DNA of 64,000 nt from Defluviimonas sp. SAOS-178_SWC (GTDB taxonomy: Bacteria > Pseudomonadota > Alphaproteobacteria > Rhodobacterales > Rhodobacteraceae), in contig NZ_CP156081.1 of NCBI RefSeq assembly GCF_039830135.1, forward strand, positions 3,272,001 through 3,336,000, in the 5' to 3' direction. This document shows positions 1-64,000 of the stretch, in pieces. Both the position numbers and the translations under genes were made by a program. Each line of letters opens with the position of its first letter. Position 1 is the stretch's first letter. Under the pieces are notes generated by a model. That model did not search any database. It was given only the letters and a program-made list of their open reading frames with translations, and was not told the origin of the DNA.

Positions 1-837
1 GTCGCTCATGCTGCCCATGCGCCAGATGATGAAGTAGCTTCGACCTGTCCTAAGCTGATAGTCTTCCAGTGCGACCAGCCGGCCCGCCTCGATTTCGAAC
101 TGAAGAACGGAGGGACAGCCTAGCGCGATCCCCTTGCCACGCAATGCGGTGTCGAGTGTGCTGCCATAAGAGCGCAGGTTGACCTTCGGCGCGGCCGCAA
201 TCTCGCTGTTCCCGCTTAACGCGGCGAAATCGCTCCAGTTGATCCATTTTGGAGTCAGCTTGTCGAAATCGAGAAGTGTCGCAGTTGGGAAGCAGCTCGT
301 CGAACTGATCAGCGAGGGCGCCGCGACGGGCAGCCAAATCTCTTCGAACAGCGGCGCTCCATCCCAACCGGTAGGAATATCCGAACCGTAGAAAAAGACG
401 GCGTTGGTTTCGAGTGAAAAAAGATCGGCGTCCTTGTCCGATGCGGTCATTGTCACCGGCACGGCGTTCGGACCAAGCAGGTATTCATTGATGCGCGGGG
501 TCAGCCAGTACTGCGCCACCGCGACATTCGCCGCCAGCGACAGCCGTTCAGTGCCCGTTGTGCGGCGCATTTGCTGCAAACAGGAATTCAGATAATCGAG
601 CGCCTCGGTCGCATTCGCAGCCAGTGTTTTTCCGTTGCGCGACAGCGAGATATTGCGCCCGCTTCGATGTACGAGTGGAAGGCCCAGCCAGTCTTCCAAC
701 ACTTTCACCCGCTTACTGACAGCCGCCTGGCTGACATTCAGTTCTTCAGCGGCACGGGTGAAGTTGCCGTGTCGGGCTACGGCCTCGAAAAACAGGAGAT
801 AGTCGAGCGGCGGCAGGGAGCGACGGAAGTTCTTCAT
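1..837 (-). CDS. LysR-family transcriptional regulator, C-terminus cut by window edge
   Basis: An open frame runs from an ATG at 837 down to base 1 with no stop (279 codons visible), so only the last part of the protein is missing. The N-terminus starts MKNFRRSLPPLDYLLFFEA and continues with a winged helix-turn-helix (FTRAAEELNVSQAAVSKRV, about residues 26-44) that is typical of LysR proteins of the GcvA type. The rest matches the periplasmic-binding-like effector domain in spacing. It is divergent from the demethylation operon starting at 968, the usual arrangement for a LysR activator of its neighbour, so it probably controls that operon; the effector is unknown. LysR assignment is firm, the target is inferred. 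Confidence 0.9.
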   Translation of the reverse strand, partial: MKNFRRSLPPLDYLLFFEAVARHGNFTRAAEELNVSQAAVSKRVKVLEDWLGLPLVHRSGRNISLSRNGKTLAANATEALDYLNSCLQQMRRTTGTERLSLAANVAVAQYWLTPRINEYLLGPNAVPVTMTASDKDADLFSLETNAVFFYGSDIPTGWDGAPLFEEIWLPVAAPSLISSTSCFPTATLLDFDKLTPKWINWSDFAALSGNSEIAAAPKVNLRSYGSTLDTALRGKGIALGCPSVLQFEIEAGRLVALEDYQLRTGRSYFIIWRMGSMSD

Positions 838-850
838 AACTAGTGGTTAT
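836..850. promoter_or_regulatory. Inverted repeat with T-N11-A, probable LysR operator
   Basis: ATAAC-N5-GTTAT overlaps the start codon of the LysR gene in the 130-bp divergent intergenic region. It fits the T-N11-A rule for LysR boxes (T at 837, A at 849). Placement over the regulator's own start suggests autoregulation and divergent control of the operon at 968. Binding is not shown by sequence alone. Confidence 0.4.
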
Positions 851-967
851 CATAAATCCACAACATATGTCACTTTGGAAATCGCCGCATCAAGCCTACG
901 TTCCAGCAGCACTTCGGCCCGTTTGTCGGGAACGCAGGGTTGGGTCGGACGCGAGAGGGGATACCAT

Positions 968-2110
968 ATGTTTACCGAAAGACTGTCCCGTTTTCAGACT
1001 CGCCTGGCCAAGGCCGGTATCGACGTGGCTCTGATCACGGATGACGACAATGTCTATTACCTGACAGGTTACTACGACTATCTGCACATGGAATTCGGTC
1101 GCCCGACGATCCTCGTCGTGCCGAAGGACGGCCCCTCGCTTCTGATCACGCCGACCATTGACCTGAACTCCGCGAAGGCCGCAGCGCGGGTAGACCGCAT
1201 CGCGCCTTGGAATGACGGCATGGGGAAGGAATGGCGTGAGGAATTGCCGGCCGCCGTAAAGGGCGCAAGCAAGGTGGGGATCGAGCCCGGCCATATGCCA
1301 CCGCTCGTCCGCGCCTATGTAGACGAACTGGTCGGCAGCGAAAAGCTGACCAGCGTCACGCCGATCCTCAACGACATGCGGATGATCAAGTCGACAGAGG
1401 AACTGCAACTAGCCCGCCATGCCGGACAGGTCGCGACCTCGATGATGGCCGCCGGGCGCGCGGCGATTGCCGATGGTGTGCCGGAATACGAAGTGGCAAT
1501 TGCCACGTCGCAGGCCGGGACCCGCAAGGCGGCCGAACTCTTGGCGGCGCATTACGACGACGCCGATATGTCGCCCAACACACATTTCCTGCAGATCATG
1601 GCCTCGGGCCGTGACATCATCAAAACCCATCACCGCGCCTCAACCCGCATCATGCGGCAGGGGGAGCCGGTCTTCCTGTGCTTCTGCGGCATGACCAATT
1701 TCCACCGCTTCAAGCTCGGGTTCGACCGCACCTTCTGGATCGGCGAGGCGCCCGCCGATCACGTCGAGGTATATGAGGTGGCGCTCGCCAGCCAGAAGGC
1801 GGCCCTTGCCGCGCTCAAACCCGGCGTCACCGCCGAAAGTGTACACGCGGCCTATGCCGAGGTCATTCAGGGCGCGGGTTTCGAATATCCGTTCCGCTGC
1901 GGTAGAGCGACCGGGTTCAGTTTCCTTGAATCCCCCCAGCTTGTCACCGGCGACAAGACTATCATCCAGCCCGGAATGGTGCTGGCCGTCGATGGCTCGG
2001 TCTCGGTCGAGACGTTCCGCGCGCAGGTCGGCGACAGTTTCATCATCACCGATACCGGCTGGGAGCCGCTGACAAGTCACCCCAAATCCGTCGAGGAGGT
2101 TATTCTCTGA
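968..2110 (+). CDS. M24-family creatinase / ectoine-hydrolase-like C-N hydrolase
   Basis: A 380-residue protein with the two-domain pita-bread architecture of M24 enzymes: an N-terminal creatinase-like domain (1-140) and a catalytic domain from about 145. The metal-ligand set of aminopeptidase P and prolidase is mostly gone. The usual HGxG region reads CGRATG (311-316) and the last Glu region reads QVGDS. A His pair (221-222, KTHHRAS) lies where creatinase has its catalytic His. This is the pattern of non-metal M24 hydrolases such as creatinase and ectoine hydrolase DoeA/EutD. The start at 968 has a purine-rich GAGAGGGG seven bases upstream; longer in-frame starts lack homology. The stop overlaps the next ATG. 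With sarcosine oxidase downstream it could release an N-methyl amino acid, but creatine itself is unproven. Confidence 0.75.
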   Translation: MFTERLSRFQTRLAKAGIDVALITDDDNVYYLTGYYDYLHMEFGRPTILVVPKDGPSLLITPTIDLNSAKAAARVDRIAPWNDGMGKEWREELPAAVKGASKVGIEPGHMPPLVRAYVDELVGSEKLTSVTPILNDMRMIKSTEELQLARHAGQVATSMMAAGRAAIADGVPEYEVAIATSQAGTRKAAELLAAHYDDADMSPNTHFLQIMASGRDIIKTHHRASTRIMRQGEPVFLCFCGMTNFHRFKLGFDRTFWIGEAPADHVEVYEVALASQKAALAALKPGVTAESVHAAYAEVIQGAGFEYPFRCGRATGFSFLESPQLVTGDKTIIQPGMVLAVDGSVSVETFRAQVGDSFIITDTGWEPLTSHPKSVEEVIL

Positions 2111-2904
2111 TGTTCAAGCCTGGTCAAATCATCGCGTCCAAGCCCCGCACGCCCGAGATGGATGCAGGCCGTTTTCACCGCGCCAAGCTTGGATTCATCC
2201 TTATGTCCACCGACCCTTCCGCCGAGGGCGATTTCTGGGATATGGCACCCGAGGGCGTCGCCGTCTATGTCACACGGCTCAAGACCGACGATCATACAAC
2301 AACCGAAACCCTAGCCAAGCACATCGAACATATGGCCGACGCCGCCGGGCGCATCCAGCCCGAGGCGAAACCGGACGTGGTCAGCTATAGCTGCACCTCC
2401 GGCTCCATCGTGATCGGCGAAGACCGGGTGATGGCCGAGATCAAGAAGGGCGCCCCCTGGGCGAAGCCGATGTGCCTTGTTCAGGGCGTTCTCGATGCGC
2501 TCAACGAACTTGGCGTAAAGAAACTGGTGGTCGGAACGCCTTATCTCGACGACATCAACACCGCCGAGGCGGAGTTTCTGGTCAAGCGCGGCTTCGACGT
2601 GCTCGATATCCAGGGGCTCAACATAGCCAGCGGCTGGGACATGGGTCTGGTTACGCCCGCCTACTGGAAGAAATTCGCGCTGGAAATCGACCGGCCCGAT
2701 GCCGATGCGATCTTTCTCAGCTGCGGCGGTGTTCGCTCGCTTCCCGCCGTCGCGGAGATCGAGCAGATCACCGGCAAGCCGGTCATCACATCGAACCAGG
2801 CGCAGTTCTGGTCCTGCCTGCGCCGCGCGGGAATCATGGATGAGTTGGAGGGCTTCGGTCAGATCTTCAAGCATCCGGGCAAGCATCTGCGCAAGATCGA
2901 CTGA
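2110..2904 (+). CDS. Asp/Glu racemase superfamily protein (maleate isomerase / EutA-like)
   Basis: A 264-residue protein with the two catalytic cysteines of the Asp/Glu racemase, maleate isomerase and arylmalonate decarboxylase superfamily: C95 in SYSCTSGS and C205 in FLSCGGVRS, followed by the diagnostic GKPVITSNQAQFW segment. It starts by TGATG overlap with the M24 gene, so the two are translationally coupled. In ectoine-utilisation clusters the same pairing occurs (EutA next to the M24 hydrolase EutD). The pair may therefore act on one substrate, with this enzyme isomerising or racemising an acid intermediate. The precise reaction cannot be read from sequence. Family confidence is high, substrate confidence low. 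Confidence 0.8.
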   Translation: MFKPGQIIASKPRTPEMDAGRFHRAKLGFILMSTDPSAEGDFWDMAPEGVAVYVTRLKTDDHTTTETLAKHIEHMADAAGRIQPEAKPDVVSYSCTSGSIVIGEDRVMAEIKKGAPWAKPMCLVQGVLDALNELGVKKLVVGTPYLDDINTAEAEFLVKRGFDVLDIQGLNIASGWDMGLVTPAYWKKFALEIDRPDADAIFLSCGGVRSLPAVAEIEQITGKPVITSNQAQFWSCLRRAGIMDELEGFGQIFKHPGKHLRKID

Positions 2905-2908
2905 ACAC

Positions 2909-4180
2909 ATGACCCGCTTCACCGCATGGAATGTCTTCTGGCAGGGCATGACCGGCCAGAAAGGCTGGAGCCGTCAGTGGCGCGACCCGGCACCCAAGGC
3001 CCATTATGACGTGGTCATCGTCGGCGGCGGGCTGCACGGGCTCGCCACAGCTTACTATCTGGCCAAGACCCATGGCGTGAAGAACATTGCGGTTCTGGAA
3101 AAGGGCTGGATCGGCGGCGGCAACGCCGGGCGCAATACCACCATCGTGCGCTCGAACTACGCCCAGCCCGGCAACCGCGAATTTTATGAGCACTCGCTCA
3201 AGTTGTGGGAAAATCTCAGCCATGAGCTGAACTACAACGTCATGTTTTCCCAGCGCTCACACGTCGCACTGCTGCACAGCCCGGGCGCCATCGACGCGGC
3301 ATCGCGCAACTACAATACCATGCGGCTGACCGGTACGCCGGATGCTGAAATCTGGGATCTGCCGACGCTCAAACGCGCGGTACCGCACCTAAACTATGCC
3401 GCCAACGCGCGCTTCCCCATCATCGGCGCTGCGGTCCAGAAGCGCGCCGGTACTGCGCGCCACGACGCGGCAGTCTGGGGCTATGCCCGCGCCGCCGATG
3501 CGCGCGGCGTGGACATCCTCCAGAATTGCAAGGTCGAGGGGATCTCCCGCGACGGCGGCCGGATCACTGCGCTAGACACCTCGCGCGGCCGCATCACCGC
3601 CGGCAAAGTCGCCTTTGCCGTCGCTGGCAGCACTTCTTTGCTGTGGCAGATGGCGGGGCTTGGCGGCCTGCCAATCGAAAGCCACAAGCTGCAGGCCTTC
3701 GTCTCCGAACCCCTGAAGCCGCTTCTCGATCAGGTGGTGGTCTTCGGCATGGGCGGCGCGCATTTCTACATTTCGCAATCCGACAAGGGCGGCATGGTCT
3801 TTGGCGGCGATCTCGACTGGTACAAGTCCTATGCACAGCGGGGCAACCTGCCCATCGTACAGGACGTGGCCGAGGCGGCCATGTCGGTCCTACCCTGCCT
3901 TGGGCGGGTGAAGCTGCTGCGCCATTGGTCGGGGCTTGTCGACATGTCGATGGATGGTTCGCATTTCATCTGCAAGACGCCCTTGGACAACCTCTACCTG
4001 AATGCCGGCTGGAACTATGGCGGTTTCAAGGCCAGCCCGGCCTCGGGCTGGTGGTTCGCAGACCTCATCGCAAGCGACCGACCCGCGCCAATGATCGCGC
4101 CCTTCGACCTGAAGCGGTTCGAACGCGGACTTCAGATCGATGAGCGCGGTGCTGGGCCGGACTGCAAGCTGCACGGATAG
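2909..4180 (+). CDS. soxB: Sarcosine oxidase beta subunit
   Basis: A 423-residue FAD protein of the DAO superfamily. The Rossmann dinucleotide motif VVIVGGGLHGLATAYYLAK is at about residues 35-53 and the heterotetrameric-SoxB signature GGGNAGRNTTIVRSNY at about 71-86. In the characterised TsoX-type enzymes this subunit carries FAD and the covalent FMN and oxidises the N-methyl group of sarcosine to give glycine and a methylene unit. The ATG at 2909 lies five bases after the previous stop, and a longer upstream frame only shadows the preceding gene. It is followed directly by soxD, soxA and soxG in the canonical BDAG order. Substrate could be sarcosine or another N-methyl amino acid. Confidence 0.95.
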   Translation: MTRFTAWNVFWQGMTGQKGWSRQWRDPAPKAHYDVVIVGGGLHGLATAYYLAKTHGVKNIAVLEKGWIGGGNAGRNTTIVRSNYAQPGNREFYEHSLKLWENLSHELNYNVMFSQRSHVALLHSPGAIDAASRNYNTMRLTGTPDAEIWDLPTLKRAVPHLNYAANARFPIIGAAVQKRAGTARHDAAVWGYARAADARGVDILQNCKVEGISRDGGRITALDTSRGRITAGKVAFAVAGSTSLLWQMAGLGGLPIESHKLQAFVSEPLKPLLDQVVVFGMGGAHFYISQSDKGGMVFGGDLDWYKSYAQRGNLPIVQDVAEAAMSVLPCLGRVKLLRHWSGLVDMSMDGSHFICKTPLDNLYLNAGWNYGGFKASPASGWWFADLIASDRPAPMIAPFDLKRFERGLQIDERGAGPDCKLHG

Positions 4181-4186
4181 GAAACA

Positions 4187-4471
4187 ATGCTCAGAATTGC
4201 CTGCCCCTTTTGCGGCACCCGCGACCACAGTGAATTCAGCTATGGTGGTGACGGTTCGGTCAACTATCCGGCGCTAGACGCGGCGCTAGAGGCTTGGCAC
4301 GACGCCGTCTTTCTACGCGACAATATCTGCGGGCGGCAGGTCGAGACTTGGCAGCACGTCCACGGCTGCCGAATGTGGCTTTTGGTCGAGCGCGATACGA
4401 TGACCCATGAGATCTTTTCGGTTCGCCCCGCCCATGCGGGGCTGGCGACTGTGCTGGAGGCGACGGAATGA
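4187..4471 (+). CDS. soxD: Sarcosine oxidase delta subunit
   Basis: A 94-residue protein with the zinc-binding pattern of heterotetrameric sarcosine oxidase delta subunits. CPFCGTRD lies at the N-terminus and HVHGC near residue 60, which together supply the Cys/Cys/His/Cys ligands. It is a structural subunit holding the complex together and has no catalytic role of its own. Its stop overlaps the soxA start by 4 bases (ATGA), which favours stoichiometric synthesis. Length is normal for the family (about 90-110). Confidence 0.95.
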   Translation: MLRIACPFCGTRDHSEFSYGGDGSVNYPALDAALEAWHDAVFLRDNICGRQVETWQHVHGCRMWLLVERDTMTHEIFSVRPAHAGLATVLEATE

Positions 4472-7416
4472 CTGCCCGGCGTCTCGAAAAAGGTGGGCGG
4501 ATCGACCGCACACGGCCCATCAGCTTCCATTGGGACGGTCAGACATACCGCGGCTTCGAGGGCGATACGCTCGCCTCGGCGCTCATGGCGAACGGGCAAA
4601 GGGTGCTCGGCCGCAGTTTCAAATATCACCGCCCGCGCGGGATCATGTCGGCTGGCGTCGAGGAATCTGGGGCCATCGTCTCGGTAGGCTCCGGCTCGCG
4701 GCATGAGCCGAACGTCAAGGCGACGATGCAGGAGCTTTACGACGGGCTGGAGGCAAAGGGGCAGAATGCCTGGCCCAACGTGCGTTTTGATCTGGGTGCG
4801 GTGAACGGGCTCTTCGGGCGCTTCTTCTCGGCAGGGTTCTACTACAAGACCTTTATGGGCCTGCCCCCTTTCGAATGGGGACGGGGCACCGGCCTCTGGA
4901 TGCAGTACGAAAAACTGATCCGCAAGGCTGCGGGCATGGGCGCTGCCAGCCGTGATCCCGACCCGGATGCTTACGACCACGCACACGCCTTTTGCGATGT
5001 CCTTGTTGTCGGCTCCGGACCCGCGGGCCTCAATGCCGCGCTGACAGCGGCCGACGCGGGCCGTGACGTGATGCTGGTCGAACAGGATTCCGAGCCAGGC
5101 GGCGACTATCTGAACGATCCCGGTGCCGAGGCTGAACGTGCCGCGCTCGTCGCGGCGGTGGAGTGCGCGGGCGTTCGCGTCCTGACCCGGACCACCGCTT
5201 TCGGGCTCTACGACGGCGGCGCCGCGGGGTTGGTGGAGCGGGTGACAGACCATCTGTCCGCGCCCGATCCGCATCTGCCGCGCCAGCGGTTCTGGACGGT
5301 GCGCGCCGGCGCGACAGTGCTGGCGACAGGTGCGCTTGAGCGCTCGGTGGCTTTTGCGGGCAATGACCGGCCCGGCGTGATGACCGCAGCGGCGGCGCGG
5401 GCTTATGTGAACCGGTTTGCCATCCTGCCAGGTCAGCGCATTGTCATCGCCACAACCAATGACAGCGCCTATGGCGTCGCAAGCGATCTGACCCAAGCGG
5501 GAGCCGAGGTCGTGCTGGTCGACGCAAGAAAGGATGTCCCTTCGGCCCCTGCCGGGGCGACTGTGCGACCGGGGCTGGCGCCGCTATCTGCTGTCGGGCG
5601 GCGCGGCGTTGAGGGCGTCACTCTGGCCGCGCGATCGGGCAACGGCTGGGCCGCGGCAACCCGGGAAGACTGCGACCTGCTTCTAATCTCGGGCGGCTGG
5701 TCGCCTGTCGTGAACCTATCTTCCCACCGTGGCGCAAAACCTGTCTGGAACGCCGAACTGGCCTGTTTCCTTGCCGGGCCGACGGATGAGCCGATCCACG
5801 TGGCAGGATCTGCTGCGGGCATCTGGAACAGGGCGGATTGCGCCGCTTCAGGCGCGGCAGCCGCGCGGCGGGCGATGGGGGAAAAAACCCATATGGTTGC
5901 CACAGGCGGCTGGTCTCGCCCGATCCTGCCGCTTTACGAAGTGCGCGTACCCGGCGCCAAGGCCAAGGCCTTTGTCGATCCGCAACACGACGTGACCGGT
6001 GACGACGTGCGGCTGGCCCATCAGGAAGGCTTCGTTTCGGTCGAGCATCTGAAGCGTTACACCACCCTCGGCATGGCGACCGATCAGGGCAAGATGGGCA
6101 ATGTCATCGGCCTCGCCCTGATGGCCGAGGCCATGGGCACCGAGGTTCCTGCCGTCGGCACCACGCGGTTCCGGCCGCCCTATACGCCGGTCGCCATAGG
6201 TGCGCTGGCGGGTCGCAACGTCGCGGGCCATTTCAAGCCCCTCCGCCGCACGCCGCTTCATGACTGGAACCTCCGCCAAGGCGCCACGATGACCGAGGCC
6301 GGGCTCTGGCAAAGAACATGGTACTTCGCGCGGGACGGCGAAACAATCAGCGAGGCCTATATCCGCGAGGCCGCCACGGTGCGCGAGACCGTCGGCATCT
6401 GCGATGTCAGTTCGCTCGGCAAGATCGCGGTACAGGGGCCGGATGCGGCAGAGTTTCTCAACCGTGTCTATATCAATGCCTTCGCAAAGCTGCCTGTGGG
6501 CAAGGCGCGCTACGGCATCATGCTGCGCGACGACGGGATCGTCATGGATGACGGGACCACCTGGCGGTTGGGTGACAGCGATTTTCTGATGACCACGACG
6601 ACGACCAATGCCGGCAAGGTGATGGTCTGGCTGGAAGAGTTATTGCAGACGCGGTGGCCCGACCTGCGTGTCCATGTCACCTCGGTCACCGATCGCTGGG
6701 CAGGGGTATCGGTCGCCGGGCCGAAATCTCGCAAAGCGATTGCCGCCTGCCTTGAGGCGGGAACGGATATCTCGAACGAGGCGTTGCCCTTCATGGGCGT
6801 TGCGCCGATCAGCCTCAAAGGCGGAATCAACGGCCTGATTGCCCGGATCAGCTTTTCCGGTGAACTCGCTTATGAACTTTATGTGCCTGCCGATCACGGT
6901 GTGGCGTTGATGGACCTGCTGTGGCCCGCGGCTGAAACGCTCGGCGGATGCCTCTACGGGTTGGAGGCCCTCGGCACGCTCCGGATCGAAAAGGGTCATG
7001 TGACCGGAGCCGAACTTGACGGCCGTATGACCATCGACGACGCCGGTCTGGGCAAGATGGCCTCGTCCAAGAAACCCTTTATCGGCGCCGCGCTGCGCCA
7101 GCGCCCCGAACTGACCCGCGAAGATCGCCCGCGCCTCGTGGGTATCCTCCCGAAAAACCGCGGCCAGACCTTCAACGGCGGAGCGCTCCTCTGTGCTGCC
7201 GACAAGATGACGGGTTTTGGCGAGGGCTGGGTTACCGCGGTGACGCATTCGCCTGCTCTCGGCCACTGGATCGGGCTTGGCTATATCTCGGGCGGGCATG
7301 AGGCTTGGGCAGGCAAGGCGGTCACAGCCGCCGATCCGGTGCGCAAGGGCAATGTCGCGGTCGAGATCGTCTCGCCTCACATGTACGACCCCGAAGGAGT
7401 AAGGATGCATGGCTGA
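4468..7416 (+). CDS. soxA: Sarcosine oxidase alpha subunit
   Basis: A 982-residue protein with the three expected blocks. An N-terminal ferredoxin-like domain (TYRGFEGDTLASALMANG, residues about 17-34) comes first. A FAD/NAD-binding oxidoreductase domain follows (DVLVVGSGPAGLNAALTAAD, about 171-190). The C-terminal half is GcvT-like and binds tetrahydrofolate (about 600-982), so the one-carbon unit can leave as 5,10-methylene-THF. In known complexes this subunit binds NAD and folate. Length is normal (about 965-1010). The 4-base overlap with soxD and the 8-base overlap with soxG show tight coupling. Confidence 0.95.
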   Translation: MTARRLEKGGRIDRTRPISFHWDGQTYRGFEGDTLASALMANGQRVLGRSFKYHRPRGIMSAGVEESGAIVSVGSGSRHEPNVKATMQELYDGLEAKGQNAWPNVRFDLGAVNGLFGRFFSAGFYYKTFMGLPPFEWGRGTGLWMQYEKLIRKAAGMGAASRDPDPDAYDHAHAFCDVLVVGSGPAGLNAALTAADAGRDVMLVEQDSEPGGDYLNDPGAEAERAALVAAVECAGVRVLTRTTAFGLYDGGAAGLVERVTDHLSAPDPHLPRQRFWTVRAGATVLATGALERSVAFAGNDRPGVMTAAAARAYVNRFAILPGQRIVIATTNDSAYGVASDLTQAGAEVVLVDARKDVPSAPAGATVRPGLAPLSAVGRRGVEGVTLAARSGNGWAAATREDCDLLLISGGWSPVVNLSSHRGAKPVWNAELACFLAGPTDEPIHVAGSAAGIWNRADCAASGAAAARRAMGEKTHMVATGGWSRPILPLYEVRVPGAKAKAFVDPQHDVTGDDVRLAHQEGFVSVEHLKRYTTLGMATDQGKMGNVIGLALMAEAMGTEVPAVGTTRFRPPYTPVAIGALAGRNVAGHFKPLRRTPLHDWNLRQGATMTEAGLWQRTWYFARDGETISEAYIREAATVRETVGICDVSSLGKIAVQGPDAAEFLNRVYINAFAKLPVGKARYGIMLRDDGIVMDDGTTWRLGDSDFLMTTTTTNAGKVMVWLEELLQTRWPDLRVHVTSVTDRWAGVSVAGPKSRKAIAACLEAGTDISNEALPFMGVAPISLKGGINGLIARISFSGELAYELYVPADHGVALMDLLWPAAETLGGCLYGLEALGTLRIEKGHVTGAELDGRMTIDDAGLGKMASSKKPFIGAALRQRPELTREDRPRLVGILPKNRGQTFNGGALLCAADKMTGFGEGWVTAVTHSPALGHWIGLGYISGGHEAWAGKAVTAADPVRKGNVAVEIVSPHMYDPEGVRMHG

Positions 7417-7975
7417 CGCCCTCTCCGCAGTTGTGGACCATCTAGTGCCGGGGCGCTCCGGAACGCCTGGCATGGCCGGCGTCCGGTTCTCCGAGATCCG
7501 CGGGTCGACGCTGATCCAGTTCGCGGCGTGGCCGGACAGTGCAGTTCGGGCCGGTGCCGAAGCGGCGAAGGCAGTGGGCGCCAAGTTGGCACCAAAACCC
7601 GGACGAGTTACGACCGGAACGGATGGCACTCTGCTGCGCGTAGAACCGCTGAAATGGTGGCTGATCAGCGAAACGGCCAAAGCCCCTTCGCTTTCGAGCG
7701 AAGCCGGCGTGGCGCTCGACCTTTCCCAGTCCCGCACCCGGCTGCATGTCAGCGGCCGGCAGGCCGCCCGGCTTCTGAACCATGTCCTGCCTCTCGACCT
7801 GTCGGACACCGCTTTCCCCGAGGGCTCAGTGAGCTCCACCGCCTTCCACCATATCGGCGTGACGCTCTGGCGCGACGGGACTGGCTTCAACTTGTTCCTG
7901 CCGCGCAGCTTCGCGGTCTCGCTATGTGAAATTCTGATCGAAATCGCGCGGCAGTACGGGCTGGAGATCGCCTGA
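7409..7975 (+). CDS. soxG: Sarcosine oxidase gamma subunit
   Basis: A 188-residue protein that starts 8 bases inside the end of soxA and ends 33 bases before the Rieske gene. It has the conserved C-terminal features of SoxG (LDLSQSRTRLHVSG, LPLDLSD, STAFHHIGVTLWR). The gamma subunit is a small GcvT-related subunit that packs against the beta subunit and is needed for assembly. Identification rests on position plus these segments; SoxG proteins are poorly conserved overall. Confidence 0.92.
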   Translation: MADALSAVVDHLVPGRSGTPGMAGVRFSEIRGSTLIQFAAWPDSAVRAGAEAAKAVGAKLAPKPGRVTTGTDGTLLRVEPLKWWLISETAKAPSLSSEAGVALDLSQSRTRLHVSGRQAARLLNHVLPLDLSDTAFPEGSVSSTAFHHIGVTLWRDGTGFNLFLPRSFAVSLCEILIEIARQYGLEIA

Positions 7976-8008
7976 ACCGTCGCTTCACCATCCAAAGGAG
8001 GGTCTGAT

Positions 8009-9552
<1,544 letters not shown>

Positions 9553-9618
9553 CGCAGGGACAGTGCGGCGGATGAACTACCGTTATCGCCACATCCGGCG
9601 AACAGATGGAGGATGCGC

Positions 9619-10827
9619 ATGGGTGGGATCGTGATCGTCGGCGCGGGCCAGGCCGGTGCGTCGCTTGCGGCAAAGCTCCGGACGCTCGGTCACGACGGCG
9701 CAATCACTATGATCGGCGAGGAGGCCGCCCCACCCTACCAGCGCCCGCCCCTGTCGAAGGGATACCTGCTGGGAGAGATGGAACTCGACCGTATCTATCT
9801 GCGTTCGTCCAGCTATTGGCAGGAACAGATGGTTACGCTGAAACTCGGCGCGCAAGTGGCGGCAATTGACCGCACCGCAAAAACCGTGCGCGTCGATGCC
9901 GAAACCATACCCTACGACCAACTCGCCCTGACGACCGGGTCGCGCCCGCACCGGTTGCCGGCGGCTGTGGGCGGCGATCTGAGAGGGGTCTACACCGTCC
10001 GGACCCTCGCGGATATAGACGCTATGGCGCCGGAGTTCGAAGCCGGGCGCAAGCTTCTCATCGTCGGTGGCGGCTATATCGGGCTGGAGGCGGCGGCGGT
10101 GGGCGCGAAGCTCGGCCTCGACGTCACGCTGATCGAGATGGCGCCGCGCATCCTGCATCGGGTGGCCGCGCCAGAGACCTCGGACTATTTCCGCAAGGTC
10201 CACGACGATCACGGCGTGAAGATCCTGGAGAATACCGGGCTGGACCGGCTGACCGGCGAGGCCCGCGTGTCGGGCGCGGTCCTGTCGGACGGAAGCCACA
10301 TCGAAACCGACTTCGTCATCGTCGGCGTCGGCATCACGCCCGCGACGCAGCTTGCCGAAGAGGCGGGGCTTGCGATCGAGAACGGCATCCGCACCGACGA
10401 ATTCGGCCGCACCTCGGACCCGGCGGTCTGGGCCGCGGGTGATTGTGCGTCCTTCCCGCATCGGGACGGGCGCATCAGGCTGGAAAGCGTCGGCAACGCG
10501 ATTGATCAGGCCGAGGTCGTGGCCGCGAACATGCTGGGCGCGGGCAAGGCCTATCAGGCCAAGCCGTGGTTCTGGTCCGACCAGTTTGATGTGAAGCTGC
10601 AGATCGCCGGGCTGAATACCGGCTATGACCGGATCGTGACGCGGCCGGGTGAAGGCGACGCGGTCAGCTTCTGGTACTACCGGGGCTATACGCTGCTTGC
10701 GCTCGACGCCATGAACGACGCACGCGCCTACATGATCGGAAAGCGTCTGATCGAGGCGGGTATGTCGCCCGACCCGGCCATCATCGCCGACCCGGCGGCC
10801 GACCTCAAGCCGCTGCTCAGGCCGTGA
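9619..10827 (+). CDS. FAD-dependent ferredoxin reductase
   Basis: A 402-residue reductase of the putidaredoxin/rubredoxin reductase family. It has the FAD-binding motif IVIVGAGQAG at the N-terminus, a second Rossmann fold LLIVGGGYIGLEAAA for NAD(P)H near residue 150, and the FAD motif VWAAGDCA near 275. It transfers electrons from NAD(P)H to the ferredoxin encoded just upstream. An ATG at 9613 is also possible, but the GGAGG site at 9608-9612 abuts it directly. The ATG at 9619 has correct spacing and is preferred. It is the last gene of the operon. Confidence 0.93.
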   Translation: MGGIVIVGAGQAGASLAAKLRTLGHDGAITMIGEEAAPPYQRPPLSKGYLLGEMELDRIYLRSSSYWQEQMVTLKLGAQVAAIDRTAKTVRVDAETIPYDQLALTTGSRPHRLPAAVGGDLRGVYTVRTLADIDAMAPEFEAGRKLLIVGGGYIGLEAAAVGAKLGLDVTLIEMAPRILHRVAAPETSDYFRKVHDDHGVKILENTGLDRLTGEARVSGAVLSDGSHIETDFVIVGVGITPATQLAEEAGLAIENGIRTDEFGRTSDPAVWAAGDCASFPHRDGRIRLESVGNAIDQAEVVAANMLGAGKAYQAKPWFWSDQFDVKLQIAGLNTGYDRIVTRPGEGDAVSFWYYRGYTLLALDAMNDARAYMIGKRLIEAGMSPDPAIIADPAADLKPLLRP

Positions 10828-11143
10828 GGATCAGACGTTGCGTGGCTTCCCGGACCCGGGCTGGTGCACGGTTGCGCTGCTACCTCTCGCACCGGCTCGT
10901 AGCGCTGAGCGGGGAGGCTAAACAAGTCGGATTCGAACCAGAGACCATCTTTTTATGGTGGTAGGGTTTACATAGCAAATTCAGATCTTTGCCGGATATT
11001 TCCCTGGACTTCTCTGTTTGGGAGAGCGGTACTGTCGACAGCGGCGCACGATTGCGGCGGCGCAAATGTCTCCGCCCGGATTGCCGGGCTTTGGTCAGTA
11101 GCAGAAGCCAAAGCGGGTCTGCAGGATCAGAACGGAGATGAAC
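10828..11143. other. Intergenic stretch between catabolic operon and recombinase module
   Basis: No gene is supported here. Bases 10930-10940 (GGATTCGAACC) resemble the T-arm of a minus-strand tRNA, but no matching acceptor or D arm can be folded around it. Bases 11066-11090 (TCTCCGCCCGGA...CCGGGCTTTG) recur in front of the second recombinase module near 55456. This is therefore the conserved left flank of that module and could hold its promoter or attachment site. Confidence 0.45.
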
Positions 11144-11449
11144 ATGACCAGACCATCAACAAAGTCAGAACCGACGACACCCGCAAACCCACGGTCGGAG
11201 CAAAACCCAAAGCCGGCATCCGCGCCGCGGGCGGTCACAAAGAAAGCCAGGCTCATCGCCTTGCTCGGCCGGAAGGACGGGGCCGACGTAGCGACGATCA
11301 GCAGGAATCTCGGCTGGTTGCCGCACACCACGCGTGCGGCTCTGACGGGCCTCCGCAAGGCCGGATATGACATCACGTCCGCCAAGCCGGGCAACGGGAA
11401 ATCCCCGCGGTACCAGATCATCGCCATGCCGGATGCGGATGCAAGCTGA
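11144..11449 (+). CDS. DUF3489 small DNA-binding-like protein of recombinase module 1
   Basis: A 101-residue protein: a basic, Pro/Ala-rich tail, then a winged-helix-like DUF3489 domain (KKARLIALLGRKDGADVATI, then LGWLPHTTRAALTGLRKAG). A paralogue in the same position precedes the second recombinase at 55527. The ATG at 11138 touches the GGAG site, so the next ATG at 11144 (spacing 6) is preferred. It overlaps the DUF2924 gene by TGATG. The role is unknown; constant linkage to the recombinase suggests an accessory or directionality function (inference). Confidence 0.8.
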   Translation: MTRPSTKSEPTTPANPRSEQNPKPASAPRAVTKKARLIALLGRKDGADVATISRNLGWLPHTTRAALTGLRKAGYDITSAKPGNGKSPRYQIIAMPDADAS

Positions 11450-11886
11450 TGATGGCAGGTGATGTGATAGGGGCACGATGGGCGGGCCTGAGCGCGATGG
11501 ATCGGTCCGCCCTCCGCGTCGCATGGGCGGAGGCATTCGGTACAACGCCACCGCATTTCCTGTCGATGATCTTCATGCGCAAGGCATTGATCTGGCATGA
11601 GCAATGCCGGAGGTTCGGGGGACTGCCCCAGGACCTGAAGCGCGCCCTGAATGCGGTTGCAGACGGCAAGCCGGCTCGTGACCCGGCTCTGGCGGTCAGA
11701 CCCGGGACGCAGCTGATCCGGGAATGGAACGGCCGCCGGTATCAGGTTGACGCGACAGAGAACGGCTTTGTCCTGAATGACAAGCGTTACAAATCGCTGT
11801 CGGCCGTTGCTTTGCATATTACGGGGACGAGTTGGTCAGGACCGCGCTTTTTCGGGCTGAACAAAGCAACCGGCAGCGGCGCATGA
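11449..11886 (+). CDS. DUF2924 protein of recombinase module 1
   Basis: A 145-residue DUF2924 protein. Hallmarks are LRVAWAEAFGTTPP near the N-terminus, the central PGTQLIREWNGRRYQV, and the C-terminal SLSAVALHITGTSWSGPRFF. It overlaps the DUF3489 stop and the recombinase start (4-base ATGA), so the three genes are translated as a unit. The C-terminal motif resembles a small DNA-contacting fold, but no function is established. The same trio recurs at 55527-57878. Confidence 0.85.
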   Translation: MMAGDVIGARWAGLSAMDRSALRVAWAEAFGTTPPHFLSMIFMRKALIWHEQCRRFGGLPQDLKRALNAVADGKPARDPALAVRPGTQLIREWNGRRYQVDATENGFVLNDKRYKSLSAVALHITGTSWSGPRFFGLNKATGSGA

Positions 11887-13559
11887 AAAAAATCCGCTGT
11901 GCGATCTACACCCGCAAGAGCTCGGAAGACGGGCTGGAACAGGACTTCAACTCGCTTGATGCTCAACACGAAGCCTGTGCAGCCTATATCACCAGCCAGA
12001 AGAACGAAGGCTGGGTGCAGGTGCCGGATCGCTATGATGACGGCGGCCTCTCCGGCGGCACTATGGAACGGCCCGGTCTGCAGCGGCTCCTGGCGGATAT
12101 CCACCGGGGAGCTGTCGATCAGATCCTGGTTTACAAGATCGACCGTCTGACCCGGTCGCTGGCCGATTTTGCCAAGATCGTCGATATTCTGGATGCGGCC
12201 GGGGCCTCGTTTGTTTCCGTCACCCAGTCCTTCAATACAGCAACAAGCATGGGACGTCTGACGCTCAACATGCTGCTGAGCTTTGCCCAGTTCGAGCGCG
12301 AGGTGACGGCCGAGCGCATCCGGGACAAGATTGCGGCATCCAAGAAGAAAGGGCTCTGGATGGGGGGCAATGTGCCTCTGGGCTATGAACCCGATGGCAG
12401 AACGCTGAAGATCACTGAGAAGGATGCGCGGACGATCCGCACCATCTACGCTCTCTACGGCCAGCATCGCAATATCCGGGTCGTCAAAGCCGAGGCGGAC
12501 AGACTGGGTCTGAGGACAGCAATACGGACATTGTCGTCAGGCCGGCTGAAGGGCGGAACGCCATTCAGTTTCGGCCATATCCATCACATCCTGACCAACC
12601 CGATCTATGCGGGCCGTATCAGGCACAAGGCAAAGGTTTGGCCCGGCCAACATCCGGCGCTTATAGACCCTGCCGCCTGGGACACATTGCAGGAACAGCT
12701 GAAGTTTGGTGCTGTCATGTCGCGCTCGGGCAAAGGACGAAACAGCGACGGTGCAAAACGCCATGTTTCTCTACTAACCGGAAAGGTATTTGACGAAACG
12801 GGCGACCGATTGACGCCCAGCCATACCCAAACGGCAAAGGGCCGCAGGCTCCGGTACTATGTGTCCCATCGTCTGATCCGCAGTTCCGGTCCGGAACATC
12901 CCGGTGGCTGGCGATTGCCCGCGCCGGAACTTGAAACGCTGGTTGCCGATCTGGTCAGGAACCACCTGCGTGTACCGACGGTACAGGCCAACATCGTCCG
13001 CGATGCCACGACGGAAGAAGTGGCATCAAGTGTCAAGCTTTTGGCAGAACTGGCCGGCGGTGACACCGAGACCGGCGACGAGAAAGCCGGGGAAGTCCTG
13101 TGCCTTGTCGATCGCGTACAGATCGCGCCAGGGAAGATCGGAATTGATCTCTCGGCGAAGGAAGTCGCAGCGCGCCTGCGGACCGAACACGGACGCATTT
13201 CCAAGGATCACCTGATCCTTGAGTCCGCGTTCAGGCACCGCAAACGCGGCGTCGAAACAAAGCTCGTCCTCGCGGGTGCTGCCGGCACTCGCGACGAGAC
13301 TCTCTTCAGAAACATCGCTCTGGCGCATCGCTACTTCGACATGATCCGTTCCGGTCGAACCTGCGCGGAAATCGCGCAAGCTGAAGGCGCCTCGAAACGG
13401 CGCATCCAGCACCTTCTCGAACTGGCTTTTCTGGCTCCGGGCATTATTCGCGATGTATTCGAGGGCCGGGCGCCGACCGGCCTCACGTCCGACTGGCTCA
13501 AATCCCACGCAGTCCCGTCGAGCTGGCAAGAACAGCGGGCGCTGTTCAGATCACTCTGA
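11883..13559 (+). CDS. Large serine recombinase, module 1
   Basis: A 558-residue serine recombinase. The N-terminal resolvase domain (RCAIYTRKSSEDGLEQDFNS) carries the nucleophile Ser in the YTRKSS segment. SMGRLTLNMLLSFAQFEREV follows, then the Recombinase domain (NPIYAGRIRHKAKVWPGQHP) and a C-terminal helical region. Such enzymes integrate or excise phages and islands at att sites, often needing a directionality factor. The start at 11883 gives the 4-base overlap with DUF2924 and matches the paralogue at 56238 (MKKIRCAIYTRKSSEDGLEQ is shared exactly). It appears intact. Confidence 0.92.
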   Translation: MKKIRCAIYTRKSSEDGLEQDFNSLDAQHEACAAYITSQKNEGWVQVPDRYDDGGLSGGTMERPGLQRLLADIHRGAVDQILVYKIDRLTRSLADFAKIVDILDAAGASFVSVTQSFNTATSMGRLTLNMLLSFAQFEREVTAERIRDKIAASKKKGLWMGGNVPLGYEPDGRTLKITEKDARTIRTIYALYGQHRNIRVVKAEADRLGLRTAIRTLSSGRLKGGTPFSFGHIHHILTNPIYAGRIRHKAKVWPGQHPALIDPAAWDTLQEQLKFGAVMSRSGKGRNSDGAKRHVSLLTGKVFDETGDRLTPSHTQTAKGRRLRYYVSHRLIRSSGPEHPGGWRLPAPELETLVADLVRNHLRVPTVQANIVRDATTEEVASSVKLLAELAGGDTETGDEKAGEVLCLVDRVQIAPGKIGIDLSAKEVAARLRTEHGRISKDHLILESAFRHRKRGVETKLVLAGAAGTRDETLFRNIALAHRYFDMIRSGRTCAEIAQAEGASKRRIQHLLELAFLAPGIIRDVFEGRAPTGLTSDWLKSHAVPSSWQEQRALFRSL

Positions 13560-14504
13560 ACGGACGACCCGTTGCCGGCGCAGCGAAAATAGCAAAACCG
13601 TCCCTTCACCGATCATCCCGCCTGCAAACTGCTACCGCCGAAATGGCGTTTCCAGACTTTCGGCGGATTCTGTGGGTTTTCCGCCAGATCGGCAGTCTGT
13701 CGTATTCTGGAACCCGCAAACGCCCGCGAATACAGGCGAAAATTTCGACAAATATACATTAATATCAATGAGTTATCTTAGGTGGCTGTGCTGGCAGTCC
13801 CAGGCTAACCGGTCTGGGGCACGAAAGTCAGATATATCTTTAATTTACTGCAAGTTACATGAAGTCGCCGCAGCCAGCGAGTCCAAGAATATGAGGCAGG
13901 ACGCGCGTTTTCGAGCGATTTTGTTGTCGGCAAGCCGGACGGGATTGCTCGGAAGGCGGATGGCATTGTCGTGAAGGCGGTAGAAATTGCCGTGAAGCGC
14001 GTAGGTCGTGCGTTGAACGGTGCGGCATTGCAGTCATAGCCGAGGAATTTGCGCATGCTCCGCCATCGAATGATGTCAAGCGTCGCGGATTGCGCGAGGA
14101 TGGACGGGTACCGCCGGGCGATCGCCGGCTTCGTTCCGGGCGCAGTCAAGGGAAGCCTGCCCCCGGCAGTCTCAGAGATGCCGCGACGCCGTACAATCGG
14201 AGATCGGCGCAGGTGGCAGGGCCCCGCGCCCGGGCTGCCCCGGAAACCCTGCATGGCGCTCCGATCCGAGGACCGTGCTACGGCCGCGAGAATCTTACCG
14301 TGTCACACCTGCGCCAACGACGTTAGCACGTGAGGCCCCTCATTCAAACTCGGAGTGGTGGCACATGCTGGCGTCCGCTGGAGAGAACAGGATCGGCGAT
14401 CGTCTGGAAGCGATGCTCTTGGGCGATATGGCGCGAAGCGCCCGCGCGGCCGTAGCGGGCACCGCCCCTCCATGCACAACGTCCGAGCCGTAGCGGATCA
14501 CGCC
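13560..14504. other. Gene-free stretch between recombinase module 1 and CRISPR trailer end
   Basis: No convincing gene. The longest frame (13805-14254, minus) has an atypical composition and no recognisable domain. An A+T-richer patch lies at about 13740-13860. The last 170 bases run up to the leader-distal end of the CRISPR array and carry no further repeat. This stretch could be the decayed right end of the recombinase element. Confidence 0.5.
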
Positions 14505-17500
14505 CGGTTCATCCCCGCATGTGCGGGGAACGCAGTAGGGGTCAAACCTACGTTACGATGTTCTGCGGTTTATCCCCGCATGTGCGGGGAACGCGATTTG
14601 ATCGATTACTACGCGCTCATCTACAACGGTTCATCCCCGGATGTGCGGGGAACGCGTAGGGGAAGCCGGAACCGACGTGGTGATCGGCGGTTCATCCCCG
14701 CATGTGCGGGGAACGCATCGCCGCGACGCAGACGGTGACGATCAACACCGGTTCATCCCCGCATGTGCGGGGAACGCGCGGCCAGTTGCCCGCCAGAATT
14801 AATCTGCGGCGGTTCATCCCCGCATGTGCGGGGAACGCTTCGATCTGCTGCCCGGCGAGGAGGTGCAGAGCGGTTCATCCCCGCCTGTGCGGGGAACGCA
14901 GTCTCAGGTGCGGCTCGCCCTCGTCCAGCGTCGGTTCATCCCCGCATGTGCGGGGAACGCTATCCATCATGTCAGGCGAATTCATCCCAGTCCGGTTCAT
15001 CCCCGCATGTGCGGGGAACGCATCACCAGGCCGCCGGATTCGAAGGTATGGACCGGTTCATCCCCGCATGTGCGGGGAACGCGCCGCCCCACCAGCCACG
15101 GGCAGCTCGGCTGGCGGTTCATCCCCGCATGTGCGGGGAACGCATCTCCTGATCAACCTTTCCCCATACCCACCTCGGTTCATCCCCGCATGTGCGGGGA
15201 ACGCGAGGCGGCGCGGGTTGGTTACATCACCGTGGCCGGTTCATCCCCGCATGTGCGGGGAACGCGAACGTGATCCTGTCGTCCCCGGCCAGGCGGTCGG
15301 TTCATCCCCGCATGTGCGGGGAACGCATGACGCCCCGCAAAATCCTCCGCTCCATCCGCGGTTCATCCCCGCATGTGCGGGGAACGCTTGTCGTGCATCC
15401 TGACAATGGGAGGTTCCGGCGGTTCATCCCCGCATGTGCGGGGAACGCGGTAGGTGTCTTTCCTACATTACGATGTTCTGCGGTTCATCCCCGCATGTGC
15501 GGGGAACGCGGTAGGGCTCTTTCCTACATTACGATGTTCTGCGGTTCATCCCCGCATGTGCGGGGAACGCCTGGCACAGTTCGCCGATCAGGGAGGCAAC
15601 GCCGGTTCATCCCCGCATGTGCGGGGAACGCAAGGATATGACGACCGACCAAGGCGGCGATATCGGTTCATCCCCGCATGTGCGGGGAACGCGGGATAGA
15701 TGACCGACACGCCCGTGCTGTCCTCGGTTCATCCCCGCATGTGCGGGGAACGCTATGAGCCGATGAATGACGTCTGGAACCGCAACGGTTCATCCCCGCA
15801 TGTGCGGGGAACGCGAAATAATCCGATCAATCGCCGACGCCGACGCCGGTTCATCCCCGCATGTGCGGGGAACGCTCTGCCGTTCTCTCGGACTAGCCGA
15901 GGTAATGCGGTTCATCCCCGCATGTGCGGGGAACGCCGCGGCAGTTGTTCCGATTGCCATTAGATCACCGGTTCATCCCCGCATGTGCGGGGAACGCGCG
16001 CCGAGAGGTCGCCGAGCGCGCCGCTGATCGCGGTTCATCCCCGCATGTGCGGGGAACGCGCTTCCGTTTCCGTTTCGACTGCGGTTTGTTCCGGTTCATC
16101 CCCGCATGTGCGGGGAACGCGAGACGCGGGTGATCCGCATCCCGTTGCCGACCGGTTCATCCCCGCATGTGCGGGGAACGCGCATTCCCCCGCCGCCACC
16201 TTGGCGCGTAGCTCGGTTCATCCCCGCATGTGCGGGGAACGCACCGTAACGCCGCCGCCGCCGATGGCCGAGACCGGTTCATCCCCGCATGTGCGGGGAA
16301 CGCTCGACCAGCACGTTCTCGAACGCGAGCGAGCGCGGTTCATCCCCGCATGTGCGGGGAACGCGTGGGGGTCCGAAGTCCGGTGTACAACCTCATCGGT
16401 TCATCCCCGCATGTGCGGGGAACGCATTTCCCAATTCCGGGCCGCCTGATAGGCCGACGGTTCATCCCCGCATGTGCGGGGAACGCGGTGTGACCATGAA
16501 AGCTGGCGCGCGAAAAAGCGGTTCATCCCCGCATGTGCGGGGAACGCTTGGCCTCTTCCATCCGGTCCAGAACTTCCTTCGGTTCATCCCCGCATGTGCG
16601 GGGAACGCTTGATAACGCGCTTACGGGCGGGCCGATCATGCGGTTCATCCCCGCATGTGCGGGGAACGCGGTAGGGGTCAAAATCCCGTTACGATGTTCT
16701 GCGGTTCATCCCCGCATGTGCGGGGAACGCCACTCTGCCCCGTATCCACGTTCCTGCCGTGTCGGTTCATCCCCGCATGTGCGGGGAACGCAAACGAACC
16801 CGGCGAATACGGATGCTCAAACCCGGTTCATCCCCGCATGTGCGGGGAACGCATCCCGTGGCGGATGCCGGTCGGGATGTGGGACGGTTCATCCCCGCAT
16901 GTGCGGGGAACGCGGCAGGACCGAGAGATTGCGCGCGGTTGCCGCCGGTTCATCCCCGCATGTGCGGGGAACGCTCGCTCTCGGCCTTCACCATTTCGGG
17001 AATGACCGGTTCATCCCCGCATGTGCGGGGAACGCAATGCCAGAGGCGCGGAGCGCACCTGATCCGGCGGTTCATCCCCGCATGTGCGGGGAACGCAGGG
17101 ACCGGCACCCACTCATCCCCGCTGAGAACGGTTCATCCCCGCATGTGCGGGGAACGCGCTGCGGCCTGAGACTGGCTCAAACCGAGGGCCGGTTCATCCC
17201 CGCATGTGCGGGGAACGCGGCACGTCGAGCGAGTAATTGCCCGCCGCGTCCGGTTCATCCCCGCATGTGCGGGGAACGCAGCTCGCCGATCCGCGCCCGT
17301 CTCGCAGCGACCGGTTCATCCCCGCATGTGCGGGGAACGCTGCGGCTCAGGGCAACGTCGGGATGCTGTCGCCGGTTCATCCCCGCATGTGCGGGGAACG
17401 CGCCGGCAGCCTCGGCATGGGCCGATCTCAGCGGCGGTTCATCCCCGCATGTGCGGGGAACGCTCAGACCCCTCCTCGCGGATCGTCGGGATGAGCGGTT

Positions 17501-19415
17501 CATCCCCGCATGTGCGGGGAACGCGGATTGCCAAAGGGACAGGCGATCTATCCGGCCGGTTCATCCCCGCATGTGCGGGGAACGCTTCCGCCCGGTGCCC
17601 TTGACGAAGCCAAGCGGCGGTTCATCCCCGCATGTGCGGGGAACGCTACAAGAAGGACGGCAAGTGGTGCCTGTCCATCGGTTCATCCCCGCATGTGCGG
17701 GGAACGCCTCTCGAAAAAGCCTGCGCTCGGCGCGGCGTTCGGTTCATCCCCGCATGTGCGGGGAACGCCGCGTGTTCTGACAGCACAGCACGAACCACTC
17801 CGGTTCATCCCCGCATGTGCGGGGAACGCTGGGTTTGATTGGTGGCTGTTACCATTCGAAACGGTTCATCCCCGCATGTGCGGGGAACGCACGTCGCCCG
17901 CGTATTCGGCGGGGCGGTAATCCGGTTCATCCCCGCATGTGCGGGGAACGCTTTTCGAGGACGAGGCTGCCTTTGACATTCACCGGTTCATCCCCGCATG
18001 TGCGGGGAACGCACTGTTGAATACCACCATATGTGCCGAAAGTGCGGTTCATCCCCGCATGTGCGGGGAACGCGAACCTCCCATTGTCAGGATGCACGAT
18101 AAGGACGGTTCATCCCCGCATGTGCGGGGAACGCGAGACCACCATGACTATGGTAAAACATGACCGCGGTTCATCCCCGCATGTGCGGGGAACGCTCCCA
18201 CGGGAACGGCGCGACGGTCACAGCCGACGGTTCATCCCCGCATGTGCGGGGAACGCCTGGCGGGCGGCGGATATCGCGCGGCAATGTTCGGTTCATCCCC
18301 GCATGTGCGGGGAACGCCGCGTCCGGTAGTATTCCTGGATGATCTCGCCCGGTTCATCCCCGCATGTGCGGGGAACGCGGCGTGGACGTGCGACGTATCA
18401 TCGGATCAGTCGGTTCATCCCCGCATGTGCGGGGAACGCTACCTGGGAACGCACCAGATCGGCAGGCACAGCGGTTCATCCCCGCATGTGCGGGGAACGC
18501 GTGAATTATGCCGCCATGAGTGAAAACGCGCCCGGTTCATCCCCGCATGTGCGGGGAACGCTTTTCTGCTCATTGCGCCGACAGGCTCCATTCCGGTTCA
18601 TCCCCGCATGTGCGGGGAACGCGAGGCCCTGCTGCATGAAAGGTATGGAATAGCCGGTTCATCCCCGCATGTGCGGGGAACGCGACTGAGCCAATAACTC
18701 CATGTCGGCCCACCACGGTTCATCCCCGCATGTGCGGGGAACGCGGCAGAACCGAGAGTTTACGCGCGGTCTCGGCCGGTTCATCCCCGCATGTGCGGGG
18801 AACGCGCCCCCAACGACGCCCCGTCCATGCCCGCGATCGGTTCATCCCCGCATGTGCGGGGAACGCTCTGTTGACGCGCAGCACATTGAAACGAGGCGCG
18901 GTTCATCCCCGCATGTGCGGGGAACGCTTAGCAGCCCAGGCTATTCCCGCGCCTTAGTCCGGTTCATCCCCGCATGTGCGGGGAACGCGGCGGCGGGGTG
19001 CGGTCGGCCTGACCGAGTTTCGGTTCATCCCCGCATGTGCGGGGAACGCGGCGGCTCTCTGCGCCGCGTAGCCCGTGAATTCGGTTCATCCCCGCATGTG
19101 CGGGGAACGCTCGTATTGGTAAAGCGTGTTCCCCGAGGCGTCCGGTTCATCCCCGCATGTGCGGGGAACGCCTTGTGTGCAGCAGCAATAAGTTTGATCA
19201 GCCCGGTTCATCCCCGCATGTGCGGGGAACGCTTTCACACATATGGGGTATGCGCAAGGGGTTCCGGTTCATCCCCGCATGTGCGGGGAACGCGTGGTGT
19301 CACCATCAAGCGCCAGGTCTACCAGCGGTTCATCCCCGCATGTGCGGGGAACGCTCTTCATGTCGCTGCGGATCTCGTAGACCGGGCGGTTCATCCCCGC
19401 ATGTGCGGGGAACGC
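14505..19415 (-). CRISPR. Type I-E CRISPR array, 81 repeats and 80 spacers
   Basis: Repeats of 29 bp begin at 14505 and recur every 61 bp to 19387-19415. Two spacers are 33 nt (15998-16030 and 17402-17434); the other 78 are 32 nt. In crRNA sense (minus strand) the repeat begins GCGTTCCCCGC and ends GCGGGGATGAACCG, with the stem typical of I-E repeats. Orientation is set by the minus-strand cas genes ending at 19497, by a leader-like sequence at 19416-19496, and by variant repeats only near the far end. The variants are one base change each in the repeats at 14566, 14627 and 14871. Several spacers are related to one another (see findings). The array should be transcribed from the cas2 side and cut by Cas6e. 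Confidence 0.98.
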
Positions 19416-19496
19416 TCTTGCTGCAGGCTATTGATCCAGCACGGTTTTCACAATGTCAAAGAGCGTACCGAATTTTCGGCACCCGGAACCGGCCGC
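19416..19496 (-). promoter_or_regulatory. CRISPR leader
   Basis: The 81 bases between the cas2 stop and the first repeat are the only place for a leader. The minus strand contains GCTCTTTGACATTGTG (19464-19449) within an A+T-enriched stretch, similar in style to leaders of other I-E arrays. It should hold the array promoter and the adaptation signal. It is short, so upstream promoter elements may lie inside the 3' end of cas2. Confidence 0.65.
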
Positions 19497-20730
<1,234 letters not shown>

Positions 20731-20734
<4 letters not shown>

Positions 20735-21389
20735 GTCGTACGCCTGATGAGCATCAGACCGCAGCCGAATGCTTTAGCACGGCCGAAGCCCCGCCCGAGT
20801 TGTGCAACGAATGCGTCCGGATCCGTGACCTCGATCCGCCCGCTCAGATCAAGAATGCCAAATCGCGGCTGTCCCTTGCGCGGGCCGGACGGGCCTTCGG
20901 TCGAATAGTCTTCGGCCAGCGCGGAGAGAACGCGGAAGCCTGCCTTTTCGCCCTGACGCTCAAGCCAGGCGCGGCCCTCTCTGCTTGCGGCCTCCATCCG
21001 CTCGGGCGCGCGGGCGCCCTCAGGCAGGGCGTGAATCGCATCCATCACCACATCGACACGCTCTCCACTCCGCTTCTGCCGCGTGGCATTGGCGCGGAGC
21101 ACAACCCCAAGCCGGTCCCCGGAAGCCAGAACAGGCGCAAACTCTTTCACCTCGGGCGTTTCGAACAGCGGATGTGGCACCGGCGGACGTTCTGACAACA
21201 CCAGAAACCGCCCTTGCCCTTCCGATCGCCAGAGAAAATCCCGCCGGCGCTCTGCCCCATCGGCAAAGAGCGTCCAGATCAGCCGGTGGTGCGCGTCCAT
21301 CGCACGCCCGGCCTCGGTGGGATCCAGTAGCCCCTGCAAGGCCGCATTTCCCGCCCCGCGATCCAGGCGCAGCCGCGACAGATAAAGCG

Positions 21390-21393
<4 letters not shown>
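20731..21393 (-). CDS. cas6e: Cas6e (CasE), pre-crRNA endoribonuclease
   Basis: A 220-residue Cas6e. The N-terminal segment DAHHRLIWTLFADG contains the expected catalytic His, and a glycine-rich loop near the C-terminus (GRGFGRAKAFGCGLML) is the RAMP hallmark. It cleaves at the base of the repeat stem and stays bound to the crRNA 3' handle in Cascade. It overlaps cas5 and cas1 by 4 bases each, so the downstream half of the operon is tightly coupled. Confidence 0.95.
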
Positions 21394-23635
<2,242 letters not shown>

Positions 23636-23639
<4 letters not shown>

Positions 23640-25138
23640 CTCCCCTCCTTCCCGGGCTTTTCCAGCCCAAGTGCCGCGTGGATCTTCGACCCATGAAGCG
23701 TCCGCAGCAGCCCTGACCGCGCCTCGACCAGCGTCTTCATCGTCGGCCGCGTGCTGAAGGGCTGCACATCCGCCGGGATCGCATCGTAATCCTGCGGTCG
23801 GGCCAGCGCGTCGAACTGCGCCAGCGACTGCCTGCGCAACACCCGCAGCCAGTCGGCCGACAGCGCCGCCCCGCCCTGCCCCGCCACGAGCCTGCGCAGG
23901 GCCGTGCGGAACTTCGCCTCCGTCGCCTGATAAAAGGCCTCACGCAGCGGCTCGGCCGGCGTGCCCTCGCCCGTCATCAGCGCCACTTTCGCCGCGCGCA
24001 TCAGCGCGCGCGAGGCCAGATCCGCCGCCTCGACCAGTTGCGCGGCCTGCCAGGTTTCGGGCGCATCGGGGCCGAAGGGAAAGAGCGGCTGTTCCGACCA
24101 GATGAAATCCAGCGGCGACATGTTCGACATCGCCCATCCACCCGCCAGGATCGTCGCGTTCAGATCGTCGGTGCGATCCAGATAGGTTGCCACAGCCCCC
24201 GCGCGCCAGCGCGTCTGCCCTGCCTCGGGCTGCGCCAGAGAAACCCCCATCCAGTTGCGGTAGCTTTGCGGACCTGGACGCGGATGCACCGCCAGCCTCT
24301 CCTCCCCCGCCTTCATCGCGTAATAGGGGGACAGCGGATGCTGCCAGAGGCCGTAGTTGGTGCCGTAGGGGCGCTGGATCACGCCGGTGATCCGGCCGCC
24401 CTCCGCCACCAGCCGCAGGCGGCGCGGCATGCCGAAGAACACCTCGACCGGCGAAAAATCGGCCTCGCGCTGATGCCTCACCTGCCCCTTTTCCGAGGTC
24501 ACAGCCGGCCGCATCCAGGGCAGTTCCGTCAGATCGGCAAGCGCCCGCCCCTCGGGAACATTCGCCCAGACCAGCGACCAGAGCGGCGCCGGGCCCGGAC
24601 GTGACGGCTGCGCCAGCGTGACCAGCGGTCCGCCGCCGCGCATCGAGGTGCGGTTGCCCGCACCGCCTGCCGGGGCATGGGCCTGCAAGGTGTAAAGCGC
24701 CATCGCCGCCGCGGGCAGGTCGAGCGCGCCGAATCGGCCGCGCTTGACCATCAGATCGGCATTCTTCCTGGCCGCGTTTTCGCCTGCCGCGTCGATGAAC
24801 AGCATCTCGGGCGATTGCGCCTCGCCCTCCAGCGGCGCGATATCCTGCAAGAACCGCGCCCCGTCGCCCAGCAGGTGAAAGGCCGGGGCCAGCGGCGCCA
24901 GCGCCGCGCGCAGGGCCTGCGGATCGGGTTTGCGGGCCAGCCAGTCATCGGTGCCACCGGGGGGCGCCGCCAGATAGACAAGGCCGATCAGCAGCTCGAG
25001 ACAGGCAAGGTTGAAGTCGGGCCGCGGCCAGTCCAGCACCTCGACGCCTTCCTCGGCGATCTGGTCGGGCCGGATCAGCTCACGCGCCCCGGCGCGGCGC
25101 ACAGGAATCCACGGATCAAGGATCAAATTCAAGGACAT
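23636..25138 (-). CDS. cse1: Cse1 / Cas8e (CasA), PAM-recognising large subunit
   Basis: A 500-residue Cse1. It starts MSLNLILDPWIPVRRAG, the standard N-terminus of the family, and continues with the PAM/L1-loop region and a C-terminal four-helix bundle (from about 370). It recognises the PAM and recruits Cas3. It is the first gene of the Cascade-adaptation operon, with its own promoter at 25171-25200 and a weak AAGAG ribosome site. A 150-bp gap separates it from cas3. A single degenerate CRISPR repeat lies in that gap. Confidence 0.95.
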
Positions 25139-25170
25139 GGCCGCTCTTGAAAGAACGTGAAAGCAAGATC

Positions 25171-25200
25171 AGGCTAGGCGGTTCGCGCCAAGGTTGTCAA
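25171..25200 (-). promoter_or_regulatory. Probable promoter of the cse1-cas2 operon
   Basis: On the minus strand TTGACA (25200-25195) and TAGCCT (25176-25171) are separated by 18 bases, giving a good sigma-70-type promoter. The transcript would start near 25164, about 26 bases before the cse1 ATG. It lies just downstream of the solitary repeat at 25236-25264. Confidence 0.55.
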
Positions 25201-25235
25201 GCAGGATTCATCCTTTCAGTCTATCCTCTTACAGA

Positions 25236-25264
25236 CTTTATATCCCCGCTATGGCGGGGAACGC
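25236..25264 (-). repeat. Solitary degenerate CRISPR repeat upstream of the Cascade promoter
   Basis: ATCCCCGC-N4-GCGGGGAACGC (25242-25264, plus strand) matches the array repeat except in the 4-base loop and at four of the six bases at the handle end (25236-25241). In crRNA sense it runs GCGTTCCCCGC, CATA, GCGGGGAT, so the stem is kept by symmetry. It is in the same orientation as the array and sits 35 bases upstream of the -35 box of the cse1 promoter. No second repeat follows at 61 bp. This resembles the mini-CRISPR guides (CreR) that repress cas promoters or toxin genes in other type I systems. Confidence 0.7.
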
Positions 25265-25288
25265 GTCCGCTAACCTCTGACACACGGG

Positions 25289-27829
25289 TCATCCCCGGCC
25301 TTCCGGGGCCTCTCTCAGCAGGCCACGAGTGGCATCGTAACGCAAGCCCCCCGCAATGCGACCGTCCACCTCAACTACGGCAATCTTGCGCACTGCAAGC
25401 TCCCAGTCCTTCCAGCCTGCGCGCAAGGCAGCGATCCCGGGCCTGGCCTGTTCGGCCTCAAGACCGCTCATCTCATAACGCCGGCGGGAGATCTGCACCT
25501 CCGACAGCGCCTGCGCCCGGAACGGAACCTCATCTGCGATCCAGGGCCGTAACCCATTCCCCTCACGTCGCATCAGGATCAGCACCACCTGATCCTGGCC
25601 GAGCCGGGTCGGATATTTCCGGTCGTCCTCGAACGCACCTTCCGACTCTCCATAATGTCGGGTCGGATTCAGCACGTTGAGCCGCGCCTGTGCGGCCTCG
25701 GCCAACCCCTGCCCCTCGCGCTCGATCCCGGCCTGCCGCAAGGGTTCAGGTACCTCCGGGACATCACCGTAGGCCTCGGCGATCAGGTCACGCAGCCGGC
25801 CCGGGGCCTCGATCCCGCCCTCGCGCAGGAGCGCCCGCGCCGTGCGCCAGAGCACATCCGACGGATAGACCCAGCCGCCCGAAGGCTGCGTCTCGAAGAT
25901 CCAGCGCGCGGTTTCCACCCGCTCGGGGTCCGGGGTCAGCAGATGCAGCCGGGGGCCGGGTACCGGGCGGGCGCCCCGGGCGTGACGCCAGAGCCGACCC
26001 GCCCGCTGGATCAGATCGCCCATCGGCGCGAGGTCACTGACCATCAGATCGAAATCCAGATCGAGCGAGGCCTGCACGATCTGGGTCGCGACCAGAACGC
26101 GACCCGCCCGGCCCTGCCCGTCCCGACCGAAACGGCGGAGCATGTCGGCCTCGATCGCGGCGCGGTCCCCCATCGCGAAGCGCGCATGCAGCAGATCGGC
26201 CGCAATCCCCGCGCCGCGCAGAGCCTCGACCGCCGCGATCGCGTCATCCACGGCATTGCGCACCCAGACACACGCCGCCCCCGCCGCCACGCCCTCGGCG
26301 ATCACCGTCACGGCATCCTCCATCGCGGCCAGCCGCACAACCTCGACCCGCCGGCAGGTTTCCGGCACCGGTGCGACCGGCCCGGCCGAGACGCTTCGGC
26401 CGATCAGCGACAGCGCCGGGTAGCTGTGCGGCAGATCGGACACCTCGCCACCGCCGCGCCCGGATAGGAACGCGTTCGCATAGCCGTCGCGCATCCGGGT
26501 CGGCAAGGTCGCCGTCATCACGATGGCAGAGCCGCCGAACATCGCATGGAAGCGCAGCAGCGCCTTGAGTTCGGTCTCCATATAGGGGTCGTAGTCATGC
26601 GCCTCATCGACGATCAAGATCCTGGTGGCGAGCGCCGCCATGCGCAGCGTATGGAACCGCGTCGGCAGGACCGACATGAGCGCCTGATCCACCGTGCCCA
26701 CGCTGATCTCGGCCAGAAGCGACAGCCGCCGGTCGTCCGCGATCCAGGGCGCGCAGGCATCCTCGGCGTCAAATTCCTCCTCCGAGGCGTACCACTTGCC
26801 GCACAGGGCCGCGAATTCGGTGTTGAGCTTGCGCTGCCCGTGGGCCAGCGCCAGCGACGGATGCCCTTCGAAGATCCGACCCAACTGCCCGCGCATCCGC
26901 GTGAACATCGCGTCCGAACTCGCCATCGACGGCAGAGCGAAGAATATCCCGCGCCCCTTGCCCTGCGACAGCATCCGCTGCGCAAGGATCAGCGCCGCCT
27001 CGGTCTTGCCCGACCCGGTCGCGTCCTCGATCAGCGCGAGCATGGGGCCCTCGGGCAGCACCGCATCCGCAACCGCCGCCTGCATCGGCCGCAGCGCCCC
27101 CGAAACCAGCCGGGTCGGGTCCGGCACGCGCGGGCGCGACAGGCCAAGGCCGGACTTGGCGACCGCAATCTTCGCCCGCGCCTGCGCCAGCGGCCAATAC
27201 TCCGCAAGCGTCTGGCCGGGGTCGGCAAACTGAAACCAATCACTGTTCGAACCGATCCAGTCAGCCTCGGTCACCAGCCCGGACAAGAGCCAGGACTGGC
27301 GGCGCGCCGCGTGCTCGTCGATCCCCTCCAGCGAAGCCGGGGCGAAGAGCAGCGCGATCAGGCGCAACGCGGCTTCGGCATCCGACAGGGCTTCTGCGCC
27401 GATCGCCTGGAAACGCCGCATCTGGCCGGGCCGAAGGAGGCTTTCGACCGGCCGCCCATGATGGCCCGCCACCGCCTGCCGCAGGATCTTGCGCGCCGTC
27501 GGAGTGCCGCCGAGGAAACCGGCGAGAAGCGCGTCCAACCGGCTCAGCAGAACCTCTGACAGTTCCCAATGCCGGCAATGCTGAGGCGGCGGTTCATTCT
27601 GCTCGATCTGGCGGCGGAACGCAGCGGAGATCTTGCCCAGATCGTGCAGCGCGATCATCAAAAGCAAGGCGTTGCGTTGCTGATCTGGCAAACCCGCCAG
27701 AGCCGACCCCGGCCAAAGCTCGGCCGCGACAGCACTCACATCCAGCATGTGAAACAATGCCGGATGGCGGCTCCCGTTTGCGGCGGATTTGCCGGGCCAA
27801 TCGAGACATCGCGTTTCCTGCGGACGCAT
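25289..27829 (-). CDS. cas3: Cas3 (type I-E) HD nuclease-helicase
   Basis: An 846-residue Cas3. The HD nuclease domain comes first (HPALFHMLDV, then ALHDLGKI and GHHGRP). The SF2 helicase follows: Walker A EDATGSGKTEAALILAQ, DEAH box LIVDEAHDYD, motif III VMTATLP, motif VI IQRAGRLWRH. It unwinds and degrades the target strand after Cascade binding. The ATG at 27829 overlaps the preceding stop (TGATG) and has GGTGG upstream; a GTG at 27850 would add seven residues. It is separated from cse1 by a gap holding the lone repeat and the Cascade promoter, so cas3 is probably expressed from further upstream. Confidence 0.95.
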   Translation of the reverse strand: MRPQETRCLDWPGKSAANGSRHPALFHMLDVSAVAAELWPGSALAGLPDQQRNALLLMIALHDLGKISAAFRRQIEQNEPPPQHCRHWELSEVLLSRLDALLAGFLGGTPTARKILRQAVAGHHGRPVESLLRPGQMRRFQAIGAEALSDAEAALRLIALLFAPASLEGIDEHAARRQSWLLSGLVTEADWIGSNSDWFQFADPGQTLAEYWPLAQARAKIAVAKSGLGLSRPRVPDPTRLVSGALRPMQAAVADAVLPEGPMLALIEDATGSGKTEAALILAQRMLSQGKGRGIFFALPSMASSDAMFTRMRGQLGRIFEGHPSLALAHGQRKLNTEFAALCGKWYASEEEFDAEDACAPWIADDRRLSLLAEISVGTVDQALMSVLPTRFHTLRMAALATRILIVDEAHDYDPYMETELKALLRFHAMFGGSAIVMTATLPTRMRDGYANAFLSGRGGGEVSDLPHSYPALSLIGRSVSAGPVAPVPETCRRVEVVRLAAMEDAVTVIAEGVAAGAACVWVRNAVDDAIAAVEALRGAGIAADLLHARFAMGDRAAIEADMLRRFGRDGQGRAGRVLVATQIVQASLDLDFDLMVSDLAPMGDLIQRAGRLWRHARGARPVPGPRLHLLTPDPERVETARWIFETQPSGGWVYPSDVLWRTARALLREGGIEAPGRLRDLIAEAYGDVPEVPEPLRQAGIEREGQGLAEAAQARLNVLNPTRHYGESEGAFEDDRKYPTRLGQDQVVLILMRREGNGLRPWIADEVPFRAQALSEVQISRRRYEMSGLEAEQARPGIAALRAGWKDWELAVRKIAVVEVDGRIAGGLRYDATRGLLREAPEGRG

Positions 27830-28704
27830 CAGCGGTCCACCAAGCGACACGGCGCTCGGCTCGCCGCAACACGAACCACGCGCGTCAATGCGTCCTCGAT
27901 GTCCCGGTCCCCGCCCGGTGTCGCCTCCAGGTCCTGCACGATTAGCGCCAGTGCGGGCAAAATGCTTTCAAGCGCATCCACACTTGGCGAGACCGCGTCG
28001 CGCTGGCTCGGAAACCTGAGCTTCGTCCAGGCGCGGTGGTTGTCCCTCAGGAGCTGCCGCTGGGTCTGCGTGCGGAACCGGTAATGCAGCGCGATCATTT
28101 CCTGTTCATCGAGCTGCAGCCGCTTAGGCAGTACGCGGTTCGCCATGACTGCCATCAGATAGGCGCAGGAGGGCTGTATCCCGGTTATCGCCTCCCCCTT
28201 GCGCCGCGCACGGCGCGCGTCGAGCACATGCTGCCGCATGAACGCGTCGCGCTGCCCGGCAATGTGATCAAAGGCACTGGCTTCCTCAGCGGTGAGCGGT
28301 CCGTCGAATGTGACCGTGTTCGCGCCATCAATGACGATGTCATCAGGGTGCGGAAGAATCTCGGGCGGTGGCTTTCCTTGTTTCTCGCCCGCGGCAATGA
28401 CGCGCCTTGCCTTTCGCTGGTAGCCTCGCCAGAGGGCCGCAGTGTCCGCCTTGACTTGGGTTTCGTTGGCTATTGCTTCCTTCAGGGTCTGGAACGCGAC
28501 GCGCTGAGCATAGGGGCTCCCCTTGATCGATGTCTCCATGAGCTTGCGCACGAGAACCTCATAGACGCTCATCTCTTGGGTCCCGTCACCGTCGCGCACG
28601 CTCACGACCCGCCGCGCCTCCGCGAGCATTGCGCGCTCCAGCTCGGTCAGAGTCGCAGGTGTCGCGGGCCCCTGCCCCCGATTCCCGTTTCGCCGTTCGC
28701 TCAT
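27829..28704 (-). CDS. DUF5681-type protein paired with ParB-methyltransferase
   Basis: A 291-residue protein resembling the DUF5681 proteins found next to ParB-methyltransferase fusions. It has a basic RRNGNRGQGP start, then LTELERAMLAEARRVVSV and a helical segment (KGSPYAQRVAFQTLKEAI). No catalytic motif is visible, and the C-terminal half looks like a mixed-charge helical domain. It overlaps the methyltransferase stop by 4 bases and the cas3 start by one, so it is wedged in a coupled three-gene unit. Its function is unknown. Such pairs are common in phage-like and integrated elements. Confidence 0.65.
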   Translation of the reverse strand: MSERRNGNRGQGPATPATLTELERAMLAEARRVVSVRDGDGTQEMSVYEVLVRKLMETSIKGSPYAQRVAFQTLKEAIANETQVKADTAALWRGYQRKARRVIAAGEKQGKPPPEILPHPDDIVIDGANTVTFDGPLTAEEASAFDHIAGQRDAFMRQHVLDARRARRKGEAITGIQPSCAYLMAVMANRVLPKRLQLDEQEMIALHYRFRTQTQRQLLRDNHRAWTKLRFPSQRDAVSPSVDALESILPALALIVQDLEATPGGDRDIEDALTRVVRVAASRAPCRLVDR

Positions 28705-30056
28705 TGCGTGACCTTCTCGATGGCCGGAGACACGCCAACCTCGGCGTCATCGAAGCGTGCGCCGTCTGCGGCCCGCACCGCCGGGCGACCGGAATAGGCC
28801 TGCCAGCGTCGAAGGGTCACGTCACAGTACTGCGGATCGCATTCGACCAACCGGGCACGGCGCCCACAACTTTCAGCAGCAATGAGCGTCGAGCCGGAAC
28901 CCGCAAACGGGTCAAGGACCACCTCGCCACGACGCGAACAGTCCCGGATCGCATCGGCGACAAGCGCAACGGGCTTGACGGTCGGATGCATGGCGAGCGC
29001 CTCTTCCGCGGCCCGCCCCGGCACGTTGACCCCGGCATAGTCCCAGACATTGGTGCGGTATCGCCCTGTGTCCCCGAGACCGAAACTGTTCGTATGCGCT
29101 CCCGTCCCCACCTTGAACACGAAGACGAGCTCGTGCTTGGAGCGATAGAACGTCCCCATGCCAGCATTCGTCTTGTTCCAGACGCAGAGGTTCTTCAGCT
29201 CGCTGAACACGGCACTCCCAGCCGCAAGCAATTCACCCATATGGCGCCAATCCATACAAACAAATGCGATGGCGCCGTCGCGTGCAATCCGCGCCGCATT
29301 GCCAAGCGACGCCTCCAGAAAGGTCACAAAGGCCGCAGGGCTCATTTCGCCGGAGGCAAAGGCAAACTCACGATGCCTCACCCGTCCGAGCCCCGAGACA
29401 TGGCCGTCGATCGGCACGTTGTAGGGGGGATCGGTGAAGATCAGGTCGATCGGCTGCCCTCCGGCCAGACGGTCGATCGCCTCGGGATCACGGGCGTCGC
29501 CGCAGATCAGGACATGGTCACCAAGCTGCCAGAGATCGCCAGGGCGCGTCACCACGGGGCCGTCCCGGTGCAGCGGAACCAGATCCTCCCGTCCAGAGCT
29601 TTCCATGCCCTTGCTCCGCGCCGCATCGAGCGTGAGGTCGATTTCCGCCAGCGAGAACCCGGTCACTTCCAGATCGAAGCCGATGTCGATCAGTCCCTGC
29701 AGCTCGATCGCCAGCGTATCCCGGTCCCAGCCTGCGTTCTCCGCCAGCTTGTTGTCCGCAAGCACGTAGGCGCGCCGTTCCTCCTGGCTCAGATGTGACA
29801 AGGCGATCGTCGGCACCTCCGAAAGTCCCAGGACTTTCGCGGCTGCGACCCTGCCATGACCGGCAATGATCCCGCCGGCATCATCGATCAGGACCGGATT
29901 GGTGAAGCCGAACCGGGTGATGCTGTCGGCGATCTGCCGGATCTGACGGCGCGAATGCGTGCGCGCATTCCCGGCATATGGAGAAAGCGTACTAACCTGC
30001 CGCATTCTGATGCTAGGAGGCAACTGTGTGGTGGTGCCGTCGGGGGCGTTCAACAT
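28701..30056 (-). CDS. ParB-N / DNA N4- or N6-methyltransferase fusion
   Basis: A 451-residue fusion. The N-terminal ParB/Srx-like domain (about 15-110) contains the GGIIAGHGRVAAAKVLG motif. The C-terminal methyltransferase has its catalytic DPPYN motif (IFTDPPYNVP, near 215) before the AdoMet-binding FxGxG motif (VVLDPFAGSGSTLIAAE, near 405), which is the beta-class order shared with CcrM-type enzymes. No restriction endonuclease is adjacent, so it looks like an orphan or phage-type methylase. Its first 60-70 codons and upstream region are duplicated at 39972-40270. Confidence 0.85.
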   Translation of the reverse strand: MLNAPDGTTTQLPPSIRMRQVSTLSPYAGNARTHSRRQIRQIADSITRFGFTNPVLIDDAGGIIAGHGRVAAAKVLGLSEVPTIALSHLSQEERRAYVLADNKLAENAGWDRDTLAIELQGLIDIGFDLEVTGFSLAEIDLTLDAARSKGMESSGREDLVPLHRDGPVVTRPGDLWQLGDHVLICGDARDPEAIDRLAGGQPIDLIFTDPPYNVPIDGHVSGLGRVRHREFAFASGEMSPAAFVTFLEASLGNAARIARDGAIAFVCMDWRHMGELLAAGSAVFSELKNLCVWNKTNAGMGTFYRSKHELVFVFKVGTGAHTNSFGLGDTGRYRTNVWDYAGVNVPGRAAEEALAMHPTVKPVALVADAIRDCSRRGEVVLDPFAGSGSTLIAAESCGRRARLVECDPQYCDVTLRRWQAYSGRPAVRAADGARFDDAEVGVSPAIEKVTQ

Positions 30057-30157
30057 GGCCTGTTCTTCCTACGCTCTGGCCGGGGCAAACCGTTTGGCCC
30101 GGCCGTGAAGCGAGTCTAAGCATTGACAAAGCCATGCGTCCAGCTACCAGAAGTTGT
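29861..30157. repeat. Direct repeat copy A (parB 5' end plus upstream region)
   Basis: About 297 bp covering the first 65 codons of the ParB-methyltransferase gene and 100 bp upstream recur in the same orientation at 39972-40270, at roughly 90% identity. Both copies contain CATTGACAAAGCCATGCGTC. This copy belongs to the intact gene. Together they bracket 9.8 kb containing the Pot/PfkB cluster. Confidence 0.85.
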
Positions 30158-30383
30158 GAATACTCACCCTCAGGTCGCACAATTTCGCTAGAATTCAACC
30201 TTATGCAGATATTTTTGAAGACCTGCCGTTTAAAGGGGTGTTTAATGGCATTTGAATACCCCGTTAACTGATTTGCGGCCGTTCGAGTCTCGATTATCAC
30301 GATTTCGTGAGCCGTGACGCCAATGGTCCAAAGTTCGACTTGAGCGGCGCGAACTTCACGCTATGTCCGTCTGGCCTGCTGCC
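30158..30383. other. A+T-rich intergenic stretch after the ParB gene start
   Basis: No gene is supported. The sequence is A+T-richer than its neighbours and leads into the IS3 remnant at 30384. It marks the left junction of the inserted metabolic cluster. No terminal inverted repeat could be recognised here. Confidence 0.4.
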
Positions 30384-30495
30384 AGGGCCGATATGTTCCA
30401 TTACATCGAGCGCTTCTACAACCATCCGCGAAGGCACTCGGCTGCTGGGCTATCTCAGCCCCGTGGAGTTCGAGGAACAAGCTATGTTAGCGTAA
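30384..30495 (+). pseudogene. IS3-family transposase C-terminal remnant, frameshifted
   Basis: The frame reads FHYIERFYNHPRRHS, then after a one-base insertion (near 30440) LLGYLSPVEFEEQAMLA and a stop. This is the standard C-terminus of IS3-family OrfB. Everything upstream of the catalytic DDE core is lost. It is a scar of an old insertion at the left edge of the Pot/PfkB cluster. Confidence 0.8.
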
Positions 30496-30532
30496 CGTCG
30501 CGCCAACGAAACCGGCAGCAGGCCCAAGGCTC

Positions 30533-31465
30533 ATGACACTCCTAAAACACTCGCTGACCGCCCTGCGCGCCTTTGAGGCGACCGCGCGATATCTGAGTTT
30601 TACCAAGGCGGCGGACGAGCTTTTCTTGACCCGCAGCGCCGTCAGCCAGCAGATCAGTAAGTTCGAGCACGAGATTGACGTGCGACTCTTTCATAGGATC
30701 AACAACAAGCTTCTGCTTTCACGCGAAGGTGAAATTCTGTTGGGGGCCGTGCGCCGCCTGCTTCTGGAACTCGAGGATACGCTGGATACAATCAGATCCG
30801 GCGATGTCTCAGGCAAACTTGTAATTGGATCACTGCCAACCTTTGGCGCGAAATGGTTGTCGACACGGATCCGCGACTTCACGGATCAGTACCCAAATCT
30901 TGACGTCACGTTACTTTCCTATGTGAGCCTCGACGATGTGTTGGAGGAGGGCGTCGATATCGCGATCAGCTTTGCGCGAGAAAAACAGGGCGATATCGTT
31001 CAGGAGATACTCCTTCAAGACGAGTTGTGGCCGGTGTGCGCGCCATCGCTCCTGCAAGGCAACGCACCGATAAAGTCCGCTTCCGATTTCGAACTGTATC
31101 CGATCCTACACACTACGCTGGAAGGGCTGGACTTTGGCGCCAACTGGGATGAGTGGGCGGCTAGTGCCAACCTGCCAAGGATTGGCGGCCGGAGATCGCT
31201 AGCATTCTCCCGCGGATACATGATGCTCGAGGCAGTCGCAAAGGGTCAGGGAATCGGAATCGCCATGCGCACTCTCGTGGAAACGGATGTCGCCGAGGGG
31301 CGTTTGCTGCGCTTGCTGGACCATCGTTGCCGCGCGAACAAACTGTTGGCGCTCTTCTATCTCGAAGCGGCACAAAACCGACCGGCGGTGCGGAGCTTCC
31401 GAAACTGGCTTAGAGAGCGCCTCCAACTGGAAAGAACTGGGGCCTGCCAAGGCGAGCTCCCTTGA
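30533..31465 (+). CDS. LysR-family (GcvA-like) transcriptional regulator
   Basis: A 310-residue LysR protein. The HTH is SLTALRAFEATARYLSFTKAADELFLTRSAVSQQI at the N-terminus, of the GcvA subtype, followed by the effector domain (VSGKLVIGSLPTFGAKWLS to the C-terminus). It lies 440 bp upstream of, and co-directional with, the kinase/transporter cluster, which it probably controls. The palindrome at 31800-31814 is a candidate site. The ligand is unknown. Confidence 0.9.
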   Translation: MTLLKHSLTALRAFEATARYLSFTKAADELFLTRSAVSQQISKFEHEIDVRLFHRINNKLLLSREGEILLGAVRRLLLELEDTLDTIRSGDVSGKLVIGSLPTFGAKWLSTRIRDFTDQYPNLDVTLLSYVSLDDVLEEGVDIAISFAREKQGDIVQEILLQDELWPVCAPSLLQGNAPIKSASDFELYPILHTTLEGLDFGANWDEWAASANLPRIGGRRSLAFSRGYMMLEAVAKGQGIGIAMRTLVETDVAEGRLLRLLDHRCRANKLLALFYLEAAQNRPAVRSFRNWLRERLQLERTGACQGELP

Positions 31466-31907
31466 ATACCTAGGGCAATCCCGGCCATCGCGGAAAACGA
31501 AAGGCGCCTAACCTTTTGCTGACCGGGTGGCGATGCTCGACTGAACCAACCGGCAGGCAATTTCTGCACACGGCACGTGGCCGTATCGCCCACGTCGAAC
31601 CCCTTGCCGCAAATGGCTGCAGTTCGCGGGTCCAACCGGCCGGTTTTCACGCTCAGACGTCAGATGAACCGGCATCGGTGGTTCGGCGTTGGCGGTCTTG
31701 CATGATTTTCGTTCCGTAGATCCATTTTAGGGTCCTGTTCCTTCGGCACAAGGATTCTAACGCAATGCATCGATTTTGATCGCGTGACGTTAAATTTACT
31801 TACGGATGCCGTAAAGAGTTCGCGCTTGCGGATCGAAGGTTCTGTGCGAAATGTGCCCTGCAGAATGAAACCGGCTCATCAAAAGTCAGGCTCGGGGAGG
31901 ACAAGCC
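31466..31907. other. Intergenic regulatory stretch ahead of kinase/transporter operon
   Basis: No gene is seen in these 440 bases. The right part (31730-31830) is A+T-rich and contains the palindrome described separately. A ribosome-binding-like GGGGAGG at 31894-31900 precedes the translated region. The operon promoter should lie here. Confidence 0.5.
31800..31814. promoter_or_regulatory. 15-bp palindrome, candidate operator
   Basis: TTACGG-ATG-CCGTAA is a perfect 6-bp inverted repeat with a 3-base centre, about 100 bases before the kinase gene. It is the most symmetrical element of this intergenic region and a likely regulator site. Which regulator binds is unknown. Confidence 0.4.
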
Positions 31908-31964
31908 ATAAAGCCCGATACTAACACGACAATCGGCCAATTCGTCTTCTTCGGGAGCCATGCC

Positions 31965-32867
31965 GTGGATTGCTATCTGCAATGCCGCCGTTGGCCCGAA
32001 GAGGGACAGAAGGTCAACGCAGAGCCCATGGGGCGCGTCTATGGCGGCATGATCCCTAACGCAGCCGCGATCTTTGCCGGTTACGGAACACCTCCCTTGA
32101 TGATGGGGCCGCTGCAGGACAATACCGATGCGGATCCGATCCTTCGGGAGTTGCAGGCGGCGGGAGTCGATACCCGGATGATCCGGCGATCCGCGTCGTT
32201 CCGAAACTCGGCGGCCTACAACATCCTCAGCCAGGAAAACCCGAACGAGAAGACGCTGATTATTGTTGACCCAGGCTATCACTTCGAACTGAACACCGAC
32301 GAACGGAACGCGCTGCTGGGGGCAAGATTCATCTACAGCACGATTGCCCATCTGACGCGCATCGTGGGTATTGCCGATCTAATGATCGAGGCGCGGGCTG
32401 GTGGTACCAAGCTGTTCATAGATGTAGAGGCCGAATCCTTCTTATCGACGGAACACAGCTGGTGGGCCTTCACCATGGCCGACTTCTTGTCGTTCAACGA
32501 GGAAAGCTTGGCGAAGCTTTGCGAGAAGAGATCACAGGAAGCGATCTTCACAGACATCCTGACAGCAACCAACGGAGAGATCGTAACCACTTTGGGCAAG
32601 GACGGCTGCAGGGTCACGACGATGGACGGTGTCGTCCAAGTTGGGGGTATCCCGGTCAGGTCCATCGATCCTCTTGGGGCAGGCGACACTTTCAACGCCA
32701 CCTATCTATTTTGCAGAGCGGCCGGCTGGTCGATCGAACGCGCCGCAAAGTTCGCCAATGCAGCTGCCGCAAGATCGACGACAATCGTGGGTCCGCGCAG
32801 CGGACACGTCGCGATCCCTGCCGTTGAACAATTTCTTGCCGATCACGAGTCCCGCAAAGCTTCATAG
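31965..32867 (+). CDS. PfkB-family (ribokinase-like) sugar or nucleoside kinase
   Basis: At least 300 residues. The C-terminal PfkB signature with anion hole and catalytic Asp (SIDPLGAGDTFNATYLF) is clear, and YGGMIPNAAAIFAGYG marks the substrate-binding region. The first conventional start is GTG at 31965, but family homology continues upstream (GQFVFFGSHAVDCYL). That includes the first beta strand, back to an ATA at 31908 preceded by GGGGAGG. The true start is probably this ATA, with no ATG in the frame. It should phosphorylate a sugar or riboside imported by the transporter encoded next; RbsD downstream hints at a ribosyl substrate. Confidence 0.85.
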   Translation: MDCYLQCRRWPEEGQKVNAEPMGRVYGGMIPNAAAIFAGYGTPPLMMGPLQDNTDADPILRELQAAGVDTRMIRRSASFRNSAAYNILSQENPNEKTLIIVDPGYHFELNTDERNALLGARFIYSTIAHLTRIVGIADLMIEARAGGTKLFIDVEAESFLSTEHSWWAFTMADFLSFNEESLAKLCEKRSQEAIFTDILTATNGEIVTTLGKDGCRVTTMDGVVQVGGIPVRSIDPLGAGDTFNATYLFCRAAGWSIERAAKFANAAAARSTTIVGPRSGHVAIPAVEQFLADHESRKAS

Positions 32868-32934
32868 CCTGTTGGGGTGCGGCCGTCGCAGAACCAGAGC
32901 AAGACCACGTAGTGCACAACAAGGAGGAACTACA

Positions 32935-34053
32935 ATGAGACCTGAACTGAGAATGCTTCTGCACATCACGGCCGCCACGGCAATCGCGTCATCGGCTCAT
33001 GCCGAAAGCTATGAGGTTAATGTTACCTCGGTTGGTGGCGCCTATCAACGTAGCCAGGAGTTGGGCTACGGGAACGCCTTCGAGGCGCTCGGTAACAGTA
33101 TCAATTGGAACGTCTACTCCGGAGGGCTCGGGGAGATCCGCACGCAGGTCGATACTGGCAACGTGATCTGGGACGTGGTCGACGTAAACAGCGCCGAAGC
33201 CAATACCGGCTGTCTTGAGGGGATCTTCGAAAAGATCGACTTGGAAGAGGTTACCGCCCCTGCTCCGGACGGATCGACGGTCAGTGACTACCAGGTCGAG
33301 CGTACCAATGAATGTTCGGTTGGGACGGTGATCTACGCTTGGTCTTGGGGCTACAACAAGAACGCTTTCGGAGACGCGCAGCCAGAGGTGGTGGCCGACT
33401 ATTTCGATACGGGAAAATTTCCTGGCCCACGTGGCATCTGGAACAGCCCTGTCCAGGCGATCGAACTGGCGTTGATGGCCGATGGAGTCCCGACCGAGAA
33501 CATATATTCCTATCTTGAGGAAGGTGGCGACGCCGCGATCGATCAAGCGCTCGCCAAGTTGGAAGCACTGTATAATGATCCTCAGGGTGGGCTGATCTTC
33601 TGGACCGGAGGCGCCGAGCCACCGGAACTTCTGGCCAAGGGTGAGGTGGTCATATCGACTGGCTGGAGCGGTCGATTCTACAACGCTATCGTGCAGGAGA
33701 ACGCGCCGATCGAAATCATCTGGGATGGTCAAATCATGGACTTCCAGAACTTCGTGGTGGTGAGGGGCACACCAAATCTTGAGGCGGCCAAGGCATTCCT
33801 TCGCTTCGCGACAGCGCCGGAACGGATCGCTGAGACCGCGCGCTACATCCCCTACGCGCCCTGGCGCGCTTCTGCGGTGCAGATGATCCTCCAAAACGAG
33901 CCTTGGTCTGAAGATGGCAAGACCGACGTGGGCCCGTTCCTAGCGACAAACCCCGCCAACATGGACAACTTCCTGAAGATGGGCATCGACTACTGGCAGA
34001 ACCACCAGGATGAAGTCACGCAACGCTGGGAAGCTTGGAAAGCCGGGCTGTAA
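32935..34053 (+). CDS. ABC transporter substrate-binding protein, PotD/spermidine-putrescine family
   Basis: A 372-residue periplasmic binding protein. The signal peptide is MRPELRMLLHITAATAIASS with cleavage after AHA. The mature part has the type II binding-protein pattern seen in the Pot family (YGNAFEAL, WDVVDVNSAEA, GTVIYAWSWGYNK, GIWNSPVQAIELALMADG). An AAGGAGG ribosome site lies 7 bases before the ATG; a much longer upstream frame is a shadow of the kinase gene. Family members also bind non-polyamine ligands, so a polyamine substrate is not implied. Confidence 0.88.
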   Translation: MRPELRMLLHITAATAIASSAHAESYEVNVTSVGGAYQRSQELGYGNAFEALGNSINWNVYSGGLGEIRTQVDTGNVIWDVVDVNSAEANTGCLEGIFEKIDLEEVTAPAPDGSTVSDYQVERTNECSVGTVIYAWSWGYNKNAFGDAQPEVVADYFDTGKFPGPRGIWNSPVQAIELALMADGVPTENIYSYLEEGGDAAIDQALAKLEALYNDPQGGLIFWTGGAEPPELLAKGEVVISTGWSGRFYNAIVQENAPIEIIWDGQIMDFQNFVVVRGTPNLEAAKAFLRFATAPERIAETARYIPYAPWRASAVQMILQNEPWSEDGKTDVGPFLATNPANMDNFLKMGIDYWQNHQDEVTQRWEAWKAGL

Positions 34054-34113
34054 GCTCCCTGCGGGTCGGGATAATTCCGGCCCGATCCCACTCAGGAATA
34101 GGGCCATTCCACC

Positions 34114-35331
34114 ATGACATCGACAGCCACACCCGTGACAGGGAAACAACGAGGCCGACGTAGGCTGGAACGCTCGACCGTCGTAGGTCTGGCTCTGATC
34201 GCGCCGCTTTCTCTCGTGATCATCCTGTTCCTGCTTTTGCCGCTTTCTCGGTTCCTCTCGCTCAGCGCAAACAACACGGAAGCCGCGGGTTGGCTGTCAC
34301 ATACGTCGGCTGCTCTTGCCGGTTGGTCGGGCGAGGAACTGCCGTCAGACGATGCCTATGCAGCGATTGCCAAGGACGTCCGGGGCAATGCGGAATTGAC
34401 ATCGAAACTCGCGGCCCGGTTGAATTTCTTCGAAGGCGGGATGATCAGCCTGCTGCGGCGCACTTCGGCAAAGATCGACTCAATCCCGCCGACCCGCGAC
34501 GGTTTTGTCGCGTTTCACAAGGATTGGGGCGACCTCGAGACCTGGCGGTCGATCTATCTGGTGTCTCAGCCGCTCCTGATCGAACACTACCTCAATGCAC
34601 TTGATCTGCGCGCCGACAACCCGACCCGGGTGACTTCGATCGAACAGCAGCCAGAGCGGCAGCGCATCTTCCAAGGTCTCTGGCTCCGTACGATCCTCGT
34701 CGCATTGGTCGTGATCTGCGCCTGCACTTTGATTGGCTATCCATTGGCCTTCTACCTGTCCCGTGCCCGCGGTTTCGCCTTCATGCTCGGCATGGGAATG
34801 GTCCTGCTCCCGTTCTGGACGCCGCTCCTGGCTCGGATCACCAGTTGGCAGGTCCTTCTGGAAACGACGGGCGTTATTCCCACCGCCCTTGCTGCTTCGG
34901 GGTTGATCGAGGGTCGGATGCCTGCGTTGTTCAACAATCTCTTCGCGACCATACTGGTCATGACCTATGTGCTGTTGCCTTTTGCGGTCTTGCCCACCTA
35001 TGCGGTAATGAACCGGGTCTCTCCATCGCTGTTTCGTGCTGCGCTCACCCTCGGCGCCAGCCCCGGGCGCGCGTTCTTTCAGGTCTATTTGCCGCAAACG
35101 CTTCCCGGAGTGATCGCAGGCAGCATCCTGATCTTCGTGTTCTCGTTTGGCTTCTATCTGACACCTGAGCTCGTTGGCGGCCCTGGCGGCAGCCTGATCG
35201 GCAACCAGATCGCGTATCACTTCTCAAAGTCGCTCAACTGGGGCCTGGCAGCGGCTCTGTCCGGTCTTCTGCTGGTCATCATCGCCGCTGCGGCGCTCCT
35301 GCTGCGCTCGATAGCACAGCGCCAAAGCTGA
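34114..35331 (+). CDS. ABC transporter permease, PotB-like, with periplasmic insertion
   Basis: A 405-residue permease. The first membrane segment (about 24-48) is followed by an insertion of about 130 residues, probably periplasmic, before the usual core of five further helices. The EAA loop (RAALTLGASPGRAFFQVYLPQTLPG) is near 310-334. Length exceeds ordinary PotB (about 280) because of the insertion. It pairs with the permease at 35356 and the ATPase at 37211. Confidence 0.88.
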   Translation: MTSTATPVTGKQRGRRRLERSTVVGLALIAPLSLVIILFLLLPLSRFLSLSANNTEAAGWLSHTSAALAGWSGEELPSDDAYAAIAKDVRGNAELTSKLAARLNFFEGGMISLLRRTSAKIDSIPPTRDGFVAFHKDWGDLETWRSIYLVSQPLLIEHYLNALDLRADNPTRVTSIEQQPERQRIFQGLWLRTILVALVVICACTLIGYPLAFYLSRARGFAFMLGMGMVLLPFWTPLLARITSWQVLLETTGVIPTALAASGLIEGRMPALFNNLFATILVMTYVLLPFAVLPTYAVMNRVSPSLFRAALTLGASPGRAFFQVYLPQTLPGVIAGSILIFVFSFGFYLTPELVGGPGGSLIGNQIAYHFSKSLNWGLAAALSGLLLVIIAAAALLLRSIAQRQS

Positions 35332-35355
35332 CACCCAGAAACTGGAAAACACGAT

Positions 35356-36165
35356 ATGAAGATCATTCTTCGCATCTGGGTCGCGCTCGGCTTCTGTTTC
35401 TTGGCGCTACCGCTCCTTGCGATCATTCCGCTGTCGTTCACGTCGGGGCAGTACATGTACTACACTCCCGAAATGCTGGCGCTCGATCCAGCGGGCTATT
35501 CCACCAAATGGTATGCGGAGGTTCTGTCGAGCCCCGACTGGATAATGGCAGTCAAGAACAGCCTCATCATCGGGTTTGGCGCAGCTGCGCTGGCGACCGC
35601 CTGTGGCACCTTGGCAGCCATCGGACTGACCTGGGCCGGCACCCCGGCCAAGAACTTCTGGACCATGATGATCCTACTACCGCAGGTCGTTCCGATTGTC
35701 ATAATCGCCGGCGGCCTGTTCTCGGCATTCAGCGACCTGCGGCTCATCGGTACCTATACGGGCATCATCATCGCCCACACTGTACTGGCCGCACCAGTGG
35801 CCGTTATCACGATCCGTGCCAGCATGGAACGCTTCGACTGGAACCTTGTCGCGGCGGCCTCCACGCTCGGTGCCAACCCGATCTATACTTTCCGGAACGT
35901 CACCCTCCCTCTTGTACGTCCGGCCATAATCGCAGGGGCCATCTTCGCCTTTGCCACCTCGCTCGATGAGGTCGTGATTATCCAATTCATCGGCGCCTAT
36001 AAGCAAAAGACCATCCCGATCCAGATGCTTATCGGTCTGCGCGAACATCTGAGCCCCGCCATCCTTGCCGTGGCGACGATGCTGATCGGTTTCGCGCTGA
36101 TCGTGATCCTTCTGGGCGAAACACTGCGACGGCGCAGCCTCGCCGTAGAAACCCCGAAAAAGTGA
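35356..36165 (+). CDS. ABC transporter permease, PotC-like
   Basis: A 269-residue permease with six predicted helices and the EAA motif (AASTLGANPIYTFRNVTLPLVRP) near residues 170-192. It is the second membrane subunit of the Pot-type importer. It follows the PotB-like gene by 24 bases and precedes rbsD by 52 bases, in one operon. Confidence 0.88.
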   Translation: MKIILRIWVALGFCFLALPLLAIIPLSFTSGQYMYYTPEMLALDPAGYSTKWYAEVLSSPDWIMAVKNSLIIGFGAAALATACGTLAAIGLTWAGTPAKNFWTMMILLPQVVPIVIIAGGLFSAFSDLRLIGTYTGIIIAHTVLAAPVAVITIRASMERFDWNLVAAASTLGANPIYTFRNVTLPLVRPAIIAGAIFAFATSLDEVVIIQFIGAYKQKTIPIQMLIGLREHLSPAILAVATMLIGFALIVILLGETLRRRSLAVETPKK

Positions 36166-36217
36166 ACTCAGCGCCCCGCTGTCCCGGACGGGGCACGGCG
36201 TCAGAAAGGAACGCGCA

Positions 36218-36670
36218 ATGCGAAAGGGCACATTGCTCAATGGTCCGTTGACCGGCTTGATCGGCAGCCTCGGTCATTCCGACAAGATCATGGTCACCGA
36301 CGCCGGCTGGCCGATCCCGGAAAATGCAAAGATCGATCTCTGCCTGACCCACGGCATTCCACGGCTGCACGAGGTGTTCTCGGTGATCGCTTCGGAGCTG
36401 ATGATCGAAAAGGTGATCATCGATGCCGAAATGCGCGCCTGCGGACCGCAGGTTCACGACGTGATCCTCGAGGTAATCGCAGCTCAGGAGAACGCCGACG
36501 AGATTGTCGTCGCCTATGAGGAACACGACGTCTTCAAGCATCATGCTACCAGTGCGAAAGGCATCGTACGAACCGGAGAATGCATTCCCTACTGCAATCT
36601 CGTGATCGTGGCCGGGCTGGCATTCACACCCCCCTCGGGCGGCTCACATTCCGGGAGGAAGGCCGGATAA
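36218..36670 (+). CDS. rbsD: D-ribose pyranase (RbsD/FucU family)
   Basis: A 150-residue RbsD-type protein. It begins MRKGTLLNGPLTGLIGSLGH with the catalytic His at residue 20, continues with KIMVTDAGWPIP, and ends with the active-site segment PYCNLVIVAGLAF. Known members interconvert pyranose and furanose forms of ribose (or fucose anomers), feeding the furanose to ribokinase. Its place between a transporter and a PfkB kinase is consistent with a ribose-like product in this pathway. Ribose versus another sugar cannot be decided. Confidence 0.85.
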   Translation: MRKGTLLNGPLTGLIGSLGHSDKIMVTDAGWPIPENAKIDLCLTHGIPRLHEVFSVIASELMIEKVIIDAEMRACGPQVHDVILEVIAAQENADEIVVAYEEHDVFKHHATSAKGIVRTGECIPYCNLVIVAGLAFTPPSGGSHSGRKAG

Positions 36671-37218
36671 TGGGGCGCGCGCATTCGATAGCGGTGCAGG
36701 AGTTGTCGCCCGACGTCGTGGCCGGTTGTGGCACCGCCTTGATGTCCGACCCATCCATAGACTCCACCAGCGGCGGACCCTGGTGGCAATGCTGGGAAGG
36801 GCTTGCAGGACTGAGCCACGGCCGGCAGTGGACCGGATTTGTCCGCGCCACCCCGGGCTGGCCGGTGATTGCCGAGATGGAACGCGAGCCGGGAACGGAA
36901 ATCATCATCCCTGTCGAAAGGCCGATCATCCAAGTTATAGCGCCCTCAACCAAGCCGGGCATTGACCGGCCGAAAGCCGAGGCCGCGCGCGCCGTGCTCA
37001 TCCGGCCGGGCACGGCTTTGGTCATGGCGCCCGGGGTATGGCACGCGGCGGCCTTTGGCGGCGATGCAGCGGCCTCGTATTTCTACATAGCCGAGCGGCG
37101 CAAGGCCGAAGATAGCGAAGGCCGTGGCGGCTGGGTCGCCCTCGCAGACGGAATGAAGATCGTCTGCCGGCCGATGCATTCAGGCGAAGCGGATGAAAGG
37201 AACCCGGTCCATGTGTGA
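36670..37218 (+). CDS. Ureidoglycolate lyase-like (AllA family) cupin
   Basis: A 182-residue protein of the AllA fold. Conserved segments are PGTEIIIPVERPIIQVIAPS, RAVLIRPGTALVMAPGVWH and a final beta-rich part. AllA splits ureidoglycolate to glyoxylate and urea in purine catabolism. No other allantoin gene is nearby, so the present substrate may be another ureido or N-glycosyl compound. The start at 36670 shares one base with the rbsD stop (TAATG), and the ATPase gene begins 8 bases before its end. Confidence 0.7.
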   Translation: MGRAHSIAVQELSPDVVAGCGTALMSDPSIDSTSGGPWWQCWEGLAGLSHGRQWTGFVRATPGWPVIAEMEREPGTEIIIPVERPIIQVIAPSTKPGIDRPKAEAARAVLIRPGTALVMAPGVWHAAAFGGDAAASYFYIAERRKAEDSEGRGGWVALADGMKIVCRPMHSGEADERNPVHV

Positions 37219-38296
37219 CGATATCGTGGCACGCTATGAAAATGTCTCAAAGGACTATGACGGGGTCAAGGTCGTTAAAGACCTAACCTTCGATATCAAG
37301 CGAGGCGAGTTCCTATCACTACTGGGCCCGTCCGGATCTGGCAAGACGACGACACTTATGATGCTGGCAGGCCTGCAATCGCCGTCAAGTGGCAATATCT
37401 ATCTCGACCGCAAACCCATCGTCGGAATTCCACCGCACCGCCGAAATATCGGCGTGGTCTTTCAGAACTATGCGCTGTTTCCACACATGACCGTCGGCGA
37501 GAACGTTTCCTTTCCACTCAGGGCCCGCCGCATGCATGGCGCGGAGATCACGGCCCGGGTTCGCACCAGCTTGGCGATGGTTCAGCTTGACGCTCTTGTG
37601 GACAGGCGTCCCGCCGAGCTGTCCGGAGGACAGCAGCAACGGGTCGCACTGGCCCGGGCGCTGGTCTTCGATCCAAGCCTCGTTCTTCTGGACGAACCGC
37701 TTGGCGCGCTCGACCGACAACTGCGCGAGAACATGCAACTGGAGTTGAAGCAGTTGCACCGGCAAACTGGCATAACCATGGTGTATGTCACCCACGATCA
37801 GGGTGAAGCAATGACAATGTCCGACAGGGTTGCAGTGTTCGACCAGGGCAAAATCCTGCAATGTTCGGCACCGGAAGAAATCTACAACGCGCCGAACAGC
37901 CGCTTCGTCGCGGAATTCGTTGGCGAGAACAACCGCTTTGCCGGCGTTGTCGAGGCGGTCGACGCAGCGGAGTGTGCGGTTCGCACCAGCAATAGCATGC
38001 TTATTCGTGCCCATCCTTCCAAGGATCTGGCGGTTGGCGAATCCGTCCAGGTTTATGTGCGGCCCGAACGGATCGATGTAGGGACAACCGCCAAGTCACA
38101 TTCCAACAGCTATCTGGCACATATCCGCGATGCAATTTTTCTTGGCGATCACACGCGGTTGAAGGTCGAGATACCGGGCCACCCCGAGGTGACAGTCAAG
38201 CGCAACTTCTTTGGCGAAGCCGACAATCTGCCTGCGCCCGGCCAGACCACCGTCGTGGGCTGGTCGTTGGAAGCCTCACGAGTCGTGACGCGGTAA
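37211..38296 (+). CDS. ABC transporter ATP-binding protein, PotA-like
   Basis: A 361-residue ATPase. It has Walker A GPSGSGKTTT, Q-loop FQNYALFPHMTV, signature [16 protein letters not shown], Walker B LVLLDEPLGALD and the switch His in YVTHDQ. The C-terminal TOBE domain (about 270-361) is typical of PotA/MalK-type subunits. The ATG at 37211 is preferred over 37193 because AAAGGA is properly spaced. It energises the importer encoded at 32935-36165 despite the two catabolic genes between. Confidence 0.92.
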   Translation: MCDDIVARYENVSKDYDGVKVVKDLTFDIKRGEFLSLLGPSGSGKTTTLMMLAGLQSPSSGNIYLDRKPIVGIPPHRRNIGVVFQNYALFPHMTVGENVSFPLRARRMHGAEITARVRTSLAMVQLDALVDRRPAELSGGQQQRVALARALVFDPSLVLLDEPLGALDRQLRENMQLELKQLHRQTGITMVYVTHDQGEAMTMSDRVAVFDQGKILQCSAPEEIYNAPNSRFVAEFVGENNRFAGVVEAVDAAECAVRTSNSMLIRAHPSKDLAVGESVQVYVRPERIDVGTTAKSHSNSYLAHIRDAIFLGDHTRLKVEIPGHPEVTVKRNFFGEADNLPAPGQTTVVGWSLEASRVVTR

Positions 38297-38365
38297 TGAC
38301 CAGTCTTTCGACCACCCACCTACTGTCCCGACATCCTGAAACGAATAGCAACCGGAGAGAAAACC

Positions 38366-39127
38366 GTGAACCGGATTGAATTTCACAAACTGTTCAAGTC
38401 ACCTGGCCCGGTGATACTTCCCGTCGTCCATGTCCTGGACGAGGCACAAGTCACGCGAAATGTCAGTCTGGCGATACAGGTCGGGGCGCCCGGCATCCTA
38501 CTGATCAATCACGATATTTCGGCGGAGGCCTTCGTGCCGCTGATACGGTCGGTCCGTAGCCAGTTTCCGACCCTGTGGTTGGGTGTGAACTTCCTTGCCG
38601 TGACAGGCAAAGACGCGTTTCCGGTGCTGGGAGAGTTGCAGCGGACCGGCACGAAGGTGGACGCCTACTGGGCGGACGATGCTCGGATCGACGAGATGAA
38701 ACCTACGACTGAACAGGATGAAGCCCGGGAGATCGCAAATGTCAGCAGCGCCAGTGGATGGACGGGGCTCTATTTCGGTGGCACATGCTTCAAGAAGCAG
38801 CGGGATGTTGCTCCGGAGCATTACGCCACATCCGCGAGGATCGCGCGTGACTGGATGGATGTGGTCACGACATCGGGAATTGCTACCGGTCATGCTCCGG
38901 AGCTTAGCAAAATCGAGATTTTTCGTAACGCCATCGGCGATGCTCCTCTCGCGCTTGCCTCCGGAATAACTTGCGAGAACGCTAGGGCCTTCGCCCGGTT
39001 CGCAGATTGTTTCATTGTCGGCACAGGCGTCAACCAGACCGGAGACTTCCACAACTTTGACCAAAGAAAGCTCGCCGACCTTATGGAAGTTTCCCGTGAC
39101 CTATCTGCCGATGTAAGCATTTGTTAA
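38366..39127 (+). CDS. BtpA/SgcQ-family TIM-barrel protein
   Basis: A 253-residue predicted TIM barrel. The C-terminal region (GIATGHAPELSKIEIFRNA, LASGITCENARAFARFAD, FIVGTGVNQTGDFHN) matches the pattern of the BtpA/SgcQ family. The strand 7/8 glycines suggest a phosphate-binding site. The family has no firmly assigned reaction (SgcQ lies in a sugar operon; BtpA was linked to photosystem I). Here it is the last gene of the kinase/transporter/RbsD operon, so it probably acts on a phosphorylated sugar derivative. An ACCGGAGAG site precedes the ATG. Confidence 0.7.
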   Translation: MNRIEFHKLFKSPGPVILPVVHVLDEAQVTRNVSLAIQVGAPGILLINHDISAEAFVPLIRSVRSQFPTLWLGVNFLAVTGKDAFPVLGELQRTGTKVDAYWADDARIDEMKPTTEQDEAREIANVSSASGWTGLYFGGTCFKKQRDVAPEHYATSARIARDWMDVVTTSGIATGHAPELSKIEIFRNAIGDAPLALASGITCENARAFARFADCFIVGTGVNQTGDFHNFDQRKLADLMEVSRDLSADVSIC

Positions 39128-39241
39128 GAGAAAAGTAATTGCCGTACGCTCGAAGTTCGCAAAGATAGTGGAAATGCTGTTACTGGTCACAATTCGACGT
39201 CTTGAGCTACTCCCCATCCCTTGGACAGTTTCCGGAGTGAT

Positions 39242-39580
39242 TTAAGCCACTCTCTGCGCCTGCTGGTCGGATTCGATCTGGTTGAAGTAGACCACGGCGG
39301 GCGGCTGTCCGCCATCCGCGGCATGAGACCGCTGGTGATTGTAGAAGGTGATCCATCGGCCGATGCCGGCCTTCGCCTGTGAGCCGGTCTCCCAGGCATG
39401 CAGATAGAAGCACTCGTATTTCAGGGACCGCCACATGCGCTCGATGAAGACATTGTCGAGGCAGCGCCCCTTGCCGTCTATCGAGATCCGGGTCCCGATC
39501 CGCGTCAGCCGGTCGGTCCAGGCGAATGATGTGAACTGCGAGCCCTGATCGGTATTCATGATCTCGGGCCGGCGTAGCCA
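39242..39580 (-). pseudogene. IS3-family transposase C-terminal fragment
   Basis: About 113 codons of OrfB remain: EIMNTDQGSQFTSFAWTDRL (second catalytic Asp region), then FIERMWRSLKYECFYLHAW with the catalytic Glu, ending NQIESDQQAQRVA. The N-terminal two thirds are missing and replaced by an IS21 fragment. It cannot be active. Confidence 0.85.
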
Positions 39581-39858
39581 AGGCCGCGAAGCGCCTCGAA
39601 GATCCGGATCAACGTCAACCGTTCCCACTTCGCACGCCGGCCGTTCTCAGTGAGCAGGCGATCCGGTCGATCCCGCCACGGCCCGATCTTCGGCAGGGGA
39701 TGAACCGCACGTTCATAGCTGAACTCGGTCTTCCCCGACCGGATCACCTTGCGAACGACCTTCCGCGAGACCTTCAGTTCGCGGCAGATCTGCTTGATCG
39801 ACTTCTTCTGCTGAAAATGCGTCCGCCGGATCTTCGCGATCGTCTCCACAACCAGCAT
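39562..39858 (-). pseudogene. IS21-family IstA N-terminal fragment
   Basis: About 99 codons of the N-terminal part of IstA are left. The HTH domain (IRRTHFQQKKSIKQICRELKVSRKVVRKVI) is intact, followed by PKIGPWRDRPDRLLTENGRR. Homology stops at LRGLGYAG, where the sequence joins the IS3 fragment. Two truncated transposases are thus fused head to tail. The IstA start at 39858 is preserved. Confidence 0.8.
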
Positions 39859-39971
39859 CCCAACTACTGCTCCCGAATGATCTCGGAAGCATCATGGACC
39901 ACCGTATCAGGGGGGCCCGTTTGGACGCCGATCACCCCAACACAGGGGTCCTTACTCCACGCCTATCAACA
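39859..39971. other. Short stretch between IstA fragment and ParB remnant
   Basis: This 113-bp piece probably includes the upstream end of the IS21-type element, with ACCCCTGTGTTGGGGT-like symmetry near 39939-39954. It abuts the truncated parB copy at 39972. No gene. Confidence 0.35.
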
Positions 39972-40167
39972 CGGCAATGATCTCACCAGCATCATCGATC
40001 AGGACCGGATTGGTGAAGCCGAACCGGGTGATGCTGTCGGCGATCTGACGGATCTGACGGCGCGAATGCGTGCGCGCATTCCCGGCATTTGGAGAAAGTG
40101 TGCTCACCTGCCGCATCCGGATGCTTGGGGGCAACGGTGTGGTAGTGTCGTCGGGGGCGTTCAACAT
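39972..40167 (-). pseudogene. Truncated ParB N-terminal remnant
   Basis: Starting at ATG 40167 (MLNAPDDTTTPLPPSIRMRQ) the reading is nearly identical to the first 60-65 residues of the ParB-methyltransferase at 28701-30056. It then breaks after VLIDDAGEIIAV where the IS21-side sequence begins. The methyltransferase domain is gone. It is the right-hand relic of the duplication that brackets the Pot/PfkB cluster. Confidence 0.85.
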
Positions 40168-40270
40168 GGCCTGTTCTACCTGCGCTCTGGCCCGGGGGCA
40201 AACCGTTTAGCCCGGCCGTGAAGGGAGTCTAAGCATTGACAAAGCCATGCGTCCAGCCACCAGAGGTTGT
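39972..40270. repeat. Direct repeat copy B (truncated parB 5' end plus upstream region)
   Basis: It matches 29861-30157 with scattered substitutions and a few one-base gaps, in the same orientation. Homology extends about 100 bp upstream of the parB start, to GAGGTTGT at 40270. Recombination between the copies would delete about 10 kb containing the LysR gene and the Pot/PfkB cluster. Confidence 0.85.
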
Positions 40271-40473
40271 ACGAACTCCCCCCAGCCCACATCTCGCCCC
40301 TCGGGTGGGCACATATTTTGCTCACTGGCGAATATAGGTGGCCGAAAGGGCTTAGCGTAGGATTTACCACCGTCCGGCAACAGACCCCGGAAACTGTTCA
40401 GATCAACCGAACCACCTCTATCCTCCGGACCACCACCAGAAGCAAGCCGCGCGCCCACCCCAACGGGACTCCT
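40271..40473. other. Intergenic stretch downstream of aspartase gene
   Basis: No gene is supported over these 203 bases. It separates the duplicated parB relic from the 3' end of the aspartase gene. No clear terminator hairpin was found. Confidence 0.4.
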
Positions 40474-41871
40474 CTATTGGGTACGACTCGAGGGGGATTG
40501 GAAGATCATCGCGTCTATTTCCGGCGCGCTGCCGAAGCCGAGGCTGACCGCCGTAGCCACGATCGACGCCCCCTCCTCCATCGCGATCTTGGCCACCTTC
40601 GCCGCCCGCGCGTAGCCGATATGGGGAACCAGCATCGTCGCCAAAACAAGGCTGTTCTCGAGGACGCTCTCGCATTGTTCTGCATTCGCCTCGATCCCGG
40701 CAACGCAGCGTTCGGCGAGCGTGTCCATCGCGCGGATGAGCATGCGCATGCTTTGCAGCACGTTAAGAACAATCACCGGCTCGAATGCGTTGAGCTGTAG
40801 CTGTCCCGCCTCGGCGGCAAGTGTCACTGTCAGATCGTTGCCGATCACCTGAAATGCCACCTGATTGACGACTTCCGGAATCACCGGGTTCACCTTGCCG
40901 GGCATGATCGACGACCCCGCCTGAACCGCCGGCAATCGAATCTCGTTGAAGCCCGAGCGTGGACCAGAGGCCAGAAGCCGGAGGTCGTTGCAGATTTTCG
41001 ACAGCTTCACCGCGATCCGTTTCAGGACGCCCGAGAAGGTCACATAGGCGCCAGCATCCGAAGACGCCTCGATCAGGTCGCTCGCAAGCCGCGCGTCAAG
41101 GCCGGATACAAGGGCCAGTTCCTGCACGGCACGCTCGGCATATCCGTCGGGCGTGTTCACGCGGGTGCCGATCGCGGTGCCGCCGAGGTTGACCTCGAGC
41201 AGGAGCGTCGAGAGCCGGCCAATGATCTCGATGTCCTCAAGAATGGTCGCGGCGAATCCCGCGAATTCCTGACCGAGCGTCATCGGGACCGCGTCCTGCA
41301 ACTGCGTGCGGCCGATCTTGCGGATATCCGAGAAGACAACCGCGCGGTCCTGGAAAGCGGTGACCAACCGCCGCTGCGCCGCCTGAAAGTCGGCGCATTG
41401 CGATACGATTGCAAGCCGCATGGCTGTGGGATAGACGTCGTTCGTCGATTGCGAGCGGTTCACGTCGTCATTGGGATGAAGATGCGTGTAGTCTCCCGGC
41501 GCGTGGCCCATGCGGATCAGCGCGAGATTGGTAATCACCTCGTTGGCGTTCATGTTGGTGGAAGTGCCGGCGCCACCTTGGATCATGTCGACGCGGAAAG
41601 CGTCGTGATGCCGGCCCGCGATGATCTCGTCGCAGATCGTCTCGATGGCGGACGCCTTCGCCGGGGCGAGCACACCAAGGTCGAAATTGGCGCGTGCTGC
41701 GGCCTTTTTCACCCAGGCGAGTGCGCGGATGAATTCCGGAAACAGATTGAGCGGAATGCCAGTGATCGGAAAGTTCTCGATCGCCCGCTGGGTGTGAACC
41801 CCCCACAGGCAATCCGCAGGCAGTTCGACCTGGCCCAAACTGTCTTCTTCGATGCGCGTGGTGACTTGCAT
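40474..41871 (-). CDS. aspA: Aspartate ammonia-lyase
   Basis: A 465-residue member of the aspartase/fumarase superfamily. The flexible signature loop GSSIMPGKVNPV is followed by IPEVVNQVAFQVIGND, the aspartase rather than fumarase version. STNMNANEVITN and HPNDDVNRSQSTND are the other conserved regions. It converts L-aspartate to fumarate and ammonia. The ATG at 41871 has a GGAGAG site upstream; a frame from 41952 adds unrelated residues. It is the last gene of the operon that also encodes a ureohydrolase and an amidase, suggesting that aspartate is an end product of that pathway. Confidence 0.85.
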   Translation of the reverse strand: MQVTTRIEEDSLGQVELPADCLWGVHTQRAIENFPITGIPLNLFPEFIRALAWVKKAAARANFDLGVLAPAKASAIETICDEIIAGRHHDAFRVDMIQGGAGTSTNMNANEVITNLALIRMGHAPGDYTHLHPNDDVNRSQSTNDVYPTAMRLAIVSQCADFQAAQRRLVTAFQDRAVVFSDIRKIGRTQLQDAVPMTLGQEFAGFAATILEDIEIIGRLSTLLLEVNLGGTAIGTRVNTPDGYAERAVQELALVSGLDARLASDLIEASSDAGAYVTFSGVLKRIAVKLSKICNDLRLLASGPRSGFNEIRLPAVQAGSSIMPGKVNPVIPEVVNQVAFQVIGNDLTVTLAAEAGQLQLNAFEPVIVLNVLQSMRMLIRAMDTLAERCVAGIEANAEQCESVLENSLVLATMLVPHIGYARAAKVAKIAMEEGASIVATAVSLGFGSAPEIDAMIFQSPSSRTQ

Positions 41872-41948
41872 GGACGCTCTCTCCTTTGCAAAGGTGGGCA
41901 ACGCTGCGATACGAGTTGGTGCGGACCCCGATCTTAGGCGGGCGACGC

Positions 41949-43346
41949 TCACCCAGATCGGTGGGCAAGAAATTCAGCGACAGCAAGCAGGTCGATGTCC
42001 GCATAGCGCCGCCCAATCAGTTGCAGGCCGACCGGCAAGCCGTCGTGGGTCGAACCAAACGGAATTGACACGACCGGCAGGCCGAGAGCGGGAGTCGCAA
42101 GCACGGGGGTTTCGTCAAGTCCGAGGTCGGCGACATCGGCGTCGGCGGCATAGGCCGGCTGGCAATTGGTCGGCCAGACCATGACGTCGTAGCGCTCGAA
42201 AAATTCGCACATTCGGTCCCAGGCGCGCCGCCGGATGCCCTCTGCAACTGCAAGATCGTCCTGCGTCAGCCGGTCCGCCCGCTTCAATGTGCGCTGCAAC
42301 TCCAGCCCGAGTTCGTCACGCCGTTCCCTCCCGATAGGCCCCAACTCCAGCCGGGCCGACCAGTCGCGGAATATCTGCTGCGCGGCGGTCATCTCACCGA
42401 TTGCCGGGTCGGCGTCCTCAACCCGTCCGCCAGCCGCTTGCAAAAGGTCGCGCGCGGGTCCTAGCGTGGCGGCGATTCCGGGATGAACCGGCGTGCCGGA
42501 AGGCGTCAGGCACCAGGCGATGCGCAGCCCCGACAGGTCAACTGCCGGGCGCCTGTCCCAGTCCAACGCAACACCTTGAGATAAGGGATCTTCTGGCGAT
42601 GGACCCGCCATGATCTTTAGCATCAGCCGCGCGTCCCCGACAGTGCGTGCCATCGGCCCGGGCACATTCAGCCCATCGAAGGGTAGCGCGGAGCCTTCAA
42701 GCGGCACGATGCGTGAGGTCGGCCGTAGTCCAACGACACCGGTAAAGCCAGCCGGTGCACGGATGGATCCGCCAAGATCTGAACCGTCGGCCAACACCGA
42801 AAGCCCTGCGGAAAGCGCGGCAGCCGCGCCGCCCGATGAACCAGAGACGGTCCGGCTAAGGTCGTAGGGATTTCGACTCGTTCCGAATAGCGGATTCGTA
42901 GTCTGCGCGCCATACGCGAACTCCGACGCGTTGGTCTTGCCGATGATGATCGCGCCCGCTGCGCGCAGACGCCCCACATGGACCGCGTCGCGCTTCGGCA
43001 CATGATCCGCGAAGGGTCGCGAGCAGTAAGTGGTGCGTAATCCTGCAGTTGGAAACGTATCCTTGACGACCAGAGGGATACCATGGACTGGACCGACAAA
43101 ACGGCCCGCCTTGGCCATAACGTCCAGCTCCCGCGCCCGCGCCAGCGCCCCGGCCTCATCGATCGTGACCAGCGAATTCACATGGCGGTTCACTGCACCG
43201 ATCCGGTCCAGATGAGCCTCCACCAACTGGACGGCAGTAAGCTCCCCCGCGCGCAATAGTTCCGCAAGTTCCACTGCGCTTTTCGCGCAGAGGTTGCCCG
43301 AGCCGGTGGCGGGAACCACGAGAGGGCCGTCTACTACATATTTCAA
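41949..43346 (-). CDS. Amidase signature family hydrolase
   Basis: A 465-residue amidase. The Ser-cisSer-Lys triad is visible: Lys in PLVVKDTF (about 93), cis-Ser in [16 protein letters not shown] (about 167) and the nucleophile Ser in [11 protein letters not shown] (about 192). It hydrolyses an amide, probably the imported compound or an intermediate. The ATG at 43346 overlaps the transporter ATPase stop by 4 bases, tying it to uptake. Urea amidolyase or GatA roles are unlikely given the context. Confidence 0.85.
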
Positions 43347-44095
43347 TGCTGCAGCACCTGGTTGAGAAAGAGCTTCGCGCGATCGGTGCGGGGATTGCGG
43401 AAGAACTCCTCGGGCGCATTTTCCTCAATGATCTCGCCGCCGTCCATGAAGATGATGCGGTCGGCCACCCTGCGGGCGAAACCCATCTCGTGCGTGACGC
43501 AGAGCATCGTCATGCCGGTCCCGGCAAGATCGACCATCACGTCGAGCACCTCGGAGATCATCTCGGGGTCGAGCGCCGAGGTCGGCTCGTCAAACAGCAT
43601 GATGCGCGGCTCCATGCAGAGGCTGCGGGCGATGGCAACACGCTGCTGTTGCCCGCCGGAAAGCTGCATCGGGTACTTGTGCGCCTGGTCGGGTATGCGG
43701 ACGCGTTCGAGATATCGCATCGCCAGCGCCTTGGCGTCCTCGCTCGACAATCCTCGCGTGGTTGTCGGCGCAAGCGTGCAGTTTTCAAGCACGGTCAGAT
43801 GCGGAAACAGGTTGAACTGCTGGAACACCATCCCGACATCGCGCCGCACCGAGGCGATCTTCTTGGTGTCGCCGGTCAACTCTATCCCGTCCACAGTGAT
43901 CGAGCCGCTCTGATGCTTTTCGAGCCGGTTGACGCAGCGGATCAAGGTGGATTTTCCAGACCCCGAGGGCCCGCAGATCACGATCTTCTCACCAGGTGCG
44001 ACATCAAGATTGACGTTCTTCAGAACGTTGAAGTCGCCATACCACTTGTTCATGCCGCGGATACGGATCGCTGCTTCTGGTTCGTTGCGGGTCAT
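43343..44095 (-). CDS. Amino-acid ABC transporter ATP-binding protein (GlnQ/HisP type)
   Basis: A 250-residue ATPase. It has Walker [20 protein letters not shown]-loop [15 protein letters not shown], signature [15 protein letters not shown], Walker [15 protein letters not shown] and switch VTHEM, all in the polar-amino-acid subfamily style. It serves the two permeases (45129, 45839) and the binding protein (46604). No TOBE domain is present, as expected for this subfamily. Confidence 0.95.
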
Positions 44096-44132
44096 TGTCC
44101 CCTCTCCTCCTCCAATGCCGATATCGGTGGGG

Positions 44133-45086
44133 TCAGTCGAAATAACCTGCCCGGACCGCCGCGCCGATCATCATGCAGACGAAACGCCCCGCCGTGATCG
44201 CGGTGATGCCGTTCACGTCCTTCTTCGGCGTGATCTCGACGATATCCATGCCGACAACCCGGCCCTTTCGCGCCAGCCCGTTGATGAGGGTCCGCATCTG
44301 GGCGTAGTTGACACCGCCGGGCGCGGGTCCGGCAACGGCAGGCATGATCGTCGGGTCGACACCATCGGCGTCGATCGTAAGGTAAAAGTTCCCACCGTCT
44401 GGAATGCGGTCGAGAATTGCCTTCATACCGACCTCCTGCAACTCGATGTCGGGCACCAGATGTGCGCCGTAGTCGCGTGCCGCCTGCACTTCCTCTGGCC
44501 TGCCACTTCCCGCTGCGCGCAGGCCGATCTGCCAGATTTCGCCGACATGTTGCAATTCGGCTGCACGGCGGATCACGCTGGACAACCCGAAATCAACACC
44601 GTGGAACCGGTCGCGCCAGTCGACATGGGCGTCGATCTGGATGAGCGTGATCGGGCCGCGGCCTTCGAACGCCCGCAACACCGGAATTGGGATTGCGTGG
44701 TCGCCGCCGAGAATGATCGGCATCGCGCCGGCATCGAGGATCTTGCGCACGACCTCTTCGGAACGTCCGTGGTTGCCCGAGATGTCCTTTGCTTCGCCGA
44801 TCACGTCGCCGCAATCCACAACCTTGATGTCGCGCCCGTCAAGCATCGTGCCGCCAATGTCGAAATCATAGCGATCAAGGCCGCGCAGCGCTCGCTCGCA
44901 GTAACGGCGGATGTGGGTTGGCGCGGTTGACTGGTCGTTGCTGACCTCGGCCATCGAATAGGGATCACCGTAGGGGATGCCCAGAATGGCGATGTCGGCT
45001 TCAAGGGCGTTCAGATCAGTCACGATGGGAAAGTCGTGAAAACTCTGGAATTCCCGTTTCGGGGGCGCGATCAGCGTGTCTGGCAT
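44133..45086 (-). CDS. Ureohydrolase (agmatinase/arginase family)
   Basis: A 317-residue ureohydrolase. All manganese-binding motifs are present: [16 protein letters not shown] and TIDADGVDP. Family members cleave guanidino compounds to an amine and urea. The start at 45086 has an AAAGGACG site; a start 15 bases upstream is also open. It sits inside an amino-acid importer operon with an aspartase, so a guanidino dicarboxylic acid yielding aspartate is a plausible substrate. Agmatine or guanidinobutyrate are the conventional alternatives. Confidence 0.9.
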
Positions 45087-45128
45087 TGGTCGTCCTTTCA
45101 AAAGGTTCGGAGTGCGGGCCTGCGTCGC

Positions 45129-45842
45129 TCAAGCGCCAACGCATGGTGCATTTCGTGTGGTATTGCCGGCGCCCAAGGTACGAGCGTTCAGATAGCGGGA
45201 GGCATGCCGTTCCCATCTTTTCAGCCCGAGGGCGACAAGCGAGTTCAGCCCCCAGTAGATGAGCGCGATCGCCGTGAAGCCTTCCATGGGAGCGAAGGTA
45301 CGGCCGATGATCACCTGTGCCTGATAGGTCAGTTCCGGCACCGTAATGACGGAGAGGATTGCGGAGTCCTTGATCAGCGAGATTGTGAGGTTCGACGTCG
45401 TCGGAATCAGGTAGCTCAGCATCTGAGGAAAGATTACCTTGCGCTGGATCGTCCAGTAGGTAATGCCGAGCGCCTCCGCCGCTTCCGTCTGCCCGCGCGG
45501 GATAGTTTGGATCGCGCCGCGCACGTTCTCGGCGAAATAGGCGCCGCAATAGAAGGCGAGACTGATGATCCCGACGATGGTACCCTCGAGCCGGATGCCG
45601 ATCTCAGGCAGCACGAAGAACACGAGATAGACCTGGATCAAGAACGGCGTGTTCCGGATTAGCTCGATGTAGCCCACCACGATCCATTTGAGCCAGCGAT
45701 TGCCTGACAGCCGCGCCAGCGCGCAGAGCGTCCCGATCGCGAAGCCCGCCGGAAGCGCGATGCCACAGATCAGGAGTGTGTAGCCGAAGCCCAGGGCCAG
45801 AAGCGGCAGGCTCTCTACAATGATGGAAACGTCGAAGTTCAT
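45129..45842 (-). CDS. Amino-acid ABC transporter permease (HisM/GlnP type)
   Basis: A 237-residue permease with five predicted helices and the conserved EAA region (TEAAEALGITYWTIQRKVIFPQ, near 140-161). The upstream permease stop overlaps its ATG by 4 bases. It forms the heteromeric channel with the 45839 gene product. Confidence 0.92.
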   Translation of the reverse strand: MNFDVSIIVESLPLLALGFGYTLLICGIALPAGFAIGTLCALARLSGNRWLKWIVVGYIELIRNTPFLIQVYLVFFVLPEIGIRLEGTIVGIISLAFYCGAYFAENVRGAIQTIPRGQTEAAEALGITYWTIQRKVIFPQMLSYLIPTTSNLTISLIKDSAILSVITVPELTYQAQVIIGRTFAPMEGFTAIALIYWGLNSLVALGLKRWERHASRYLNARTLGAGNTTRNAPCVGA

Positions 45843-46501
45843 GCGCGGGACCTTTCCGACCAGGATTCCACCCGCCGCGTCACATGGCTCATCGATGTTA
45901 GGACCACGAAGTAGAGCGCGGCCGCCACGAGATACGCCTCGACGGGCATGTAGGTTTGCAGCATCACGAGTTGCGCCGAGCGGGTCAGCTCAACCACGGT
46001 GATGACCGAAAGAAGCGGCGACGCCTTGACCAGCATCGTAAATTCATTGGTCAGCGGCGGCAGCACCCGGATGAAGAGTTGGGGCAGGATCACCCGCCGC
46101 CAGGTCGTCGAGCGGCTAAGCCCGAGGGCATCGGCGGCTTCCCATTGGCCCTGTGGCAGGCTGCTTAGGCCGCCGCGGAAGATTTCCGTAACGAAGGCGC
46201 CGCTATTGAAGCTCAGGCTGAGGAAGCCCGCGACGAAGGCTGGTATGTTCACGCCGGTCAGCCCCGGCAGCGCGTAATAGACGAAGAATATCTGCACCAG
46301 AAGCGGGGTGCCGCGGATGAAGCTGACATAGGTGGCGGCAAACCAGCGTAGCAGCGCGAAGGGCGCGCGCGCCATCAGCAGAAGCATGAGCCCGACGAGC
46401 AGCCCGAGCAGAAAGCCCGGAACCGACACGCCGATGGTTACCAGCAATCCCTTGAGGAAGATTGGCAATTGGACGATCGTATCCATAAACATCGGTATCA
46501 A
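45839..46501 (-). CDS. Amino-acid ABC transporter permease (HisQ/GlnP type)
   Basis: A 220-residue permease. RGTPLLVQIFFVYYALP and the EAA loop (WEAADALGLSRSTTWRRVILPQ, near 140-161) are diagnostic of the His/Glu/Gln transporter group. It is preceded by a hairpin after the binding-protein gene and is translationally coupled to the second permease. Confidence 0.92.
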   Translation of the reverse strand: MIPMFMDTIVQLPIFLKGLLVTIGVSVPGFLLGLLVGLMLLLMARAPFALLRWFAATYVSFIRGTPLLVQIFFVYYALPGLTGVNIPAFVAGFLSLSFNSGAFVTEIFRGGLSSLPQGQWEAADALGLSRSTTWRRVILPQLFIRVLPPLTNEFTMLVKASPLLSVITVVELTRSAQLVMLQTYMPVEAYLVAAALYFVVLTSMSHVTRRVESWSERSRA

Positions 46502-46524
46502 CCCCTGATCGGACGCCCGGAGAC

Positions 46525-46547
46525 CAGCCGCGTTAATGCGGCGGCTG
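46525..46547 (-). terminator. Stem-loop between binding-protein and permease genes
   Basis: CAGCCGC (46525-46531) pairs with GCGGCTG (46541-46547) around a 9-base loop. It lies in the 102-base gap after the binding-protein gene with no following T-run. Such structures commonly protect or partly terminate the message so that the binding protein is made in excess. Role inferred. Confidence 0.4.
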
Positions 46548-46603
46548 ATCCGGCTGCATGCATTCGGTTTGCTGCGACCTAGACGTGTCTCACGTCCTGC
46601 GGG

Positions 46604-47464
46604 TCACAGCGCGCCTTCGGGCAGGTAGCCTTCGGACGGCAGATCCATAGTGAAGCCGAACCATTCCTGCTGCCACTCAGTCAGCTTTCCGCTGTCCGCA
46701 AGTTCGCCAATGACGTCGTTGAGGTAGTCGCGCAGGTCGGTATCGTCCGGATGCGTCACCCAGGCCAGATACCGGGGCTCGCCGACCTCTCCAACAATCT
46801 TGAACTTGTCCGGCTGCTTGCGCATCAGCGCCGCTGCGCCGTTCGAGCCGATCAGGGCAGCATCGACCTGACCGGAGCCGACGGCGACATAGGTCTCCGG
46901 AAACGCCTGGAAGAGCTTGAGATCGGCGAATCCGGTGCCGGTCTCACTCTTGAGCTCCACGTTATAGGCCTCGACCACGGGCTGTTCCGCCGAAGCCAAC
47001 TGGGTCGCGACGACCTTCCCGGCCAGATCAGCCGCACTGTGGATATCGTCATTGTCGGACCGAACGAGCACGATCGTCTGGACCGATCCGATCGGTCGCG
47101 TGTATGCATATTTCTGGGCACGCTCGGCGTTGATCGAAACCGATGTGGCGACGAAGTCGAACTTCTTCGCCAAAACGCCCGGAAGAATGCCCTGCCAAGG
47201 CAGGTCGAGTTGATTGAGGTCCACGCCCAGATCGGCAACTACCGCGTCGAGAATCTGTTTGCTGTAGCCGGTGATCTTGCCATCCTCTATGAACTCGAAT
47301 GGTTCGTATGCCGCTTCGGTACCAACGGTCACCACTCCGGCCTGCCTGATCGCCTCGACTTTGTCGGCGGCGCGGGCGGCTATCGGTGCAAAAGCCGAGG
47401 TAGCCGCGAATACGAGGAACAGCGCGCCCGAACTGACCGAATTGAAGAAGTTGCGTCTTTCCAT
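46604..47464 (-). CDS. Amino-acid ABC transporter substrate-binding protein (SBP family 3)
   Basis: A 286-residue periplasmic protein. An Arg-rich start and hydrophobic segment (ALFLVFAATSAFAPIAARAA) form the signal peptide. The family-3 fold follows with VVTVGTEAAYEPFEF, GYSKQILDAVVADLG and DFVATSVSINAERAQKYAYT. The FAYEPFEF-type motif and later Arg/Asp positions bind the alpha-amino acid group in relatives. First gene of the operon; divergent from the LysR gene at 47580. Confidence 0.93.
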   Translation of the reverse strand: MERRNFFNSVSSGALFLVFAATSAFAPIAARAADKVEAIRQAGVVTVGTEAAYEPFEFIEDGKITGYSKQILDAVVADLGVDLNQLDLPWQGILPGVLAKKFDFVATSVSINAERAQKYAYTRPIGSVQTIVLVRSDNDDIHSAADLAGKVVATQLASAEQPVVEAYNVELKSETGTGFADLKLFQAFPETYVAVGSGQVDAALIGSNGAAALMRKQPDKFKIVGEVGEPRYLAWVTHPDDTDLRDYLNDVIGELADSGKLTEWQQEWFGFTMDLPSEGYLPEGAL

Positions 47465-47551
47465 CTGTAGTCTCCTCCCGATCGGGCCATCAGCCCGCTT
47501 TGACAGCTAGAGAAAATAGCCGTCATGAGAAGACAAAACAGTGTGGAGGTG

Positions 47552-47561
47552 CCAAGCTTGG
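47552..47561. promoter_or_regulatory. 10-bp palindrome in LysR / transporter divergent region
   Basis: CCAAGCTTGG is a perfect palindrome 19 bases before the LysR ATG, in the 115-bp region between the two divergent transcripts. It is a candidate LysR-binding half-pair. Evidence is positional only. Confidence 0.25.
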
Positions 47562-47579
47562 TTGTATAAACACGCATGC

Positions 47580-48536
47580 ATGGAGAGCAAGCCTGGGTTT
47601 CAGCGACTACGCGGCGCCGACATTCAGCGTCTGGGCGTTTTCAAAGTTGTCGTGGAAAGTGGCGGTCTATCTTCCGCAGCCGATTTCCTGGGTGTCGATC
47701 TCTCGACGGTAAGCCGCCACATCAAGGATCTTGAGATACGGCTTGGACTTGAACTTTGCAGCCGGGGTCCGGGTGGCTTCGCGCTCACCACGCAGGGGCG
47801 GACCACTTATGATGTTGCCTGCCTGCTAGCCGAGACCCTGCAAACCTGTGACGAGCGGCTCGAGGGCTTGCGCGAGGGACTTTCAGGAACCCTACGAATC
47901 GGCCTCGTCAACCATCTGCTCTCCGCCCAGGAACTGCGCTTTCCCGAAATACTGCGCTCGATGCGGGAAAGCGCCCCTAATCTTATCGTCGACTGCAAGG
48001 TACTGACTCCGAGTGAGATTATGCGGCAGATTGAAACTAGGCAGATACACTTGGGTATTCTCGGGACGGGCGAACAGCCGGAGCATCTTGTCTTTGCGCC
48101 GATCTTTCGCGAAGAGGCCGGGCTTTACTGCGCGCCGGGCCACACCCTTTTTACCAGCCCTAGGGCGATTTTCGGGCGGGATGCGCTGGAGGGCACGGTC
48201 TATGTGTCACGGACGCACAGCTCTCCGACCGATCTTCGGGCCCAAGCGCTAGGCTTGGTCGCCGAGACCTCGTCGAACGACATTGACGTGATCTCATCGC
48301 TCGTGCTGTCGGGGCTTTACGTTGGCTTTCTGCCGGTTCATGCCGTGGCCGCGCAAAGAGACAGTGCATCCTTTCGGCGTCTGGCGATCGAAGGGGGTGA
48401 ATGCGAAGTGCCCTTCTACGCTTGTACGCTTCGGCGCGCCGACCGCAGCCGGCGTACCAATCTTTTCCTCCGAATATTGCGCAGCGTCATCGCCGACCAA
48501 ACGAACGATACGATCCGGAAGACGCTCCAGAGCTAG
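47580..48536 (+). CDS. LysR-family transcriptional regulator
   Basis: A 318-residue LysR protein. The HTH is IQRLGVFKVVVESGGLSSAADFLGVDLSTVSRHIKDLE, followed by a standard effector domain (LSGTLRIGLVNHLLSAQELR onward). An earlier ATG at 47541 is in frame; 47580 is closer to the usual N-terminal length and is chosen tentatively. Divergence from the ureohydrolase/transporter operon implies control of that operon. Confidence 0.88.
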   Translation: MESKPGFQRLRGADIQRLGVFKVVVESGGLSSAADFLGVDLSTVSRHIKDLEIRLGLELCSRGPGGFALTTQGRTTYDVACLLAETLQTCDERLEGLREGLSGTLRIGLVNHLLSAQELRFPEILRSMRESAPNLIVDCKVLTPSEIMRQIETRQIHLGILGTGEQPEHLVFAPIFREEAGLYCAPGHTLFTSPRAIFGRDALEGTVYVSRTHSSPTDLRAQALGLVAETSSNDIDVISSLVLSGLYVGFLPVHAVAAQRDSASFRRLAIEGGECEVPFYACTLRRADRSRRTNLFLRILRSVIADQTNDTIRKTLQS

Positions 48537-48582
48537 AGTCCGTGCCGGTGCATATTCATTCTCGCCAGATCATCCTAGCAGT

Positions 48583-49515
48583 TTAGCGATACTGCATCCG
48601 GCCGTAGGATCGCGCGGCGGCGTGCGACATGCTGCGCCAAGCGCTGCCACTTACGCCTCCCGGGCGGCATTCCGCCAGCACTGCCAACACGGCCTCGGTC
48701 CCGGTCAGGATGGTGCCCGACCGTTCGATCGCCAGGATGTCGGAATGCGCTGCCAAGAGCCGAAGGACCGTATCCAGAACGTCGATCTGTCGGGACAAGG
48801 CCTCAAGATCGCGATGTGAATAGACGCAGACATTCGTGACAGGTGGCCGCCCGAGCAGACGGCGACAGATGTCGGTCGAGCGCTCCAGCCAGTGATCTTC
48901 GTAATCGACTTCCGCGTCAGGATTGATCATCCAACGCATAACCGCCGAGCAATCCGCGATCACCAGACCGTAACTTTCCGCCGTAACTCTCGCGGCAGCC
49001 CTGGTCAGTTCGGCCTCCAGCGCATCGCCGATCCGTTCGGGGACAAGGTAGTTGTCAGGATACGGATGGTCGCCGAAGCGCCAGTGCCAGGCGATGAGCG
49101 TTTCGTCGCTGTCGTGGGGGTCCCTGGGATCGCAGATGCAAATCCACTGTTGGACGTTCTGCCGAAAGGCTTCGCCCAGAACCTCGCGCAGATCCCTGCG
49201 CCCGTCATCCAGACGGTACAGCAAAGTGTGATTGTGCTCGCAGTACGCCGTGCCTTCTCCTACGTCGACAGCGAAGACCGAGTTGGACATCTCAAGCGCG
49301 CTCGACAACCTCTCGACCACGCCGATGGACGGTTCCGGCGGTCGGCCGGTGGCCGGATTGCGGCCGTTCTCGATCGCCGTGACATAGCTCGCAGATATCC
49401 CTGCGGCGTTCGCAAGCTTGCGCACCGAAATCCGGAGCGCCTCGCGGCGCTGCCGGACCTGCTTGCCGAATTCGATCAACCGGGCGTCGTCGGTCTGCGA
49501 ACTCATCCTTGTCAC
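48583..49515 (-). CDS. XRE-family regulator with C-terminal sensor-like domain
   Basis: A 310-residue protein. The N-terminal XRE HTH is clear (FGKQVRQRREALRISVRKLANAAGISASYVTAIENGR, residues 12-48). The remaining 220 residues have no domain that I recognise. They include a WICICDPRDPHDSDETLIAWHWRFGDHPYP segment and a His/Cys-rich stretch that might bind ligand. It follows the NCS1 transporter gene by 20 bases on the same strand and likely regulates the transporter/demethylase region. Confidence 0.8.
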   Translation of the reverse strand: MTRMSSQTDDARLIEFGKQVRQRREALRISVRKLANAAGISASYVTAIENGRNPATGRPPEPSIGVVERLSSALEMSNSVFAVDVGEGTAYCEHNHTLLYRLDDGRRDLREVLGEAFRQNVQQWICICDPRDPHDSDETLIAWHWRFGDHPYPDNYLVPERIGDALEAELTRAAARVTAESYGLVIADCSAVMRWMINPDAEVDYEDHWLERSTDICRRLLGRPPVTNVCVYSHRDLEALSRQIDVLDTVLRLLAAHSDILAIERSGTILTGTEAVLAVLAECRPGGVSGSAWRSMSHAAARSYGRMQYR

Positions 49516-49535
49516 TCCTAAACTCGACGACCGGC

Positions 49536-50942
49536 CTAGCCTGACCTTTTACTGAATATAGTGCTTCCTATCCAGTATATAAGACCGCCCGAAAACGCCG
49601 CGGGAAGGGTTGCGCCTGTATACTGGAACAGCCAACTATTCGGCACAAAGGTCACCGGGTCCAACAGAGCGATGTAGACCAGAGAGCCGCCCAGCAACGC
49701 CAAGATCCCAACGAGGTTGAAGCCCGCTGTGTACCAGTATCGCGACCGCGTGTCGTGCCAGTACAACGACGGAACGTGCAGGGAATTCAGACGGCGCAGG
49801 AAATACCAGTCAACGATCTGAACCCCAATCATTGGTGCGATCACGATACCGATGAAGGCCATGAAAGTTCCGACGTTGTCGTAGAAGGCACCCGGGAAAA
49901 GAACGATCACGACGGACATCGGCACCAAGGCCGTCGCGACTTTGGCGTTCCAGGACAGTCGTTGGGTTATCGGCGAGAACTGCCCGACCCCGAGGGCAGC
50001 GGCATGGGCACCGACAAGCGTGGACCCGAGATTGGCGAGCGCGACGAAGATCAGCACGAATACGCCTGCCGCCGGACCCGCGACTTTCAGGATCCAGACC
50101 GTGGGATCGGCCTCACCTGCAACCAGCCCGGAATAAAGACCGATAAGACCCGCCGCCGCCCAGCCGAACCCGAGGCTCGCCATCGACGGAACGGTGCCCT
50201 TTCCTGCGCTGTTCAGCATGCGGAACATGGCGCCCATATATGCCCACCAGCCCAGAGTCGACACGATTAACAGCTCGAAAGCCGTCGTGTAATTTGTGAG
50301 CTGCCCGCCTTCATTGGGCGCGATGGGCGCTGCGGCGAGAATGTCCTCCAGCGAAAAGTGCTGGAACAGAAGCCAGTACATCCAGGCCCCGAGACCCATG
50401 ATGCAACAGGCCACAACGACGCCGACAGACCTCACCCCATCGCTTCCCTTTTGCAGCATCAGCCAGATGAGCAATGTCCCGATCAGCGATGAGATGATGG
50501 CTGCGGTGCCCGAACTGGCCTCCCCGATCAATCCCTCGGCAACCAGGACAGATGCAACGGCACGGCCGAGAAAGATGGTGAGTACGAGATTCCAGCCAAT
50601 CAGGGTCGCGTATTGAACCAGAAGTGCGAGGATCGAACCCTTCACACCGAGTTGGGGCTTGGTGGAACCGAGGGTCTCAATTCCGAATTTGGTGACCGCG
50701 GGGACCTGTGAAATGGTCACCAGCAACTGACCGATCAGGGCACCGGCAATCATGGTGGCAGTGCCTTCGCGCGCGCCCACATAGTATGACGTGAACCCGC
50801 CGACGACAAAGGACCAGGACGCGATGCCTGCGGTTGCCGCCACCGCAGCGGCCGCCCAGCCGCCCCAATTGCGATCCTCTAGTGGAATCGGCAGGCTGTC
50901 GAAATCGTGCGTGCCAGACTCGCGTATGGTTGCCTGTTTCAT
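49536..50942 (-). CDS. NCS1-family nucleobase/hydantoin-type cation symporter
   Basis: A 468-residue membrane protein with about twelve predicted helices. The N-terminal LEDRNWGGWAAAAVAATAGIASWSFVVGGFTSYYVGAREG and GQLLVTISQVPAVTKFGIETLGS are NCS1 features. Family members import cytosine, purines, allantoin or hydantoins. Its ATG overlaps the stop of the tiny membrane gene at 50939 by 4 bases. Divergence from a folate-dependent demethylase suggests a methylated nitrogen compound as cargo. Confidence 0.88.
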   Translation of the reverse strand: MKQATIRESGTHDFDSLPIPLEDRNWGGWAAAAVAATAGIASWSFVVGGFTSYYVGAREGTATMIAGALIGQLLVTISQVPAVTKFGIETLGSTKPQLGVKGSILALLVQYATLIGWNLVLTIFLGRAVASVLVAEGLIGEASSGTAAIISSLIGTLLIWLMLQKGSDGVRSVGVVVACCIMGLGAWMYWLLFQHFSLEDILAAAPIAPNEGGQLTNYTTAFELLIVSTLGWWAYMGAMFRMLNSAGKGTVPSMASLGFGWAAAGLIGLYSGLVAGEADPTVWILKVAGPAAGVFVLIFVALANLGSTLVGAHAAALGVGQFSPITQRLSWNAKVATALVPMSVVIVLFPGAFYDNVGTFMAFIGIVIAPMIGVQIVDWYFLRRLNSLHVPSLYWHDTRSRYWYTAGFNLVGILALLGGSLVYIALLDPVTFVPNSWLFQYTGATLPAAFSGGLIYWIGSTIFSKRSG

Positions 50943-51127
50943 TGCCGCCCCCAGATCAGCAGGAGGATCGGCAATACGATGCCGGTGAGAAGCAGAAAGA
51001 GATAGTGTCGCGCCTCCATTGGCGCCCCGGTGGGCGCCCCTGCCAGCGCGGCTATTTCGTCCTCCTGATTGGGTGTGACGGCACCGAACTTGGTGCCGAG
51101 GCGTGCGAGCGTCATGTCTTCAGTCAT
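50939..51127 (-). CDS. Small membrane protein coupled to the NCS1 transporter
   Basis: A 62-residue protein with a soluble N-terminal half (MTEDMTLARLG...) and a single C-terminal helix (HYLFLLLTGIVLPILLLIWG). AAGGAGGAGA precedes the ATG at 51127; the longer frame from 51184 lacks such a site. It ends with the ATGA overlap into the transporter, so the two are made together. It may be a small accessory subunit, like those paired with some sodium symporters. No family recognised. Confidence 0.7.
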   Translation of the reverse strand: MTEDMTLARLGTKFGAVTPNQEDEIAALAGAPTGAPMEARHYLFLLLTGIVLPILLLIWGRQ

Positions 51128-51209
51128 TTTCTCCTCCTTGGATGGTGTGCGTTTGGCTTCTGCGGCCGCGGCTTCACGCTGCAATACTAAACATAATGCG
51201 GATTAATGC

Positions 51210-51266
51210 ACACTATAAAGTGTATAATTGCTATTTTTGTTAAATATTGTTTGAAAAGTGCACTTT
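51210..51266. promoter_or_regulatory. Two palindromes in the NCS1 / demethylase divergent promoter
   Basis: ACACT-ATAA-AGTGT (51210-51223) and AAAGTGCACTTT (51255-51266) share the CACT/AGTG half-site in opposite arrangement and lie 44 bp apart centre to centre. They sit in the A+T-rich 240-bp region between the divergent genes. Both are perfect inverted repeats, well suited to XRE or GlxA-type dimers. Confidence 0.55.
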
Positions 51267-51369
51267 ACAATGACCATTGGATCAGCAAAGCTTGCAATGC
51301 AGCCACGATTCCCCCGCATGCGCTTCGACGCACGGGGCAAGTCACCTGCGCAGCACAGAGGAGGAACCT

Positions 51370-52560
51370 ATGAGCACTTCAACGAGGATCGCGGTCGCGG
51401 ATTTTGACGAGCCGGGCTGGGACTATGGCATCTTCAGATCGCCGTATCATGACTACCACCGAGCGAATGGCGCCAAATTCTGCGTTTACAACGGCAGGCT
51501 GATGCCGGTATCGCAGGCCATCGAGCGCCACGACGGATACAAGGCCCTGCGCCAAGGGCTTGTGATGCTCGACACGGGCGAGCGCCCAACTGAAATCGCC
51601 GGGCCGGACGCCGAAAAGTTCTGCAACAAGCTGTTCGCCCGCGACGTCTCGAAGCTCAAGCCTGGTCGGGCCGGATACGGGCTCCTGCTCTATCATGACG
51701 GCAACATCCTGTGCGACGGCATCCTGATGCGACTCGCTGCGGACAAGTTCTGGTATGTTCAAGCAGACGGCCCGGTATTTTCGTGGTTCAAGGCCCATTC
51801 CGAGGGCATGGATGTGGAAATCCGGGATCCGCAGTCATGGGTCACTCAGGTTCAGGGTCCCCGCGCGCTTGACATGCTCACCAAGGTCCTGGATGGCGGC
51901 ATGCCAGAGCCGTTCGGCTATTACGGCGTGGCCGAAGGCACCGTCAACGGGCAGCCGGTCATCGTGTCGCGCACCGGCTATACGGCCGAGATCGGCTTCG
52001 AGTTCTATACGCGCCCGGATCTTGGCGCATTCGACGGCATGAAGCTGTGGAACGACATGCTGGAAGCCGGAAAGGAGTTCGACTTGAAGGTGATCGGCCT
52101 CGATTCGCTGGATGCGCGTCGGATTGAGGCAGGCATCCTGAACAACGTTTCGGACATGGACGAGACGATGAACCCGTATCAAGCGGGTCTCGGTGCCTTC
52201 ATCAAGCTTGACGGACCCGATTTCATCGGCCGAAACGCGCTGGAAAAAGCCGACAGGCGTCCGCTTCTTTCCGGCCTCAGATGCAAGGGCGGCGAACCGC
52301 TGAACAACGGTGATCTGATGGTCGGCGATGAGACGATCGGCCGTGTAACAGCGGCTGGCTGGAGCCCCTACCTCGGGGAAGGCGTCGCTATCGTCCGCCT
52401 GAAAGATGCTGATCGCGCGCAGCAGAAGAACATCCAAGTCCGGTGTACCGACGGCGCGCTGCACGCCGCAGACCTCGTTTCCCTCCCCATGTACGATGTC
52501 GAGAAGAAGATTCCGCGAGGTTTGGATGCCAGCATTCCAAAGGTGCATTCCGCGGCCTGA
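51370..52560 (+). CDS. GcvT/DmdA-family folate-dependent demethylase
   Basis: A 396-residue aminomethyltransferase-fold protein. RSPYHDYHRANGAKFCVYNGRLMP resembles the N-terminus of DMSP demethylase DmdA rather than glycine-cleavage T protein. RTGYTAEIGFEFYT, GLDSLDARRIEAGILNNVSDMD and NPYQAGLGAFIKLD are conserved family blocks. Members pass a methyl or methylene group to tetrahydrofolate. The ATG at 51370 has GAGGAGG six to eight bases before it. DMSP is not assumed, since no other DMSP gene is near and the neighbour is an NCS1 transporter. Confidence 0.82.
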   Translation: MSTSTRIAVADFDEPGWDYGIFRSPYHDYHRANGAKFCVYNGRLMPVSQAIERHDGYKALRQGLVMLDTGERPTEIAGPDAEKFCNKLFARDVSKLKPGRAGYGLLLYHDGNILCDGILMRLAADKFWYVQADGPVFSWFKAHSEGMDVEIRDPQSWVTQVQGPRALDMLTKVLDGGMPEPFGYYGVAEGTVNGQPVIVSRTGYTAEIGFEFYTRPDLGAFDGMKLWNDMLEAGKEFDLKVIGLDSLDARRIEAGILNNVSDMDETMNPYQAGLGAFIKLDGPDFIGRNALEKADRRPLLSGLRCKGGEPLNNGDLMVGDETIGRVTAAGWSPYLGEGVAIVRLKDADRAQQKNIQVRCTDGALHAADLVSLPMYDVEKKIPRGLDASIPKVHSAA

Positions 52561-52573
52561 GGCAAAACAATCC

Positions 52574-52595
52574 GCGAGGCGTTCCGGCGCCTCGC
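52574..52595 (+). terminator. Hairpin terminator after demethylase gene
   Basis: GCGAGGCG (52574-52581) pairs perfectly with CGCCTCGC (52588-52595) around TTCCGG, 14 bases after the demethylase stop. Only a weak T-run follows (CTTT). It likely ends the demethylase transcript before the GlxA-type gene. Confidence 0.6.
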
Positions 52596-52713
52596 AGTGC
52601 TTTCAACAACACCGCTACGCACTGGTCGCATTCCTGAGCCCATTGGTTGATGGGCGCTGCTTGGCCGGTTACATCGGCGGGGACCAGCTATTAAAAAAAA
52701 CGTAGATGGGGCC

Positions 52714-53709
52714 ATGCTACAACGCGTCCGGAACAATCTGACATTTGCGGTGGTGCTGCTCGAGGATTTTTCGACCCTGAGCTTCGGGGCGATCGTTGAA
52801 CCACTAAGACTGCTTTCCAATGATTTCCCCGAGATCGGCACCAATCTGGTCCTGTTTGGGCTGGACAGTCATCGGGTGCGGTCCAGAGGAGGTGTCGTAG
52901 TTGAATGCGATGCCGATTGTTCGTCTCTTTCCAATAGAATTCTTGAAGGGAATGCACCCAGCGCGATCCTGTTTTGTGGTAGCACGGAGAAAAGGCTGGT
53001 CAACGAGAAATCTATCGTCTTGTTGATGCGCCTTGCGCGGCGGTCCGGGGTTGCGGTCTATGGATTGGGCAGCGTCGCATGGCTTATGGCCGAAAGCGGC
53101 TTTCTGAGCGGCGGCGAGTGCACCACGCACTGGAAAACTTTGGCTGCGTTCGCCGAGCACCATAGGGACGTCAAGGTCAAGAACGCCCTATATGTGGAGA
53201 ACGGACTTACCTCAACCTGCGCAGGCGAACTTGCTACGCTGGATTTGCTGATCAGCTTGATCTCCACTATCTCGCCGGAAGCAGCCTGCGCGGTCGCGAA
53301 TTATCTTCTGATGCCATCCGCGCGCATTGGCACCCACCACCAGCCCGGCTCACAGACCCACCACCTTCGCCACGCGCCGCACACGCTCAGAGTTGCCGCG
53401 CACATCATGGAGAATAACATTGAAGAGCCCCACACGATTTCACAGATCGTTGCTCAGTGCGATACTTCTTCGCGAAATTTAGAAAGGCTATTTAAAAAAT
53501 ACCTCAACACCTCACCAATGAGGTACTACAATAAGCTAAAGTTGGAGCGTGCTTTTGAGCTCATCTCGCAAACCAACATGTCTCTAAGTGAAATTACGGT
53601 TGCAGCGGGATATCCGAATTTTGGCACTCTGGCAAAGAACTTCAAGCGACTCTATGGGGAGACGCCATCAGATTTGCGCAAACGATTAATATCTGGCGGT
53701 CATGCTTGA
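52714..53709 (+). CDS. GlxA-family AraC-type regulator with DJ-1/PfpI-like domain (GbdR/CdhR-like)
   Basis: A 331-residue regulator. An N-terminal DJ-1/PfpI-like domain (about 1-195) lacks the usual nucleophile Cys: the elbow reads YGLGSVAWLMAESGFLSGG followed by CTTHW. A double AraC HTH closes the protein (IEEPHTISQIVAQCDTSSRNLERLF and SLSEITVAAGYPNFGTLAKNF). GbdR and CdhR, which sense glycine betaine/dimethylglycine and carnitine, share this layout. That fits the adjacent demethylase. The last third (53440-53690) is markedly A+T-richer than the rest of the window. Confidence 0.85.
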   Translation: MLQRVRNNLTFAVVLLEDFSTLSFGAIVEPLRLLSNDFPEIGTNLVLFGLDSHRVRSRGGVVVECDADCSSLSNRILEGNAPSAILFCGSTEKRLVNEKSIVLLMRLARRSGVAVYGLGSVAWLMAESGFLSGGECTTHWKTLAAFAEHHRDVKVKNALYVENGLTSTCAGELATLDLLISLISTISPEAACAVANYLLMPSARIGTHHQPGSQTHHLRHAPHTLRVAAHIMENNIEEPHTISQIVAQCDTSSRNLERLFKKYLNTSPMRYYNKLKLERAFELISQTNMSLSEITVAAGYPNFGTLAKNFKRLYGETPSDLRKRLISGGHA

Positions 53710-53743
53710 AAGGCCTTGATGATGGTGCTCTGACCCCCGGCAC

Positions 53744-54670
53744 TCACCCAGTTGAAGCCGGAGTCCGTGGCTGAATTTGGCGCTGTTGCGCCGGTGGAGC
53801 AATGGGCGAGCAGCACGGCAGGTCATGTGTGCGGGGCTGATCGCCCATTGCGGTGAGTTGGGCGGCGTAGGCCGCAGGCGTTTGGTATCCGAGGCTCGAG
53901 TGGGGGCGGGCTACATTGTAGTCGGCAACCCATCGGGCGACAGCGGAGCGGGCGTGGCCCAGTCCGAAGAATAGGGTCTCGTTCAAGAGCTCGTCCCGCA
54001 TCTTCGAGTTGAACGCCTCGCAGATGCCGTTCTGCATCGGCTTGCCCGAGGCAATGAAGTGCCAGGCCACGCCGGCCTTCTCGGTCCAGGCCAGCATGGC
54101 ATTCGAGGTGAACTCGGTGCCGTGATCGCTGACAATGAGGCCTGGCTTGCCGCGCCAGGCGATGAGCGCCGTCAGCTCGCGCGCGACCCTTCGCCCGGAG
54201 ATCGAGGTATCGACCACGGCGGCGAGGCATTCCTTCGTTACGTCGTCGATGACGTTGAGGATGCGGAACCGCCGGCCGTCGGCAAACTGGTCGTGGACGA
54301 AGTCGACGGACCAGCGCGCGTTCGGCCGCGCCACCGTCAGGAGCGGCGCCCGTGTGCCCGTCGCCTTCTCGCGGCCCCGCCTTTTGCGCACCGACAGGCC
54401 CTCCTCGAGGTAGAGCCGCTGGGCCTTCTTCCGGTTCATGACGAGCCCCTCCCGTCTGAGCAGCACATGCAGCCGCCGGTAGCCGAACCGGCGGCGCTCG
54501 CCGGCAAGTGCCCGAAGGCGGTCGCGCAGCGCCGCGTCGTCCGGTCTGCGGCCCTGGTAACGGACTGAAGACCGGTCCGTCCCGATCACGTTACACGCCC
54601 GCCGCTCCCTCATCTCGTGGCTCTCCACGAGGATCGCGACGGCCTCGCGCCTGGCGGCGGGCGTCACCAC
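53744..54670 (-). CDS. IS3-family transposase OrfB (DDE integrase core)
   Basis: About 308 residues beginning at GTG (54670 or 54667) in the frame next to OrfA. HTH_21-type RRFGYRRLHVLLRREG precedes the rve core (ARWSVDFVHDQF, LIVSDHGTEFTS, GICEAFNSKMRDELLN), which carries D, D and E. In IS3 elements it is usually made as an OrfAB fusion by frameshifting at the end of OrfA. Here CCGAAAG lies at the junction. Confidence 0.88.
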   Translation of the reverse strand: MVTPAARREAVAILVESHEMRERRACNVIGTDRSSVRYQGRRPDDAALRDRLRALAGERRRFGYRRLHVLLRREGLVMNRKKAQRLYLEEGLSVRKRRGREKATGTRAPLLTVARPNARWSVDFVHDQFADGRRFRILNVIDDVTKECLAAVVDTSISGRRVARELTALIAWRGKPGLIVSDHGTEFTSNAMLAWTEKAGVAWHFIASGKPMQNGICEAFNSKMRDELLNETLFFGLGHARSAVARWVADYNVARPHSSLGYQTPAAYAAQLTAMGDQPRTHDLPCCSPIAPPAQQRQIQPRTPASTG

Positions 54671-54930
54671 TTTCGGCCGAGAAGATCCCTCAATGCCGCC
54701 TGATCCAGCATCGACTCCGCCAGAGGCCGCTTCAGCTTGGCGTTCTCGTCCTCGAGCGCCCTGAGCCGCTTCGCATCGGAGACATCCATGCCGCCAAACT
54801 TGGCCTTCCAGGCGTAGAATGTCGCGCTGCTGATGGCGTGCTTGCGGCACACGTCCGCGGTCTTCGCGCCCGCCTCGTGCTCGCGCAGGATGCTGGTGAC
54901 CTGCTCTTCCGTAAACTTCGATCGCTTCAC
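54664..54930 (-). CDS. IS3-family transposase OrfA (HTH)
   Basis: An 88-residue HTH_Tnp_1 protein, starting MKRSKFTEEQVTSILREHEA, with a leucine-zipper-like tail (ALEDENAKLKRPLAESML). It binds the IS ends. Its stop overlaps the OrfB frame by a few bases, as usual. Confidence 0.9.
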   Translation of the reverse strand: MKRSKFTEEQVTSILREHEAGAKTADVCRKHAISSATFYAWKAKFGGMDVSDAKRLRALEDENAKLKRPLAESMLDQAALRDLLGRKW

Positions 54931-54994
54931 CGTCCGGTCCTCTCTTTGGGCCGGACTCTAGCATCAGATGGAGGAGTTATCGGGGGTCAGAGCA

Positions 54995-55326
54995 ATTTGG
55001 CTGGACACGGAGATAATCTGGGTCACGCCGCATGAGTGGAGACCGGGGCGCCCGCCGGTCTTCTCGAACGCAGCGATCCAATTCTGTCTGTCGATCAAGG
55101 TGCTGTTCAAGCTGCCGCTTCGGCAAACCGCGGGGATGGTTGCCAGCCTCTTGCGCTCGGCGGGGCGGGGCTGGGCTGGCCCGGTCTGGATTACTCCACG
55201 CTCTGCCGCCGTCAGAAGACCTTGGCCGTGCAAATCCCGTATCGCCGCGCCGACGGGCCGCTGAACCTGCTGGTGGACAGCACCGGTATCAAGTTCCTCG
55301 GCGACGGCGAATGGCCGCGTAACTAA
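54995..55326 (+). pseudogene. IS5-family transposase N-terminal remnant, frameshifted
   Basis: The frame WRPGRPPVFSNAAIQFCLSI, then KVLFKLPLRQTAGMVASLLR, is the IS5 DUF4372-type N-terminus. A frame change near 55160 leads to LDYSTLCRRQKTLAVQIPYR and LLVDSTGIKFLGDGEW, then a stop. The 5' end is cut by the IS3 element and the 3' end by recombinase module 2. Non-functional. Confidence 0.85.
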
Positions 55327-55526
55327 TCGTAACCAGCCTCCGGCAAACCCGGGGCGGTTCACAGGTATACCTATTCTCAAGTGAACAGAGTTCCGACTGG
55401 ACTTCCCGTCGAACCAGAGCGGTAGTGTCGGCACATCGACGACGCGTGCGTCGGTCTCCGCCCGGACCTCCGGGCTTTGCCTGATAGCAGGGGCAGGGTT
55501 CTCCTGCACAAGCAACGGAGACCAAG
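55327..55526. other. Left flank of recombinase module 2
   Basis: These 200 bases include GCGGTAGTGTCG and TCTCCGCCCGGACCTCCGGG, which have counterparts upstream of module 1 (near 11030 and 11070). The shared segment could be the module's promoter or an attachment/inverted structure. No gene. Confidence 0.5.
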
Positions 55527-55841
55527 ATGACGACGAAGGCGAAGTCCGATCGCGCCCGGCGGGCCGCGCCGGCGACCGGTGGCAAGCCCAAGGACACCAA
55601 GAAGGCACAGCTGATCCGGCTGCTCTCGGCGAAGGCCGGCGCGGATGTCAGGGCGATCAGCAGCAAGCTCGGCTGGCAACCGCATACCACGCGGGCGGCG
55701 ATCACCGGATTGAAGAAGGCCGGCTACGAGGTCACGACAGAGAGGACGGAGCCGGACAAGCCTACGCGCTACCGGATCGAGGCGAAGCCGAAGGCATCCG
55801 ATCCGGTAGCAAAGACGCCGGAGCCCGCCCATGCCGGGTAA
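55527..55841 (+). CDS. DUF3489 protein of recombinase module 2
   Basis: A 104-residue paralogue of the 11144 gene product. A basic N-terminal tail is followed by TKKAQLIRLLSAKAGADVRA and LGWQPHTTRAAITGLKKAGY. GGAG is spaced 7 bases before the ATG. It overlaps the DUF2924 gene by 11 bases. Function unknown; always linked to the recombinase here. Confidence 0.8.
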   Translation: MTTKAKSDRARRAAPATGGKPKDTKKAQLIRLLSAKAGADVRAISSKLGWQPHTTRAAITGLKKAGYEVTTERTEPDKPTRYRIEAKPKASDPVAKTPEPAHAG

Positions 55842-56241
55842 GGCGGATCCGGATCGCGCGCGGGTAATCGAGGACTGGGAGGAGGCCTTCGGGTCTTCTC
55901 CGCCGCCCTACCTGTCGGTCGCCTTCATGCGGAAGGCGCTCGCACACGAAGACCAGTGCCGCCGTCACGGAGGTCTGCCGACCGCAACGCGGCGGTCCCT
56001 GCGCCGGATCGCCGAAGGCAAGTCGGTTTCCAACAGCACGCGCCGAATCGCGCGGCCCGGCGCGCACCTCGTCCGAGAGTGGAACGGCCGGACCTACCAA
56101 GTGGAGGTCCAGAAGGACGGCTTTCGGATGGATGGACGGACCTGGACATCACTCTCGGCAATCGCGAAGCACATCACCGGGACGACCTGGTCCGGGCCGC
56201 GGTTCTTCGGGCTGGCTGACCGGGCAAGAGACTCCTCATGA
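55831..56241 (+). CDS. DUF2924 protein of recombinase module 2
   Basis: A 136-residue DUF2924 protein. It shares WEEAFGSSPPPYLSVAFMRKA, PGAHLVREWNGRTYQVEV and SLSAIAKHITGTTWSGPRFFG with its module 1 paralogue. It overlaps the recombinase ATG by 4 bases. It is about nine residues shorter than the module 1 copy, mostly at the N-terminus. Confidence 0.85.
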   Translation: MPGKADPDRARVIEDWEEAFGSSPPPYLSVAFMRKALAHEDQCRRHGGLPTATRRSLRRIAEGKSVSNSTRRIARPGAHLVREWNGRTYQVEVQKDGFRMDGRTWTSLSAIAKHITGTTWSGPRFFGLADRARDSS

Positions 56242-57878
56242 AGAAGATCCGCTGCGCGATCTATACGCGGAAGAGCTCCGAGGACGGCCTCGAGCAGGAG
56301 TTCAACTCGCTGCACGCCCAGCGCGAGTCCTGCGCGGCCTACATCGCCAGCCAGAAGCACGAGGGCTGGTTGCTGCTCTCAGATCAGTATGATGACGGCG
56401 GCCTCTCCGGCGGGAGCCTCGACCGACCGGCGCTACAGCGCCTGCTTGACGACGTCCGCGCGGGCAAGGTCGACCAGATCGTCGTCTACAAGATCGACCG
56501 GCTGACCCGGTCGCTCGCGGACTTCGCGAAGATCGTGGATGTGCTGGACGCGGCTGGAGCTTCCTTTGTGTCGGTCACCCAGTCCTTCAATACGGCAACC
56601 AGCATGGGGCGGCTGACGCTCAACATGCTCCTGTCGTTTGCGCAATTCGAACGGGAGGTCACCGCCGAACGCATCCGCGACAAGATCGCGGCCTCGAAGC
56701 GCAAGGGGCTCTGGATGGGGGGCAGCGTTCCGCTGGGCTACGATCCCGACGGGCGCACCTTGAAGATCAACGCCCCGGAAGCAGAGACGGTCCGGACGCT
56801 CTACGATCTCTACGAGCGCCTTGGCACGATCCGGGAGGTGAAGAAGGAGGCCGAACGACTGAGGCTCAGGAGCCGGAGACGTGAGGCTAGCGATGGCACC
56901 ATCACCGGCGGCAATCACTTTGGTCGCGGTCACATCTACCATATCCTGACTAACCCTCTCTACGCCGGCCGCATCCGGCATCGCGACAAGGTGCATGACG
57001 GCCAGCACCCGGCGCTGATCGATCCAGAGCGGTGGGACCGGACCCAGCAGCAACTGCAGGAGGGAGCCGCGCGACAGCGGGGTAAGGTCGCGGCGAAGCG
57101 CAGGTCTCTGCTCTGCAGGAAACTCTTCGACGAGACCGGCGATCGCCTTACTCCATCACATTCGAAGACGCGTAACGGCACCCGGCTTCGGTACTACATC
57201 TCCAACCGGCTGGCAGCCCGGAGCGGGGAGACGCATCCCGGTGCTTGGCGGCTGCCGGCAGAGGAGCTGGAGACTCGGATCACCGGTCTGGTTCGCTCGA
57301 TGCTGTCGCGTCCGGGCTTTATTGCATCGCTGCTGGCCGGTGCGGCGGCTGATGTCATCGCCGAGGCATCTTCTGGTCTATTAGGCATGATCGAAGATGC
57401 CACTCCCGATGAACTCTTGGCTTTCGTGGAGCGGATCGAGATTGTGCCGGGAACACTGATGCTGAAGCTCAGCGCAGGATCGATCGCGGAGCGGCTTGCT
57501 GCGGATCCCGACCACATTGATGCCGACAGGCTCGTCTCAGGCCATCCCTTCCAATACCGCAAGCGCGGCGTCGAGACGAAGATCGTTCTGGCTGACGCTC
57601 CGACAGGCTGCGACGACACCCTGATCCGCAACATCGCCCGGGCACATGTCTGGTTCGAGGACATCAAGACGGGCCGGTCGTTCGATGAGATCGCGGCGGC
57701 GGCCGGCACGTCGAAGCGCCGAGTTCAGGACATGATCGGGCTGGCCTTTCTCGCACCCGACATCGTCCGGGACGTGCTCGACGGCAAACAGCCCGTCGGC
57801 TTTACCTCGGCCTGGTGCAAGTCCCGTGACCTGCCGTCCGAATGGTCCGACCAGCGCGCGCTTCTCGCGACTCTCTGA
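56238..57878 (+). CDS. Large serine recombinase, module 2
   Basis: A 546-residue recombinase with the same layout as the 11883 copy. The resolvase domain (CAIYTRKSSEDGLEQEFNSL, nucleophile Ser in YTRKSS) is followed by the Recombinase domain (NPLYAGRIRHRDKVHDGQHP) and a C-terminal HTH-like segment (RSFDEIAAAAGTSKRRVQ). It ends 170 bases before the 3' end of tRNA-Gln, a typical place for an integrase. It appears intact and may be able to excise this module or the larger island. Confidence 0.92.
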   Translation: MKKIRCAIYTRKSSEDGLEQEFNSLHAQRESCAAYIASQKHEGWLLLSDQYDDGGLSGGSLDRPALQRLLDDVRAGKVDQIVVYKIDRLTRSLADFAKIVDVLDAAGASFVSVTQSFNTATSMGRLTLNMLLSFAQFEREVTAERIRDKIAASKRKGLWMGGSVPLGYDPDGRTLKINAPEAETVRTLYDLYERLGTIREVKKEAERLRLRSRRREASDGTITGGNHFGRGHIYHILTNPLYAGRIRHRDKVHDGQHPALIDPERWDRTQQQLQEGAARQRGKVAAKRRSLLCRKLFDETGDRLTPSHSKTRNGTRLRYYISNRLAARSGETHPGAWRLPAEELETRITGLVRSMLSRPGFIASLLAGAAADVIAEASSGLLGMIEDATPDELLAFVERIEIVPGTLMLKLSAGSIAERLAADPDHIDADRLVSGHPFQYRKRGVETKIVLADAPTGCDDTLIRNIARAHVWFEDIKTGRSFDEIAAAAGTSKRRVQDMIGLAFLAPDIVRDVLDGKQPVGFTSAWCKSRDLPSEWSDQRALLATL

Positions 57879-58050
57879 TCCTCCTCCACGCAACCTGGTA
57901 CCGTGAAAACGCCGAGCGCAGACTTTGGCCTGTGTTGGGCTCCTTCTGCGGCCCGGTTCCGGTCTGCGCAATCGCGTCGCCGCCGTAACCCGCGGAAACA
58001 ACCGCACTATCCGCACCGTACCTAGCCCGATCTGGAATTGCGGGAGTGTG

Positions 58051-58125
58051 TGGCTGGGGCGGTAGGATTCGAACCTACGGTACACGGTACCAAAAACCGA
58101 CGCCTTACCACTTGGCCACGCCCCA
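58051..58125 (-). tRNA. tRNA-Gln (anticodon UUG)
   Basis: A 75-nt cloverleaf including an encoded CCA. The acceptor stem pairs TGGGGCG with CGCCCCA, the T-arm contains GGTTCGAATCC, and the anticodon loop TTTTGGT gives UUG for glutamine. The 3' end faces the recombinase module, so this tRNA is the likely integration point of the island. Confidence 0.93.
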
Positions 58126-58225
58126 ACTGCGCGGGTTCATACCGAAGCCGCAGGGGGGCTGCAAGACAAAATCCGCCGGCGAGGCGAGTTGTATCGGAGC
58201 CGGTTCCGGTCTAGGTCGGCGCCCT

Positions 58226-59401
58226 ATGGACACGACGGACATTCTGATCCTTGGCGCCGGCGCCGCCGGAATGATGTGCGCGATCGAGGCGGCGCGGCGG
58301 GGGCGGCGTGTCATTCTACTGGATCATGCGGCCCGGCCGGGGGAGAAGATCCGGATCTCCGGCGGGGGCCGCTGCAATTTCACCAATCTCGAAGCGCCGG
58401 CGGAGCGATTCCTTTCGCGGAACCCGCGCTTCGCGCTCTCGGCCCTGCGCCGTTTCACGCCGGCGGATTTCATCGCGCGCGTCGATGCGGAGGGCATTGG
58501 CTGGCATGAAAAGACGCTCGGCCAGCTTTTCTGCGACGGCAGTGCGGCGCAGATCGTGGCGATGCTGACGCGGCAGATGGCGGAGGCCGGGGCGGAGTTG
58601 CGGCTTGGGCAAGGGGTCCGTTCGGTCGCCCGCGACACCGGCTTCGTCGTCGACACCGACAAGGGGGTGCTGGCGGCCGGGAGCCTTGTCGTCGCGACGG
58701 GCGGCAAATCGATTCCCAAGATGGGGGCGACGGGGCTGGCCTACCGGATCGCGGAACAATTCGGCCTCTCGGTGACAGAGACCCGGCCGGCCCTGGTGCC
58801 GCTGACCTTCGCGGAACAGGAGCTTGACCGGCTCCGCCCTCTTGCCGGGATCTCGGTCGAGGCGCGGGTAAGTCTCGGAAGGACCGGCTTCGACGAGGGG
58901 CTGCTGTTCACCCATCGCGGCCTGTCCGGGCCGTCGATCCTGCAGATCAGCTCCTACTGGCGCGAGGGGGATCGGTTGACCGTCGATCTGGCGCGGGGAC
59001 GGTCCGTGGGGGCCGCGCTGAAGGCGGCGCGGGCGGAGGCCGGGAGGGTCGAGATCCAGACGGCGCTGGCGCGTCACATCCCCGAGAAGGTGGCGCGGAT
59101 GATCCTCGACGGGCTCGGCCTCAAGGGGCGCCTTGCCGACACGTCGAATGCCGACCTCGACCGCCTCGACAACGCGGTCCACCGCTGGGCGGTAACGCCG
59201 GTCGGGTCGGAGGGCTACCGGACCGCGGAAGTGACCCTCGGCGGTGTCGATACCGATGGCCTTGACGCGCGGACGATGGAGGCGCGGTCGGTGCCGGGGC
59301 TCTATTTCATCGGCGAGGCGGTGGACGTGACGGGCTGGCTTGGCGGCTACAACTTCCAGTGGGCCTGGTCCTCGGGCTGGGCGGCGGGACAGGTGGCCTG
59401 A
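58226..59401 (+). CDS. HI0933/BaiN-family NAD(P)/FAD-dependent oxidoreductase
   Basis: A 391-residue flavoprotein. The N-terminal FAD motif ILILGAGAAGMMCAIEAARRG is followed by the family signature KIRISGGGRCNFTN, a central insertion domain, and the C-terminal YFIGEAVDVTGWLGGYNFQWAWSSG. Members are widespread, and BaiN has a reported bile-acid role, but most are uncharacterised. The ATG at 58226 is chosen; the longer frame runs through the tRNA. It converges with kdsA. Confidence 0.9.
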   Translation: MDTTDILILGAGAAGMMCAIEAARRGRRVILLDHAARPGEKIRISGGGRCNFTNLEAPAERFLSRNPRFALSALRRFTPADFIARVDAEGIGWHEKTLGQLFCDGSAAQIVAMLTRQMAEAGAELRLGQGVRSVARDTGFVVDTDKGVLAAGSLVVATGGKSIPKMGATGLAYRIAEQFGLSVTETRPALVPLTFAEQELDRLRPLAGISVEARVSLGRTGFDEGLLFTHRGLSGPSILQISSYWREGDRLTVDLARGRSVGAALKAARAEAGRVEIQTALARHIPEKVARMILDGLGLKGRLADTSNADLDRLDNAVHRWAVTPVGSEGYRTAEVTLGGVDTDGLDARTMEARSVPGLYFIGEAVDVTGWLGGYNFQWAWSSGWAAGQVA

Positions 59402-59426
59402 CACCGGACCTCGCGATCAGCGCGCG

Positions 59427-60269
59427 TCACACCCGCAAAGGATCGGCCTTCGCGACACGGTCGAGCGCCATCAGCGTTTCGAGAAGCTTCGGCATCTGGT
59501 CGAGCGGGATCATGTTCGGACCGTCCGAGGGCGCGGTGTCGGGCGCCTCATGGGTTTCGATGAAGACGCCGGCGATGCCAAGGCTGACAGCGGCGCGCGC
59601 CATCGCCGGGGCGAATTCGCGCTGACCACCCGAGGAGCCCCCCTGCCCGCCCGGCTGTTGCACCGAATGGGTGGCGTCCATGATCACCGGATAGCCGGTC
59701 TTCGCCATGATCGGCAGCGACCGCATGTCGGCGACGAGGGTGTTGTAGCCGAAGGAGACCCCGCGCTCGGTCAGCAGGATGCGCTCATTGCCGGTGCTCG
59801 CCACCTTCTCGGCGACGTTCGGCATGTCCCAAGGGGCGAGGAACTGCCCCTTCTTGACGTTGACGACGCAGCCGGTCTCCCCGGCCGCGATCAGAAGGTC
59901 GGTCTGGCGGCAGAGGAAGGCCGGGATCTGGATCACGTCGACGACGGCGCCCGCGATCCGCGCCTGTTCGGCATCGTGGGTGTCGGTCAGCACCGGAAGC
60001 CCGATCGCCTCGCGCACCCCGGCGAGCACCTTCAGCCCGGCGTCGATGCCGATACCGCGCCTGCCCATGAGCGAGGTGCGATTGGCCTTGTCGTAGCTCG
60101 CCTTGAAAATGTACTGCGCACCGGCGGCGGCGCAGGCCTCGGCCATGCGGCCGGCGATCATCTGGGCATGGTCGGCGCTTTCAAGCTGGCAGGGCCCCGC
60201 GATCACGGTCAGCACCCGGTCGTTGCCGACGGTCAGCCCGCCGACGGCCACTTCCTTCATCTCGCTCAT
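59427..60269 (-). CDS. kdsA: 3-deoxy-8-phosphooctulonate (Kdo-8-P) synthase
   Basis: A 280-residue KdsA. TVIAGPCQLES at the N-terminus, YIFKASYDKANRTS, GLPVLTDTHDAEQ, NVKKGQFLAPWDM and IMDATHSVQQPGG are the conserved barrel motifs. It condenses PEP with arabinose-5-phosphate to Kdo-8-P, needed for lipid A and for Kdo-linked capsule. It follows kpsE by 10 bases, consistent with a capsule-export/Kdo operon. Confidence 0.96.
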   Translation of the reverse strand: MSEMKEVAVGGLTVGNDRVLTVIAGPCQLESADHAQMIAGRMAEACAAAGAQYIFKASYDKANRTSLMGRRGIGIDAGLKVLAGVREAIGLPVLTDTHDAEQARIAGAVVDVIQIPAFLCRQTDLLIAAGETGCVVNVKKGQFLAPWDMPNVAEKVASTGNERILLTERGVSFGYNTLVADMRSLPIMAKTGYPVIMDATHSVQQPGGQGGSSGGQREFAPAMARAAVSLGIAGVFIETHEAPDTAPSDGPNMIPLDQMPKLLETLMALDRVAKADPLRV

Positions 60270-60279
60270 GTCCCGCTCC

Positions 60280-61869
60280 TTACGAGGTCGCCTGTTCGCG
60301 CAGGATCGACGCGGTCAGCGACAGCATGAGGTAAATGCCACCGAAGATGAGAAAGGCCAAGAGCGTGTTCTCGAAGGCGCGCGGATAGGTCGGCTCGTCC
60401 GGCGCCACGGGGCTCACGCTCGGCGCGAGGTAGCGCACCTGCCGGTTGGCCTCGATCCGCGCCGTCTCGAGCTGCTGGAGCGCCTGCGCGAGCATCAGTT
60501 GCCGGGTCTCGAGATCGGCCTCGGCGATGCGGAGTTGCCCGGTGACCTGGGCGAGCGAGGTCGTGGTGCCGGTATTCTCGGTCAGTTGCGCGCGCAGCCT
60601 GGCGATCAGCGTCTCCAGCCGCGAAATGTCGCCCTTGGCGCCATCGACCCGCGCCTGGTTGGGCCGCGCATTGTCGAGAAGCTGCTGCAATTCCAGCCGC
60701 TTCTTCTGCAGCTCGACCTCGAAGGTCGCGACCTGGCTCATGATCGCGCTCGATTCGGTCCGGGGATCGAGGATTCCAAGGGTCTCCTGCAGGTCCAGAA
60801 CCTTCTTCTGCGCCGCCGTCATCTTGATCTCGGCGTCCTCGTAGCTTTCGCGCGCGCCCTTCATCTGGTCTTCGCGGAGCCGCGAGGACAGCTGGTCCAC
60901 CTGCTCCTCGGCATATCCGATGAGGGCCTTGGAGAATTCCTCGCTCACCATTGGATCGGCGGCGGCCACCTCCATCTTGATCAGGCCCTCCGTCGGGTCG
61001 TAGCCGATCTTCACGTTCCGCTTGTAGAGCTTGTAGGCCGCCTCGTTGGAGGCGCCCTCGTCGAGGCGCTGGATCGGGTCGATGAAGGCCTGGCTGAAAT
61101 GCGCCTTGAAGCCGTGATCCCGGTCGAGCCGGAGCATCGCGTCGCGCGATTGCAGATAGCCCTGAACGGCAATGGAATCCTGCGAGGTCGCGAACTGGGT
61201 GCCGCGGAACATGGAGCCGAGCGCCGATCCCTGGCCTTCCTGCTGCTGGATGATGAATTCCGACTTGGTCGCAAAAAAGGGCGTCGCCATGCCGAAGTAA
61301 TACCATCCCGCCATCAGCGTCGGCAGCAGGACGAAGACGGCGAGCCGTGACAGCAGGAGCATGAAATTGCGACGGCGCCGGCGGACGATGTCGCGCTGGA
61401 TCTGCATGATCTCCTGCGCGCGCTGCGCTTCCTCCAGCGGCTGCGCGGGCAGGTTCGGCCTCTGTGTCACGGTCTGGGGAAGCTGGACCTTCGCCGGCTC
61501 CGTGGCGCGTCCGGTTTCGATGAGTTGCAGAACCGTAGAGGGCTGGAACGGATCGATCCCGCGGCGGCGCAGGACCCGCACGGCCTCGTAGTCGTCCGCA
61601 ACCTCGATCCCGTGCTTGAGGGCCACGCGGCGGGCGGTGCGAAGCTGGCGACCCGAAAGTCCCTCGGCCCTGATCGCGGCAATCTCCTCCTCGACGGTGC
61701 GCTCGTTCGGCCCGAGGAGCACATCCTGATCGGAGGTCGGGAACGGCTCGTCCCCGAACCCGTCATCGACGGGCGGCCGCCCGGCCGCCTCGGCACCGCC
61801 CGGCGCCATATCGGCGGGGCGCTCGGCGCGGCGGATGCGAAACTTGCTAACTTTAGGAGGCGTAGTCAT
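60280..61869 (-). CDS. kpsE: Capsule polysaccharide export inner-membrane protein, KpsE/CtrB family
   Basis: A 529-residue polysaccharide co-polymerase/export protein. TM1 is at about 168-192 and TM2 at about 498-520. Between them lies a large periplasmic coiled-coil region (YEDAEIKMTAAQKKVLDLQE to LQQLLDNARPNQARVD). An extra cytoplasmic N-terminal segment of about 150 residues (two small helical blocks) precedes TM1; classical KpsE is about 380 residues. It overlaps the kpsT stop by 17 bases. It links the ABC exporter to the outer-membrane pore. Confidence 0.9.
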   Translation of the reverse strand: MTTPPKVSKFRIRRAERPADMAPGGAEAAGRPPVDDGFGDEPFPTSDQDVLLGPNERTVEEEIAAIRAEGLSGRQLRTARRVALKHGIEVADDYEAVRVLRRRGIDPFQPSTVLQLIETGRATEPAKVQLPQTVTQRPNLPAQPLEEAQRAQEIMQIQRDIVRRRRRNFMLLLSRLAVFVLLPTLMAGWYYFGMATPFFATKSEFIIQQQEGQGSALGSMFRGTQFATSQDSIAVQGYLQSRDAMLRLDRDHGFKAHFSQAFIDPIQRLDEGASNEAAYKLYKRNVKIGYDPTEGLIKMEVAAADPMVSEEFSKALIGYAEEQVDQLSSRLREDQMKGARESYEDAEIKMTAAQKKVLDLQETLGILDPRTESSAIMSQVATFEVELQKKRLELQQLLDNARPNQARVDGAKGDISRLETLIARLRAQLTENTGTTTSLAQVTGQLRIAEADLETRQLMLAQALQQLETARIEANRQVRYLAPSVSPVAPDEPTYPRAFENTLLAFLIFGGIYLMLSLTASILREQATS

Positions 61870-62506
61870 ACATCCGTTTCGCTTCTTCCAGTGTGTCGAA
61901 CATGTGCAGCTTGCCGTTGCGCAGCACCGCGGCCGAGCGGCAGAATTTCTCCAGCGTGGCGGGCTGGTGCGACACGACGATCACGGTCGCGGTCTTCAGC
62001 CGGTCGCGGAGGATCGCGCCCGCCTTGCGGTTGAACTCGACATCCGTCGTCGAGGGCATGCCTTCGTCGATCAGGTAGATGTCGAATTCCATCGCGAGCA
62101 GGAGGGAGAAGGTGAACCGCGCCTTCATGCCCTGGCTGTAGGTGCCCACCGGCATGTCGAAATATTCCGCGATCCCGCAAAGCCAGCGGCTGAACGCCTC
62201 GACATAATCGGGATCGAGCCCGTAGAGCCGCGCGATGAACCGGGCATTCTCGCGCGCCGAGTGCTTCGGCACGACACCGCCCATGAAGCCGAGCGGAAAC
62301 GAGACGCGGCAGCCTTTCCGGACGACGCCTTCGTCGGGTTTTTCCAGCCCGGCCATCATGTTGATGATGGTCGTCTTGCCGGTGCCGTTCGGCGCGAGGA
62401 TGCCGAGCGAATTACCGAGTTCGACGCGGAACGAGGCACGGTCAAGGATCACCTTGCGCGTCTTGCCCGTCCAGAAGGACTTGCTCACATTCTCGAATTC
62501 GAGCAT
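61853..62506 (-). CDS. kpsT: Capsule polysaccharide ABC exporter ATP-binding protein
   Basis: A 217-residue ATPase. Walker A LAPNGTGKTTIINMMAG, signature YSQGMKARFTFSLLLAMEF, Walker B DIYLIDEGM and switch VVSHQP identify KpsT/CtrD of group 2 capsule exporters. The start at 62506 is chosen because the upstream frame overlaps nhaA on the same strand without homology. The transmembrane partner KpsM is not in this window. Confidence 0.92.
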   Translation of the reverse strand: MLEFENVSKSFWTGKTRKVILDRASFRVELGNSLGILAPNGTGKTTIINMMAGLEKPDEGVVRKGCRVSFPLGFMGGVVPKHSARENARFIARLYGLDPDYVEAFSRWLCGIAEYFDMPVGTYSQGMKARFTFSLLLAMEFDIYLIDEGMPSTTDVEFNRKAGAILRDRLKTATVIVVSHQPATLEKFCRSAAVLRNGKLHMFDTLEEAKRMYDYAS

Positions 62507-62586
62507 CCGCTTGCCCTGGTGCCGCTCAGCCTCTGTGCAGGTCCATAGAGAACTTCCGTTAACATAGACGCTACATCCGCATTTTG

Positions 62587-62601
62587 CCGCCATTATGGCG
62601 G
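62587..62601. promoter_or_regulatory. Inverted repeat upstream of kpsT
   Basis: CCGCCAT-T-ATGGCGG is a perfect palindrome 80 bases before the kpsT start. It could be an operator for the capsule genes. It lacks the T-run of a terminator. Confidence 0.35.
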
Positions 62602-62636
62602 AACGGCGGGGCAACACACAACGCCATTGCTTGCCC

Positions 62637-62666
62637 GGGCACGGAAAGTCGCGACGTCCCGTGCCC
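62637..62666 (-). terminator. Hairpin after nhaA
   Basis: GGGCACGG (62637-62644) pairs with CCGTGCCC (62659-62666) around a 14-base loop, starting 8 bases after the nhaA stop. No strong T-run follows. It probably ends or stabilises the nhaA message. Confidence 0.5.
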
Positions 62667-62673
62667 CGAAGCG

Positions 62674-63927
62674 CTAGCCGGAGACCTTTTCGACCCGGAA
62701 AAGCTTGCCGGCGATGATCGACAGGACCGCCGCGCCGAAGGAGAAGAGCGCGCCCATCTTCGCCGCATCCTGAACCGGCCCGCCCGGGAAGGCGACCGAG
62801 GCCACGAAAAGGGCCACGGTGAAGCCGATCGCGGCGACGAAGCCGATCACGACGAGGTCGGAGGTCCGCATACCCTGCGGCAGGCCAAGCTTCATCGGAT
62901 GCGCCGCGACCCAGCCGAAGAGGAAGATGCCCACCGGCTTGCCGATGATGAGGCCGAACAGCACGAGCCAGGTCGGCGCGCCGATGGCGCCGAACTCCAC
63001 GCCCGCGTTCAGCAGACCGAAGAAGAACAGGATGATCTCCACCGGGTATTTCAGGTGATGCTCGATCCAGTTCAGAAGATCGGTCAGATATTGCTCCGCC
63101 TCGGCGAAGATGCCGAAGGCGCGGTCCGCATGGGGGATCGTCGGCACGATCGGCAGGAGGCCGAGGGCGGGGTGGATGCCCGCCTCCTGAAATCCGAACC
63201 ACGACAGGCAGCCCGCGATGAGATAGGGCCAGAACGACAGCTTCTGGCGCACCCAGGTCGAGTTCGGACGGACCTGATTGCCCCTGTCCAGGCGGCGCGG
63301 CAGCCAGTTGGCAAGGATAAACACGGCGGCGGCGGCACCGAAGGACAGAAGCAGCCATGCCGGCGCAAGCTCTCCGGTCGGGTAGAAGATCGCGAGGATG
63401 ATGAGGCCCGCCGCGTCGTCGGCGATTGCCAGAAGCAGCAGGAACCGGATCGCCGGGTGGCCGGCGCCGAAGACCATGCGCCCGACGAGATAGGAAAACG
63501 CGATGTCGGTTGCCGTCGGAATCGCCCAGCCACGGCTCACCGTCTCATAGATGCCCAGAACCGCCGCGAGGCCGAGATAGACGGCGATCGGACCGAGCAT
63601 TCCGCCCGCCGTCGCGATGAGGGGTGTCATCGCCTTGCGGCCGCGCAGCGAGCCATTCTCGAGGATGACGGCTTCCCAGACTTCCTTCGCCGCGATCGCG
63701 AAGAACAGCGCCATCAGCACGTCATTGACAAGATAGTGAAGGGTGAGCGTCCGCGTTGCGTGACCGCCTTCCGCATGCAGATGGCCGATCCAGAAATTGT
63801 CGACGATCACGAAGTCGACGAAATGATGATAACTTTCCGCGTCGATATTCGCCCAGACGAGCGCGATCAGCGCGCCGGCGATCAGGAGCAGCGAATAGTT
63901 GGTGACGTAGTTCCAGACGCGATACAT
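62674..63927 (-). CDS. nhaA: Na+/H+ antiporter NhaA
   Basis: A 417-residue antiporter with about twelve helices. The Asp pair of the ion site lies in LLLAIADDAAGLIIL, after the TM IV signature RGWAIPTATDIAFSYLVG. LHYLVNDVLMALFFAIAAKEV is the typical N-terminal block. The ATG at 63927 follows a GGGGGAC-type site; a start 57 bases upstream would add hydrophilic, non-homologous residues. Length is slightly over E. coli NhaA (388). Confidence 0.94.
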   Translation of the reverse strand: MYRVWNYVTNYSLLLIAGALIALVWANIDAESYHHFVDFVIVDNFWIGHLHAEGGHATRTLTLHYLVNDVLMALFFAIAAKEVWEAVILENGSLRGRKAMTPLIATAGGMLGPIAVYLGLAAVLGIYETVSRGWAIPTATDIAFSYLVGRMVFGAGHPAIRFLLLLAIADDAAGLIILAIFYPTGELAPAWLLLSFGAAAAVFILANWLPRRLDRGNQVRPNSTWVRQKLSFWPYLIAGCLSWFGFQEAGIHPALGLLPIVPTIPHADRAFGIFAEAEQYLTDLLNWIEHHLKYPVEIILFFFGLLNAGVEFGAIGAPTWLVLFGLIIGKPVGIFLFGWVAAHPMKLGLPQGMRTSDLVVIGFVAAIGFTVALFVASVAFPGGPVQDAAKMGALFSFGAAVLSIIAGKLFRVEKVSG

Positions 63928-64000
63928 GCCGTCCCCCCTGTCGCGTGTTTTCGTTTGGATAGTGCAAACGCGGAATCGGGGCAACCCGCGCGCGCCCGGT

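Follow-up and report, generated by a model that had tools for sequence, protein, structure and literature searches.

The window analysed here, a 64,000-nucleotide stretch of the Defluviimonas sp. SAOS-178_SWC genome, carries a type I-E CRISPR-Cas locus whose genes read as open frames; ORFs and domain matches show that the cognate Cascade and Cas6e genes are present. Between cas3 and cas8e (cse1) lies a gap of 150 nt, and it is in this gap that we find a mini-CRISPR of two degenerate repeats, psiR1 and psiR2, separated by a short guide, psiS (Table 1).

Table 1. Features of the type I-E locus and of the mini-CRISPR between cas3 and cas8e (window positions).
Feature	Position	Strand	Description
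cas3	25289..27850	minus	stop codon TGA at 25289-25291, inside the psiR1 handle
psiR1, first degenerate repeat	25285..25313	minus	6-bp stem CCCCGG-AAGG-CCGGGG, then handle ATGACCCG (25285-25292)
psiS, guide	25265..25284	minus	20 nt, TGTGTCAGAGGTTAGCGGAC; bounded by the psiR1 handle and psiR2
Predicted mature CreR RNA	25244..25292	minus	49 nt: 8-nt handle, 20-nt guide, 21-nt 3' hairpin; deduced from type I-E Cas6e cut sites
psiR2, second degenerate repeat	25236..25264	minus	GCGTTCCCCGCCATAGCGGGGATATAAAG; intact 3' hairpin, worn handle
PAM	25236..25238	minus	AAG, last three bases of psiR2
Target	25221..25235	minus	TCTGTAAGAGGATAG; 12/15 to guide, mismatches at 2, 6 and 12
-35-like box	25195..25200	minus	TTGACA, 6/6; starts 35 nt after the first target base
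-10-like box	25171..25176	minus	TAGCCT, 3/6, 18 nt after the -35-like box; read by eye, weak
cas8e/cse1	23636..25138	minus	TIGR02547, PF09481; first of the Cascade genes; presumed repressed gene
cse2, cas7e, cas5e, cas6e, cas1e, cas2e	19497..23639	minus	
CRISPR array	14505..19415	minus	81 repeats; minus is the crRNA sense

Directly upstream of cas3 are a DUF5681 gene and a ParB-like/DNA methyltransferase gene (27829-30056, minus strand), and the DUF5681 and cas3 ORFs, as listed, overlap by 22 bases, so that cas3 may be part of a longer operon. Direct repeats of about 310 bp, 90-92% identical, occupy positions 29861-30169 and 39972-40282 of the window with about 10.1 kb between them; one copy covers the start of the methyltransferase gene, and the pair are possibly the ends of an inserted segment, or a duplication. 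In the array itself three spacers (15419-15570 and 16640-16730) start on the plus strand with GGTAGG and end with TTACGATGTTCTG (GGTAGGTGTC..., GGTAGGGCTC... and GGTAGGGGTC...), near-duplicates that lie in separate array units.

Read in the crRNA sense, psiR2 is identical to the array repeat (GCGTTCCCCGCACATGCGGGGATGAACCG) at 21 of 29 positions: bases 1-11 and the two 6-bp arms of the stem are unchanged, the 4-base loop is altered and four of the eight handle bases are kept. Because an unrelated site at 34987, which has no stem, also scores 21/29, identity of this degree is insufficient proof of psiR2 by itself. The stem pattern GCGTTCCCCGCNNNNGCGGGGAT, however, occurs 81 times in the window (80 array copies plus psiR2) and never in 100 shuffles, so psiR2 is not a chance resemblance and the element is real. 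A sequence-only reading of this DNA had described psiR2 as a lone CRISPR repeat in crRNA orientation with its stem arms kept; the repeat, its arms and its orientation all stand, but it is not alone: psiR1, which reads in the same direction, precedes it by 20 nt and shares sequence with the end of cas3. psiR1 matches the array repeat at 18/29 positions and has a 6-bp stem and a 4-nt loop, the same lengths as in psiR2, and its handle equals the array handle (ATGAACCG) at seven of eight bases. The best-kept parts of the two repeats are the psiR1 handle and the psiR2 hairpin, which are the parts that a CreR-type RNA uses. The worn handle of psiR2 makes sense because no handle role is needed there and its last three bases supply the PAM. 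Repeats this divergent, together with a guide of 20 nt where array spacers have 32-33 nt, rule out an ordinary unit of the array, and two degenerate repeats that lie outside the array and beside cas genes are what a CreR locus would have.

The guide finds its counterpart immediately beyond psiR2. Over its first 15 nt, the best non-self match to psiS on either strand of the 64-kb window is the adjacent AAG-flanked site at 25221-25235 (12/15, with the runner-up at 11/15). Among 20,000 shuffled guides, 39 reached 12/15 somewhere in the 150-bp gap with any flank and 5 did so with a PAM. A test of the guide/target pattern gave 0.02 expected matches, for a pattern that was built after the pair had been seen. 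Partial complementarity of the guide to PAM-flanked DNA is again a CreR property, although the mismatch at position 2 falls in the seed and should weaken binding. Where the earlier reading erred is in the side of psiR2 on which it sought the guide: it took the 32 nt after the repeat, which contain the target, whereas the guide is the 20 nt upstream of it. Those 32 nt were rejected as a guide, since their first 15 nt with PAM AAG and at most three mismatches gave 10 matches in the window's own genome against 34 for a reversed-pattern control; with fewer than three mismatches this own-genome search found only the target itself (0) and psiS (2). We also rejected an array origin for psiS, the best match among 77 array pieces (split on the exact repeat) being 9/15, which is background.

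In the DNA psiS is preceded by CCG, a flank that, according to PMC5904413, gave background-level binding only in E. coli, and the guide's own DNA should therefore be spared. The same paper states that Cascade can bind with an AAG PAM and no more than five seed pairs, that one base in every six is flipped out and that 18-25 bp are needed for robust interference. By this yardstick the match between psiS and its target is long enough for binding and too short for cutting.

When the predicted mature RNA is folded the psiR2 hairpin forms, and the molecule as a whole folds no better than shuffles (z -0.95). A 6-bp hairpin is possible in psiR1, likewise no better than shuffles (z about -0.95), and the 83-nt precursor gives z -1.94. 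An Rfam search returned no match at E values up to 1, and a scan of positions 25100-25800 called neither a promoter nor a terminator for a guide RNA.

The target lies 97 nt before the cas8e start. The TTGACA box that the earlier reading placed about 32 bases beyond the repeat is present, but at 35 nt, and the probable cse1 promoter to which that reading assigned it is weak: the -35-like box is perfect, yet the best -10-like box matches three of six bases and no promoter was called in the scan of 25100-25800. A stretch of 20 nt separates the last of the 15 matched bases from the -35-like box, so repression, if it occurs, may work indirectly. Cascade on the target could stand in the way of polymerase contacts upstream of -35, of an activator, or of read-in transcription from cas3.

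We surveyed relatives for the same arrangement. The cas8e loci included 26 from named genomes and others from plasmid records, of which 11 out of 40 contributed; genome searches took in 22 members of the genus and 394, 390, 385 and 398 genomes at the family, order, class and phylum levels, where 21, 22, 12 and 33 genomes had a match (these counts include the window's own genome at each level, and some genomes are shared between levels). The family genomes include Jhaorihella and an uncultured Rhodobacteraceae bacterium, since L028 repeats L001 and L036 repeats L013. We scanned 115 upstream regions, 104 of them non-redundant. Three loci had too little upstream DNA (L040, L046, L083), and L067, L070 and L103 (weak or partial), L101 (same gene as L104) and four further matches of the phylum-level search without a locus were left out of the detector.

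Detectors were built to find, upstream of cas8e, a handle, guide, hairpin, PAM and target in that order. The first required the handle, one of four PAMs and at least 12/18 matches between guide and target, and the hairpin was added in later ones. Set A (at least 12/18, handle at least 5) had 22/104 positives against 5/312 shuffled regions, and set B (at least 9/12, handle at least 6/8, four PAMs, hairpin) had 19/104 against 2/312; an any-PAM set (at least 10/12) had 14/104, again against 2/312. A detector that dispensed with the PAM (at least 13/18, both strands) gave many matches, which we took as chance. As likely chance we dropped L066 from set B, and L031 and L086 from set C. The any-PAM search contributed L017 (PAM AAC), and L091 was found by eye (PAM AAA). 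Taken together, 21 loci among the 104 regions share the layout with guide letters that differ (L003, L011, L017, L020, L021, L022, L025, L027, which is the window's own, L037, L041, L044, L045, L053, L057, L062, L080, L084, L091, L094, L096 and L097); with L020-L022 counted once they make 19 loci.

Within the genus, 4 of the 22 genomes had a cas8e match: the window's own, G1038, G1043 and, weakly and partially, G1031. By eye, the element is absent from G1038 and G1043, the two other genus genomes with a substantial cas8e match; L102, from G1043, did enter set A and was taken as chance. The comparison across related genomes that the sequence-only reading had suggested speaks for a CreR-type guide through the recurrence of the layout and against one through these two genomes of the genus. 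Ten further loci have TTGAC 22-33 nt after the first target base and L080 has it at 45 nt; nine of the 21 loci have no TTGAC 12-52 nt after the target start, and in L025 the box, judged by eye, precedes the target. These spacings suggest that targets often lie just upstream of a -35-like box.

Mismatches between guide and target are not spread evenly. In the 19 loci, positions 1-12 carry 2, 1, 0, 0, 1, 14, 0, 1, 4, 3, 0 and 12 mismatches. Over the paired prefix, multiples of six account for 26 of 53 mismatches where 7.5 would be expected, and none of 20,000 permutations gave so high a figure. Set A, filtered and with the window removed, has 16 of 35 there against 4.8 expected, the filter omitting eight of its 22 members (L021 and L022, which nearly duplicate L020, and, as likely chance, L024, L049, L054, L082, L102 and L120). 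Unfiltered, the set has 13 of 22 mismatched at each of positions 6 and 12, and 4, 3, 2 and 2 at positions 5, 7, 11 and 13. The pile-up at 6 and 12, positions left unpaired in type I-E complexes, is the pattern to be expected if Cascade reads these guides. Position 6 is matched in 5 of the 19 loci, and PMC5904413 describes off-target sites matched at position 6 above chance (45%), so this position is not always free. Of all 19, psiS is the sole guide with a seed mismatch at position 2, and its pairing score is low (9; range 8-16). When L020 is compared with L022, guide and target differ in concert at positions 1, 4 and 15, and L022 loses pairing at 10 and 11; the concerted changes are small but direct evidence of selection on pairing near the PAM.

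Guide length also follows a pattern. From psiS start to the 3' stem is 25 nt, where a 32-nt array spacer would give 37. Nine loci share the value of 37, three have 38 and one clade has 36; the six short guides give 31 (two loci), 25 (three, our own among them) and 24 (L025, off by one). One Cas7 unit of the Cascade backbone spans a step of 6 nt, and distances of 31 and 25 correspond to a loss of 6 or 12 nt, that is, to the Cas7 step. The clustering of the six short guides at 25 and 31 has P = 0.00018, assuming uniform lengths of 22-34 and with stem distances that were entered by hand and lengths reckoned from this window's repeat boundary. In type I-B, shortened guides repress and do not cut, according to PMC10989794 and PMC10551041; in type I-E, according to PMC7296934, spacers shortened by 6 or 12 still allow Cas3 degradation at a markedly reduced rate. 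A short guide with a partial match would, we infer, be doubly safe.

The TGA within the psiR1 handle (25291-25289) is the stop codon of cas3, and this overlap recurs. Following the cas3 frame by tblastn, we found that 10 of the 21 loci have the stop precisely at -7 relative to the guide (L003, L011, L025, L027, L045, L057, L062, L084, L096, L097); in nine others it lies at -10, 0, -17, -27, -38, -39, -48, -67 and +12, and L022 and L080 have no usable cas3 frame there. One tentative reading, to which we give well under an even chance, is that the guide RNA is carved from the 3' end of the cas3 mRNA, that a Cas6e cut at GGGG|AUGA would both free a short repressor guide and strip cas3 of its stop, and that short-guide Cascade repressors, with lengths quantised at about 20, 26 and 32 by the Cas7 step, might form a class of their own. 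Our estimate of it fell slightly because a stem of at least 5 bp ending at the expected cut site is found in only five of the ten stop-overlap loci (L025, L027, L062, L084, L097). The overlap may also have a trivial origin, in which a repeat happens to land on the end of cas3 and provides a stop in one of the three frames. The effect on cas3 is hypothetical. If the tentative reading were true, one Cas6e cut would lower Cascade and Cas3 together.

We consider it probable, if well short of certain, that we are dealing with a CreR-type mini-CRISPR, degenerate and two repeats long, whose guide leads Cascade to repress cas8e. The transcription, processing, binding, repression and feedback set out here are proposed from the DNA sequence. 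RNA from cas3, or from an unseen promoter, would run across both repeats, and Cas6e would cut after each hairpin to leave a crRNA-like RNA of 49 nt whose guide is 20 nt long. Loaded with this RNA, a shortened Cascade would bind the AAG-flanked site just upstream of the cas8e promoter and hinder transcription of cas8e and the downstream Cascade genes. Because the pairing is short and imperfect, Cas3 would not be licensed. More Cascade, or fewer competing crRNAs, would bring more repression, which amounts to negative feedback. The suggestion in the sequence-only reading of an autoregulatory guide is supported by the PAM-flanked partial match beside promoter-like sequence and by a layout that recurs in relatives.

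Other accounts of the locus have to be weighed against this one. That the element is functionless and in decay, left over from an older array or from a mini-CRISPR that formerly worked, would be in keeping with the wear of both repeats (18/29 and 21/29), with the seed mismatch at position 2 and with the two other cas8e-bearing genus genomes that have no element. We nevertheless think it unlikely, as the losses do not look random: the psiR1 handle and the psiR2 hairpin are kept while the other halves are more worn, and the guide falls short of 32 nt by exactly 12 and has its match in the adjoining DNA, next to the canonical PAM. The geometry of the relatives bears on a different history, in which a small RNA toxin, since lost, lay between target and cas8e and was kept in check by the guide, as in CreTA. 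In 15 of the 21 loci the distance from target to cas8e is 179-400 nt, room enough for a small gene, and some of those loci show hairpins and tiny ORFs by eye; our own target, however, is 97 nt from cas8e with no tiny ORF seen, and L017, L025, L080, L091 and L096 are also short (42-125 nt), so that with our own there are six loci that fit direct control of cas8e. A CreTA remnant is, to our judgement, quite improbable here. That the hairpins are mere structure at the cas3 3' end, an mRNA stabiliser or terminator, and that the match arose by chance is very improbable indeed: psiR1 does overlap the end of cas3 and can form a 6-bp hairpin, but no terminator was called, the geometry is repeat-like, a PAM-flanked match arose in so few of the shuffled guides and the layout recurs in relatives.

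The element adds to type I-E a case, taken apart piece by piece, in which RNA-guided self-control is likely, and the comparative sequence suggests that guides of this sort are read as Cascade would read DNA. Should the overlap with the cas3 stop prove to work, a Cas6e cut would balance Cascade against the Cas3 nuclease, a testable answer to how autoimmunity is limited. Natural guides of 20 and 26 nt could also inform type I repression tools that retain cas3.

Among known systems, the phage-borne solitary-repeat RNA anti-CRISPR Racr is likewise an ectopic repeat-like RNA (PMC10651486), but here a guide and a PAM-flanked target are present and the element sits within the cas locus of the host itself. 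Shortened type I crRNAs resemble psiS in that short guides repress in type I-B (PMC10989794 and PMC10551041); those, however, are engineered, whereas this short guide is natural and its match partial. CreTA, according to PMC9458426, likewise has in CreA two repeats of which psiR1 is more worn than psiR2, as here (18/29 against 21/29), and in the type I-B CreA described in PMC8501985 nucleotides 1-5 and 7-11 pair with the target, position 6 being skipped as it is in psiS. Unlike in CreTA, a toxin gene creT downstream of the target is not seen; inspection by eye of the 97 nt between target and cas8e showed no Shine-Dalgarno sequence with a mini-ORF. Many of the relatives look more like CreTA. 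In L011, L041, L044, L053, L062 and L094 the stretch from target to cas8e has, by eye, hairpins, a strong Shine-Dalgarno sequence and an ORF of 3-6 codons. The codons ATA, TTA, AGG and AGA are often rare, and some of these six tiny ORFs carry them; the six are candidates for toxin RNAs of type I-E CreTA. L020-L022 have, by eye, a conserved short ORF that starts ATGCGC after the targeted promoter-like stretch, with ATA ATA in L020 and L021 and AGA AGA in L022, and it may be a rare-codon toxin RNA.

The primary CreR paper is reportedly that of Liu et al. 2023. The mechanism is described in a review (PMC12737573) and CreR has already been reported for type I-E (PMC13131331), so that the present element would be a further CreR member. 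With CreR of types I-B, I-E and V-A it has in common a mini-CRISPR beside cas genes, degenerate repeats and a PAM-flanked partial match. In CreR the matched DNA is a cas promoter; here it lies beside a promoter-like sequence, a likely cas promoter with a poor -10. The sequence features tested fit CreR, and no toxin is seen. It differs in its 20-nt guide and in the cas3 stop codon within the psiR1 handle. A literature search over titles and the beginnings of abstracts returned no match for cas3 stops inside CreR handles or for CreR guides whose lengths step by 6 nt. Two features may be new to CreR: guide lengths of about 20, 26 or 32 nt, and a handle whose UGA is the stop codon of cas3.
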